Origin: Hyphomicrobiales bacterium
GTDB taxonomy: Bacteria; Pseudomonadota; Alphaproteobacteria; Rhizobiales; TMED25
Assembly: GCA_029245795.1 (NCBI GenBank)
Contig: JAQWOP010000014.1
Span: forward strand, 68,062 to 116,511
Direction: 5' to 3'
Length of the DNA: 48,450 nt
A model generated the notes under the pieces. The model did no database searches and was not told the origin of the DNA. It saw only the letters and a list, made by a program, of their open reading frames with translations. This document shows positions 1 to 48,450 of this stretch, piece after piece; the first letter of the stretch is position 1; each line of letters starts with the position of its first letter. A program made the translations under genes and the position numbers.

Positions 1-1
1 A

Positions 2-559
2 CCAATCGTGGGAGAAATTCCAGCTCCACTTTTAAATGCAGCAATATTTTGGTCTTTATTTGGAACTATATTTTTAGCTATTGTTGGAATTAAACTACCT
101 GGTTTAGAATTCCGAAATCAGCGCGTTGAGGCATCACTAAGAAAAGAACTTGTCTACGGGGAGGATGATGAAGAAAGAGCGACACCTCAAACAATATCCC
201 AATTATTTTCTAATGTACGTAAGAACTATTTCAGACTTTATTTCCATTATTTATATTTTAATGTCGCACGAAGCTTCTACCTTCAAGCAGATAATATCTT
301 TTCCTATTTAATTTTAATACCCACAATTGTTGTAGGAAAAATAACATTTGGAATATTACAACAAATTCTTACCGCGTTTAGTCAAGTTTCTAATTCGTTC
401 CAATATATTGTCAATGCATGGCCAACAATAATTGAATTGATATCTATATTTAAAAGGCTTCAAACTTTTGAGGCTACTCTATCCGGTAAAAGTATTTCTA
501 AAATTGAATATAATAATGATGATGATGTTTTGGTGGAAGATAATGCTGAGAAAGAATGA
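2..559 (+). CDS. sbmA: SbmA/BacA-family peptide antibiotic transporter (5'-truncated by window edge)
   Basis: This is the C-terminal part of an inner-membrane SbmA/BacA transporter, a proton-driven importer of peptides and modified peptides. The reading frame is open to the left edge, so the true start lies outside the window; the GTG at 8 is only an internal codon. Family hallmarks are visible: an [16 protein letters not shown]-type loop near residue 47, then [18 protein letters not shown], and near the end the [21 protein letters not shown] membrane helix followed by a KRLQTFE basic segment. Family members are about 400 residues, so roughly half is present. It overlaps the next gene by 17 nt. 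In many alphaproteobacteria the gene before the nucleotidyltransferase is an AmgK-type kinase, so this neighbour is a local rearrangement (recalled synteny). Family assignment is firm; the transported substrate is unknown. Confidence 0.9.
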
Positions 560-1271
560 CCAAGTGGTAAAGGATGCTTTTATTCTAGCCGCAGGACTTG
601 GAAAGAGATTAATGCCCTATACAAGATACACCCCTAAACCCCTTGTACTAATCAATGGCAGACCTATGATTGAATACATATTGGATGCATTGTTGAATAT
701 AAATATTAGAAATATATATATTAATACACACTACTTATCAGAAGAAATTGAAAACTATTTCCTAAATAAAAAGTTACCGAATGTCTATATAACCCGGGAG
801 AAAGAATTATTGGATACAGGTGGAGGTATTAAGAATGCCTTGGGAAAGAATAATATAGATCCAATATTTGTGATTAATTGTGATGCTTTAGTATTGCATA
901 ACTATTCACAATTATTATCTGAACTTCAAAACAATTTTATTCTAAAAAAAATGGATGCCATGCTTGCGCTGTCAAAAGTATCAGATGCAGTTGGATATTC
1001 TGGAAATGGTGATTTTTACTTGGGAGAAAATCTTACCGTGGAAATAGAAGAAGTAAATATTAATAAATATGTATTTATGGGAATATCTATACTCAATCCT
1101 AGTGCTCTTTATCTTACTGAAAAAAAGAAATTTTCTTTATTGGAGACTTGGACAAGACTAATTTCTGATAAGAAGTGCTTTGGAAAAATATATAATGAAA
1201 CATGGTGCCATACCGGAAGCACTTCTTCTTTGATTTACGCAGAAGAATACTATAAAGGGCTCAAATCATGA
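543..1271 (+). CDS. murU: MurU-like nucleotidyltransferase (N-acetylmuramate-1-phosphate uridylyltransferase family)
   Basis: This is a sugar-phosphate nucleotidyltransferase with a GT-A-like Rossmann fold. The nucleotide-binding signature [11 protein letters not shown] is followed by [16 protein letters not shown]; a GGGIKNAL turn and a VINCDA metal site come later. MurU converts MurNAc-1-P and UTP to UDP-MurNAc in the cell-wall recycling bypass. The ATG at 543 was chosen because it has a GGTGGAAG-type ribosome site just upstream and gives 242 residues, the usual length. The in-frame upstream Met codons would add a low-complexity Met-run overlapping sbmA, and GTG at 564 is an alternative. 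The stop overlaps the next ATG as ATGA (1268-1271). Its usual partner kinase AmgK is not in the window. The family is secure, but the exact sugar substrate is inferred from similarity and synteny. Confidence 0.78.
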
Positions 1272-2728
1272 ACTTTATATTTTATGATTTTGAAACATCT
1301 GGACGAGCTGAACCAGCAAAAAAAACTCGAAATGGACAATGGGACCAAATTCTCCAAGTTGGAGCAATCTTATGCAATGAGGACCTTGCTGAGTTAGATA
1401 GATTTGAAATGAAATGCTCCCTAAACAAATCGTTGATTCCTCATCCATCTGCACTATTAGTAAACAATCTCTCTATGTCCGCTATTAGCAATACTAATAA
1501 CATATCAAACTATACACTTGTCTATAAAATGATGGAAAAATTCAAAAAATGGGGACCAGCAATCTTTATTGGATATAATTCAATTTCTTTTGATGAAGAA
1601 TTCCTTAGAAACGCTTTATTTCAAAATCTACATGAAAATCCGTACCTAACTCAAATAAACGGAAATAAAAGAGCTGATCTATATAATATAGTCCGCGCAG
1701 CATCATTATATATTCCAACTTGCCTTAAAATACCAGATATGAAAGGTAGTTATAGATTAGAAAATCTTGCACCAGCAAATGATATAAATCATGAAGATGC
1801 CCATGATGCACTAGCAGATGTGATTGCAACAATTGAGATATCGAAAATAATAAAAAATCAATTCCCAGAATTTTGGAGAAATTCTCTAGTAACGTCCACA
1901 AAATCTGGTGTATCTGAAATCTTAGAAAACTCTCATATCGTATGTCATCATGAGTCCTATTATGGAAAAATATATCCATTCGTAACAAAATGTATCGGAA
2001 AATTAGGTATTAAAAATAGACCCGAAGTATTTGTTTGCTTTGATTTAAAACATGACCCTATTGACTACATAGATTTATCCTATAGTGAATTAGAAAAGTC
2101 AGTATTTGAGGATAAATTATGTCGTAAAATTAGAAATAATACACATCCGATAATTATGGGACATGAAAATGCTATGAATTTTCCAACATATGAAAAGATT
2201 GGTGCCGATGCAATTCACCAAAGAGCTGATATCATAAAAAATAACAAAGAATTCTCCGATAAGATTTTGCAAATTCTAGTAGAAAAAGAATACAATAATA
2301 ATTACGATCAATCTCAAGAAGACATATTAGAAGAAGAAAGTCTCTATTCAGGAGGCTTCCCATCAGCTGCTGATAAATTATTAATGAAAAAATTTCATGA
2401 TGTAGAATGGGGCCAAAAAATATTAATTGTGGATAATTTCCACGATATAAGATACTCCTACCTTGCAAAGAAAATTATTTATGGACATGACCCTTCTCTT
2501 CTCAATAAATACGATAGTGAATTAATAGAAAAAACAATTGCCAAAAGACTTGCTAGCAGCAACACAGAAAAGTGGTTAACAATACCAGAAGCATTTTCAG
2601 CAGTTGATGATTTAAGAGAAAAATATAGTGAAGAAGAAGACAAGCTAGAATTTCTTAATGACTATAATTCACATCTTGAAGAAATGCTCCAAATGTATCA
2701 AAGTACAATATTGACTTATGATAATTAA
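1268..2728 (+). CDS. sbcB: Exodeoxyribonuclease I (ExoI)
   Basis: This is a 3'-5' single-strand DNA exonuclease of the DEDDh superfamily, acting in recombination and mismatch repair. The 486 residues are close to E. coli ExoI (475). Catalytic residues are visible: D7 and E9 in FYDFETSG, D109 in SISFDEEF, and H179/D184 in HEDAHDALADV. The substrate-groove segment KIPDMKGSYRLENLAP follows the family pattern, and the C-terminal half carries the SH3-like and helical ExoI domains (an EDKLEFLNDY-type tail). Translation is coupled to murU through the 4-nt ATGA overlap. In most alphaproteobacteria I know, the interval between this nucleotidyltransferase and trxA is occupied by addB-addA, so ExoI here looks like a replacement of the AddAB locus. 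Confidence 0.92.
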   Translation: MNFIFYDFETSGRAEPAKKTRNGQWDQILQVGAILCNEDLAELDRFEMKCSLNKSLIPHPSALLVNNLSMSAISNTNNISNYTLVYKMMEKFKKWGPAIFIGYNSISFDEEFLRNALFQNLHENPYLTQINGNKRADLYNIVRAASLYIPTCLKIPDMKGSYRLENLAPANDINHEDAHDALADVIATIEISKIIKNQFPEFWRNSLVTSTKSGVSEILENSHIVCHHESYYGKIYPFVTKCIGKLGIKNRPEVFVCFDLKHDPIDYIDLSYSELEKSVFEDKLCRKIRNNTHPIIMGHENAMNFPTYEKIGADAIHQRADIIKNNKEFSDKILQILVEKEYNNNYDQSQEDILEEESLYSGGFPSAADKLLMKKFHDVEWGQKILIVDNFHDIRYSYLAKKIIYGHDPSLLNKYDSELIEKTIAKRLASSNTEKWLTIPEAFSAVDDLREKYSEEEDKLEFLNDYNSHLEEMLQMYQSTILTYDN

Positions 2729-2760
2729 ATGCTACCCTGATTAATTAATAGGAGTTAAAA

Positions 2761-3081
2761 ATGTCTACAAAACAAATTACTGATGATAATTTTCAATCAG
2801 AAATCGATGCATCTTCTGTCCCAGTTCTAGTTGATTTTTGGGCTGAATGGTGTGGTCCTTGCAAACAAATTGGTCCTGTACTTGAAGAAATATCGAGTGA
2901 ATACGATGGTAAACTATCTATTATAAAAGTTAATATTGATGAAAATCCAGTTACTCCATCAAAATATGGGATTAGAGGAATACCTACTTTACTTTTATTT
3001 AAAAATTCTGAGTTAGTTTCTACAAAAGTTGGAGCTTTCCCTAAATCTTCACTTCTTGAATGGATAGATGATAATATTTAA
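2761..3081 (+). CDS. trxA: Thioredoxin
   Basis: This is a cytoplasmic protein-disulfide reductant of 106 residues with the classic WCGPCK active site (C31, C34) and the cis-proline loop [12 protein letters not shown] strong ribosome-binding site, TAGGAG, sits 6 nt before ATG 2761. The gene follows sbcB by 32 nt and may share its transcript. Its stop is 1 nt from the stop of the convergent folC, so no classical terminator fits between them. The trxA-folC-accD-trp neighbourhood is typical of alphaproteobacteria, although there trxA usually follows addA. Confidence 0.97.
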
Positions 3082-3082
3082 C

Positions 3083-4393
3083 TTAAATAGCCCTTCCTCT
3101 ATGTTTTTCTAAAACATGCCCCGCAAGATATAATGATCCGCATATAAGAACCCTCACTTCATGACTCAATAATTTAGTATACTCAAGTGCTTCTATAAGA
3201 TTATTTTTCGTTAATGCATGTATTCCAAGCATTTCTGCATTTTTCCTGATTTTCTCTGGGTTTAATGAATTTTCTGAATTTGGAATCTCTATAGCAATAA
3301 CTTGATCTACTAAATTTACAAATGGTGATAAAAATTTCATACTATCCTTTGTGTTCATCATGGCCATGATTATAATTAACTTTTTATCCTTATACTCTTT
3401 CATTGTTTCGGATATAGCTATTGCAGCATGATTATTATGCCCTCCATCAAGCCATATTTCTGTACCATTAGATATAAAATTGTTAAGTGGTCCAATTTCT
3501 AATTTTTCTAGCCGGCCGGGCCATAATGCATTCGTTATTCCTATTTCAAAATGAGCATTTGATAGAGATATACTTTCTATAGAAGATATCGCTGAGATAG
3601 CAGTCCCTGCATTTACCAATTGATGCTTCCCTAATAAATTTGGATATGGAAGTTCTAATCGATATTTTGAGTCTTCATATATAAATTGTTTTTCTTGAGA
3701 TGTAACATTGTAATCTTTACCCCATATCTGTGACTTATTATTTAGGCGCTTAATATATTCTTCCAGTATAGAAAGTACTTCCTTTTCTTGTTTTCCTAAT
3801 ATTGTTTTCCCATTTTTTTTAATAATTCCTGCTTTTTCTATAGCAATATCCTCAAGCTTATTTCCAAGAAATTGCTGATGATCAATGCCAATTGGTGTTA
3901 TAATTGAAAGTAGAGGCTTCTTAATTACATTTGTTGCATCTAATCTTCCACCTAAACCTGTTTCAAGTAATAGAAAATCAGAGTCCGTTGTTGAATATTT
4001 TAAAAATGCTGCAGCTGTAATTAACTCAAATATTGTTATAGGTGCACCATTATTAACTCGTTCACATTCAAATAAAATATCTTCTAATACACCATCGTCT
4101 ATATGAGATTTATAGTCATTCCCACCAATCTTAATTCTTTCGTTAAAATCGACTAAATGAGGGGATGTATAAGAGTCTACAGTATAGCCCGCTGCTAATA
4201 ATATGCTTGATAAATACGCAAGAACTGATCCCTTCCCGTTGGTACCAGCAATATGGATAATATTTTTTATTTTCTTTTGCGGATTTCCTAGTTTTTCTAG
4301 TAGGAGTGTTATCCTATCAAGAGATAAATCCATGGATCTTGGATATAGAGGTAAGATACGTTCTTGAACCGATTTTATTTCATAGGGAGACAT
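3083..4393 (-). CDS. folC: Bifunctional folylpolyglutamate synthase / dihydrofolate synthase
   Basis: The Mur-ligase-fold enzyme adds glutamate to dihydropteroate and to folates. The P-loop HIAGTNGKGSV (GTNGKGS at residues 50-56) and the LLETGLGGRLDATN motif identify FolC. The Mur-ligase C-terminal domain follows, with LDGGHNNHAA as the FolC form of the DGAHN motif. Length 436 residues is normal. It is the last gene of the long minus-strand run that begins at aroA, 17 nt after accD. It converges on trxA with a single-nucleotide gap. Confidence 0.95.
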   Translation of the reverse strand: MSPYEIKSVQERILPLYPRSMDLSLDRITLLLEKLGNPQKKIKNIIHIAGTNGKGSVLAYLSSILLAAGYTVDSYTSPHLVDFNERIKIGGNDYKSHIDDGVLEDILFECERVNNGAPITIFELITAAAFLKYSTTDSDFLLLETGLGGRLDATNVIKKPLLSIITPIGIDHQQFLGNKLEDIAIEKAGIIKKNGKTILGKQEKEVLSILEEYIKRLNNKSQIWGKDYNVTSQEKQFIYEDSKYRLELPYPNLLGKHQLVNAGTAISAISSIESISLSNAHFEIGITNALWPGRLEKLEIGPLNNFISNGTEIWLDGGHNNHAAIAISETMKEYKDKKLIIIMAMMNTKDSMKFLSPFVNLVDQVIAIEIPNSENSLNPEKIRKNAEMLGIHALTKNNLIEALEYTKLLSHEVRVLICGSLYLAGHVLEKHRGRAI

Positions 4394-4410
4394 ATTCTAT
4401 TTCATAAATA

Positions 4411-5256
4411 CTATTTCTTTAGCAAATGTTTGCATATAGTAATTAATTTATTTTTAAGATCGTGCCTATGCACTACCATATCTATCATTCCATGTTCAAG
4501 CAAATACTCTGATCTTTGAAATCCTTCAGGTAATTTTTCTTTTATAGTTTGTTCAATTACTCTTGGCCCAGCAAACCCAATTAAAGCTCCAGGTTCTGCA
4601 ATATGAACATCTCCCAACATAGCATAAGAGGCAGTGACCCCACCTGTTGTTGGATTTGTTAAAACAACTATATATGGAATTCTAGCTTCATTTAATTTTT
4701 GGACAGCAATTGTTGTTCGTGGCATTTGCATTAATGATAATATACCCTCTTGCATACGTGCTCCACCAGCAGCTGAAAATAAGATCACTGGGCAAGATTT
4801 AAGCAATGCTTCATTCATGGCTTTTATAATTGCTTCACCAGCTGCTACGCCCAGAGAACCACCCATAAATGAAAAATCTTGAACAATACTTATTACAGGT
4901 ATTTTGCCCATTATACCTTGTGAAATAACAACGGCATCATCCATACCAGTCTTTTTGCGGGCATCTTTCAACCTATCAATATACTTCTTTTCATCTTTAA
5001 ATTTTAATGGGTCACTAATACTAGCATCAGTATCAATTATCTGATATTCGCCATCATATAAAAGCTCTAATCTTTTCTTTGCAGGAATCTTCATATGATA
5101 ATTAGAACCTGGGATTACCCATTGATTTGCTTCTAAATCTTTATGAAAAACCATTTGTCCACTCTCTGGACATTTTATCCAAAGATTATCAGGTAAATCT
5201 TTTTTCGCTAATATCCCCTTTATCTTTGGGGTTACAATATTATTTATCCAATTCAT
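4411..5256 (-). CDS. accD: Acetyl-CoA carboxylase carboxyltransferase subunit beta
   Basis: The beta subunit of the carboxyltransferase half of acetyl-CoA carboxylase works with AccA to make malonyl-CoA, the first step of fatty-acid synthesis. The [19 protein letters not shown] region, the [14 protein letters not shown] acyl-CoA-binding stretch and the GGARMQEG and [12 protein letters not shown] motifs are diagnostic. Length 281 residues. The N-terminal zinc ribbon, four cysteines in E. coli AccD, is reduced to a single Cys (C29), as I recall for other alphaproteobacterial AccD. It is cotranscribed after trpA (31 nt gap) and before folC. Confident assignment. Confidence 0.96.
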
Positions 5257-5287
5257 CTGTCAAAACATATTTCTTAAAATTAATTCA

Positions 5288-6088
5288 TTACATAACACTT
5301 GCAAAATCTTCAACTTTTTGAATTATTTGCTCTTTTATATCTGACTTACTATTTTTAGTAGCTATTAAATCAACTAAGACTGAGCCTACAATGACAGCAT
5401 CTGCAAAATCAGATACTTTAGCTATATCATTTTTCGATTTTATACCAAAACCTACACCTATTGGAATATTTGTTTTTGCTTTTATACGGAGAACAGCATC
5501 TTTTACAATTGAAAGATCAGGTTTTTTTGAACCTGTAATACCCGCAATAGAAACATAATATAAAAAACCAGATGTTTTTTGGAGTACTTTCTTTAGCCTT
5601 TGATCATCTGTTGTTGGTGTTGCTAGTCTTATAAATGATATATTCCTCATTATAGCAAGATCACATAACTCAGCGTCCTCTTCCGGTGGTAAATCAACTA
5701 TTATGAGACCATCAACACCCAATAATTTAGCTTTGTCTAAAAAAGCTTCAGTACCAAAATTATATATAGGATTATAATAACCCATTAATACTATTGGGGT
5801 TTCCTTATTATCAATTCGGAAATTGGCAACTAAATCAAAGGTTTTATTCATTGTATGCCCAGATTTAATTGATCTACGAGAAGAAGCTTGAATTGTTGGG
5901 CCATCTGCCATGGGATCAGTAAATGGCATCCCGATCTCTATAATATCAGCACCGGCTTTTGGTAAAGCTTTTATTATATCAAGAGAAGTAGCATAATCAG
6001 GATCTCCAGCAGTTAAAAAAGTAATAAGCGCCTTTTTACTTTCCCCCTTTAATATACCAAAACATTTGTCAATCCTATTTTGTAAAAT
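5288..6088 (-). CDS. trpA: Tryptophan synthase alpha chain, probable AUU start
   Basis: TrpA cleaves indole-3-glycerol phosphate to indole and G3P in the alpha2-beta2 complex with TrpB. The first ATG (5929) lies inside the conserved core [14 protein letters not shown] and cannot be the start. Reading upstream in frame to the stop at 6104-6106 gives [26 protein letters not shown] and ADIIEIG, the normal N-terminus with catalytic Glu (IEIG) and Asp (FTDP). No ATG, GTG, TTG or CTG precedes NRID. The best start is ATT at 6086-6088, 7 nt after a GGAG inside the end of trpB and 1 nt after the trpB stop. It gives 266 residues, the family norm. Stop coupling to trpB is likely. The gene identity is certain; the start codon is inferred. 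Confidence 0.93.
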
Positions 6089-6089
6089 A

Positions 6090-7304
6090 TTAGATCTCCA
6101 TATTTAAATGTTCTGCAACTGTGAATATATCTTTATCACCTCTTCCACATAAATTCATTATGATGATCTTTTCTTTAGATAATTTTGAGGAAATCTTCAT
6201 AATATGTGCAATTGCATGAGCTGGTTCTAATGCAGGAATTATACCTTCAATTTTTGTACATAATTGGAAAGCATTAATAGCTTCACTATCTGTAATCGAT
6301 ACATATTCAACTCTTCCACTATCTTTTAGCCAAGAATGCTCAGGACCAATGCCAGGGTAGTCCAACCCAGCAGATATTGAATGTCCTTCTTTTATCTGTC
6401 CATCGTCATCTTGAAGCAGATATGTTCTATTACCATGTAATACACCTGGCCTACCTGCTGTTAAACTAGCACAATGCTTATCACCTTCCAGTCCCAATCC
6501 ACCGGCTTCAACACCCGTAATTTTAACATTAATATCATCTAGAAATGGATAAAAAAGACCCATTGCGTTCGATCCACCGCCAATACAAGCAATCAAGTGA
6601 TCCGGTAATCTTCCCTCTTGGTTAAGTATTTGTTCTTTTGTTTCATTACCTATAACTGATTGAAAATTTCTTACCATTTCAGGGTAAGGATGTGGGCCAG
6701 CAACAGTCCCAATTATATAAAAAGTATCCTCAACGTTAGCAACCCAATCTCGAAGCGCTTCATTCATTGCATCTTTTAGTGTAGAATTTCCAGAATTTAC
6801 AGGAATAACCTTTGCGCCAAGTAGTTTCATTCTAAATACATTTGGCTTCTGTCTTTCCACATCCTTGGCGCCCATATAGATTACGCAAGGTATACCAAAT
6901 CTTGCAGCAACAGTAGCTACAGCAACACCATGTTGACCAGCGCCAGTTTCTGCAATAATCCTTGTCTTTCTCATTCTCTTAGCTAGAAGTATTTGTCCTA
7001 GACAGTTATTTATCTTGTGACTTCCAGTATGATTAAGCTCATCTCTTTTAAAATATATTTTTGCACCATTTAAGTGTCCCGTTAAACGCTCCGCATAGTA
7101 TAGTGGACTCGGACGTCCAGTATAATACTTGTTTAGATAGAGAAGCTCGTCATTAAAACTTGAATCATTTTTTGCTTTATCATAGGCTTTTTCAAGATCC
7201 AAAATCAGTGGCATAAGTGTTTCAGCAACAAATCTTCCTCCAAAGATACCAAACCTACCGTCCTGATCAGGGCCTGATTTATAAGAATTTATATTACTTG
7301 TCAT
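6090..7304 (-). CDS. trpB: Tryptophan synthase beta chain
   Basis: The PLP enzyme joins indole and serine to tryptophan. The PLP lysine is K97 in HTGSHKINN. The [12 protein letters not shown] motif carries the catalytic Glu, and the glycine-rich phosphate loop is [10 protein letters not shown]. The C-terminal GRGDKD motif is present. Length 404 residues matches the family (about 400). It lies between trpF (16 nt upstream) and trpA (1 nt downstream), with the trpA ribosome site inside its 3' end. TrpC, TrpD, TrpE and TrpG are not in the window. Confidence 0.98.
6096..6099 (-). promoter_or_regulatory. Ribosome-binding site that fixes the trpA AUU start
   Basis: GGAG on the minus strand lies within the last three codons of trpB. 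It is 7 nt upstream of the ATT at 6088-6086, the optimal Shine-Dalgarno spacing. The trpB stop TAA (6092-6090) sits between the site and the start, so ribosomes finishing TrpB could reinitiate directly. This supports ATT as the trpA initiation codon. Confidence 0.55.
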
Positions 7305-7320
7305 TTTCTAATACACTTAA

Positions 7321-7959
7321 CTAATTTTTAGCATTATATATAAAATTTGTTATCAAATCGTTATCCTTTTTACCCGTTTCATTCTCCACACCTGAAGATA
7401 CATCCACAATATTTGCTCCTGTACTTTCAATAGCTTCTTTAATATTATATGGAGTTAAGCCTCCTGATAAAATCCATTCCTTATTTATATTTAATTTATT
7501 AATTAAATTCCAATCGAAGACAAGACCATTTCCCCCAGGTCGATTAGAAGAATCTGGTGGCGGTGTATCAAAAAGATAATAGTCTACTATATCATCATAC
7601 ATATTAATTGTCTTAGATGTGATATTACTAGAGAGAGTTATCACTTTTATAATTTTAATATCAAACTTTTTCTTTAATGACTCAAGATAATCAACATCTT
7701 CATTACCATGAAATTGAATCGTTCTTATCCCTACATTTGTAATAATATCATCAATCAGTTCATGACTTGCATTGACAACTAATGCAACAATTTCTATTAA
7801 ACTTGAATATTCTTTATTTAAAATACGAGCTTGATTAGTATTAATATTTCTAGGACTCTGAGGATAAAAAACAAATCCTATCATATCTGCAGAATTCTCT
7901 ATACACGCATCAATATTCGATTTCTCTTTTAACCCACATATTTTGATTTTAATGGTCAT
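7321..7959 (-). CDS. trpF: Phosphoribosylanthranilate isomerase
   Basis: This (beta/alpha)8-barrel enzyme performs the Amadori rearrangement of phosphoribosylanthranilate. IKICGLK at the N-terminus holds the catalytic Cys, the phosphate loops ILSGGLTPYNI and the IVDVSSGVE segment holds the general-acid Asp. The start was set at ATG 7959. An in-frame TTG at 7968 would add only three residues and lacks a better ribosome site. The ATG start gives 212 residues and overlaps pyrF by 11 nt. Order pyrF-trpF-trpB-trpA is the usual alphaproteobacterial arrangement. Confidence 0.95.
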   Translation of the reverse strand: MTIKIKICGLKEKSNIDACIENSADMIGFVFYPQSPRNINTNQARILNKEYSSLIEIVALVVNASHELIDDIITNVGIRTIQFHGNEDVDYLESLKKKFDIKIIKVITLSSNITSKTINMYDDIVDYYLFDTPPPDSSNRPGGNGLVFDWNLINKLNINKEWILSGGLTPYNIKEAIESTGANIVDVSSGVENETGKKDNDLITNFIYNAKN

Positions 7960-8665
7960 TATTTTCAATACTTTTTCGGATTTCTTTTGCTGCAGTAATA
8001 GGATCTTTTGCTTTAGTCAAAGGACGCCCTATAATTAATATATCCGCTCCATTATTTACTGCTTCTTTTGGTGTCATTATTCTTTTTTGGTCTTGTGATT
8101 GAAAACTTTCAGGCCTTATCCCAGGAACTATAGTTAGAAAATCTTTCCCACACTCATCTTTGACTTTTTTAGCCTCATGTGGGCTACAAACAACTCCATT
8201 AAGTCCATTTTTCACAGCTAATTTTGATAAATTAACTACTTGGGTTTCAATATTTAATTGCAGACCCTGTTCTTTAAAACTATCCTCATTCATACTTGTC
8301 AATATGGTAACACCAACTAATAGAGGCTTTTCTCCATATGAGTCTTCAATCGCCTGCTTCGCTGATCTCAACATTTCACCACCGCCACTAACATGTACAT
8401 TTAGCATATACGGGTTAAGTGGCAATAATGATTTAATTGCTGAGTTTACTGTATTTGGTATATCATGAAGTTTTAAATCTAGGAAAATTGGAAGATTAAG
8501 ATCTTGAATTCTTAGATAACCTTCTAAACCCATAGAATAGAAAGCTTCCATTCCAATTTTAACTCCATCAATGTAATCTTTGATAGATTTTATAAAAGAT
8601 ATTGCAAGGTCTGTATCTTTCGTATCTAAGGCACAGAATATAGCATTTTTATCTTTAAATTTCAA
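7949..8665 (-). CDS. pyrF: Orotidine 5'-phosphate decarboxylase, TTG start
   Basis: The last step of UMP synthesis. The catalytic DLKLHD tetrad motif (D63, K65, H67, D68) and the phosphate-binding VPGIRPE and ILIIGRPLT stretches are present. Length 238 residues. An in-frame stop lies at 8681-8683 and no ATG or GTG falls between it and the conserved FCALDTKD, so translation most likely starts at TTG 8663-8665, with an AGGT about 8 nt upstream. It overlaps trpF by 11 nt and follows ihfB by 21 nt. Confidence 0.95.
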   Translation of the reverse strand: MKFKDKNAIFCALDTKDTDLAISFIKSIKDYIDGVKIGMEAFYSMGLEGYLRIQDLNLPIFLDLKLHDIPNTVNSAIKSLLPLNPYMLNVHVSGGGEMLRSAKQAIEDSYGEKPLLVGVTILTSMNEDSFKEQGLQLNIETQVVNLSKLAVKNGLNGVVCSPHEAKKVKDECGKDFLTIVPGIRPESFQSQDQKRIMTPKEAVNNGADILIIGRPLTKAKDPITAAKEIRKSIENNDH

Positions 8666-8686
8666 ATGAAGATACCTAAATTATAA

Positions 8687-8971
8687 TTATCTATTTTTAT
8701 TAATACGTTCCTTGAGCTCTTTCCCTGGCTTATAATAAATTGATTTCTTACTTGGGACTTCAACTCTTTCTCCGTTCTTAGGATTTCTTCCAATTCTTGG
8801 GCTCCTATTTTTGATTGAGAAAGCACCAAAACCTCTTATTTCCACCCTCTGCCCTTGTGAGAGGGCTTCAGCTATAGAATTATAAAATACATCCACCACC
8901 TTTTCTATATCTCTATGATATAAATGGGGGTATTCTTTTGCCAATTGATCTATTAACTCTGATTTTGTCAT
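8687..8971 (-). CDS. ihfB: Integration host factor beta subunit (HU/IHF family)
   Basis: A DNA-bending protein of 94 residues with the HU/IHF fold. It begins MTKSELIDQLA, has the RVEIRGFGAFS turn, and the DNA-intercalating beta-arm RIGRNPKNGE with its conserved proline. Length and the position directly after the sppA-like gene support IHF-beta rather than HU. ATG 8971 has AGGGA 5 nt upstream; a longer in-frame reading to 9007 would add a non-conserved stretch overlapping the upstream gene by 16 nt, so it is not used. IHF works as a heterodimer with IhfA, which is not in the window. Confidence 0.93.
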   Translation of the reverse strand: MTKSELIDQLAKEYPHLYHRDIEKVVDVFYNSIAEALSQGQRVEIRGFGAFSIKNRSPRIGRNPKNGERVEVPSKKSIYYKPGKELKERINKNR

Positions 8972-8991
8972 TATTTCCCTAGAACCATTAA

Positions 8992-9927
8992 TTATGGATG
9001 ATGCCAAATTGATACCAAACCGTCAAGACCTATCAATGAAAGATTCTTTTGTAAACGATCGGAATACGATGTTCGTATATTAAAATAATCCATTATTTTT
9101 GCAACACTTAGTTCAATAAAACTTATATTATTTGGAATTTCATAATCTAAAATTATGAGATCAGGATCAATATCTTTGTTTTCTATTAACCAAAATTTGG
9201 CTTCTCTTTCTCCACCAATTTGGTCAATTAATTCTATTCCATGCGCCTGTCTTCCAGTAAAGATTCTACCATCGGAAACTATCTTTACTTGATTTTGTTC
9301 TAGATTCCTTCTCTCTTTTACAATTCTAATAAACCATCTAAATGTGTCATCTATAATTTCTTGTGTTACTTTTTGTGTTTTTTCATCAATTTCTCCAAAA
9401 AGATCAGGTTCTGCTTTTAATTTTCCACTCTTTATTTCATTCATCCTTATCCCAATTTTTGCAAGACCCTCATCAATTCTCGCCCATTGGAATATAACCC
9501 CTATTGATCCCGTAATTGTATTCTCTCTAGCAAATATTTGATCTGTACCCAAAGATATTAGATATGCACCAGATGTTGCCATGTTTCTCATTATTGCAGT
9601 TGTAGGCTTTGTCGAAGAAATTGATCGTAGTTTTAAATATATTTCCTCTGCGCTGACTGTAGTACCACCTGGACTTTCAATTGAAATAATAATTGCTCTT
9701 ACATTTTCGTCAAATTCTAATTTTTCAAGATCCTCTAATATTTCATCTGCATCAACCAATAAACCTGTAATGTTATACTTTGCAATATGAGGTTTCTTTG
9801 TGAGGGTATTTTCAGAATTATTAAATAAAAGGTATGTAATAGCTAATAGAGAAATCACTGATATAGTTCGCCATATAAATAGTTTTCTCCTATATGGCAT
9901 AAAATCTGTTTTATTCTTAAAAATCAT
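8992..9927 (-). CDS. sppA: Signal peptide peptidase SppA-like serine protease (S49 family)
   Basis: A membrane-anchored Ser-Lys protease that degrades cleaved signal peptides. A basic N-terminus (PYRRK) is followed by one transmembrane helix, roughly residues 18-36. The S49 core has SPGGTTVSAEE, nucleophile S119 in ATSGAYLIS, TGSIGVI, and a SGKLK motif whose K171 aligns with the general-base lysine. At 311 residues it is the short single-domain form, expected to assemble as an oligomer. It sits between rpsA (70 nt upstream) and ihfB (20 nt downstream), the usual alphaproteobacterial position. Confidence 0.9.
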   Translation of the reverse strand: MIFKNKTDFMPYRRKLFIWRTISVISLLAITYLLFNNSENTLTKKPHIAKYNITGLLVDADEILEDLEKLEFDENVRAIIISIESPGGTTVSAEEIYLKLRSISSTKPTTAIMRNMATSGAYLISLGTDQIFARENTITGSIGVIFQWARIDEGLAKIGIRMNEIKSGKLKAEPDLFGEIDEKTQKVTQEIIDDTFRWFIRIVKERRNLEQNQVKIVSDGRIFTGRQAHGIELIDQIGGEREAKFWLIENKDIDPDLIILDYEIPNNISFIELSVAKIMDYFNIRTSYSDRLQKNLSLIGLDGLVSIWHHP

Positions 9928-9997
9928 CTAACATCTTACTAATAAACATTCCTTCTTGTAAGACATTGACTAATTTGCTATCTAGAGCAAAGATATG

Positions 9998-11818
9998 TTA
10001 TTCTTTATTCTCTTCAGAATTATCTATGTCTTTTTGTTCTTCATCCTTATTTTCTGATTTCTTTGCAGAAGTGGCTTTTTTAACAGTTTCTTTTTGACTT
10101 TCAACTGATGAATTATTTTCGCTACCCAAATTTAGAGCTTCACCAAGGATATCTCCTAGTGATGCCCCTGAGTCAGCAGAACCATATTGTTCTACAGCTT
10201 CTTTTTCTTCTGCTATTTGCAAACTCTTAATTGATAGAGTTATCTTGTTATTCTTTGGATCAATTTGCATTACTTTTGCATCAACCATTTCACCTACAGC
10301 AAATCTTTCTGGTCTCTGCTCTGATTTGTCCACGGATAGATCTGATCTTTTAATAGATGATGGCATCCCCTCTTTACCAATAGTAACATCTAATCCGCCA
10401 TCTCTTATATGAGTAATATGGCACGTAACGACATCACCTTTCTTAATCTGTTTGAGACCAGAATATGGATCATCGGATAGTTGTTTTACACCTAAACTAA
10501 TTCTTTCCTTTTCAACATCTATATCCAAAACCTTAACATCAATCATCTGCCCTTTTTGGTATTTTTCTATAGAAATTTCTGGTCTTTCATTCCAATCAAG
10601 GTCTGATAGATGAATCATTCCATCAAGATCACCTTCTAAACCAATAAATAAACCAAATTCTGTCGAATTCTTTACTTCTCCATTTACAATTGATCCAGTA
10701 GGGAAAGATTCAGCAAATTTAGCCCATGGATTTTCAACACATTGTTTCATTCCAAGGGATATTCTTCTTTTTTCAAAGTCAATTTCTAGAATTACAACCT
10801 CTACTTCCTGAGAGCTTGAGACTATTTTACCAGGGTGAATATTCTTCTTTGTCCAACTCATTTCAGATACATGAGTAAGACCTTCGATACCAGGTTCTAT
10901 CTCAACGAAAGCACCATAATCTGTAATATTTGTTACATTTCCTTTTAGCTTAGTATTTACCGGATATTTATCAGACATATTTACCCAAGGATCTACTTCT
11001 AACTGCTTCATACCTAGGCTAACCCTTTTACTTTCAGGATTTATTTTTATTATTTGAACTTTTACAGATTGACCAATTTTTAGAAGATCTGTAGGATGAG
11101 AAACTCTTTTCCATGAAATATCTGTTACATGTAGCAATCCATCCATTCCACCCATATCAATAAAAGCACCATAATCTGTAATATTTTTTACAATGCCATC
11201 CAAAGTTTGACCCTCTTTCAGAGAGTCCACCAACTCTTTGCTATGCTCGCCCTTTGTTTCTTCAATTATAGCTCTTCTTGATACAACAATATTACCTCTT
11301 TTTTTATCCATTTTTAGGATCTGAAATGGCTGTAATACATTAAGCATACTGCCGACATCTCTAACTGGCTTTACATCAACTTGGCTACCTGGAAGAAATG
11401 CAATTGCTCCATCTAAATCAACGGTAAATCCACCTTTAACACGACCAAAAATAATCCCTTCAACTTTAACTCCATCAGCATGGAGTTTCTCTAAATTATT
11501 CCAACTTTCTTGTCTTTGAGCTTTTTCTCGGCTAAGAACAGCTTCCCCAACAGAATTTTCTACTCTATCAAGATAAACATCTATTGTATCTCCAGCATTT
11601 GGGACATTCATACCAGCTGAAGTTTTGAATTCTCTGAAGGGAATTCTACCCTCAGTTTTTAGACCAACATCAACAATCACAAAATCATTTTCAATTGCAG
11701 ATACTTTTCCTGTTACAACCTTTCCCTCTTCAAGATTTATTTTACTAAGGCTTTCTTCGAGAAGGGCAGCAAAATCATCTACACTTGGATTTAATTTATC
11801 TAAATCATTTTTTGTCAT
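9998..11818 (-). CDS. rpsA: 30S ribosomal protein S1
   Basis: The largest ribosomal protein, which brings mRNA to the 30S subunit. Six S1/OB repeats are visible, beginning near GKVVTGKVSAIEND, GVKVEGIIFGRVKGG, GQTLDGIVKNITDYGAF, NTKLKGNVTNITDYGAF, GSIVNGEVKNSTEFG and GDVVTCHITHIRDGG. The 606 residues exceed the usual 550-570 because of a charged Glu/Lys-rich tail of about 50 residues after the last repeat, ending DNSEENKE. ATG 11818 has GGAG upstream at a longer than ideal spacing (12 nt). It follows cmk by 21 nt. Confidence 0.97.
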   Translation of the reverse strand: MTKNDLDKLNPSVDDFAALLEESLSKINLEEGKVVTGKVSAIENDFVIVDVGLKTEGRIPFREFKTSAGMNVPNAGDTIDVYLDRVENSVGEAVLSREKAQRQESWNNLEKLHADGVKVEGIIFGRVKGGFTVDLDGAIAFLPGSQVDVKPVRDVGSMLNVLQPFQILKMDKKRGNIVVSRRAIIEETKGEHSKELVDSLKEGQTLDGIVKNITDYGAFIDMGGMDGLLHVTDISWKRVSHPTDLLKIGQSVKVQIIKINPESKRVSLGMKQLEVDPWVNMSDKYPVNTKLKGNVTNITDYGAFVEIEPGIEGLTHVSEMSWTKKNIHPGKIVSSSQEVEVVILEIDFEKRRISLGMKQCVENPWAKFAESFPTGSIVNGEVKNSTEFGLFIGLEGDLDGMIHLSDLDWNERPEISIEKYQKGQMIDVKVLDIDVEKERISLGVKQLSDDPYSGLKQIKKGDVVTCHITHIRDGGLDVTIGKEGMPSSIKRSDLSVDKSEQRPERFAVGEMVDAKVMQIDPKNNKITLSIKSLQIAEEKEAVEQYGSADSGASLGDILGEALNLGSENNSSVESQKETVKKATSAKKSENKDEEQKDIDNSEENKE

Positions 11819-11839
11819 ATATTCAAAATCTCCAGTTAT

Positions 11840-12472
11840 TTATCGAATTTTCATTCCTTTATGTATGTATTTTACAATAAAGTCAATTACATCATCAATT
11901 TTCATTTTAGTAGTATCAATTTCCAATGCATCCTTTGCGCATTTCAAGGGAGCTACTTTTCTATTGATATCTCTTTGATCCCTATTATTTATATCATTTT
12001 TAATAATATTTCTATCTATTTTGATGTTGTCTATTTTATATTGTAAATATCTTCTTTCTGCGCGTTCATCCAATGAAGCTGTTATATAGAATTTGAAATC
12101 TGCATTAGGAAAAATGATCGTCCCTATATCCCTTCCATCAACCACAGCTCCATGTGTCGCAAAATTTCTCTGGTAATCAATAAGATGATCCCTAATTTCC
12201 TGATACTGCGAGATTATGGATGCTATATTTGAGACTTCGTTAGCCCTAACACCAAGTAATCTTTGGGTACTAAAATTAATTTCTCTTGTCTGTTTAACAA
12301 TATTATCTATATCATATGGATCAATATTATTTTCTATAATATTATGTGCAACTAATCTATATAAGCTGCCAGAATCTAAATATGGAAGTTTTAGATATTC
12401 AGCAATTCTTTTTCCAATAGTCCCCTTTCCACTTGCGGCAGGACCATCTATAGCAATAATCATTTTTCTCAT
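11840..12472 (-). CDS. cmk: Cytidylate kinase
   Basis: Phosphorylates CMP and dCMP with ATP. The P-loop IAIDGPAASGKGTIGKR is at the N-terminus, VVDGRDIGTIIFP is the NMP-binding signature, and AERRYLQ lies in the lid region. Length 210 residues. ATG 12472 overlaps the aroA stop as ATGA (12469-12472), so translation is coupled. M4 at 12463 is an alternative start. aroA-cmk-rpsA is a conserved proteobacterial operon core. Confidence 0.96.
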   Translation of the reverse strand: MRKMIIAIDGPAASGKGTIGKRIAEYLKLPYLDSGSLYRLVAHNIIENNIDPYDIDNIVKQTREINFSTQRLLGVRANEVSNIASIISQYQEIRDHLIDYQRNFATHGAVVDGRDIGTIIFPNADFKFYITASLDERAERRYLQYKIDNIKIDRNIIKNDINNRDQRDINRKVAPLKCAKDALEIDTTKMKIDDVIDFIVKYIHKGMKIR

Positions 12473-13818
12473 ATATATTTATAAACTCCACCTATTTTAC
12501 TATAAATTTCTTCAAAATTAGGAAAGCTTGTTGAAATAGGAGAGATATCATCAATATTTATCTCATTTTTAGCATTCAATCCTAAAATCATTGCTGCCAT
12601 TGCAACCCGATGATCAAGATTAGTTCTTATATTTGAACCACCAAGAACAATCTCATTAGACTTTATAAGAAGGTCGTCTCCTTCTTCTCTGCAGCTCACG
12701 CCTGATTGGTTTAATAGGTCCTGAATTGCATTAAATCTATTACTTTCTTTTACTCTTAACTCCGATAAACCACAAAATCGACTTTCACCTTTTGCATAAG
12801 CGGCCGCAACAGATAAAATTAGGTATTCATCAATCAATGATGGTGCGACTTCTTTTGGAATCTTAATAGCCTTCAATTTACTAGACGTAACTTCAATATC
12901 GCATACCTCTTCACCACATTTTATATATTTTTTTTTGAATTCTATATTGCCTCCCATTTTTATCAAATAATCAATAAATAATGACCTAGTAGGATTTAGC
13001 ATTATATTATTAATAAACAGTTTTGATTTTGATGCTATAAGTCCAGCAACAATTAAAAAAGCTGCCGAGCTTGGGTCCCCGGGGATATCCAATTCTTGAG
13101 GGGAAAGCTTCTTCTCACCAATAATCTCTATTATATTCTGTCCATCGTTATTTTTTATAATATTTATATTAGCACCAAATAACTTAAATAATCTTTCTGT
13201 ATGATCACGGGTTCTTATTGGCTCTGTTATAATTGATTTCCCCTTTATATTTAAGGCAGAAAACATCAATGCTGATTTTACTTGCGCTGATGGAACTTTC
13301 AGCTTGTGATTTATTGGGATAGGTAGGCTAGAACCTCTTAATCTAATGGGCAATTTACCGGAGTTCCCATTTAAAATCTCTAATCCCATCTCAGATAGTG
13401 GCTCGATGACTCTACCCATTGGCCGAGTGGAGAGAGATTTATCTCCTTCAAATTCAACTTCAACTGGATTACTAGAAATTAAACCCATTAATAATCTCGC
13501 TGAAGTTCCAGAATTACCTAAATAAATATTTTTTTTAGGTTGGAATAGCCCTCCTATACCAACGCCATGGACAGTAACCAAGTTTTTTTCTTTGTCTTCA
13601 ATGATTTTTGCTCCAAATTCTCTCAATGCATAGATAGTTGCTCTAATATCCTCGGATGAGAGAAGATTTTGAATCTTTGTTTCCCCTATACAAAGTGCTC
13701 CTAATATTAAACATCTGTGTGAAATTGATTTATCACTTGGGGTATTAATTGTCCCTGCTAAGAAAGGGGAGCGTTTGATAAGTACAGCATTATTTTTGTT
13801 GTTTATTTTCATGATCAT
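12469..13818 (-). CDS. aroA: 3-phosphoshikimate 1-carboxyvinyltransferase (EPSP synthase)
   Basis: The sixth step of the shikimate pathway, joining shikimate-3-phosphate and PEP. Motifs seen are TPSDKSISHRCL near the N-terminus, LGNSGTSARLL (PEP-binding loop), RVKESNRF and LDHRVAMA. Length 449 residues. It is the first gene of the long minus-strand run reaching to folC at 3083. No clear ribosome site precedes ATG 13818; ATG 13812 is an equally acceptable start two codons in. It is divergent from the FYDLN gene across an 88-nt gap. Confidence 0.97.
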   Translation of the reverse strand: MIMKINNKNNAVLIKRSPFLAGTINTPSDKSISHRCLILGALCIGETKIQNLLSSEDIRATIYALREFGAKIIEDKEKNLVTVHGVGIGGLFQPKKNIYLGNSGTSARLLMGLISSNPVEVEFEGDKSLSTRPMGRVIEPLSEMGLEILNGNSGKLPIRLRGSSLPIPINHKLKVPSAQVKSALMFSALNIKGKSIITEPIRTRDHTERLFKLFGANINIIKNNDGQNIIEIIGEKKLSPQELDIPGDPSSAAFLIVAGLIASKSKLFINNIMLNPTRSLFIDYLIKMGGNIEFKKKYIKCGEEVCDIEVTSSKLKAIKIPKEVAPSLIDEYLILSVAAAYAKGESRFCGLSELRVKESNRFNAIQDLLNQSGVSCREEGDDLLIKSNEIVLGGSNIRTNLDHRVAMAAMILGLNAKNEINIDDISPISTSFPNFEEIYSKIGGVYKYI

Positions 13819-13906
13819 GTGTATATAGGAATAGATATTATAATACTACTTTTTATTATATAACAATAGATACTACATACAAATAGAATAGAAAAAGGGT
13901 TTAGAA
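13819..13906. promoter_or_regulatory. Divergent promoter region between aroA and the FYDLN gene
   Basis: An 88-nt AT-rich gap between two divergent genes must hold promoters for both the aroA-to-folC run and the FYDLN gene. Several TATAAT-like hexamers lie around 13840-13865, but I cannot single out a convincing -35/-10 pair. An AAGGG ribosome site at about 13894-13898 serves the plus-strand gene. No attenuator or riboswitch-like hairpin was recognised. Confidence 0.4.
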
Positions 13907-14353
13907 GTGGCTAAAAGCGAACTAGGAAAAAAACATACATGCAAAGACTGCGGTATAAAATTTTATGATTTAAATAAAAAAGAATTAACATGCCCAGAAT
14001 GTGGAGTGGCTATAATTGATACTGTTACTGGAAATCAATATGAGCCTTTGGTATTAAAAAAGAAACCAAATATTGATAAGGATGAAAATATAAATAAAGA
14101 TGCAGCCAATGTTGATTCACTTGATGCTAGTATAGAGGACGGTGTTATTGAAGATGAAGATAACCCAATACTTATGGATGATGAAGACATAATTGATGAA
14201 GAAAATGAGGATGAATTGATTAAGGATGGTGAAATAGATATCCCTGAAATCGAGGGTGATGAATCTTTAATTGGTGATGACGATTTCCTTGTTGAAGAAG
14301 ATGATATAGAGGATCCTGAATTAATTATAAAACCCAAATCTGAAGATGAATAA
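13907..14353 (+). CDS. FYDLN-acid domain zinc-ribbon protein (TIGR02300 family), GTG start
   Basis: A conserved alphaproteobacterial protein of unknown function. A small zinc ribbon is formed by C12-x2-C15 and C29-x2-C32, with the name-giving [15 protein letters not shown] between. From about residue 55 the chain is a very acidic Asp/Glu-rich tail to the end (148 residues). GTG 13907 is preceded by AAGGG at good spacing and reads straight into the conserved [10 protein letters not shown]. Position next to aroA, divergently transcribed, is typical. The zinc ribbon plus acidic tail suggests a nucleic-acid or protein interaction role, but no function is established that I know of. Confidence 0.93.
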
Positions 14354-14370
14354 TTTGTAGGTTTTGATCT

Positions 14371-15006
14371 ATGCAGCCAATATATTGGAACGATGCAATT
14401 CTGAAATTAAGTCTATCAGATCCAATACTTAAGAAAATCATAGAAAAAAATCAAAATAAAATATTAACTACAAAACAAAATGCTTTTGCAACAATTATTA
14501 AGGCAATCATTGGTCAACAAATTTCAGTAAAGGCTGCAGAAAGTGTTTATAATAAATTATTATCTAAAATTGATTTTAAATTGAAACCAGAAATAATCGT
14601 AAGTTTTGAAAAAGATACTTTAAAAAGCGCGGGGCTATCTCGCCAAAAAGTTGATTATATTTTTAATATATCTGAATTCTTTATACAAAATCCAAATCTT
14701 ACTTCTGATCTATATCTTCAAAAGGCATCTATTGATGATATTAAAAATAATTTTATAAAAATAAAAGGTATAGGTTCGTGGACAATCGAAATGTTTTTAA
14801 TATTTTATGCTATGAAACCAGATATACTACCCATGAAAGATATTGGCCTCTTGAATGCAATCAAAAATGTATATGATCTTCATCAATTAAGTAAAGTCGC
14901 ACAACTTGAAAAAATAATTGAAATATCCGAATGCTGGAGGCCATACAGAACTGTCGCCACCTGGTATCTTTGGCTTTTTATTGATGATGAGCTTGTGGAA
15001 TATTGA
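14371..15006 (+). CDS. alkA: DNA-3-methyladenine glycosylase II (AlkA-type HhH-GPD glycosylase)
   Basis: Removes alkylated bases from DNA. The 211-residue chain is the short form lacking the AlkA N-terminal domain. FATIIKAIIGQQIS (residues 39-52) is the usual helix with GQQ, and the helix-hairpin-helix is IKGIGSWTIEMFLIF (residues 131-145). The catalytic Asp is D157 in ILPMKDIGL. There is no C-terminal iron-sulfur cluster, consistent with AlkA rather than Nth/MutY. It lies 17 nt after the FYDLN gene and overlaps the next gene at TTGA, so the three probably form one transcript. Confidence 0.9.
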   Translation: MQPIYWNDAILKLSLSDPILKKIIEKNQNKILTTKQNAFATIIKAIIGQQISVKAAESVYNKLLSKIDFKLKPEIIVSFEKDTLKSAGLSRQKVDYIFNISEFFIQNPNLTSDLYLQKASIDDIKNNFIKIKGIGSWTIEMFLIFYAMKPDILPMKDIGLLNAIKNVYDLHQLSKVAQLEKIIEISECWRPYRTVATWYLWLFIDDELVEY

Positions 15007-15392
15007 GTTTAATAATACAGAATAAATTAACAATCCTTATTCTAATATTAATTAGCTTTGCGATATATCTGATAATATCTACAAAAACAATATGTGATGA
15101 CTTAGATGGATTGACTCGAAAAGGTGTGTTTTATTTAAGAGGATCAGAAACCCCCTTTACAGGAAATAGTTTATGTATTTGGGATCTTACAAACGTTACT
15201 TGGTATGAAGGAAAATATCAGGATGGTCTAAAAGAGGGGCTTTGGAAATTTTATAATTTAGATGCAACAAAAAGATCAGAGGTTACCTATAGTGAAGGTA
15301 AAATGAATGGTTTAAGATATATATATAATTCTAATAATAAAGAAGTGATCAAGATGAATTGTATAGATAATATATGTGAAGCTATGGAGTGA
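15003..15392 (+). CDS. Hypothetical membrane-anchored MORN/YwqK-like repeat protein, TTG start
   Basis: A small protein of 129 residues with an N-terminal hydrophobic helix (about residues 9-26, very rich in Ile and Leu) acting as an uncleaved anchor or signal peptide. The rest is predicted outside the cytoplasm and contains MORN-like repeats, for example GKYQDGLKEGLWKFY and VTYSEGKMNGLRYIY. Four cysteines (in TICDD, SLCIW, MNCID and NICEA) could form disulfides. No ATG precedes the helix; TTG 15003 overlaps the alkA stop as TTGA, with a GTGGA upstream, and is taken as the start. No specific function can be assigned. Confidence 0.7.
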   Translation: MSLIIQNKLTILILILISFAIYLIISTKTICDDLDGLTRKGVFYLRGSETPFTGNSLCIWDLTNVTWYEGKYQDGLKEGLWKFYNLDATKRSEVTYSEGKMNGLRYIYNSNNKEVIKMNCIDNICEAME

Positions 15393-15457
15393 ATGATTGA
15401 CTATAAATGATGTGTTTGTATATGATTAAAAAAGCAATTTATAATAAAGGGTAAAAA

Positions 15458-16945
15458 ATGGTTGAAAAAATTACAGACTATAAAATGATAATTGATGGTG
15501 AGTTTGTAGATAGTAAAGATGGGGAAAGAATAAAAATTGAATGCCCTTCAAATAAAACCATCTTTGCAACTGTTCCCAGAGGTAGAGAAGAAGATGTTGA
15601 TATAGCAGTTAAATCTTCAAAAAAAGCTTTTAAAAGTTGGTACAAAGTTATGCCAAAAGAAAGAGGTAAAATATTACTTAAAATTGCTGATGATATAGAA
15701 GAAAATAAGGAAGAAATAGCTAAAATAATTGCTAAAGAAACTGGTAATGCAATCAGAACGCAAGCAGGCCCTGAGATGAACCTTGTGGTTGATATATTTA
15801 GATATTTTGGCGGACTATCTTCAGAATTAAAAGGTGAGACCATACCATTAGGAGAACATGTTCTAAGCTACACAAGACGAGAACCTCTTGGTGTAGTGGG
15901 CGCAATAATTCCATGGAATGCCCCTGTCATGTTAGGGGCTTGTAAAATTGCTCCAGCCCTATGTAGTGGGAACACCTTAGTTATGAAAGCTGCAGAAGAT
16001 GCCCCCCTAGCTATACTTAAGGTTGCAGAAATATGCCAAAAATATATCCCCCCAGGTGTACTAAATTTAATTACTGGGACAGGTAGTGAGTGTGGTGAAC
16101 CACTTGCATATCATCCCTTAATAAATAAATTATCTTTTACTGGTTCAACAGCTGTTGGAAAAATTATAATGAAGGCTGCTGCTGAAAGAATTCTTCCAGT
16201 TTCTCTGGAATTAGGTGGAAAAAGCCCCTCAATAGTCTATCCTGATGTGAATGAAGAATGGACGGTAGATGGTATTATTGCAGCCATGAGGTTTACCCGG
16301 CAAAGCCAGTCTTGTACAGCAGGTTCTCGACTTTTCCTACATCGGAAAATTTTTGATAATTTTGTAGGTAATTTAAAAGAAAAACTCGATAATCTTATAA
16401 TTGGCGATCCACTTGATGAAAAAACGGATATGGGTACAATTATTAATAACAAACAATATACAAAAGTATGTGACTATATCGAAGATGGATTAAATAATAA
16501 AAATACCGAGGTTATTTGTGGAGGATTGCCTCCCGAAACTGGCCCATTAAGTGAAGGTTATTATACTATACCAACTATTTTTAGGAATACTTCAAATGAA
16601 TGGAGGTTAGCTAAAGAAGAAATATTTGGTCCCGTTCTCGTTGCAATCCCATGGGATGATGAAGAAGAGGTTATAAAGATGGCTAATGATAGTCATTATG
16701 GTTTAGCCGCTTATGTTTGGACTAGAGATATAACAAGAGGTATTAACGCAGCACATGCAATAGAATCTGGTTGGGTTCAAGTAAACCAAGGCCTGGGTCA
16801 GGCAACTGGACATTCATATGGTGGTTATAAACAATCTGGGTTAGGAAGAGAATTTTCTCTCGAAGGAATGCTTGATAGTTTTACTCAAAGAAAAAATATT
16901 ACTATCAATTTAAACACCCCCTCTAAAGATCTTGATGAGCTATAA
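15458..16945 (+). CDS. NAD(P)-dependent aldehyde dehydrogenase
   Basis: ALDH superfamily enzyme of 495 residues, oxidising an aldehyde to the acid. The cofactor-binding IIPWNAP (N154), general base E251 in LELGGKSP and nucleophile C286 in RQSQSCTAGSRLF are all in place, as is the KEEIFGPVL motif. The context (a GST 2 nt downstream, no pathway genes) does not reveal the substrate. It resembles betaine- or aromatic-aldehyde-type class enzymes, but I would not go beyond the superfamily. AAAGGG ribosome site lies 6-7 nt before ATG 15458. Confidence 0.93.
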   Translation: MVEKITDYKMIIDGEFVDSKDGERIKIECPSNKTIFATVPRGREEDVDIAVKSSKKAFKSWYKVMPKERGKILLKIADDIEENKEEIAKIIAKETGNAIRTQAGPEMNLVVDIFRYFGGLSSELKGETIPLGEHVLSYTRREPLGVVGAIIPWNAPVMLGACKIAPALCSGNTLVMKAAEDAPLAILKVAEICQKYIPPGVLNLITGTGSECGEPLAYHPLINKLSFTGSTAVGKIIMKAAAERILPVSLELGGKSPSIVYPDVNEEWTVDGIIAAMRFTRQSQSCTAGSRLFLHRKIFDNFVGNLKEKLDNLIIGDPLDEKTDMGTIINNKQYTKVCDYIEDGLNNKNTEVICGGLPPETGPLSEGYYTIPTIFRNTSNEWRLAKEEIFGPVLVAIPWDDEEEVIKMANDSHYGLAAYVWTRDITRGINAAHAIESGWVQVNQGLGQATGHSYGGYKQSGLGREFSLEGMLDSFTQRKNITINLNTPSKDLDEL

Positions 16946-16947
16946 AT

Positions 16948-17745
16948 ATGCTTACACTCTTCCATTATGATAGAACAAGTGCTGCACAGAGAGTACGTCT
17001 TTATTTAGAAGAAAAGCAGATTTCATGGGAAAGTGTAATTGTCGATACAGCATTAGGAGATATTGATCAACTTCCAAAAAATTTCTACCAATTAAATCCC
17101 AAAGGTCTAGTGCCCGTTATTATTGATGATAATGTAGCTATACCTGAGTCACTAGTTATAATCGAATATCTAGAAGATAAATATCGAGGAGAGCCTAGTT
17201 TAAGACCTCAAGCACCAAAAGACCTAGCACAAATGAGATTATGGATTCGAAAAATTGATGAAGGGATACATGTTGCCAGCAGAACTATTGGTGTTTGTTT
17301 AGTTAATAGACATATTTTACAAAAGAAAGACCCAAACCAAGTTAAAAAATACTACAAAGAAATGAGAGATAAGGTTCGAAAGAAAAATGATCAAATTAAT
17401 ATAGAGCTGGGTATTGAATCACCGCTTCTAGAAGAAGCAGTTATAGAATTCAAATCCCTCTTAAAAGAAATGAATGAACACCTAAAAGAAAATCTTTGGC
17501 TTTCTGGTCCTAATTATTCACTATCTGATATAGCTTTTGTTGTTTATTTACATCGACTAGAATCATTTATGATGAGACCACTCTGGAAAGATATGACTCA
17601 TCTTGATAATTGGTATGATAGAATTATTTCAAGACCTGCCTATAAGAAAGCTATTTATGATTGGGGCGATATTACCGCAATCCAAAGAGAAAAAAATGGG
17701 AGAGAGGCTTTCCCTAAATTATTAAATTACTGGAACAACGCTTAG
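16948..17745 (+). CDS. Glutathione S-transferase family protein
   Basis: A cytosolic GST of 265 residues. The N-terminal thioredoxin-fold domain has a candidate catalytic Ser/Thr at T10-S11, the cis-Pro of GLVPVIID (P56) and the glutathione gamma-Glu-binding IPESLVI (E67-S68). A helical C-terminal domain follows with WLSGPNYSLSDIAFVVYLHRLE, the N-capping box. It starts 2 nt after the aldehyde dehydrogenase stop, so the two are cotranscribed and may act on related electrophilic substrates. Its stop directly abuts the stop of the convergent flavoprotein gene. The substrate is unknown. Confidence 0.88.
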   Translation: MLTLFHYDRTSAAQRVRLYLEEKQISWESVIVDTALGDIDQLPKNFYQLNPKGLVPVIIDDNVAIPESLVIIEYLEDKYRGEPSLRPQAPKDLAQMRLWIRKIDEGIHVASRTIGVCLVNRHILQKKDPNQVKKYYKEMRDKVRKKNDQINIELGIESPLLEEAVIEFKSLLKEMNEHLKENLWLSGPNYSLSDIAFVVYLHRLESFMMRPLWKDMTHLDNWYDRIISRPAYKKAIYDWGDITAIQREKNGREAFPKLLNYWNNA

Positions 17746-18729
17746 CTAAACAAGCTCTGCTAGAAGCTCCTCGCCAAGACGGGCGCCACTTATGTAAGCT
17801 GACTCAATACGACCTTGAATAAACCAGTCTCCACAAAATGCTATATTTTGCTTTTTATCTATGAAAAAATCTTGTCCATTTTGTTTTTCAATATTTGCGT
17901 AGCGCCATCCTTGTAATCCAATATAACTTGCCTTACTCATATCTCTTTCAATAATTTTAGATAATTCTTCACATAAATAATTCTTAACCCAACCTCTTTC
18001 TTGATCAATATTCTCAGTTGCCCATTTATTCGTCGAATGAGCTAAAATTGTATAATTATCTCCTCTGCCTTGTTTGGATGAATTACAAGAAATCCAGCTA
18101 ATATCCGTACCTTTTATTAGAGCCGCATCGAAGTCTATGTTGATATCCTTATCAAATCCAAGCATGAGCGAATAACAGGCCATCATTTTATGACTTTCAA
18201 TATTTCTATATATACTTTTTATGCTTGGGAATAATTCTATGCATTGTAATGGGGGAATTGTTGAAATAACCCAATCAAATTTCCCTTTGGAAGCATCCTC
18301 TTCACTAAATAGCTCCCAAGAATTATTTTTCTCAGCTTTGCCTATTTTTTCAGAAAGTTTTACATTTAAACCCTCTGCCATAAATTTCCCTATTGAACTC
18401 ATAGATGGGATACCAATATAATTAGCTGGGTCTTCTCCCCAAACACGTCGGTTTATGATAGTACCATCTTCAATTTCAATAAAACGGGCACGCCAAGTAT
18501 CAATAATTCCTTTTTCAATCATTGGTCTAATGTAGTCTTTAAATTCTTCTTCTTTTGCTTTGAAAAACTGAGCTCCGTGATCAAAGTTAAATTGATTAAC
18601 TCTTCTAGTAGCAACCCTACCACCTAAGCCTCTTGACTTCTCAAAAATTGTAACATTTGAGAAGTCTTTTATTTTGTTTGCGAGGGCTAACCCTGATATG
18701 CCAGCTCCAATTATAGCAACATTCTTCAT
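17746..18729 (-). CDS. Renalase-like FAD/NAD(P)-dependent oxidoreductase
   Basis: A flavoprotein of 327 residues in the amine-oxidase/renalase family. The dinucleotide-binding GAGISG (G8, G10, G13) is at the extreme N-terminus, followed by the second FAD signature SRGLGGRVATRR and FDHGAQFF. A C-terminal FAD motif, AFCGDWFIQGRIESAYISG, closes the chain. Bacterial renalases oxidise abnormal dihydro isomers of NAD(P)H, a plausible housekeeping role here, but an amine substrate cannot be excluded. It ends exactly where the convergent GST ends (no gap). Confidence 0.83.
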   Translation of the reverse strand: MKNVAIIGAGISGLALANKIKDFSNVTIFEKSRGLGGRVATRRVNQFNFDHGAQFFKAKEEEFKDYIRPMIEKGIIDTWRARFIEIEDGTIINRRVWGEDPANYIGIPSMSSIGKFMAEGLNVKLSEKIGKAEKNNSWELFSEEDASKGKFDWVISTIPPLQCIELFPSIKSIYRNIESHKMMACYSLMLGFDKDINIDFDAALIKGTDISWISCNSSKQGRGDNYTILAHSTNKWATENIDQERGWVKNYLCEELSKIIERDMSKASYIGLQGWRYANIEKQNGQDFFIDKKQNIAFCGDWFIQGRIESAYISGARLGEELLAELV

Positions 18730-18780
18730 TTTAGTAGGGACATGTAATTTATTATGATTATTTATTTATAAGTAAACATA

Positions 18781-19212
18781 CTATAGATTAGATATTAGTT
18801 CTTCGAGCTTTTTTTTACTTTTTCCAAATACCCTTGTTGATTTTACAACCTCAATATTATGGGTATTATTATCAACTACCACAAAAGCAATCATACCCAT
18901 ACTCTTGTGTGGAGAGCATTGATACAAATAAATTCCTGGCTCTGTAAATACAAAAGAGAATTCCTTATTTACTTTTGAAGATTTTTTTGGAAGCTCAGCA
19001 TTATCAGGTCCGACAACAAATTCTACATTATGACCTTTAGATGTTGGTAGCCAAATAACAGTATCACCCATTGTGACATGAAGGACATCCTCAGAGAAGA
19101 CCATCTTCTGACCATCATCTCTTTTATTTAACATATCTATATTATATGTTTCTGCATTTGTTGGAATATAAGTAAAAAGTAAGATTATAAGAGTGCTAAA
19201 AAATGTACGCAT
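18781..19212 (-). CDS. Pseudoazurin-type periplasmic blue copper protein
   Basis: A small cupredoxin electron carrier of 143 residues with a Sec signal peptide (roughly residues 1-20, cleavage after TNA). The type-1 copper ligands are H61, C99, H102 and M107 in KGHNVEF and YQCSPHKSMGM. The spacings 38, 3 and 5 equal those of characterised pseudoazurins. Pseudoazurins donate electrons to nitrite or nitrous-oxide reductase or to cytochrome oxidase; no denitrification gene is in the window. There is a GGAT element upstream of ATG 19212. A basic C-terminal tail of about 20 residues follows the fold. Confidence 0.9.
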   Translation of the reverse strand: MRTFFSTLIILLFTYIPTNAETYNIDMLNKRDDGQKMVFSEDVLHVTMGDTVIWLPTSKGHNVEFVVGPDNAELPKKSSKVNKEFSFVFTEPGIYLYQCSPHKSMGMIAFVVVDNNTHNIEVVKSTRVFGKSKKKLEELISNL

Positions 19213-19288
19213 TATGATTTTTATCCTTTTATTTAAAATAATATGTATAGGTTAAACGATTCAATAATTAAGAAAGATTATTTATTCA

Positions 19289-19942
19289 CTATGGTTTCTT
19301 GACAATTATTGGGTTTGTTCTTTTGGAATAACATATTTTACAAATCTCGCATTCAATACCATAACAAGATCTAGCTTTGCAATATTCACGACCATAAAAG
19401 ATGATTTGCAGATGTAGTTTATTCCATAATTCCATTGGAAATAGTTTTTTAAGATCCTTTTCAGTTTGGATTACATTATTTCCGTTTGTTAATCCCCAAC
19501 GCTGAGCTAATCTGTGGATGTGAGTATCGACTGGAAATGCGGGATACCCATGCCCCTGGGACATAACAACTGATGCAGTTTTATGTCCAACACCAGGCAA
19601 TATCTCAAGTTCCTTATAAGTTTTTGGAACTTCACCTTCATAATCTCTGATTAATATCTCCGATAAATCTTTTATTGCACTAGATTTCTGTGGAGCTAAA
19701 CCACAAGGACGAATAATATTATATATATCATCTAGCTCAACCTTACACATATCAAGAGGGTTATCAGCTAATTTGAATAAATAAGGCGTCACTTGATTAA
19801 CTCTAATGTCTGTACATTGAGCACTTAAAAGCACCGATATTAAAAGTTCAAATATATTCTTATGGTCTAATGGTATTGGAGGATTTGGATAGATTCTATC
19901 CAATACTTGTATAATAGTTTTTACACGTTCTATTTTGATCAT
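19289..19942 (-). CDS. nth: Endonuclease III (DNA glycosylase/AP lyase), variant iron-sulfur motif
   Basis: Removes oxidised pyrimidines and nicks AP sites. The 217 residues contain SVLLSAQCTDIRVNQVTP, helix-hairpin-helix LEILPGVGHKTASVVM with the catalytic Lys (GHKTAS), and the catalytic Asp in FPVDTHIHRLAQRWGL. The C-terminal cysteine cluster reads YCKARSCYGIECEICKICYS, i.e. C-x4-C-x4-C-x2-C-x2-C instead of the E. coli C-x6-C-x2-C-x5-C. The position equivalent to the second ligand is Gly, with extra Cys nearby. I recall Nth-like proteins with a similar GxxCxxC tail, so this may be a subgroup trait rather than damage. Confidence 0.93.
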   Translation of the reverse strand: MIKIERVKTIIQVLDRIYPNPPIPLDHKNIFELLISVLLSAQCTDIRVNQVTPYLFKLADNPLDMCKVELDDIYNIIRPCGLAPQKSSAIKDLSEILIRDYEGEVPKTYKELEILPGVGHKTASVVMSQGHGYPAFPVDTHIHRLAQRWGLTNGNNVIQTEKDLKKLFPMELWNKLHLQIIFYGREYCKARSCYGIECEICKICYSKRTNPIIVKKP

Positions 19943-20011
19943 TTTTGATATAAATTAAATATTATCTCTAATATTATAACTAAATTTGTAAACCATTAAA
20001 GAGATTTAGAA

Positions 20012-20455
20012 ATGTTTAGATTAATTATTTCCTTAATTATTACTTCAATTAGTTATAACACAAGTTTTGCAAATGATATTTCATGTCCATCGAATAATGT
20101 AAGAGTTATTGACGCAGATACCATAAAAGTTTGTGATAAAAAAATAAGATTAAATGGTATTTCTGCAGCCGAGAGAGGGCATTCTTCATATATATATTGC
20201 AAAGAATTAGTAGAGGTAATTCTAAAAAAAACAGATTCCGTAACCTGTGAATTAACAGGTGATAAAACATACGATAGATTTGTTGGTATTTGCTATATTA
20301 ACGTTCAAGATTCAAGTGTAAATCTTCAAAAGCTAATTGTTGAAAATCATTGTGCAAGAGACTGTGAATATTACTCAGATGGTAAATATGAAATGTATGA
20401 AACATATAAATCGAAAAAATTACCCTTACCAAATTATTGTAAAAAGGAAAACTAA
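20012..20455 (+). CDS. Exported thermonuclease (staphylococcal-nuclease-like) family protein
   Basis: A secreted or periplasmic SNase-fold protein of 147 residues with a signal peptide (about residues 1-20, cleavage after SFA). The core shows VIDADTIKV, KKIRLNGISAAERG and YDRFVGICY. By alignment with S. aureus nuclease, R46, E54 and R89 match catalytic R35, E43 and R87, and D36 matches the Ca ligand D21. S51 stands where the second Ca ligand D40 is expected. Six or more cysteines in the mature part suggest disulfides. It may be a weak nuclease or a binding protein. Confidence 0.82.
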   Translation: MFRLIISLIITSISYNTSFANDISCPSNNVRVIDADTIKVCDKKIRLNGISAAERGHSSYIYCKELVEVILKKTDSVTCELTGDKTYDRFVGICYINVQDSSVNLQKLIVENHCARDCEYYSDGKYEMYETYKSKKLPLPNYCKKEN

Positions 20456-20519
20456 TTAAGATATATATAGAAAACTATGGTTATAGAAATGGTGACAATG
20501 CTTACTTCGTGCATTCTTG

Positions 20520-20548
20520 TTGTAAACATAACAATCCTCAACTATGCT
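20520..20548 (+). promoter_or_regulatory. Candidate sigma-70-type promoter for tRNA-Ala
   Basis: TTGTAA (20520-20525), a 17-nt spacer and TATGCT (20543-20548) precede the tRNA, whose first base is 13 nt after the -10 box. Spacing and position fit a stable-RNA promoter with a short 5' leader. The hexamers match the consensus only partly. Confidence 0.45.
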
Positions 20549-20561
20549 ATGTTGGAAAAAA

Positions 20562-20637
20562 GGGGCCATAGCTCAGCTGGGAGAGCGCTTCGCTGGCAGC
20601 GAAGAGGTCGGGGGTTCGAGCCCCCCTGGCTCCACCA
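20562..20637 (+). tRNA. tRNA-Ala (anticodon GGC)
   Basis: A complete cloverleaf can be drawn. The acceptor stem GGGGCCA pairs with TGGCTCC; the D arm is GCTC/GAGC; the anticodon stem CTTCG/CGAAG encloses loop CTGGCAG with anticodon GGC at 20595-20597; and the T arm is GGGGG-TTCGAGC-CCCCC-like with the TTCGA loop. The discriminator A (20634) is followed by an encoded CCA (20635-20637). It reads GCC/GCU alanine codons. It is the only RNA gene found and stands out as a GC-rich island in AT-rich surroundings. Confidence 0.97.
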
Positions 20638-20726
20638 TTTAGATGTTTAACTTTATAGGATAATATCATGATAAGAGCTCAAAGATATTTGATATTTATT
20701 CTTGTATTTAAAATTAAATAAATGGT

Positions 20727-20855
20727 TTATTTCTTCTTGCTGCTACACTTCTTTGAACAGTACTTAACATTCAACCAATTAAGTTTCCATTTCTTTCTCC
20801 AATCAAAAGGTCTTTTGCATGTCAGACAGATCTTTTGAGGAAGATTTTTAATCAT
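20727..20855 (-). CDS. DUF2256 family small zinc-finger-like protein
   Basis: A very small gene of 42 residues. The product has C10-x2-C13 in KICLTCKRPF, the conserved DWRKKWKLNW centre and C33-x3-C37 in KYCSKKC, the complete DUF2256 pattern of four cysteines plus aromatic/basic core, ending in a lysine run. ATG 20855 lies inside the 3' end of the preceding DCC gene (8 nt overlap), indicating translational coupling. The family is conserved in many proteobacteria but has no established function; a small zinc-binding protein is likely. Confidence 0.85.
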   Translation of the reverse strand: MIKNLPQKICLTCKRPFDWRKKWKLNWLNVKYCSKKCSSKKK

Positions 20856-21192
20856 TTATATGCCTATGGTTTTTTATATATAAAAAATATGACACTAATT
20901 CATAAAGATAATATGCAGCTTTATAAATTATTTTAATATCTAATAGCCTAGCCAGAAATTTATAATTTTCCATCTTTGACCATAAAACTTTGAAGGCATC
21001 CACTCCAATATAAACTGTTTCATTATCCTGAACATGCAAACGCCGAACAAGCTCTCTTTTGTTCGTATTTAGTGAATTTACACTTGAGCTTTCATGTATA
21101 TCCACCCATTTAATTTCTTTGTTATTTTGTTTTTTATAATGCTCTATTTCTAATCTACATACAGAGCATTTTTCATTATAATAAACCTTCAT
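20848..21192 (-). CDS. DCC-family (DUF393) thiol-disulfide oxidoreductase-like protein
   Basis: A protein of 114 residues beginning KVYYNEKCSVCRLEI. The CxxC pair (C9, C12) on a thioredoxin-like strand-turn is the DUF393 hallmark, although here the family's eponymous Asp-Cys is Lys-Cys. YIGVDAFKVLWSKM in the middle is the second conserved block. The C-terminal half carries hydrophobic helices (KAAYYLYELVSYFLYI). TAGGAG precedes ATG 21192. It is second from the end of a seven-gene minus-strand run and overlaps the DUF2256 gene. Redox function is inferred from the CxxC. Confidence 0.83.
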   Translation of the reverse strand: MKVYYNEKCSVCRLEIEHYKKQNNKEIKWVDIHESSSVNSLNTNKRELVRRLHVQDNETVYIGVDAFKVLWSKMENYKFLARLLDIKIIYKAAYYLYELVSYFLYIKNHRHIND

Positions 21193-21252
21193 TGTGATAA
21201 CTCCTAAGCCTATAGTAAATAAACGTATTCCAATAACATATAGATTAATTTT

Positions 21253-21948
21253 CTATTCTTTAGATTTGTTATTAGCAACTACATCTACTAATACAGCAAT
21301 GATTAGATTTAAAATAGTTATGGAACCAATTGCTACAAAACTATAAAAGTAAATCCAGGCCCACCAATGCAAATCCTGCATCGGCAACATTACATTCTCC
21401 CAGCTTGAGAGTGTTAAGACCTGAACAAGAGTAATCATTGAAATACCAAGATCTCCCCATCGGGATGGGTCTGATTGAGCGAATAATATACTTCCAAATG
21501 ATGCATAGACATATACTATTATGAATAAAAGAAGAGAAACATAAAATACCCTCTTAATCGATTTCAAAAGAGCTTCTATTAATTCTTTTAACTCTGGAAT
21601 TGCAGATATTAATCTTAAAACTCGGAATATTCTTAACAATCTTAATACTAGGATTGAAGAATTAGGTCCAGCTGGAATAATTGAAGCAAGAACTATAATT
21701 GTATCAAAAATATTCCATCCCTCTTTGAAAAATAATATTTTTTTTTCCTCAGCAAAAAATCTAATTGAAATCTCTATTACAAAAAAAACAGTTATCAGGG
21801 CGTCTAAAAAATGAAGTATAAAAAATATCTGAATGGGAATATTATAGGTCGATGCTCCAACTAAAAGAGCTGACAAAATAATTGCAAATACAACAAATGT
21901 TTGAAAAATTCTATGATTTCTAATATTTAAAAATAAACTTCTCTTCAT
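21253..21948 (-). CDS. Voltage-gated-type ion channel (ion transporter family)
   Basis: A six-helix membrane protein of 231 residues with the architecture of one bacterial sodium-channel subunit, functional as a tetramer. S1 lies about 17-38, S2 45-65, S3 77-92, S4 98-115, S5 135-157, the pore helix about 168-180 and S6 193-224. S4 carries four arginines every third residue (R103, R106, R109, R112), so it is a real voltage sensor. The selectivity-filter segment is TLSSWENVM (179-187); the position of the filter Glu of NaChBac (TLESW) is Ser181, with Glu184 close by. The cytoplasmic tail after S6 is very short. Ion preference cannot be predicted. Confidence 0.88.
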   Translation of the reverse strand: MKRSLFLNIRNHRIFQTFVVFAIILSALLVGASTYNIPIQIFFILHFLDALITVFFVIEISIRFFAEEKKILFFKEGWNIFDTIIVLASIIPAGPNSSILVLRLLRIFRVLRLISAIPELKELIEALLKSIKRVFYVSLLLFIIVYVYASFGSILFAQSDPSRWGDLGISMITLVQVLTLSSWENVMLPMQDLHWWAWIYFYSFVAIGSITILNLIIAVLVDVVANNKSKE

Positions 21949-21997
21949 ATATACATTTCCTATATTTATTATAACGCCATATCAAAGATAATATGAC

Positions 21998-22648
21998 TTA
22001 TTTTAATTTTCTATCCATGAATAATATTACCAACATATATAATAAAATTGAATTCAATATATGCCATAACCAGTGTGTCCCAATAGCAAGATGAGTACAC
22101 GATAATAAGTCTATCTGCCTAAATAATAAAGAAATAGCAAAAAGAAAAGAGGCCATTAATAGACCGAGTGAGATATCATATTCTTTTTTTTTGTAAGACA
22201 AAAAAGAAATTAATAGCATTGCAAATAAAGCCATTATATATGATGAAATTTCTTCTATACCATTGAAGGCGAGGAGGAAATTCAAAATTAAGAAGGCTAC
22301 TAAAGAATATATACTTATTTTTTTGCTTTGATCTAGATAAACTCTGATGGATAGATATAAATATAGAATAATAAATACCATGATAGGGATAACATCAGCT
22401 ATAGCTGACAATAGCGTACCATAAAGATGGAATAAAAAACTTCCAATACCAATAAATAATGTCAAGCCAATAAGAAGGAAGGTATATCTCTTTATTATTT
22501 TAGAGTAAAAAGTTTTTTGCTTATATTGTCTATATAACAAAGTAAATGAAAGTATAAATGCAATGTTAGTAATAAAATTTATAGGCTCCGCAAAGATATC
22601 TGATGATAATCTTTCACAGTAAATATCTATACTCTCGCTAAGAATCAA
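21998..22648 (-). CDS. Alkaline ceramidase-like membrane hydrolase (CREST superfamily), TTG start
   Basis: A polytopic membrane protein of 216 residues with about seven hydrophobic helices. The CREST metal and catalytic residues are in place: S70 and H74 in GSFLFH, D85 in ADVIPI, and H192 and H196 in GTHWLWH. Their spacings (4, 11 and 4) equal those of human ACER3. The N-terminal YCER and AEPINFITNIAF blocks also match. Alkaline ceramidases hydrolyse ceramide to sphingosine and fatty acid; in a bacterium without recognised sphingolipid genes nearby, another N-acyl lipid is possible. TTG 22648 has AGGT about 8 nt upstream and no ATG is available. Confidence 0.85.
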   Translation of the reverse strand: MILSESIDIYCERLSSDIFAEPINFITNIAFILSFTLLYRQYKQKTFYSKIIKRYTFLLIGLTLFIGIGSFLFHLYGTLLSAIADVIPIMVFIILYLYLSIRVYLDQSKKISIYSLVAFLILNFLLAFNGIEEISSYIMALFAMLLISFLSYKKKEYDISLGLLMASFLFAISLLFRQIDLLSCTHLAIGTHWLWHILNSILLYMLVILFMDRKLK

Positions 22649-22669
22649 TAAAATACCTATCTACTATTT

Positions 22670-23044
22670 TTAATTTTTGTTTACTATTTTTTCTTTAGCT
22701 TCCCTGAGCTGCTTCATTATATTCCTCATTCTAGGCATCATATTAGTCTCCCAGTATTTTAACATATCTATTTCATCTCTAGATTTATTATACACTCCCG
22801 AGAAGTGCTCTATCAATTCATCAGAACCCGCTATAAATATTCCATTGTTTGTTTCAACTATTGGAAAACTTGCTTTTTGTCCTGATTTTTCAAAAATATA
22901 CATAGTAATTTGTTCATAAGACTCTTCGTCAGCATGAGCAACATTTATTTCAAAATCATCCAAGTGACCAATCTCATTCAAAAAAATAATAAATTTATAG
23001 GAAAAGGGACAGCCCCCTTTTACAAATAGTTTATTTTTATCCAT
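22670..23044 (-). CDS. Short GST-N/glutaredoxin-like protein
   Basis: A thioredoxin-fold protein of 124 residues. GGCPFSYK puts a single redox-type Cys (C12) in the glutaredoxin/GST position, SFPIVE supplies the cis-Pro (P61) and GSDELIEHF the glutathione-binding Ser-Asp. Only one long charged helix follows (about residues 90-124), so the normal GST helical domain is missing. It could be a monothiol glutathione-binding protein. TAGGAG lies just upstream of ATG 23044. It stands 33 nt after the pirin gene and 21 nt before the ceramidase gene in a common minus-strand run. Confidence 0.72.
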   Translation of the reverse strand: MDKNKLFVKGGCPFSYKFIIFLNEIGHLDDFEINVAHADEESYEQITMYIFEKSGQKASFPIVETNNGIFIAGSDELIEHFSGVYNKSRDEIDMLKYWETNMMPRMRNIMKQLREAKEKIVNKN

Positions 23045-23077
23045 GTTTTTCTCCTAACTTTAATTTTAAATATAATC

Positions 23078-23980
23078 TTATTTAATAAAATTTCCTGTTT
23101 TTAAATCCTGCATTGCCTGAACTAGCTCATCTCTTGAGTTCATCACTATAGGTCCGTGCCAAGCTATCGGTTCTCTAATTGCCTTTCCTGAAATAAGTAA
23201 AAATCTTACCCCAGATTCAAAAGTTTGTAACTTAACCAATTCACCCTGATCAAAGTAGATCAATGTCTTATCTCCTGATAAATCTCTTATATTTATTTCT
23301 TTTCCATCTAATTCTTTCTCAACTTTTACACCAATTGGGTCCGATGAGTATTGGAAATGTCCTTGCCCATTAAATATGTACGCAAATGTACTTTTATATG
23401 TGTCAATTTGTAGAACTTTCGTTGTGTTAGGTGGAATATAAACATCTAAAAATTGAGGCTCTGCAGCAATTCCATGTGCTGGCCCGAAAATCCCTTTATA
23501 ATCTCCAGTTATAACTCTTATTTTAGACCCATCATCATCTTCTAATAGAGGAATATCTGAGGAGTTGATATCTTGATAACGAGGTTCAACCATCTTCTTT
23601 TCGGATGGAAGGTTTGCCCATAGTTGAAAACCATGCATTTGACCCTTTTCATTCCCTTTTGGCATTTCCTGATGCATAATTCCTGATCCTGCAGTCATCC
23701 ATTGCACATCACCACCACCTAATAAACCAGTGTTACCGAGACTATCTTTATGATCAACAGTTCCTTCTAATACATATGTGATTGTTTCTATTCCTCTATG
23801 TGGGTGCCATGGAAATCCTGCCATATATTTTTCTGGGTCATCGTTCCTAAAATCATCAAGTAATAAGAATGGATCATGGTTTTCTGGATCTTTGAAACCA
23901 AATACTCTATCAAGTGATACCCCCGCACCTTCAATAACAGATATGGGCTTAGATATTGTAGTTATAGGTCTGAATGACAT
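23078..23980 (-). CDS. Pirin family protein
   Basis: A bicupin of 300 residues. The pirin metal site is complete: H59 and H61 in FPWHPHRGIETITYVLEG, H103 and E105 in GSGIMHQEM. The pirin C-terminal cupin domain follows, with the IREPIAWHGPIVMNSRDEL segment. Pirins range from quercetin-dioxygenase-like enzymes to metabolic regulators; the intact ligands favour a metal-dependent (Fe) activity. It follows the small membrane protein gene by 9 nt. Confidence 0.93.
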   Translation of the reverse strand: MSFRPITTISKPISVIEGAGVSLDRVFGFKDPENHDPFLLLDDFRNDDPEKYMAGFPWHPHRGIETITYVLEGTVDHKDSLGNTGLLGGGDVQWMTAGSGIMHQEMPKGNEKGQMHGFQLWANLPSEKKMVEPRYQDINSSDIPLLEDDDGSKIRVITGDYKGIFGPAHGIAAEPQFLDVYIPPNTTKVLQIDTYKSTFAYIFNGQGHFQYSSDPIGVKVEKELDGKEINIRDLSGDKTLIYFDQGELVKLQTFESGVRFLLISGKAIREPIAWHGPIVMNSRDELVQAMQDLKTGNFIK

Positions 23981-23989
23981 ATGATGCGC

Positions 23990-24202
23990 CTAACCTAAAA
24001 ATTTAGTTATAGTTATTACAGTCATTGTAATACCGCAGGCAAATGAAATTATTAATATAATACCTGAAACTGATGCTATCTTATTCAAGATAAAGGACTC
24101 TGATTTTAATGCACTCTTTCTGGAATTTATTCTATGAAAAATAAATCCTGAAACAAAGAAAATAAGATAAAAAATAAGTGTATATTTTAATTCAGTTGTC
24201 AT
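23990..24202 (-). CDS. Hypothetical small membrane protein, two transmembrane helices
   Basis: Not recognised. A 70-residue protein with two hydrophobic helices, about residues 7-23 and 44-67, separated by a basic loop (HRINSRKSALKSE). By the positive-inside rule the loop is cytoplasmic and both ends are outside. It is the first gene of the seven-gene minus-strand run and lies 9 nt upstream of pirin, which supports it as real. The ribosome site is weak. Confidence 0.6.
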   Translation of the reverse strand: MTTELKYTLIFYLIFFVSGFIFHRINSRKSALKSESFILNKIASVSGIILIISFACGITMTVITITKFLG

Positions 24203-24336
24203 TATTCTACAATATAGAAATTTTCAAAATTAGTTCATTAAATACCAGATAAAAATGATTTTTATTTAATTAGGTTTACTGATATTTAAAAAAATTATAT
24301 CCTTATTTATGGTGAAATGTAAATAGGATTAGATAG
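24203..24336. promoter_or_regulatory. AT-rich divergent intergenic region (small membrane protein / bicupin)
   Basis: This 134-nt gap separates divergent genes and should carry promoters for the minus-strand pirin run and the plus-strand bicupin. A 13-nt near-palindrome, AAAAATGATTTTT, sits around 24254-24266, but in such AT-rich DNA it may be chance. A TAGGA ribosome site precedes ATG 24337. No riboswitch-like structure was recognised. Confidence 0.35.
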
Positions 24337-25176
24337 ATGCCAATAATAAAGAAATTTTCAGATATAAATTTTTTAAATATTAAGAGTGGGATTAAATGCA
24401 AAAAGATATTAAGCGCAGAAAATCTAAATGATAATAGAATTATCATAGATTATTATGAAATGTCTCCAAAATCTTCGCTAGATTTTAATAATAATGAAAA
24501 TGATATAACTTGGATACAATCACTATCTGGAAAAATAGATACTTACTTCCCAAATACATATATTCCTGGCAGAAGGGTTGACGAAGGTAAAATTATTTTT
24601 ATCAAAGGATCTCAAAATATTAATCTGGATTCTCCTAAAGGGTCAACTTTCATCATAACTCGGATACCCAATTATAAAGTCCACGAAGATCATGTAGATA
24701 ATAAATTTGAGAGTGATCTGAGATTTATAAATTGGGGGAATGAGCCTATCTTAAAATCTGAGCATGACGATCGAAAAAGAGTCTATCTTATATCAGAAAC
24801 ATTAGCTGGAACTAATAGCGTTAAGGGTGAATTAATTAGATATCCTATTTCCACTTCTTGCCCAGAACATTTCCATGTCGGAGGAGAACATTATCAATTT
24901 ATAACTAGTGGTAATGTAATGGCGGTCCTAGATGGTGCCGAGTTTGAGTTAAATAAATTTGACCTACTTTACAATTTTGAGAACGAAAAACACTGGTTCT
25001 ATACAAAAGATAGTGCATGTGATTTTGTGGAATTTTTTGTACCAGGTGAAGCAAAAACAATTTGGACACAGACAACTAATATATGCACTTGGTCGCCTCT
25101 TGGAGTAGATATAAATGGAAAATCTCCAGCCAGAAATATTGCAAAACATGTTCATGGTGAAGGAAAAAATATTTAA
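24337..25176 (+). CDS. Bicupin domain protein of unknown function
   Basis: A 279-residue two-cupin protein. The first cupin (about residues 20-115) lacks obvious metal ligands. The second (about 150-240) has H178-x-H180, E184 and H219 in PEHFHVGGEHYQF and EKHWFY, a complete cupin metal site. Quercetinase- or gentisate-type dioxygenases share this design, but I cannot name a substrate. It is transcribed alone, with a divergent neighbour upstream and a 304-nt gap before the aminotransferase. It could supply a dioxygenase or isomerase step to the catabolic genes that follow, but this is speculation. Confidence 0.7.
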   Translation: MPIIKKFSDINFLNIKSGIKCKKILSAENLNDNRIIIDYYEMSPKSSLDFNNNENDITWIQSLSGKIDTYFPNTYIPGRRVDEGKIIFIKGSQNINLDSPKGSTFIITRIPNYKVHEDHVDNKFESDLRFINWGNEPILKSEHDDRKRVYLISETLAGTNSVKGELIRYPISTSCPEHFHVGGEHYQFITSGNVMAVLDGAEFELNKFDLLYNFENEKHWFYTKDSACDFVEFFVPGEAKTIWTQTTNICTWSPLGVDINGKSPARNIAKHVHGEGKNI

Positions 25177-25480
25177 AAGAAGTGATCCTTCTGAAAATTG
25201 TATTCGTTATAATGTTGTGTGAGTAATTGATATATATAGTGTATAAATCTCAACTCAATTAAGCTATTAAATCAACATATCCCTAATAATCCCTAAAGTT
25301 GATTAATCACTACTCACACTAAATAACTAAAAGTCTTTATTTTTATTTTCTAATGCAATTTTATCAAAAATATTCATATATTTAACTTTTATAAATGTAT
25401 TATCTTCTTATTGAATATTAATAATAGTCATACTAGTATATAAAATTCACATACATTAAAATATTAAATTATTATTAGCC
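25177..25480. other. 304-nt intergenic region with nested inverted repeats
   Basis: The longest non-coding stretch in the window, without a recognisable gene or RNA family. It contains an outer inverted repeat GTGTGAGTA (25217-25225) / TACTCACAC (25311-25319), an inner repeat AATCAAC (25270-25276) / GTTGATT (25298-25304), and a short direct repeat ATCCCTAA at about 25279-25286 and 25289-25296 within the inner loop. The right half (25320-25480) is plain AT-rich DNA that probably carries the aminotransferase promoter. A weak AGAAG/CTTCT hairpin lies right after the bicupin stop (about 25179-25193). Confidence 0.5.
25217..25319. repeat. Nested inverted repeat in the bicupin-aminotransferase gap
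   Basis: The outer arms are 9 nt perfect complements 85 nt apart; the inner arms are 7 nt perfect complements with a 21-nt loop. Together they could fold into a long imperfect stem-loop or mark two operator half-sites. The arms include mixed-sequence GTGTGAGTA, less likely to pair by chance than pure A/T runs. No transposase or integrase is nearby. Confidence 0.5.
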
Positions 25481-26848
25481 ATGAATAACGAATCATACGA
25501 AAAATTAGACAGAAAAAATTTTATTCATCCTTTAACTCACCTTGGAAAATTTGAGAGGGGAGAGATCCCTAATAGAATAATGGAATCTGCATCGGGAGTT
25601 CGTATAAAAGATTCGACTGGTAAAGAATATATTGATGCATTTGCAGGGCTTTACTGTGTAAATGTGGGCTATGGTAGGAAAGAAATAATAGATGCAATCA
25701 AAAAACAAGCATCGCAACTAGCCTACTATCATTCATATTATGGAAATGCAACTGAAGCATCTATAAAATTATCTGATATGATAATTGATCGATCTCCCAA
25801 TAATATGAAAAAGATTTACTTTGGTCTTACAGGTTCGGATGCTAATGAGACAAATATCAAATTACTCTGGCATTATAATAATTTGATAGGAAAGAGTAAG
25901 AAGAAGAAAATTATTTCAAGAATAGGTGGTTATCATGGTGCCGGCATATTGACTGGCAGTTTAACTGGGATGAAAAATTATCATAAAAATTTTGATCTTC
26001 CAATAAGTGGAATTATCCATACAGAGGCTGCACACTATTTTCACCGAAATAATCTTGATCAAACTGAAAATGACTTTTCTCAAATGTGCGGTGAAAAGTT
26101 AGAGGAGATGATAATCAATGAAAATCCTGATACAATTGCAGGATTTATAGCTGAGCCAGTAATGGGAAATGGTGGACTTGTCCCCCCTCCAAAAAACTAT
26201 TGGTCCATAATTTCAAAAATACTTAAAAAATACGATATTGCCTTTATTGCGGATGAGGTAATAACCGCTTTTGGTAGATTAGGAAAAATGTTTGGAGTTG
26301 AATACTATGATATTGAAGCCGATATGATAACAATAGCAAAAGGTGTCACATCAGCTTATAGCCCTCTTTCTGGCTCAATAATATCAGATAAAATCTCACA
26401 AGTTATAATAGATGGTACAGATCAATATGGTGCATTAAACCATGGTAGTACCTATTCTGCCCATCCAATATCTTGTGCTGCAGCCGTTGCTAATCTCAAT
26501 TTAATTGATAATAAGAATTTGATTGATAGCGGTCATTTAATTGCTAATTATTTCAATAACAAGCTTATTGAAAAACTATCTGATCATCATCTTATTGGGG
26601 ATATAAGATCGGCTGGATTATTGTCTGCATTAGAGTTTGTTAAAGACAAAAAAGATAGAAAGTTTTTTGATAAACAAGGTCAATTCGCACAAGAATTAGC
26701 TTCTATAATGGCAAAAAATGGAATTTTGGCACGGGCAATGCCATCCGGGGATACACTTGGATTTGCACCTGCACTATGCTTAACTGAAAAAGATGCTGAC
26801 ATAATTATTGAAAAGACAATCCTTAGCATTAAAGAAATCACTAATTAA
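25481..26848 (+). CDS. Class III (omega) aminotransferase, PLP-dependent
   Basis: A fold-type I aminotransferase of 455 residues. The PLP lysine is K287 in ITIAKGVTSAY, the pyridine-N Asp is D258 in FIADEVITAFGR, and the phosphate-binding GLTGSDANE and the YHGAG motif (residues 151-155) are present. Such enzymes move amino groups from omega-amino acids, taurine, beta-alanine or polyamines to pyruvate, giving a semialdehyde. It has its own promoter region upstream and overlaps the convergent CoA-transferase gene by 8 nt. It faces, rather than joins, the CoA operon, so a shared pathway is only a suggestion. Confidence 0.92.
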   Translation: MNNESYEKLDRKNFIHPLTHLGKFERGEIPNRIMESASGVRIKDSTGKEYIDAFAGLYCVNVGYGRKEIIDAIKKQASQLAYYHSYYGNATEASIKLSDMIIDRSPNNMKKIYFGLTGSDANETNIKLLWHYNNLIGKSKKKKIISRIGGYHGAGILTGSLTGMKNYHKNFDLPISGIIHTEAAHYFHRNNLDQTENDFSQMCGEKLEEMIINENPDTIAGFIAEPVMGNGGLVPPPKNYWSIISKILKKYDIAFIADEVITAFGRLGKMFGVEYYDIEADMITIAKGVTSAYSPLSGSIISDKISQVIIDGTDQYGALNHGSTYSAHPISCAAAVANLNLIDNKNLIDSGHLIANYFNNKLIEKLSDHHLIGDIRSAGLLSALEFVKDKKDRKFFDKQGQFAQELASIMAKNGILARAMPSGDTLGFAPALCLTEKDADIIIEKTILSIKEITN

Positions 26849-27581
26849 TTGCGTCCAAAGATGAAATAATATCCTGGTTAATTATAATCGGCTCTGATGC
26901 TGGCGGCTTAAGATTCCAAGGCAACCCTTCAATAGCATCCTCGTAAGAAAAATCTTTTAATATACTATGTAAATACCATCCATCTACACTCATTTTAAAT
27001 TTTGCTCTATCTGTTATGAGTAAAGATGGACCTCTACCCAATTTATATTTACTTCTTAGTTTATCTAGTTCTAAACCAGATCCGGGGCTTGTAACAAAAT
27101 CTACCTTATCAACAAATCTTCTCGGTTCATGAGGCATTAAGGTAAATAAGTTTGGAATCAAACAAGCAATGTCATGGGCTCCACCTGATCCTACCATTCT
27201 AACTTTTGGATTATCATAAGAACCAATTACGGTTGAATTTAAATTCCCGTATTTATCAATCTGAGCCGCAGAGAGAAGTCCCACTTCAATTCTTCCAGCC
27301 TGTAATTCTGAAAATACAGATAAACTATCTGTAATCATCTCAGCTCCATGAGCTATAGAGGGACTACCTGTGGAATATGATTTTGTATGCGGAAATGCAC
27401 CGATGGCGCCTGATTCATAAATTAAATTGAGATTCTTTTCTACAGTAATCTTTGCTAGACAAGCAGCATCTGATGGAATACCAATTCCAACAAAACAAGA
27501 TCTATACCCCACAAGCTCACTTGCTGCAATCATTGCTATACGTTTGTTTATTGTAATATCTTTGTAATTATTTTGAGTCAT
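26841..27581 (-). CDS. Class I CoA transferase, beta subunit (glutaconate CoA-transferase B-like)
   Basis: The catalytic subunit of a two-subunit CoA transferase, 246 residues. The YESGAIGA motif carries the Glu (E56) expected to form the gamma-glutamyl-CoA intermediate of class I transferases, and GSGGAHDIA and LLSAAQIDKYGNLNS are further family blocks. It resembles the GctB/IpdB branch. The presence of the E-S-G Glu argues for true CoA transfer, rather than the hydrolase-type IpdAB reaction (family knowledge). ATG 27581 overlaps the alpha-subunit stop as ATGA. It is the last gene of the five-gene operon, and its 3' end overlaps the convergent aminotransferase. Confidence 0.88.
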   Translation of the reverse strand: MTQNNYKDITINKRIAMIAASELVGYRSCFVGIGIPSDAACLAKITVEKNLNLIYESGAIGAFPHTKSYSTGSPSIAHGAEMITDSLSVFSELQAGRIEVGLLSAAQIDKYGNLNSTVIGSYDNPKVRMVGSGGAHDIACLIPNLFTLMPHEPRRFVDKVDFVTSPGSGLELDKLRSKYKLGRGPSLLITDRAKFKMSVDGWYLHSILKDFSYEDAIEGLPWNLKPPASEPIIINQDIISSLDAIN

Positions 27582-28462
27582 TTTTTACCACACTGACCTT
27601 TCTCAAGACTATTGCATCTTTCTTTTCCGATCATTTCTTGATACTCCTTAAGAGTTTTTGATGAATGAACCCATTCATCAAGATAGTCTAATAGCTTTTC
27701 TTCATCTCTTGAGATCTGATCATATTCCATATAATGATCATCATCTCTAGAATAATAACCTGATACATAAGATGGATATGCTCCCCATGGCAACTCAATT
27801 ACGCTTGTAACTCTATGAGCTGGTATAACTGTCATCTCAGGGTGTTCTTTTAGCTTTTCATTGTTAATAATTTTTTCAACACTAACAATTATCTTATCAG
27901 AAGCTAGAGCACCTTCAATGGTATCACCATCAATACCCCACATTTGAATATTTCCATATTTATCTGCATGCTGAGCATGGATCAGTGCAACATCAGGTTT
28001 TAGCGATGGTATGGCGGAATATAAATCACCTGTATAAGGACAAATAGTGGATTTCAAATAATTAATATTAGATGGTTTATCTCCAATCTGTAGAATTTTC
28101 GAGGGTAAATAGCTAACCCCCATTCTAGCGGCATGAAGTCTGAGTATCATAGATTGATTTGTCCACTCCTCAACTTCAATTATATCTGACTTATAAGCTC
28201 TATTAAATGAGTGTGATAATCCAACTGATGGATTCCCAATATAACCAAATATTACTTTTTTAATTATCTTTGACGCAATCAATTGATCAAACAAAATATC
28301 AGCACCCGATCTACAAATTGTAAGATCAGCTTTATTTTGTCTAATTAATTCATGAGTTAAGTAGAAAGGAATTAAATGACCAAATCCACCAATAAAGATT
28401 GTGTCATTATCGTTTATATTTTTCTTTATTGCCTCGGTTATATTTGAAATTTTTTCAATCAT
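27578..28462 (-). CDS. Class I CoA transferase, alpha subunit (glutaconate CoA-transferase A-like)
   Basis: The CoA-binding partner of the preceding beta subunit, 294 residues. The glycine-rich FIGGFGHLIPFYLTHELIRQ near residue 25 is the CoA-transferase A signature, and DVALIHAQHADKYGNIQMWG is the second conserved block. The C-terminus is extended and charged relative to short alpha subunits. It is 13 nt downstream of the CaiB gene and translationally coupled to the beta subunit (4 nt overlap). Substrate inferred only as a short or medium carboxylic acid. Confidence 0.87.
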   Translation of the reverse strand: MIEKISNITEAIKKNINDNDTIFIGGFGHLIPFYLTHELIRQNKADLTICRSGADILFDQLIASKIIKKVIFGYIGNPSVGLSHSFNRAYKSDIIEVEEWTNQSMILRLHAARMGVSYLPSKILQIGDKPSNINYLKSTICPYTGDLYSAIPSLKPDVALIHAQHADKYGNIQMWGIDGDTIEGALASDKIIVSVEKIINNEKLKEHPEMTVIPAHRVTSVIELPWGAYPSYVSGYYSRDDDHYMEYDQISRDEEKLLDYLDEWVHSSKTLKEYQEMIGKERCNSLEKGQCGKK

Positions 28463-28475
28463 AAAATAGATTTAT

Positions 28476-29675
28476 TTAAATTATTTCCTTTGATCTAAGC
28501 TCTTTAATTTTCTCCGCATCATATCCAAGCGACTCTAGGATTTCATTATTGTCTTCACCCAAAAGAGGTGGAGCTTTTTTGATTTGAGCAGGTGTATTTG
28601 AAAATCTATATGGAACGCCTAGCATCTTTAATTTTCCTGCCTGAGAATGCTCTATCTCAACTACCATATCATTCGCTATAGTCTGCTCATCCGATAATGC
28701 ACTTTCAACAGAATTGACTGCACTTGCTGGAATATTAGATTTCAATAGTTGTTCTAACCATTCTTTTACAGTTTTTGTTTCAATAACATTTTGAATTTCT
28801 TTATCAATTGCATCCCTATTTATCACTCGATCCGCATTTTTTATAAATCTATTATCCGTTGACCATTCTTTTTTATCTAAACATACGGAAAATTTCTCAA
28901 ATTGTACATCATTCCCGACAGCAATAGCAATACTCCCATCTATTGCTTCAAAAGTTCTGTATGGAACAATATTTGGATGACCATTACCGAATCTCCTTGC
29001 TGGTTTTCCACTCACAAGATGATTTGCAGCAACATTCACAAGCATAGATATGCTAGTTGCATATAAGCTTGTCTCAACTCTCTGACCTTCACCACTAGTA
29101 TTTCTTGAATTTAAAGCACCTAATATTGCTATAGTTGCATTCATACCCGTACATACATCCACCAATGCTACCCCGACTTTTATTGGATCTCCATTTTCCT
29201 CGCCAGTAATGCTCATCAAGCCGCTCTCAGCCTGAAGCAGGAAATCATATCCAGGTCTTTCCCCCCGAGGGCCTTTCCCTCCATATCCGGTTATTTGGCA
29301 ATGAATTAATTGTGGTGCTTCTTTTTTTCTCCATTCATCGGTAATACCAAATTTATCTAAAGTTCCAAATTTAAAGTTCTCAATCAAAACATCTGATTCT
29401 TTTAACAATTTTTTTAATATTTCTATACCATGATCTGATTTTAGATTTAAGGTTACACTTTTCTTATTTCTATTTATACCAAGAAAATAGGCTGCTTCGC
29501 TTCCAGCGAATGGCGGCCCCCAAGATCTAGTATCATCTCCCTTCCCAGGCTGTTCAATTTTAATAATCTCAGCCCCCATGTCACCGAGGTTCATTGTACA
29601 AAATGGACCTGCCAAAATTCTACTTAAATCGAGAACTCTGACACCACTTAAAGGACCTTTTTGTTCAAATTTCAT
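28476..29675 (-). CDS. CaiB/BaiF (class III) CoA transferase
   Basis: A 399-residue family III CoA transferase. LSGVRVLDLSRILAGPFCTMNLGDMGAEIIKIE is the classic N-terminus, and GNRKS-like INRNKKSVTLNLK and LIENFKFGTLDKFG follow. D144 in PGYDFLLQAESG is the candidate catalytic Asp (by motif). Relatives move CoA between oxalate, carnitine, bile acids or aryl acids, via aspartyl-CoA anhydrides. It lies 21 nt after the crotonase gene. Two unrelated CoA transferases in one operon suggest that an acid substrate is activated and an acid product is later recycled. Confidence 0.92.
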   Translation of the reverse strand: MKFEQKGPLSGVRVLDLSRILAGPFCTMNLGDMGAEIIKIEQPGKGDDTRSWGPPFAGSEAAYFLGINRNKKSVTLNLKSDHGIEILKKLLKESDVLIENFKFGTLDKFGITDEWRKKEAPQLIHCQITGYGGKGPRGERPGYDFLLQAESGLMSITGEENGDPIKVGVALVDVCTGMNATIAILGALNSRNTSGEGQRVETSLYATSISMLVNVAANHLVSGKPARRFGNGHPNIVPYRTFEAIDGSIAIAVGNDVQFEKFSVCLDKKEWSTDNRFIKNADRVINRDAIDKEIQNVIETKTVKEWLEQLLKSNIPASAVNSVESALSDEQTIANDMVVEIEHSQAGKLKMLGVPYRFSNTPAQIKKAPPLLGEDNNEILESLGYDAEKIKELRSKEII

Positions 29676-29696
29676 TAATTTGCTTTCTTTCTATTG

Positions 29697-30560
29697 TCAT
29701 GATTTTTCATTTTCATCATTTTCAAGACCATCCAAGTAAGACTCAACGTTATTTTTTCTTTTTTCACGAAATTGCTGGAAATCTGGTTTTCTTTTTTCAA
29801 GAAAAGCATTCATTCCTTCCATAGACTCTTCCGAACCCCAAACATGAGCCAATAATTCCATACCATGTTGCCAACTTGCATATAGTGTATCTGAATCATG
29901 ATTAAGTGATTTCTTTGTCTGTCTTATTGTCTGTCCACTTCTCTCTATAAGACCCTCACACCACTTTTGAGTTTCTTCTTCCAATTTACCTTTTGGTACA
30001 ACTTTGTTTATTAACCCAATAGTTACCGCTTCCTGCGCTGTAAATCTTCTTGCCATGAATATCATTTCTTTTGCTAACCTTGAGCCAATTAATTGTGGTA
30101 AATACTGGGTTGCGCCTACAGTAGGGCAAGCACCAACAACAGCTCCACTTTGACCAAATACTGCATCATCTGCGGCTATTACCAAATCACACCAAAGAGC
30201 TAATTCGTGACCACCACCCATGCAATATCCATGAACTGACGCCACAACTGGAATTGGAATACCTCGTATTGCCATTGCAAGCGCTAACATCCTATCATTC
30301 CAATGAGCTGCATTTTCCCAATCTAACCTCATCATAGCATGAAAATCTCCTCCCGCTGAAAAGGCTTTATCACCAACTCCATTAATTACAACACATACAA
30401 TAGATGGATCATTCCTAGTAGAGAGAACCGCATGCGTTAACTCATCAAGTGTTTGTTCCCTAAAAGCATTTCTAACATCCGGTCTATTAATAGATACCCA
30501 TGCAACCTTATTTTTAATTTCAAATAAAACTTCTTTATAATCTCCACCTGCTTTTGTCAT
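29697..30560 (-). CDS. Crotonase-fold enzyme, BadI/MenB-like (enoyl-CoA hydratase family)
   Basis: A crotonase of 287 residues. The oxyanion-hole blocks are GDKAFSAGGDFHAM and HGYCMGGGHELALWCDL. The segment FGQSGAVVGACPTVGATQ, then RRFTAQEAVTIGLINKVVP and a C-terminal EESMEGMNAFLEKRKPDF resemble 2-ketocyclohexanecarboxyl-CoA hydrolase (BadI) and DHNA-CoA synthase (MenB) more than ordinary enoyl-CoA hydratase, as judged by eye. That branch makes or breaks carbon-carbon bonds of beta-ketoacyl-CoAs in ring systems. GAGG precedes ATG 30560. Plain hydratase activity is the alternative. Confidence 0.85.
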   Translation of the reverse strand: MTKAGGDYKEVLFEIKNKVAWVSINRPDVRNAFREQTLDELTHAVLSTRNDPSIVCVVINGVGDKAFSAGGDFHAMMRLDWENAAHWNDRMLALAMAIRGIPIPVVASVHGYCMGGGHELALWCDLVIAADDAVFGQSGAVVGACPTVGATQYLPQLIGSRLAKEMIFMARRFTAQEAVTIGLINKVVPKGKLEEETQKWCEGLIERSGQTIRQTKKSLNHDSDTLYASWQHGMELLAHVWGSEESMEGMNAFLEKRKPDFQQFREKRKNNVESYLDGLENDENEKS

Positions 30561-30610
30561 GATACGCCTCTATTTATGTTATTTGTAAATGTTCTTGCCG
30601 AAAACTATCA

Positions 30611-31045
30611 TTATTTTTCGTGCTCTTCAACCTCAATTAATGCCCCACAAATCTGATTTGGATGAATAAAATATAAATTTCTCCCGTGATAACCTGAAAA
30701 TGGCTCTGATAAAATATTAATTCCATTATTTTTCTGTATCTTATAGAACTCATTTACATCCTCTACAGATAAACAGTAATGATGCAAGCCACCTTTTGGA
30801 TTCTTATGAAGAAATTTTGCAATAGGCGATTTATCGTCTAACGGTTCCATTAGCTCAATTTTTATATTACCAATTGATATGAGAGCCATCTTTATCTTTT
30901 GTTTCTCTATGACTCTTACTTCAGATGCAATGGTACCAAAAGTTTTTTGATATTGGATAATTGCCTCTTCAATATTTGGAACTGCATGAGCGATATGATC
31001 AAAAATTAGGTTCCCTAAATTATTTGAAGTGTCTTTTTTATTCAT
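30611..31045 (-). CDS. Methylmalonyl-CoA epimerase-like VOC family protein
   Basis: A vicinal-oxygen-chelate metalloenzyme of 144 residues built of two beta-alpha-beta-beta-beta modules. The metal ligands of methylmalonyl-CoA epimerase are seen as H17 (FDHIAHAVPN), a Glu in KIELMEPL, H88 (GLHHYCL) and E138 (CGALIEVE). The order of blocks fits MCE better than glyoxalase or ring-cleaving dioxygenase. It is the first gene of the five-gene CoA operon (50 nt before the crotonase) with AGGAG before ATG 31045. An epimerase for a 2-branched acyl-CoA intermediate is the natural reading; no mutase is in the window. Confidence 0.85.
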   Translation of the reverse strand: MNKKDTSNNLGNLIFDHIAHAVPNIEEAIIQYQKTFGTIASEVRVIEKQKIKMALISIGNIKIELMEPLDDKSPIAKFLHKNPKGGLHHYCLSVEDVNEFYKIQKNNGINILSEPFSGYHGRNLYFIHPNQICGALIEVEEHEK

Positions 31046-31190
31046 TTTATTCTCCTAAAGTTTTATTTTCATGCACAATTTTTGTTTTATTTTATATATG
31101 TACAAAAATAAATCTATGTATTATCAAAAATATTTTATATGGTACTTGTTATAGTTAATCAAAAATATTTATATATCACGAGGAAATTCG
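31046..31190. promoter_or_regulatory. Divergent promoter region with 13-nt direct repeats
   Basis: The 145-nt gap separates the CoA operon (minus) from the SMP-30/M24 pair (plus) and should hold both promoters. ATCAAAAATATTT occurs exactly twice on the plus strand, at 31123-31135 and 31158-31170, 35 nt apart start to start, both followed by a TAT-rich run. The second copy lies about 20 nt before the SMP-30 start, near where a promoter or operator would be. No regulator gene is adjacent. Confidence 0.45.
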
Positions 31191-32111
31191 ATGTTAAATC
31201 CATTTAAACAACCAGAACTAATAAAAGCTGAAATATTTACTGAACTGCCTGAAAAATTTAGAGAAACAAAACAAACAGCTTGGTCTAATCCAAACAGACA
31301 AGGAGCGAAAGTAAATCAATTCCTTGAAGGACCTTCGTTTGATAGAAGTGGAAATTTATATGTAACAGATATCCCTTTTGGTAGAGTTTTTAAAATAACT
31401 CCTGATGGAGAATGGAATATAGTTTGTGAATATGATGGATGGCCAAATGGTCTAAAATTTCATAAAGACGGATCTGCTTATATTGCTTGTTATAAACAAG
31501 GTTTAATGAAATTAGATATTAATTCTGGAAAAATAGAACCCATAATAGGTTCAATGTATTCTGAAGGTTTTAAAGGTTTAAATGATCTACATTTTACATC
31601 CAATGGAGACTTATATTTTACCGATCAAGGGCAAACAGGTATAATTGATCCAACTGGTAGAGTCTTTAGATTAACAAAAAATGGTGAATTACATAAACTT
31701 GTAACAAACGCCCCAAGCCCAAACGGTATAACTGTTAATAATTCAGAAAATCAAGTATATGTTGCCATTACAAGATCTCAACAAATATGGCGTCTTCCAC
31801 TAATGGCGGATAATAGCGTTAGTAAAAGTGGTGTGGCTATCCAATTATCTGGAGGTCATGCAGGACCTGATGGACTTGAAATGGATTCCGAAGATGGTAT
31901 GATTGTAAATCATCTAGGAGTTGGCGTATGGAGATTTGATAATAATTGCCTTCCAACGCATTTAATTTATACTGATAATCATAGTTTAATGACTAATACA
32001 GCTTTTGGTGGTCCAGATAGAAAAACATTATATATTACTGACTCTATGAACGGTAGAATTATGAGAGCTAAACTTCCTGTTGCTGGAAAGCTATTATATG
32101 GTCTTTCGTAA
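31191..32111 (+). CDS. SMP-30/gluconolactonase family protein
   Basis: A six-bladed beta-propeller lactonase-like protein of 306 residues, cytoplasmic (no signal peptide). The divalent-metal ligands expected for SMP-30 are present: E46 in FLEGPSF, N131 in GLNDLHF, N178 in PSPNGITV and D227 in GPDGLEMD. Family members open sugar or other lactones. GAGGA lies upstream of ATG 31191. It is the first gene of a pair with the M24 protein (23 nt apart) and is divergent from the CoA operon. The substrate is unknown. Confidence 0.9.
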   Translation: MLNPFKQPELIKAEIFTELPEKFRETKQTAWSNPNRQGAKVNQFLEGPSFDRSGNLYVTDIPFGRVFKITPDGEWNIVCEYDGWPNGLKFHKDGSAYIACYKQGLMKLDINSGKIEPIIGSMYSEGFKGLNDLHFTSNGDLYFTDQGQTGIIDPTGRVFRLTKNGELHKLVTNAPSPNGITVNNSENQVYVAITRSQQIWRLPLMADNSVSKSGVAIQLSGGHAGPDGLEMDSEDGMIVNHLGVGVWRFDNNCLPTHLIYTDNHSLMTNTAFGGPDRKTLYITDSMNGRIMRAKLPVAGKLLYGLS

Positions 32112-32134
32112 TATTAAATCAAGAAGGCAATAAC

Positions 32135-33328
32135 ATGATTAATGGTTACTTTATTCAAAATTTAGATGATAAAAGTAAGGAAATTTTAAATACTAAATAT
32201 CCACTCTTTTCTGAAAATGAATATAAAAGAAGAATTGCTTTACTTGAAGATATTTTAAATCAAAAAAAATTAGATAAGATTATAATATATGAGGCTATAG
32301 GTTCTGGGAGTGCCATGCAGTATTTTACAGGTTGGCACACCACTCAAGAGGCCCTTGCTGAAATTAATTCTGGTGAGAAAATAAATCTCTATGTTGAGCA
32401 TTATAATCATTTACCAATGGCAGAGACACTTATTAATGAGAGTACGAATCTTTATTGGGGGGAGAGAATGTTATCACAAAAAATCTTTCCCAAAATGATT
32501 GATAGCCTTGGAAAAGATAGTACCATAGGCATTATTGGCAGACTCCCATATAGTTATATAAAGCAAATTCAAGAAAAGAATATCAAAGTAATTGATGTAT
32601 TTTCTGATTATAATTTGATGAGATCTATAAAAAGTGATGAAGAATTGTCTTGGTTAAAAATTGCAGCAGCATTAACAGATGAAGGTATTAGTAGCTTAAC
32701 TACCAACCTAAAGCCTGGGCTAAACGAGCACGAAATGTCTCAAATAACTCAGTCAGGATATCTCAAACATGGAGGACATAAGATAATCAATTTTTTTGGT
32801 ATTACAAATATGGATCATCCAGATAATTGTGTTCCATATCAATACACTTCAAACAAAACAATCACAAAAGATGATATTATAACTACAGAAATTAGTTCTC
32901 ATTTCTGGAATTATCCTGGACAGGTACTGAGAAGTATAGGTTTTAAAAAAATGAATACACTTTATTCTGAATTGCATGCTGTTGGAGATGAAGTGTTTAA
33001 AAGTATCTTTTCAATTTTAAAAGATGGGACATCTATTGATGAAATAAATGATATATCTTCAACAATTGAAGATGGAAGCTTCTCAATATGGGATGATCTA
33101 ATACATGGATATGGAGGAGGATATCTAGATCCTGTTATTGGCACTAAGAGCCGTCCTGCAAGTCATTATCCTGATTTTAAATTCAAAGAGAATATGACAG
33201 TTGTTATTCAGCCGAACATAATCACAAGGGATCATAAGGCTGGTATTCAGACAGGTGAATTAGTTCATATTCAGAAAAATAGAGCTGTTAGGCTCCATAA
33301 TTTTACCCAAGGTTACATACAAATATAA
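32135..33328 (+). CDS. Creatinase-like M24 family hydrolase with degenerate metal site
   Basis: A 397-residue pita-bread-fold protein: an N-terminal creatinase domain (about residues 1-155) and a C-terminal M24 domain. Active M24 peptidases use Asp, Asp, His, Glu, Glu to bind two metals. Here these positions read E252, Q263 (inferred alignment), H324 (DLIHGYGGGY), Q359 (VVIQPNI) and E375 (QTGELVHI). Loss of the acidic ligands with retained His and Glu is what is known for creatinase, a metal-free C-N hydrolase, so a small-molecule amidohydrolase is more likely than a proline peptidase. AAGG precedes ATG 32135. Confidence 0.8.
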   Translation: MINGYFIQNLDDKSKEILNTKYPLFSENEYKRRIALLEDILNQKKLDKIIIYEAIGSGSAMQYFTGWHTTQEALAEINSGEKINLYVEHYNHLPMAETLINESTNLYWGERMLSQKIFPKMIDSLGKDSTIGIIGRLPYSYIKQIQEKNIKVIDVFSDYNLMRSIKSDEELSWLKIAAALTDEGISSLTTNLKPGLNEHEMSQITQSGYLKHGGHKIINFFGITNMDHPDNCVPYQYTSNKTITKDDIITTEISSHFWNYPGQVLRSIGFKKMNTLYSELHAVGDEVFKSIFSILKDGTSIDEINDISSTIEDGSFSIWDDLIHGYGGGYLDPVIGTKSRPASHYPDFKFKENMTVVIQPNIITRDHKAGIQTGELVHIQKNRAVRLHNFTQGYIQI

Positions 33329-33341
33329 AATTCAGGCAAAA

Positions 33342-35798
<2,457 letters not shown>

Positions 35799-35850
35799 TT
35801 ATAATTTTCATTAGATAAAAAAAAACGTGATTCTGCAAGTTTTTAATAAG

Positions 35851-37023
35851 TTAGGGCTTTATCTGCGTTAGTTTTCCATTATTAATATCAAAAAAGTCTG
35901 CTTTAGATTGAATATAACAAAATAAATCACTTGTCGTACCTGTTAACCAAGTCTGAGAACCTAATTCAGAAATCTGATCAAAAAGATTACAAATTCTTTC
36001 CTGATCAAGATGGGCCGTAACTTCATCCAATAGTAATACTGGTGAAATCCCATTATTGTTTTCCTGATAAACCCTAGATTCTGCTAATATTAGTGATATA
36101 AGCAGATTTTTTTGTTCGCCTGTTGAACAATTTTCTGCATACATTTTATTTTTTTTATAAAAAAGAGTAAAATCTGTTCGGTGAGGTCCAATATTTGTTT
36201 TATAAGTAATTTTATCTTTCTTACGACTCCTATATAAAATTTTAATATAACTATCTTCCATTTCAGATATTGAAATATCTTTAGATAGAGTATCCAATTC
36301 TTCTCGCATAATAATTTTAGATGATGGAAATAGATTATTTTTAACATCAGCATCCATTATTTTATTTATTTGATTTACTGCTATTTGCCTTGATAGCAAT
36401 ATACTTATTGATATTTTTGCAAGTTGCTTTTCAAGATTATCTAACCATACACTTGATAAACTATCTAAATTATATAAGACCTTATTTCTCTGAGTGATAA
36501 TTCTTTCATAATTCTTAATGTTATCTGAATGAGTAGGTTCAATTAGAGAAATTAATTTATCAAAAAATTTTCGTCTATCACTTCTTGAGCCAATAAAAAG
36601 TCTATCCATCTGAGGTGTTAGCCAAATAATACCTATATTATTTCCAAATAATTTTGGACTTTTTATTGATTTACCATCTATTCTGCATTGTCTATTTTTG
36701 CCATTTGAAATTTCTAAATCACTAATACCAGTTCCTAATTTAGTCTTACCATGATGTGACTTTATTTCCATAAAAACTGACCAACCACCCTTACCATTTG
36801 TATTTGATTGATCTGATAATTGAGCCCCCCTCAACCCTCTTCCTGAAGTAAACATTGAAATCGCTTCGAGTATATTAGTCTTACCTGATCCATTCTCCCC
36901 AACAAGCGAGATGAATCTATTATTTGTGGTGATTGATGTGAAATCATGGTTTCTGAAATCTGTAAGATTTAATTTGATTATCTCAGAAAAATTAACTGAT
37001 TTTTTTTTATCTATTTCTATCAT
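35851..37023 (-). CDS. recF: DNA replication and repair protein RecF
   Basis: An SMC-like ATPase that loads RecA at gaps with RecO and RecR. Walker A is GENGSGKTNILEAI at about residue 43, the ABC signature region is STGEQKNLLISLILA, and Walker B is PVLLLDEVTAHLD. Length 390 residues. It sits 27 nt after grpE and 73 nt before gyrB, all on one strand. In most bacteria recF-gyrB follows dnaA-dnaN; here hrcA-grpE takes that place. Confidence 0.95.
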   Translation of the reverse strand: MIEIDKKKSVNFSEIIKLNLTDFRNHDFTSITTNNRFISLVGENGSGKTNILEAISMFTSGRGLRGAQLSDQSNTNGKGGWSVFMEIKSHHGKTKLGTGISDLEISNGKNRQCRIDGKSIKSPKLFGNNIGIIWLTPQMDRLFIGSRSDRRKFFDKLISLIEPTHSDNIKNYERIITQRNKVLYNLDSLSSVWLDNLEKQLAKISISILLSRQIAVNQINKIMDADVKNNLFPSSKIIMREELDTLSKDISISEMEDSYIKILYRSRKKDKITYKTNIGPHRTDFTLFYKKNKMYAENCSTGEQKNLLISLILAESRVYQENNNGISPVLLLDEVTAHLDQERICNLFDQISELGSQTWLTGTTSDLFCYIQSKADFFDINNGKLTQIKP

Positions 37024-37050
37024 ACTATTATTATATAATATGAATAAATT

Positions 37051-37677
37051 TTAACTATTTTTTTGTGTATTTGACTTACTGACACCAACTCTTGCAGGTC
37101 TAAGAATTCTATCACTAATTCTATATCCCGGTTCCACTAGATGAACAATTATTCCATTTTCTTTTTCTTTATCAGGTATTTCAAACATAGCCTCATGTTG
37201 AGTAGGATCAAATTTTTCTCCAAGGGGATCAAAGCGTTCAATTCCATTCCTATTGAGGATTTGTTTTAGGGATTTCATGGTAATTTCAATACCCTCAATA
37301 AGATTTTTTGTATTTTGGTCTTGCTGTAAATCAGCGTCCTTAGTACTTTCTAAGGCTCTTTCTAAATCATCAGCAACTGTTATAATATCTCTTGAAAATT
37401 TTGTTGTTGAATATTTAATTGCATCTTCTTTTTCGCGGAAGCTTCTTTTTCTTAAATTTTCCATTTCAGCTGCCATCCTTAATACTCTATCATTTGCTTC
37501 GTCTAATTGTTCTTGAAGACTGATCTCTTTCGTATGCCCCTCATCATTCTTATCTAAATTAATTGCACTTTCATCTTCATTGTCTTCGATTGATGACTTT
37601 TCATTTTTTTCAATAGAACTTTCTTTTGAATGTTTTTTTGTTTCTTGATTTATTTTTTTATCTTGATTGCTGCTCAT
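37051..37677 (-). CDS. grpE: GrpE nucleotide exchange factor
   Basis: Cochaperone that releases ADP from DnaK. A charged, disordered N-terminus of about 60 residues rich in Lys, Glu and Ser is followed by the long coiled-coil (LQEQLDEANDRVLRMAAEMENLRKR) and the C-terminal beta-wing with HEAMFEI and VEPGYRISDRILRPARVGVS. Length 208 residues. AGGAG lies 12 nt upstream. It follows hrcA by 66 nt, the standard alphaproteobacterial pair; dnaK and dnaJ are not nearby. Confidence 0.96.
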   Translation of the reverse strand: MSSNQDKKINQETKKHSKESSIEKNEKSSIEDNEDESAINLDKNDEGHTKEISLQEQLDEANDRVLRMAAEMENLRKRSFREKEDAIKYSTTKFSRDIITVADDLERALESTKDADLQQDQNTKNLIEGIEITMKSLKQILNRNGIERFDPLGEKFDPTQHEAMFEIPDKEKENGIIVHLVEPGYRISDRILRPARVGVSKSNTQKNS

Positions 37678-37743
37678 GTAAAATCGATTCTCCTAAGTAG
37701 TTTATATCAAATAATATAGTATAAATTTAATATGTTTCTAGTT

Positions 37744-38805
37744 TTACCCCAAAATTTTTTTCATCAGTTCAGCGGTATAGTTAACCATGGGTATAATTCT
37801 ACCATAATTCATCCTAGTTGGGCCAATTACTCCAAGTACACCAACTACCTGCTGTTTTTCATTCTGATATGGTGCAACTATCATAGAGGAGCCTGATAAA
37901 GAAAATAATTTATTTTCTGAACCAATAAATATTCTTACCCCTTCAGCTTTTTCCGCAAGTCCTAAAACTTCCATTATCTCCTGCTTGTTTTCTAAATCTT
38001 GAAATAAATGCCTTATTCTCTCTAGGTCATCTGTAGCTTCAATATTAGCTATAAGCTTAGAAGCTCCCTTAACTATTAATATTCTATCTTCTTTTTTATA
38101 ATTGGAATTACTCCAAATAGCTAATCCTTGAGTTAGCAGGTTAGCCGTTTCCTTATCAATTTCATTTTCTTTGTATATTAAATCTACTTCAATTTTTTGA
38201 ATCGCTTCCTGCAAAGTGAACCCTCTCATATGATGGTTCAGATAATTACTAGCAGTAGCTAGGCTTGAAGCAGTCAGTCGTTCAGAATTATTAACTATCC
38301 TATTTTCAACATTTCCTTCTTCATCAACAAGTATTACTAATATCTTTCCCTTTTCTAAAGATACAAATTCAATATGTTTAATAGATTTTGTATCTTTATT
38401 AACTGATACAACCCCCGCACAATTAGTTAAACCAGATAACATTTCGCTTGCTTTGGTAAGGGCGTCTTCAACGGTTATATTATTTAAAATAGTTTGTTCT
38501 TTTATAACGGCTTGATCAACATCTGTAAGATTTCCAATCTCAAGCATTGCATCAACAAAAAGTCTGAGCCCCCCCTCTGTTGGTATTCTACCTGAGCTTA
38601 TATGAGGTGAATATATTAATCCAAGAGATTCAAGATCATGCATGATATTCCTGATTGAGGCAGATGATAAGTTTATATCCTCCATCATCGAAACAGTTTT
38701 TGATCCAATAGGAGTTCCTATGGTTAGATATTCCTCTACTATTTTTTTAAAAACATCTCGTGACCTATTATCTAATTGAAGAATATTTGATTTAGAATGA
38801 ATCAT
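37744..38805 (-). CDS. hrcA: Heat-inducible transcription repressor HrcA
   Basis: The repressor that binds CIRCE elements upstream of groESL and related operons, helped by GroEL. The N-terminal winged helix (DVFKKIVEEYLTIGTPIGSK, then SSASIRNIMHDLESLGLIYSPHISSGRIPTE) is typical, and the C-terminal domain has the GPTRMNYGRIIPMV block. Length 353 residues. No CIRCE sequence (TTAGCACTC-N9-GAGTGCTAA) appears in the 72-nt gap upstream, so autoregulation through CIRCE is not supported here. It is divergent from rph. Confidence 0.95.
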   Translation of the reverse strand: MIHSKSNILQLDNRSRDVFKKIVEEYLTIGTPIGSKTVSMMEDINLSSASIRNIMHDLESLGLIYSPHISSGRIPTEGGLRLFVDAMLEIGNLTDVDQAVIKEQTILNNITVEDALTKASEMLSGLTNCAGVVSVNKDTKSIKHIEFVSLEKGKILVILVDEEGNVENRIVNNSERLTASSLATASNYLNHHMRGFTLQEAIQKIEVDLIYKENEIDKETANLLTQGLAIWSNSNYKKEDRILIVKGASKLIANIEATDDLERIRHLFQDLENKQEIMEVLGLAEKAEGVRIFIGSENKLFSLSGSSMIVAPYQNEKQQVVGVLGVIGPTRMNYGRIIPMVNYTAELMKKILG

Positions 38806-38892
38806 TTTGAGTTTTCTTTATCTTTCTGTTTTTATTGTTAAATGTTATACCTTATATTAATAAAAAATATAACTTAAATGCAAGAGGCATAC
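38806..38892. promoter_or_regulatory. Divergent promoter region between hrcA and rph
   Basis: An AT-rich gap that should drive hrcA-grpE-recF-gyrB on one side and rph-rdgB-hemW on the other. A weak inverted repeat GTTATA (about 38844-38849) / TATAAC (about 38868-38873) is present. No CIRCE or sigma-32-type consensus was recognised. AGAGG at 38883-38887 is the ribosome site favouring ATG 38893 as the rph start. Confidence 0.4.
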
Positions 38893-39612
38893 ATGAGAAG
38901 CTACAAAAGAGGAAATGCTGATATTAGACCCCTTAAGATTAAAACAGATATTGTAAAAAATGCTGATGGTTCCTGCATGATTGAGATTGGGGATACAAAG
39001 GTTATTTGTACAGCCACAATTGATGATAGAACCCCAATTTGGTTAAGAGGTTCAGGAAAAGGTTGGCTAACCGCTGAATATGGAATGCTGCCAAGATCCA
39101 CAAATGAGAGGATGTTCAGAGAAGCAAAATCTGGAAAACAATCCGGGCGTACCCAAGAAATTCAAAGATTAATTGGAAGAAGTCTAAGGGCCTCTTTAGA
39201 TTTAACCCAAATGAACGAAAAACAAATTCTTATTGATTGTGATGTAATTCAAGCAGATGGAGGAACAAGAACTGCTTCAATTACAGGAGGCTGGGTCGTT
39301 CTCAACCTTTGTATTCAGAAAATGATGAAATATGGTCTGATAAAAAGAAATCCCCTACAATCACAAATTGCAGCTATATCATGTGGTATATTAGATAGTG
39401 AAATAATTATTGATTTAGACTATGAAGAAGACTCTTCGGCTGATGTTGACGCAAACTTTGTTTTTACAAAGAATTTTGATCTTATTGAAGTTCAGTCAAC
39501 AGCTGAACAAAAAATATTTACTACAGAAGAGCTTATTAAGATGCTTGATATAGCAAAAAAAACATCTAATCAAATATTTCAGGTTCAAAAGGATGCAATT
39601 TCTGTAAAATGA
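38893..39612 (+). CDS. rph: Ribonuclease PH
   Basis: A phosphorolytic 3'-5' exoribonuclease trimming tRNA 3' ends, hexameric. The start DIRPLKI, TAEYGMLPRSTNERM (catalytic loop), SGRTQEIQRLIGRSLRA and DCDVIQADGGTRTASITGG blocks are clear. ATG 38893 is preferred to ATG 38878 because it has AGAGG 5 nt upstream and gives 239 residues, matching E. coli (238). Its stop overlaps the rdgB start as ATGA. Confidence 0.96.
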   Translation: MRSYKRGNADIRPLKIKTDIVKNADGSCMIEIGDTKVICTATIDDRTPIWLRGSGKGWLTAEYGMLPRSTNERMFREAKSGKQSGRTQEIQRLIGRSLRASLDLTQMNEKQILIDCDVIQADGGTRTASITGGWVVLNLCIQKMMKYGLIKRNPLQSQIAAISCGILDSEIIIDLDYEEDSSADVDANFVFTKNFDLIEVQSTAEQKIFTTEELIKMLDIAKKTSNQIFQVQKDAISVK

Positions 39613-40241
39613 TAAACTTTAATGAAAAGAAATTATTAATTGCAAGTCATAACGAGGGTAAAATATCTGAATTTAAAGAGTTGCTGGATTTTTTTAAAAT
39701 TAAAATTATTTCATCAAAAGATTTAGGATTACCAGAGCCGGTTGAAGATGGAAAATCATTTGAAGAAAATGCTCTCATAAAAGCAAAATCAGCGGCAGAA
39801 TTATCCAAAATTGTATCATTATCTGATGACTCAGGAATTGAAGTGGACTCTCTTGATGGAAAGCCGGGAATATATTCTGCCCGTTGGGCAGGTCCTAAAA
39901 AAGATTTTGCATTTGCCATGTCGAAAATCAATAGGATGCTTGAAGAGATGAGCGCCTTCTCAGATAATGAAAGACGTGCAAGATTCATATGCGCGTTATG
40001 CCTTTATTATCCAAATGGAAATCATGAATATTTCATTGGAAAAATTGAAGGAAAAATAGTTTGGCCACCAAGAGGTAGACATGGCTTTGGGTATGACGCC
40101 ATGTTCTTACCAGATGGAATGGATAAAACATTTGGAGAACTAACTTCTAATGAAAAACATTCTTGGTCAATTGATAAAGTAGGTCTATCGCATAGAGCAA
40201 AAGCCTTCTCAAAACTGGCCAAATATTTACCTAATGAATAG
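39609..40241 (+). CDS. rdgB: dITP/XTP pyrophosphatase (RdgB/HAM1 family)
   Basis: House-cleaning enzyme that hydrolyses non-canonical purine triphosphates (dITP, XTP). LLIASHNEGKISEFKELL is the nucleotide-binding start; SLSDDSGIEVDSLDGKPGIYSARW carries the catalytic Asp pair; and HGFGYDAMFLPDG and SHRAKAF are conserved C-terminal blocks. Length 210 residues. It overlaps rph by 4 nt and hemW by 8 nt. Confidence 0.96.
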   Translation: MINFNEKKLLIASHNEGKISEFKELLDFFKIKIISSKDLGLPEPVEDGKSFEENALIKAKSAAELSKIVSLSDDSGIEVDSLDGKPGIYSARWAGPKKDFAFAMSKINRMLEEMSAFSDNERRARFICALCLYYPNGNHEYFIGKIEGKIVWPPRGRHGFGYDAMFLPDGMDKTFGELTSNEKHSWSIDKVGLSHRAKAFSKLAKYLPNE

Positions 40242-41394
40242 TAAAATGAGATCAAAATTTAGCATATACATACATTGGCCTTATTGTTTGTCAAAATGTC
40301 CTTATTGTGACTTTAATAGTCACATTTCAAAAGAAAAAATTGATCAAAATAAATATACAACTCTAATTAAGAAAGAGCTCGATTATTATAGTGATATAAT
40401 GAGTGAGAAAAGTGTTTTATCAGTTTTCTTTGGAGGTGGAACACCGTCTCTGATGGAGCCATCTGTTATTTATAATATTTTAAATCATATTGCGAAAAGA
40501 TTTAATTTTGAAAATCCAATTGAGATCACCCTTGAAGCAAATCCGACTAGTGTAGAGTCGGATAAATTCCGTCATTATTCAGATTTTGGAATAAATAGAG
40601 TTTCGATTGGAGTTCAATCCTTGAATGATAAGGCCTTAAAGAATCTTGGAAGAAATCATACATCTAAAGAAGCTATTTCTGCAATTGAAACAGCCCATCA
40701 ATATTTTAAGTCAATATCCCTAGACCTTATTTATTGCAGACCGGGACAAAAGAAAAAGGAATGGGAAAAAGAACTTATTCAAGCTCTTGCGCTTGATACT
40801 CATCATATATCTCTTTATCAGCTAACAATCGAACCAGATACTATGTTTGAAAAATTATTTAGATCTGGAAAATTAATTTTACCTGATGAAGAATTATCTA
40901 GGGAGCTATATTTGATAACAGAGTTATTATGCAAAAATTATTCTCTTTTTAAATATGAGATATCAAATTTTTCTAAACGAGGTCACGAGTCAGTTCATAA
41001 TCTTAATTATTGGAATAGTGGAGAATGGATAGGCGTTGGTCCTGGCTCTCATTCGCGTATTGAAAACCAAGATAATCAAAGAATTTCCATTGTTAATGAA
41101 TATGATCCACAAAAATGGGAACATTATATGAGGAAATCTGGTTTTTCTTACATTGAAAAACAAGAATTAACGCAGGAACATATCCGCGATGAATATATTT
41201 TGATGTCTATGAGAACATCTAAAGGTATGGATATTAATAAATATATTAATCTTGGAGGTTATCTGGATAAAGAAAAAATAGAGTCTTTAACGATAGATGG
41301 CTATATCAGAATGGATAAGAATACAAATTATTTACAGATCACAAGTAAGGGAAGTATAATTAGTGACCACATAATATCAGAACTTGCATTATAG
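40234..41394 (+). CDS. hemW: Radical SAM heme chaperone HemW (CPO-III-like)
   Basis: A radical-SAM protein that delivers heme. The cluster motif is C18-x3-C22-x2-C25 in WPYCLSKCPYCDF, followed by FFGGGTPSLM, EANPTSVE and RVSIGVQSLNDKALKNLGR. The WNSGEWIGVGPGSHS block and an HTH-like C-terminus are HemW features, and the lack of an extra cysteine right after the motif separates it from HemN. Length 386 residues. It overlaps rdgB by 8 nt; M5 at 40246 is an alternative start. Confidence 0.94.
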   Translation: MNSKMRSKFSIYIHWPYCLSKCPYCDFNSHISKEKIDQNKYTTLIKKELDYYSDIMSEKSVLSVFFGGGTPSLMEPSVIYNILNHIAKRFNFENPIEITLEANPTSVESDKFRHYSDFGINRVSIGVQSLNDKALKNLGRNHTSKEAISAIETAHQYFKSISLDLIYCRPGQKKKEWEKELIQALALDTHHISLYQLTIEPDTMFEKLFRSGKLILPDEELSRELYLITELLCKNYSLFKYEISNFSKRGHESVHNLNYWNSGEWIGVGPGSHSRIENQDNQRISIVNEYDPQKWEHYMRKSGFSYIEKQELTQEHIRDEYILMSMRTSKGMDINKYINLGGYLDKEKIESLTIDGYIRMDKNTNYLQITSKGSIISDHIISELAL

Positions 41395-41414
41395 ATTAAA
41401 AACTGAAAATTATT

Positions 41415-42272
41415 ATGGAATTTAACTTAGAAGACAATCTACCTGCGGGGTTATATATTATATCTACTCCTATAGGTAATTTAGAAGATATTTCACTGCG
41501 AGCTCTAAGAATATTAAAGTGCTTGGATAAAATTTATTGCGAAGATACACGTGTTACAAAAAAACTATTAACCCGATATAATATTAATAAATCCTTATCA
41601 AAATATAATGATTTCAGCAACGAAAAATCTCGGAAAAATATAATAGGTGAAATAGAAAATAACTCCAGTATTGGATTGCTATCAGATGCAGGGACACCTC
41701 TAATATCTGATCCTGGATATAAGCTTGTTCGAGATTGTATGGATCAAAATATTCCAGTAAATGTTATCCCCGGTCCATCAGCATTGGTTTCGTCTGTAGT
41801 TCTATCCGGATTACCATCAAATAAAATATATTTTACTGGATTTCTTCCTGTTACAAATTCCAAAAGAAAACTAGAATTTGAAAAAATTAAATCATTAGAC
41901 GCGACTATTGTAATTTTTGAAACCGCAAAAAAATTAAATAAAACTCTTCTAGATTTAAAACAATACTTCGGCAATATCAAAATTGTTATTACTAGAGAAA
42001 TCACAAAGATCCATGAGGAGGTTATTGCACAAGAAATAGATATTTTCATAAAAAAAATTTGTGAGAAGCCATTTAAGGGAGAAATTGTTTTATTATTTAA
42101 CTCTAGTGATATTATAAAAAATCCAATCAATATGATTGAGCTTGAAGATGATAGAAAAAAATTAATAAATGATTTGCCAGTAAAAGAAATTACAAATATC
42201 ATTCATATGAAATATGATGTTTCCAAAAAAACTGTATATGACATATATCTAAAATTAAAAAATAATTCCTAA
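41415..42272 (+). CDS. rsmI: 16S rRNA (cytidine-1402 2'-O)-methyltransferase
   Basis: A tetrapyrrole-methylase-fold enzyme acting on C1402 in the 30S decoding centre. LYIISTPIGNLEDISLRALRIL and CEDTRVTKKLL at the N-terminus are diagnostic, as are LLSDAGTPLISDPGY and PGPSALVSSVVLSGL. Length 285 residues. In relatives a yraN gene usually lies between rsmI and gshB; here the 27-nt gap leaves no room for it. Confidence 0.95.
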   Translation: MEFNLEDNLPAGLYIISTPIGNLEDISLRALRILKCLDKIYCEDTRVTKKLLTRYNINKSLSKYNDFSNEKSRKNIIGEIENNSSIGLLSDAGTPLISDPGYKLVRDCMDQNIPVNVIPGPSALVSSVVLSGLPSNKIYFTGFLPVTNSKRKLEFEKIKSLDATIVIFETAKKLNKTLLDLKQYFGNIKIVITREITKIHEEVIAQEIDIFIKKICEKPFKGEIVLLFNSSDIIKNPINMIELEDDRKKLINDLPVKEITNIIHMKYDVSKKTVYDIYLKLKNNS

Positions 42273-42299
42273 TAATATCTCAAACCTAAGAATTATAAT

Positions 42300-43235
42300 A
42301 TGAAAATCATTGTTCAAATGGACCCTATTGAAAAACTAAATCTTTCTGGTGACAGTACATATGCATTACTTATAGAGGCGCAAAAAAGGAATTACTCAAT
42401 TGATTTCTATACGCCAGATATGCTTACATTAGATGATGGAATTTTGTATGTAGATGCTTTTAAAATTAAAATGCAAGAAAACCCTAGTGAAATTATAAAA
42501 ATTGCCCAGATCAATAAAGTAAGGCTTGAAAAATATGATGTCATATTGATGCGGCAAGATCCTCCATTTAATATGAGCTACATAACGGCCACTCATTTGC
42601 TTGAAACAATTAGAAATAAAGTGCTTATTATAAATGATCCATTTTATGTTCGCAATTGTCCTGAAAAGCTATTTGTTAATAATTATAAGCAATTTATGCC
42701 TCCAACTCTAATTACAAGAAATATAAATGAAATTATGCATTTTAAGGAAAAATATGATCAATTTGTTATAAAACCATTATATGGCAATGGTGGGTCAGGT
42801 GTTTTTTATTCTGACAAAAATGATAAGAATTTTCAATCAATTGTTGACTATTTTATGCAAGTAAGCGAAGAACAATTCATACTACAAAAATTCATTCCAA
42901 AAGTTGAGTTTGGTGATAAAAGAATAATACTAATCAATGGTAAAATTGCTGGTGCAATAAATAGAATCCCTAAGAGTGGAGAAATTAGATCCAATATGCA
43001 TGTTGGTGGGCAGGCAGTAATAACAGAAATTTCTGAATATGAGAAAAAAATATGTTCAGCTATATCAAAAGATCTCATAGATTTTGGATTATTTTTTGTA
43101 GGAATTGATGTAATTGATAATTTAATTACCGAAATAAATGTTACGTCTCCAACCGGAATTAGAGAAATATACAATCTAACTGGTAATGATCTCACTACAA
43201 TCTTTTGGGATGAAATAGAAAGTAAAATCAACTAA
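42300..43235 (+). CDS. gshB: Glutathione synthetase
   Basis: ATP-grasp enzyme adding glycine to gamma-glutamylcysteine. The start MKIIVQMDPIEKLNLSGDST is typical, followed by MRQDPPFNMSYI, FVIKPLYGNGGSGVFY (ATP lid), GDKRIILINGKI and the metal-binding EINVTSPTGIREI. Length 311 residues. With two GST-fold proteins in the window, this shows a glutathione-based redox system. gshA is not in the window. Confidence 0.97.
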   Translation: MKIIVQMDPIEKLNLSGDSTYALLIEAQKRNYSIDFYTPDMLTLDDGILYVDAFKIKMQENPSEIIKIAQINKVRLEKYDVILMRQDPPFNMSYITATHLLETIRNKVLIINDPFYVRNCPEKLFVNNYKQFMPPTLITRNINEIMHFKEKYDQFVIKPLYGNGGSGVFYSDKNDKNFQSIVDYFMQVSEEQFILQKFIPKVEFGDKRIILINGKIAGAINRIPKSGEIRSNMHVGGQAVITEISEYEKKICSAISKDLIDFGLFFVGIDVIDNLITEINVTSPTGIREIYNLTGNDLTTIFWDEIESKIN

Positions 43236-43274
43236 TGTTTTTCCCAGTCAGACTATATAATGTAAAATGTAAAT

Positions 43275-44156
43275 ATGGCTAATATAAATCAAAAAATCAA
43301 AAAATATATTTCTGTAAAATACAATAAACAAAAACTATCAATCAAGCTTCGATTCAATAGAGAACCTCAAAATGTAAATCTAGAAACAAGGTTAGCTAAA
43401 ACAAAACAGGAAATTAGAGCAGCGCAGCAACTCAGATTTAGAGTTTTTTACAAAGAATTATCAGCAAATCCAAGCCTCCTCACAAGATTTACAAGAAGGG
43501 ATAGAGATACATTTGATAAGATTTGTGATCATATGCTGGTAATTGATCACTCAAATAAAAAAAAGGGTGTTTTATTAATAGGGAAGAAAAGAGAAAATGT
43601 TGTTGGAACCTATAGATTATTACCGCAACGTGATGCAGAAATAAATGGCGGATTTTATAGTCAAGATGAATATAATCTTGCCCCACTTCTTGAAAAACAT
43701 CCTAATAAAAAATTCTTAGAATTGGGAAGATCTTGTGTCTTAAAAACATACAGAAAGAAATCAACTATTGAATTTCTATGGCAGGGAGTTTGGACTTATA
43801 TAGAAGAAAATAATTTTGATGTAATGATTGGGTGTGCTAGCTTCCAGGCAACTGATCCAAAAGAAATAGCCCTACCATTAAGCTTCTTGTATCATAATTC
43901 TTTAGCTCCAGATGAATGGCGAGTCCGCGCTAATTCGTCAAGATTTGTTAATATGAATATGATCAATAAAGACCAAATTGATTCTAGAGAAGCTCTTAAA
44001 AAAATGCCTCCTCTTTTAAAGGGATATTTGAGACTTGGTGCTTACATTGGCGATGGAGCTGTAATAGATAAACAATTCGGTACAATAGATGTTTTTGTTG
44101 TAATGCCTCGTAATAAAGTTGAAAAAAGATTTGTAGATAAATTTACAATTAAATAA
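43275..44156 (+). CDS. olsB: L-ornithine N-alpha-acyltransferase OlsB-like (GNAT, ornithine lipid synthesis)
   Basis: A GNAT-fold acyltransferase of 293 residues of the hemolysin/OlsB family, which transfers a 3-hydroxyacyl chain from ACP to ornithine. Blocks seen are AQQLRFRVFYKEL, FDKICDHMLVID, VVGTYRLLP, FLELGRSCVLKTYR and MIGCASFQATDP, then a C-terminal LKGYLRLGAYIGDGAVIDKQFGTIDVFV stretch found in OlsB. The usual partner OlsA (an acyl-lipid acyltransferase) is not adjacent: mutS follows by 29 nt. Ornithine lipids are phosphorus-free and would suit a phosphate-poor ocean. Confidence 0.87.
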   Translation: MANINQKIKKYISVKYNKQKLSIKLRFNREPQNVNLETRLAKTKQEIRAAQQLRFRVFYKELSANPSLLTRFTRRDRDTFDKICDHMLVIDHSNKKKGVLLIGKKRENVVGTYRLLPQRDAEINGGFYSQDEYNLAPLLEKHPNKKFLELGRSCVLKTYRKKSTIEFLWQGVWTYIEENNFDVMIGCASFQATDPKEIALPLSFLYHNSLAPDEWRVRANSSRFVNMNMINKDQIDSREALKKMPPLLKGYLRLGAYIGDGAVIDKQFGTIDVFVVMPRNKVEKRFVDKFTIK

Positions 44157-44185
44157 ATTATAATAATGAGATAAGAAATTTTCAG

Positions 44186-46825
44186 ATGATAAACCAAAAA
44201 GAAAAAGCTTCTTCAACTGAAAAACCGCATCTAACTCCTATGATGATGCAATATAAAAATATAAAAAATTCTTATCCAGATCATATTGTATTTTATCAAA
44301 TGGGTGATTTCTATGAAATGTTCTTTGATGATGCAATTCAAGCCTCTCCAATATTAGGAATTACACTTACAAAAAGAGGTTATCAGAATGGTGTAGAAAT
44401 ACCCATGTGTGGTATCCCAATTTCAGCTATTGATCAATATTTACCAAAATTAATTAAAAGTGGAAATAAAGTTGCCATTTGTCAACAATCCAATAATCAG
44501 ATTGATCAAAATAACAAACAAATAGTAGAAAGAAAGATAACTAGAATTATAACTTCAGGAACTATCACTGATGATAATCTACTTGATGCTAAAAATAATA
44601 ATTTTCTCTTATCTATTTTTTTTAATAACAATAAGATTGGTCTGGCGTGGTGTGATATATCTACCGGAGAAACATTCTATTCTTGCGCCAATTGTGATGA
44701 ATTAAATAATGAATTATCCTCAATAAATCCAAAAGAAATTGTCCTCTCAAAAGATGCTCGAAAAAATTTAAATATTAATAATTATAATTTTAAGATTTCA
44801 GAATTATCATCAAGATACTACGACAAATACCTATCAGAAAGATCTATAAAAGAAATGTATGATTTGAATCAAGTGGATGGCCTTGGTATTATGGAAGATG
44901 AACAAATTTGTGCATTAGGTGGTCTTCTAAGTTATATTGACTTGACCCAAATTGGAAAAAAACCAAAACTTCAAAATCCCAAGAGTCGTGTTAACAATGA
45001 TTATATGTCGATTGATATGGCAACAAAAAATAGTTTAGAGCTCTTAAAAACGAATAAAGGTGAATACAAAGGATCACTTCTGCATACAATTGATCGAACT
45101 TTAACAGCCGCAGGGGGAAGAAAAATATATCAAAGGCTTTGCAATCCATCAATTTCGGTTTCTGAAATTAATCAAAGACTAAATGATATTGAATATATTA
45201 TAACAAATAAAATTTTAAGAGAAAATATACGTGGATTATTAAAATTATTTCCAGATATTACAAGACCTTTATCTAGGATATCTCTTGGTCGTTGTTCACC
45301 AAGGGATTTGGGTTCGATAAGATTAGGATTAGAAAATACAAAAAAAATATATACAATATACGATAAAAACTCCAAAAAAAAACCTGCCGAAAGACTGGAA
45401 GATCAATTCAAAATAATTGAACTCGAATTAAAAAAGAATCTATTTGTAAGACTTGATGAAGCATTAAACATAAATTTACCTAATTCCATACTTGATGGAA
45501 AAATATTTAAAGAGGGATTTAGCAGCGAACTTGACAATTTACGATCTATTAAAGAAAATACGTCGAAGCATATAATACAACTTCAAAATAAATATATTAA
45601 CATCACATCTATAAAGTCACTGAAAATAAAATATAATAATTTTCTTGGGTATTTTATAGAGTTTCCATCTTCTAATAAAAACTATGTAGAAAATTTAAAT
45701 GAAACTATATTTATTCATAGACAAACACTAAAAAATCAAATGAGGTTTACAACCGAAGAATTAAATATTTTACAAACTAAAATAATTGAATCTTCTGAAA
45801 AGATTTATCAAATTGAAGAAAAGTTATTTAATGAAATTACTAAAATTGTACTGAATCATTCAAAATCTATAATGAAAATTAGTGATATAATATCAGAAAT
45901 AGATGTAACACTCTCACTATCACAGCTTGCTGAAGAAAATAATTATTGTAAGCCAATAGTTGATGATTCAAGAAAATTTATTATCCAAAATGGTAGACAT
46001 CCAATTGTTGAGAATTCTACGGATAACAATAGTGTTGGAAAATTTATCTCAAATGATTGTTGTCTTGAAGAAAATTCTAATATTCAGTTGATTACGGGTC
46101 CTAATATGGCTGGAAAATCTACATATCTTCGTCAAAATGCATTAATAGCAATCCTAGCACAGATAGGATCATTTGTTCCTGCAAAAAAAGCTGAACTTGG
46201 AATAATAGATAAGCTTTTTTCTAGAGTTGGAGCATCAGATGATTTAGCAGGAGGAAGGTCTACCTTTATGGTTGAGATGGTAGAAACCTCTATAATATTA
46301 AATCAAGCCACCTCTAAATCATTTGTTATTATTGATGAAATTGGTCGTGGAACTGCAACATTCGATGGATTAGCCATAGCATGGGCAACATTAGATTTCC
46401 TTGCAAAAAATAATAATTCGAGAATAATATTTGCAACTCATTTTCATGAATTAACTAAATTAACTAATGAATTACACAATATAAAAAATATGGCCATGCA
46501 AATAAGTGAAGAAAATGGAGAAATTATTTTCTTACATGAGATTAAAGAAGGTATAGTTGACAAATCATACGGCATTCAAGTCAGTAAACTTGCAGGCCTT
46601 CCTGATCAAGTTACTAAAAATGCAGAAATTATCCTAAAAACTCTAGAGGGTAAAAAGATCTTACCAGAGAATCACCTTCCATTATTCACTCATGATAATC
46701 TTGATAATCTTGATAATTTAAATCAAATTAAAAAAGAAATTATTGATATAGATATTGAAAATATCACACCAATTGAAGCTTTAAATATACTTAATAATAT
46801 AAAGAGTCTTATAAAAAAGAATTGA
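44186..46825 (+). CDS. mutS: DNA mismatch repair protein MutS
   Basis: Mismatch-recognition ATPase of 879 residues. The mismatch wedge motif F42-Y43-E44 lies in MGDFYEMFFDDA. The core and clamp domains follow, and the ATPase domain has Walker A TGPNMAGKSTYLRQ, GRSTFMVEM, Walker B IIDEIGRGTATFDG and ATHFHEL. Near the C-terminus three 9-nt tandem units (46694-46720) encode DNLDNLDNL. Followed 11 nt later by glnD, the standard alphaproteobacterial order. Confidence 0.98.
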   Translation: MINQKEKASSTEKPHLTPMMMQYKNIKNSYPDHIVFYQMGDFYEMFFDDAIQASPILGITLTKRGYQNGVEIPMCGIPISAIDQYLPKLIKSGNKVAICQQSNNQIDQNNKQIVERKITRIITSGTITDDNLLDAKNNNFLLSIFFNNNKIGLAWCDISTGETFYSCANCDELNNELSSINPKEIVLSKDARKNLNINNYNFKISELSSRYYDKYLSERSIKEMYDLNQVDGLGIMEDEQICALGGLLSYIDLTQIGKKPKLQNPKSRVNNDYMSIDMATKNSLELLKTNKGEYKGSLLHTIDRTLTAAGGRKIYQRLCNPSISVSEINQRLNDIEYIITNKILRENIRGLLKLFPDITRPLSRISLGRCSPRDLGSIRLGLENTKKIYTIYDKNSKKKPAERLEDQFKIIELELKKNLFVRLDEALNINLPNSILDGKIFKEGFSSELDNLRSIKENTSKHIIQLQNKYINITSIKSLKIKYNNFLGYFIEFPSSNKNYVENLNETIFIHRQTLKNQMRFTTEELNILQTKIIESSEKIYQIEEKLFNEITKIVLNHSKSIMKISDIISEIDVTLSLSQLAEENNYCKPIVDDSRKFIIQNGRHPIVENSTDNNSVGKFISNDCCLEENSNIQLITGPNMAGKSTYLRQNALIAILAQIGSFVPAKKAELGIIDKLFSRVGASDDLAGGRSTFMVEMVETSIILNQATSKSFVIIDEIGRGTATFDGLAIAWATLDFLAKNNNSRIIFATHFHELTKLTNELHNIKNMAMQISEENGEIIFLHEIKEGIVDKSYGIQVSKLAGLPDQVTKNAEIILKTLEGKKILPENHLPLFTHDNLDNLDNLNQIKKEIIDIDIENITPIEALNILNNIKSLIKKN

Positions 46826-46836
46826 AGAATAAATCA

Positions 46837-48450
46837 ATGAATCAAAAGATTGATAAATTAATAGATATAGATGCTTTAAGATCAATGATCTTGGCGATAA
46901 GTTCCGATAAAAAGCATACTCAAAGTGAATTAAGAAATAATATCCTTGCAATCCTAAAAGATCATTTGATTTCAGCAAGAAGAAAATCCGAAGAAAGCCT
47001 TTTTAAACATGGAAGTGGAATAAGAACAGCCAGAAGTATCTCTAAATTTCAAGATGATCTAATTAAGATTATTTATGATTTTTCTATACATCATATATAT
47101 ATGTCAAAAAATCCTACAGAAAGTGAAAAGATATGTCTTATAGCTGTTGGAGGATATGGACGCGGTACTTTGGCACCATTTTCAGATGTAGATCTTCTAT
47201 TCTTATTTCCTAATAAACTTACCTCCTGGGCTGAGTCTGTAATTGAGTTCATTTTATACATGTTATGGGACTTAGGATTTAAAGTTGGTCATGCAACCAG
47301 AAATGTTGATCAATGCCTTAATTTGTCAAAAACAGATTTTACAATTAGAACATCAATATTAGAGGCAAGATTTATACATGGAGATATTAATTTATTCAAA
47401 AAACTTAATGAGAGATTTAATAAGGATATCATAGCTAAAACTGCTGATGAATTCATAGAAATGAAATTAGATGAGAGAGATAAAAGACATTCTACATATG
47501 GATCATCAAGATATCTCGTTGAACCAAATATAAAAGAGAGCAAGGGTGGATTAAGAGACTTACATACTCTTTTTTGGATTGGCAAATATCTTTTTAGACC
47601 TGAAAGGTCCGAGGATTTAATTAAATCTGGTAATTTTTTAACTAAATCTGAATTGAATAGGTTCGAAAAATCTGAGGATTTCCTTTGGGTTATTAGATGC
47701 CATCTACACTATACATCAAATAGAGAAAATGAAGTTTTAACATTCGATAAACAGCTAGAATTAGCCTCTCGACTTGGCTATTCAAAAAGACCTGGGCAAA
47801 GAGATGTTGAAAGATTTATGAAACATTATTTTATGACTGCCAAAGAAGTTGGAAATTTAACGAGAATTGTATGTTCTTCTCTTGAAGAAAAATCTATCAA
47901 GAAAGAACCTTCTCTATACAAAGTAATAGATAATTTACTTAATTTTAAGAAGAAGAAGGAAAATAAAAATAAGAATTTTTCTATTAGCAAAGGTCGCCTT
48001 TACTTAAAAAAAAATACCTTATTTGAAGACAGTCCAATTGATCTTGTGAGATTATTTGTTATTGCCGATAAAGATAATGTACTATTAAGCCCAGATATAG
48101 TTCAAAGAATATCAAGGTCCCTCAGATTCATAGATAAAAATTTACAGTCAAATAAATCTGCTAATAAACTTTTTTTAGAATTATTTGCAAACTCTTCAGA
48201 TCCCGAGAAAATTTTAAGGAAAATGAATGATACGGGTGTTTTAGGTAAATTTATTCCAGAATTTAGAAAAATTGAGGGGATGTCTCTTTTCAATTTATAT
48301 CATAACTATACCGTAGATGAGCATCTGTTAAAAACAACCGGTATTATGTATAAGATTATTACTGATAATATAGATCCGCCTCATCCTTTTACAGAGATAA
48401 TAATTAAAAATTTTAGTAATAAAAAAATTCTTCTTGTTGCTGCATTTCTT
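46837..48450 (+). CDS. glnD: PII uridylyltransferase / uridylyl-removing enzyme (3'-truncated by window edge)
   Basis: GlnD senses glutamine and modifies the PII proteins. The frame is open from ATG 46837 to the last base (538 codons); the full protein is usually about 900 residues, so the rest, including most of the HD domain and both ACT domains, lies outside. The nucleotidyltransferase site is visible as GGYGRGTLAPFSDVDLLFLF, then the ESKGGLRDLHTLFWI and GQRDVERFMKHYF blocks of the GlnD central domain. The cut end contains YHNYTVDEHLLKTTG, the start of the HD region. Confidence 0.95.
   Translation, partial: MNQKIDKLIDIDALRSMILAISSDKKHTQSELRNNILAILKDHLISARRKSEESLFKHGSGIRTARSISKFQDDLIKIIYDFSIHHIYMSKNPTESEKICLIAVGGYGRGTLAPFSDVDLLFLFPNKLTSWAESVIEFILYMLWDLGFKVGHATRNVDQCLNLSKTDFTIRTSILEARFIHGDINLFKKLNERFNKDIIAKTADEFIEMKLDERDKRHSTYGSSRYLVEPNIKESKGGLRDLHTLFWIGKYLFRPERSEDLIKSGNFLTKSELNRFEKSEDFLWVIRCHLHYTSNRENEVLTFDKQLELASRLGYSKRPGQRDVERFMKHYFMTAKEVGNLTRIVCSSLEEKSIKKEPSLYKVIDNLLNFKKKKENKNKNFSISKGRLYLKKNTLFEDSPIDLVRLFVIADKDNVLLSPDIVQRISRSLRFIDKNLQSNKSANKLFLELFANSSDPEKILRKMNDTGVLGKFIPEFRKIEGMSLFNLYHNYTVDEHLLKTTGIMYKIITDNIDPPHPFTEIIIKNFSNKKILLVAAFL

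Follow-up and report, generated by a model that had tools for sequence, protein, structure and literature searches.

What does a marine bacterium do with an operon that joins two types of CoA-transferase to a crotonase and an epimerase? The locus lies in a window of 48,450 nucleotides, the whole stretch of DNA analysed here, from a genome of the OCS116 cluster (Alphaproteobacteria). The first-pass annotation had described five tightly spaced minus-strand genes, and this layout held for every one of them, coordinates included. The operon and its neighbors are as follows.

30611-31045, minus strand: VOC-fold acyl-CoA epimerase, methylmalonyl-CoA epimerase-like (144 aa; TIGR03081)
29697-30560, minus strand: crotonase-fold enzyme beside BadI/MenB, with a one-Glu active site (E119) (287 aa; PF00378)
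28476-29675, minus strand: CaiB, class III CoA-transferase, SUGCT-like (399 aa; PF02515, 426 bits)
27578-28462, minus strand: CtfA, class I CoA-transferase subunit A, glutaconate CoA-transferase-like (294 aa; PF01144)
26841-27581, minus strand: CtfB, class I CoA-transferase subunit B, catalytic Glu56 (246 aa; PF01144)
31191-32111, plus strand: SMP-30/gluconolactonase-like lactonase, divergent (306 aa; PF08450, 123.7 bits)
32135-33328, plus strand: M24 creatinase-like protein, divergent (397 aa; PF00557)
25481-26848, plus strand: class III aminotransferase facing the operon (NF005684, 685.9 bits; cut-off, 687)

The intergenic gaps are 50 bp (VOC/crotonase), 21 bp (crotonase/CaiB), and 13 bp (CaiB/CtfA), the CtfA and CtfB genes overlap by 4 bp, and the aminotransferase gene overlaps the 3' end of the CtfB gene by 8 bp. 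The gene set had not been recognized as a described pathway, and we likewise found none with this set in the open-access literature. The pathways of itaconate, carnitine, benzylsuccinate, inositol, sulfoquinovose, and sulfocatechol were considered as well and set aside. Our preferred reading, whose likelihood we put a little short of even, is that the five genes form a CoA-dependent module for the catabolism of an organic acid, which probably arises when a lactone is opened.

The gene set is conserved well beyond its own family. The crotonase is present in all 14 of the OCS116-family genomes searched, at identities of at least 88%. Outside OCS116, 60 of the 63 testable loci, meaning those with at least 1 kb of downstream sequence, have a CaiB gene downstream of the crotonase gene and in the same orientation, and the lineages with this arrangement include SAR116, Burkholderiales, Acidobacteria, Rokubacteria, and SAR324. 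In comparison loci of crotonases with 38 to 43% identity, which had 1.5-kb flanks, some of them cut, and which are not all proven BadI, any CaiB match was found in 5 of 42 cases (4 of 34 once 8 doubly fetched places were removed). The difference between these counts shows that the adjacency of crotonase and CaiB is more than chance. The full order VOC-crotonase-CaiB-CtfA-CtfB was also found in Ancylobacter sonchi and two Rhodospirillaceae (L114, L141, and L144); thus, the neighborhood search that the first-pass annotation had proposed recovered the gene set outside OCS116. A plasmid collection yielded two records at E values up to 1e-60, both with less than 44% identity. Loci were drawn from the best 80 of 190 confirmed relatives, a set that includes near-copies (11 loci of the window's family and many of SAR116), and the neighbor families counted below come from single-linkage clustering over flanks of up to 10 kb, which may merge unlike proteins, each family taking its name from one or two representatives. 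Of these 80 loci, 22 have CtfAB, and in 35 of 73 testable ones a VOC gene lies immediately upstream of the crotonase, so both are either not obligatory or located elsewhere. The picture of a genome nearly without accessory DNA did not hold up for class III CoA-transferases, which are not rare in this 1.36-Mb genome, since it has six of them.

The neighboring genes offer hints about the substrate. SMP-30 is found in 19 of the 80 loci (best 80 of 190 relatives), and 8 loci from beyond the window's family have copies near the crotonase at 67 to 69% identity. The protein carries PF08450 and four residues that we take to be metal-site ligands (E46, N131, N178, and D227), which are kept in all 19 loci with a copy, and it is therefore a predicted lactonase. 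Among the same best 80 of 190, a chloromuconate-cycloisomerase-like protein of the MLE family is found in 38 loci (nearest solved structure 2p88, named by family only) and an amidohydrolase in 12, with a representative matching 4-sulfomuconolactone hydrolase at 196 bits (cut-off, 500), while L114 has a metallo-beta-lactamase-fold protein. These lactone-type enzymes, SMP-30 included, belong to several unrelated families and were counted in favor of the lactone reading; because the upstream partners differ between lineages, that idea rests on varied neighbors. Uptake systems and GntR regulators near the cassette in other lineages fit catabolism. Against the lactone reading, members of the MLE family can also be racemases or dehydratases, and sugar-acid-type neighbor genes are about as common as lactone-type ones.

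Those sugar-acid-type genes would suit a sugar-acid or polyol-acid pathway ending in CoA chemistry, in which an acyl-CoA derived from a sugar acid would be split or dehydrated by the crotonase. They comprise, in other lineages, an ILVD/EDD-family dehydratase (12 of the best 80 of 190 loci), a galactarate/arabinonate-dehydratase-like MR/MLE protein at L147 (222.8 bits; cut-off, 500), GFO/IDH/MocA oxidoreductases, genes of the malate/lactate-dehydrogenase family, with a neighbor over the PRK10098 cut-off, and an MFS neighbor that weakly resembles a D-galactonate transporter. However, the loci of the window's own family showed none of them, and our literature search found no sugar-acid route with CaiB and a MenB-like crotonase. 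We know of no such route that uses the two together, and we consider this explanation rather unlikely.

The SMP-30, creatinase-like, and aminotransferase genes had been put forward together as genes that may supply or process the substrate. This stood for the first two as far as their distribution goes, with both SMP-30 and M24 (13 of the best 80 of 190 loci, 2 of them outside the window's family) reaching beyond the family, but not for the aminotransferase, which, with a cupin, was confined to the 11 loci of the window's family among the best 80 of 190. The M24 gene is also divergent from the cassette in L141 and L144, at 37 to 38% identity. Aligned to prolidase 1pv9, its product seems to have lost the metal ligands of that enzyme, at the positions that we assumed for them. 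Ectoine hydrolase was rejected for this gene (35.4 bits; cut-off, 575). The DMSP lyase DddP, an enzyme that needs a metal, was considered solely in the light of this apparent loss and seems unlikely. M24, the aminotransferase, and the cupin have no place in the scheme proposed below.

The nearest solved structure of CaiB is the class III succinate-hydroxymethylglutarate CoA-transferase, SUGCT (9br6; E = 7.4e-103), although CaiB scored below the cut-off of the NCBIfam succinate-glutarate model (366.3 bits; cut-off, 750). It carries PF02515, and D173 aligns with D169 of Escherichia coli CaiB, the catalytic Asp common to class III enzymes; this residue is Asp in 73 of the 74 loci with a CaiB match, the remaining one lying outside the alignment. 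For CtfA and CtfB, the nearest solved structure is the class I glutaconate CoA-transferase of Acidaminococcus (1poi_A, E = 6.5e-32; 1poi_B, E = 5.7e-25), which shares the catalytic Glu but has a gene context unlike that of the cassette. More distant matches were 6co6_A (E = 2.9e-15), entitled probable CoA-transferase alpha subunit and taken by us to be IpdA, and 6co6_B (E = 1.6e-5). The pair shows the features of the glutaconate type of class I, with PF01144 in both proteins and the catalytic Glu in subunit B; this Glu56 is kept in 22 of the 23 loci with a match, and the remaining one falls outside the alignment. The subunit-B Glu is described as catalytic in class I CoA-transferases (PMC5380842). 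Judged by their sequences, both transferase types look active because the CtfB Glu and the class III Asp of CaiB are kept, and this retention was observed directly.

The crotonase had been described as closer to ring-cleaving BadI and MenB than to hydratases. BadI (2-ketocyclohexanecarboxyl-CoA hydrolase) and MenB (DHNA-CoA synthase) share its fold and are its nearest families by profile and tree, at 42% identity over the profile alignment. It nevertheless fell below the cut-offs of both: 235.7 bits for MenB profile PRK07396 (cut-off, 380), 219.1 bits for MenB profile TIGR01929 (cut-off, 342.7), and 219.1 bits for BadI profile TIGR03210 (cut-off, 467.6). The best enoyl-CoA hydratase NCBIfam model gave 185.6 bits, and all hydratase models were under their cut-offs. 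In the tree that had been suggested as a check, it was placed with BadI/MenB, outside the four E. coli comparison crotonases, with support of 100/99 on long branches, which the program warns may join falsely, E. coli MenB included. The cassette crotonases formed a single group with support of only 77/72, in a tree whose bootstrap had not settled and whose root is a drawing aid. None of menC, menD, and menE was found among the nine scanned proteins of 24337-33325, and a downstream CaiB, the rule for the cassette crotonase, further separates it from BadI and MenB.

The active site is where the cassette crotonase departs from these relatives. We compared it with nine BadI/MenB reference rows, one of MenB and eight of BadI type chosen from 12 (four over the BadI cut-off and four short of it by about 1 to 10 bits); one alignment took 31 of the 80 loci, and the final residue counts took all 80. 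In 80 of 80 cassette homologues (best 80 of 190), the Asp invariant in the reference rows is replaced by Pro (P146), the invariant Tyr is replaced by Trp (W241), and a Glu is gained at position 119, which is Val in BadI/MenB. We take the replaced residues, the Asp of the S-x-D motif and the C-terminal Tyr, to be catalytic in BadI/MenB. E119 aligns with a Glu of E. coli PaaF and CaiD at the first hydratase Glu position, and the second is Gly139 in 80 of 80 (best 80 of 190), positions that we treat as equivalents of the two catalytic hydratase glutamates. In the alignment with the E. coli crotonases, 7 of 13 comparison loci (L016, L017, L019, L020, L027, L029, and L031) had been read in a wrong frame, and their rows were disregarded. 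These changes are observed directly and, as far as alignments can tell, the crotonase is a relative of BadI/MenB with an altered active site. Thus, the relationship to BadI and MenB stood, by tree placement and profile scores, whereas ring hydrolysis cannot simply be carried over to a protein that has lost the Asp and Tyr and gained a Glu.

Ring cleavage would have CaiB activate an alicyclic keto-acid, the crotonase open the ring hydrolytically, as BadI and EchA20 do, and CtfAB recycle CoA from the dicarboxylate. The tree agrees with this, and MenB structures come first by E value in a fold search with the predicted structure (pLDDT, 82.1), but at TM-scores of 0.64 to 0.66 and rmsd values mostly of 16 to 18; the enoyl-CoA hydratase 3pea appears to superpose better, with the best TM-score among the matches listed (0.78 to 0.79; rmsd, 2.6 to 2.7), and all these structures have the crotonase fold. 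Luciferase-like monooxygenase, SDR, and 3-hydroxyacyl-CoA-dehydrogenase-like genes lie near the cassette in some marine relatives, yet at the window's own family (11 loci) no member of the dehydrogenase or monooxygenase families turned up within 7.5 kb. The EchA20-IpdAB module for steroid rings C/D likewise joins a MenB-related crotonase with a glutaconate-CoA-transferase-like pair, and IpdAB is reported to be without transferase activity (PMC5380842); EchA20 is likened to the cassette crotonase by description, outside the alignments. In IpdB, Gly replaces the catalytic Glu that cassette CtfB retains, and because it is kept in 22 of 23 loci, a steroid-type IpdAB/EchA20 identity was rejected for CtfAB. 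With the Asp and Tyr replaced and the Glu gained throughout, we regard ring cleavage as unlikely.

The VOC protein passes the methylmalonyl-CoA epimerase model TIGR03081 (122.6 bits; cut-off, 114.95), and its nearest solved structure is the human enzyme (3rmu). Its ligand residues are kept as a matter of direct observation, E64, H88, H89, and E138 in 44 of 44 loci with a match and H17 in 43 of 44, the remaining one lying outside the alignment. However, no partner mutase, as expected for a methylmalonyl-CoA epimerase, was found: PF01642 occurred in 0 of 9 OCS116 genomes, drafts 53 to 98% complete among the family's 14, compared with 4 of the 5 other genomes from its order. The methylmalonyl-CoA mutase route was rejected on this absence, and since the cassette VOC is also the sole match over the epimerase cut-off in each of the nine genomes, it probably serves another pathway. 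One candidate is the breakdown of a 2-substituted malonate, in which CaiB would activate the diacid, the VOC enzyme epimerize a 2-substituted malonyl-CoA (the type of reaction from which its family takes its name), the crotonase decarboxylate it, and CtfAB recover the CoA. The epimerase score without a mutase and a CaiB nearest to a dicarboxylate transferase are consistent with this, as is the parallel with E. coli ScpB-ScpC (methylmalonyl-CoA decarboxylase and propionyl-CoA:succinate CoA-transferase), whose adjoining genes likewise set a crotonase fold, with its single Glu at the first of the two hydratase positions, beside a CoA-transferase. However, the cassette crotonase is distant from ScpB and closer in sequence to MenB/BadI, it lacks the ScpB Tyr aligned with P146, which presumably has a role in ScpB, and the E. 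coli operon includes a mutase and has a class I transferase only. No neighbor gene points to malonate and the lactone-type neighbors would be left unexplained, making this route quite improbable. An ordinary short beta-oxidation or methylmalonyl-CoA set, with an enoyl-CoA hydratase, a methylmalonyl-CoA epimerase, and generic CoA-transferases, would account for the epimerase score, the Glu shared with PaaF and CaiD, and the predicted fit to 3pea, but is very unlikely given the missing mutase (9 of 9 OCS116 genomes searched), the Gly at the second Glu position in 80 of 80 (best 80 of 190), the placement outside the E. coli rows, and hydratase scores that are all under cut-off.

Returning to the lactone reading, with which these alternatives overlap, so that the likelihoods given do not add to one, we infer the substrate class, the step order, and the crotonase reaction as follows. 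SMP-30 would open a lactone to a hydroxy or dicarboxylic acid, a step that a different hydrolase may take in other lineages. CaiB would move CoA from a donor such as succinyl-CoA to the acid, and the VOC enzyme would invert the acidic carbon adjoining the thioester. The crotonase, with Glu119 as the acid-base residue, may then carry out enolate chemistry (hydration, elimination, isomerization, decarboxylation, or C-C cleavage). Finally, CtfAB would hand the CoA of the acid product on to another acid, at no cost in ATP. A bolder form of this idea, which we offer as a possibility and think doubtful, is that the crotonase is a third branch beside MenB and BadI, with the ring-closing or ring-opening site of those enzymes rebuilt around the new glutamate for an undescribed acyl-CoA reaction. 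It would then stand at the head of a widespread but undescribed route through which lactone-derived or alicyclic acids in dissolved organic matter are consumed by soil bacteria and by streamlined marine lineages (OCS116, SAR116, and AAA536-G10), the epimerase having been recruited from methylmalonyl-CoA metabolism.

The crotonase poses the question of which reaction follows when the Asp and Tyr of MenB/BadI are lost and a Glu stands on the oxyanion helix. The cassette can also serve as a marker for tracking the pathway in ocean sequence data. Overall, the gene occurs in every one of the 14 genomes searched in this streamlined ocean lineage, SAR116 and soil bacteria share the cassette, and a link to some common substrate is probable.

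The five-gene operon described by the first-pass annotation was confirmed, and its interpretation was supported in part. The operon lies between two divergent genes on one side and, on the other, a gene for a class III aminotransferase and one whose product gives a cupin match below threshold. The features to which we refer are as follows.

26841-31045, minus strand: five tightly spaced genes, for a VOC-fold epimerase (VOC), a crotonase, a class III CoA-transferase (CaiB) and the two class I CoA-transferase subunits, A and B (CtfA and CtfB)
Divergent from the operon: SMP-30, a lactonase-like protein
32135-33328, divergent from the operon: M24, a creatinase/prolidase-family protein
33342-37023: genes adjoining the cassette, which we take to be gyrB and recF

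CtfB and the aminotransferase facing it share 8 bp at their stop-codon ends (26841-26848). The genome comprises 1,357,382 bases in 24 contigs, and six class III CoA-transferase genes were counted in these 1.36 Mb (contigs C1, C2, C9, C21, and C23). Among the 11 loci of the window's own lineage, the OCS116 cluster (hereafter the family), gyrB was kept at the same place in 10, and the remaining contig stops before it. Thus, the gyrB/recF neighborhood suggests that the cassette lies near the replication origin.

The crotonase was 97% identical in Rhizobiales bacterium TMED25 and 93 to 94% identical in three OCS116 cluster records, which places the window in that cluster, and it was present at an identity of at least 88% in all 14 family genomes searched, incomplete ones included. 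A scan of named species genomes confirmed 190 relatives, and our loci are the 80 best of these. By crotonase identity (88 to 97%), 11 of these belonged to the family, while the others came from SAR116, the single-cell genomes AAA536-G10 and AAA536-K22, other alpha- and betaproteobacterial MAGs, Ancylobacter sonchi, Histidinibacterium lentulum, Acidobacteria, Rokubacteria, and SAR324. Outside the family, the same order supplied 47 genomes, 1 of which carried the crotonase (72% identity, partial), and an even sample across the class had it at 71% identity or more in 5 of 385 genomes, the window's own included. The distribution is patchy.

Conservation of the neighborhood, which had been proposed as a check, was found. 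Among the best 80 loci, a same-strand CaiB gene followed the crotonase in 71 of the 74 with at least 1 kb of downstream sequence, and in 60 of 63 such loci outside the family; it was not found at three testable loci (L131, L139, and L145). At L131, from H. lentulum, a 421-amino-acid reverse-strand frame occupies about 10.7 to 11.9 kb. Around comparison crotonases of 38 to 43% identity, a CaiB match occurred within 1.5-kb flanks at 5 of 42 places (4 of 34 when those fetched twice were removed). The VOC gene was immediately upstream of the crotonase in 35 of the 73 loci with sufficient sequence, CtfAB was found in 22 of 80, and the identical five-gene order appeared in A. sonchi (L114) and two Rhodospirillaceae MAGs (L141 and L144). 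The earlier remark that the gene set is not recognized as a described pathway held in the open-access literature searched, where no description of the operon was found.

The crotonase had been read as closer to BadI and MenB than to simple hydratases, and this was borne out for its kinship but not for its residues. Its profile scores were 235.7 bits for MenB, 219.1 for BadI, and 185.6 for the best enoyl-CoA hydratase, each under the cut-off. A 27-protein tree grouped the BadI and MenB rows together (support, 100/99) and separated the cassette crotonases plus BadI/MenB from four E. coli comparison crotonases (100/99), with the qualifications that the cassette crotonase group itself reached only 77/72 and that the long E. 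coli branches drew a program warning. To compare residues, we aligned the profile of the cassette crotonases to that of eight BadI-type proteins plus E. coli MenB; this profile-profile alignment ran without gaps from about residue 92. The aspartate of the BadI/MenB S-x-D motif is replaced by Pro146, the tyrosine of the C-terminal region by Trp241, and the valine of the oxyanion helix by Glu119, while Gly139 stands at what we take to be the position of the second hydratase glutamate. On residue grounds, the enzyme is neither a BadI/MenB nor a two-glutamate hydratase. Glu119, Gln137, Gly139, Pro146, Thr147, Glu235, and Trp241 were invariant in all 80 homologues. With an AlphaFold2 model (pLDDT, 82.1), the fold search placed MenB structures at the top by E value, with loose superposition (TM, 0.64 to 0.66), and the hydratase 3pea superposed better (TM, 0.78 to 0.79); the MenB/BadI kinship is carried by the sequence evidence and not by the model. 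The one-glutamate pattern is not unique to the cassette, since the E. coli decarboxylase ScpB also has it.

The nearest solved structure to CaiB was human SUGCT, and the class III aspartate (D173) was kept in 73 of the 74 loci with a match. For CtfAB the nearest was glutaconate CoA-transferase. CtfB retains the glutamate that forms the CoA adduct, whereas the steroid enzyme IpdAB has a glycine there and, according to its authors, is a ring-opening hydrolase in which transferase activity was not detected (PMC5380842). CtfAB should therefore be a true transferase, as judged from this residue.

The VOC protein exceeded the methylmalonyl-CoA epimerase cut-off and kept its metal-site residues. Methylmalonyl-CoA mutase was found in none of 9 OCS116 genomes searched, versus 4 of 5 from elsewhere in the order, and the cassette VOC was the sole match over the epimerase cut-off in each of the 9; the epimerase therefore probably serves an acyl-CoA other than methylmalonyl-CoA. 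A rival reading, the decarboxylation of a 2-substituted malonyl-CoA, would employ the epimerase in chemistry native to its family.

All four metal-site residues of SMP-30 were kept in 19 of 19 loci. Within the family its identity was 93 to 95% in eight loci and 81% in three; outside the family, 8 loci had copies of 67 to 69% identity close to the crotonase. M24 recurs beside the cassette in L141 and L144; its prolidase metal ligands are apparently missing and look substituted in an alignment to 1pv9, at what we assume to be the ligand positions. Among the 80 loci, the aminotransferase and cupin genes were near the cassette in family loci only.

Other lineages carried different neighbors.

Neighbor families counted over the 80 loci, named from representatives
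Chloromuconate-cycloisomerase-like MLE protein: 38
3-Hydroxyacyl-CoA-dehydrogenase-like protein: 16
Malate/lactate-dehydrogenase-family protein: 16
TauE-type exporter: 16
GntR regulators: 13
Amidohydrolase related to 4-sulfomuconolactone hydrolase: 12
ILVD/EDD-family dehydratase: 12
Luciferase-like monooxygenases: 12
Tripartite and ABC uptake systems: recurrent

Two loci (L100 and L111) have a tandem pair of MLE-family genes upstream of the crotonase, possibly a duplication within the pathway. In a SAR116 locus (L117:6419-8680), the upstream neighbor of the TauE-type gene encodes a fusion of FGE-sulfatase and histidine-specific methyltransferase domains, presumably resembling the fused EgtB-EgtD of ergothioneine synthesis. 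A SAR202 paper proposed that the CaiB, SDR, and luciferase-like monooxygenase families expanded in that group serve to oxidize alicyclic dissolved organic matter via lactones (PMC5395668); as protein families, these overlap with some of the cassette neighbors.

Since several unrelated lactone-type enzymes occur near the same core, we favor a lactone-derived acid as the substrate. Sugar-acid-type enzymes are about as frequent there, which keeps a sugar-acid pathway as a rival reading. With a lactone-derived acid, the lactone would be opened first, CaiB would transfer CoA onto the resulting acid, and VOC would epimerize the acyl-CoA; the crotonase may then carry out enolate chemistry driven by Glu119, after which CtfAB would recover the CoA.
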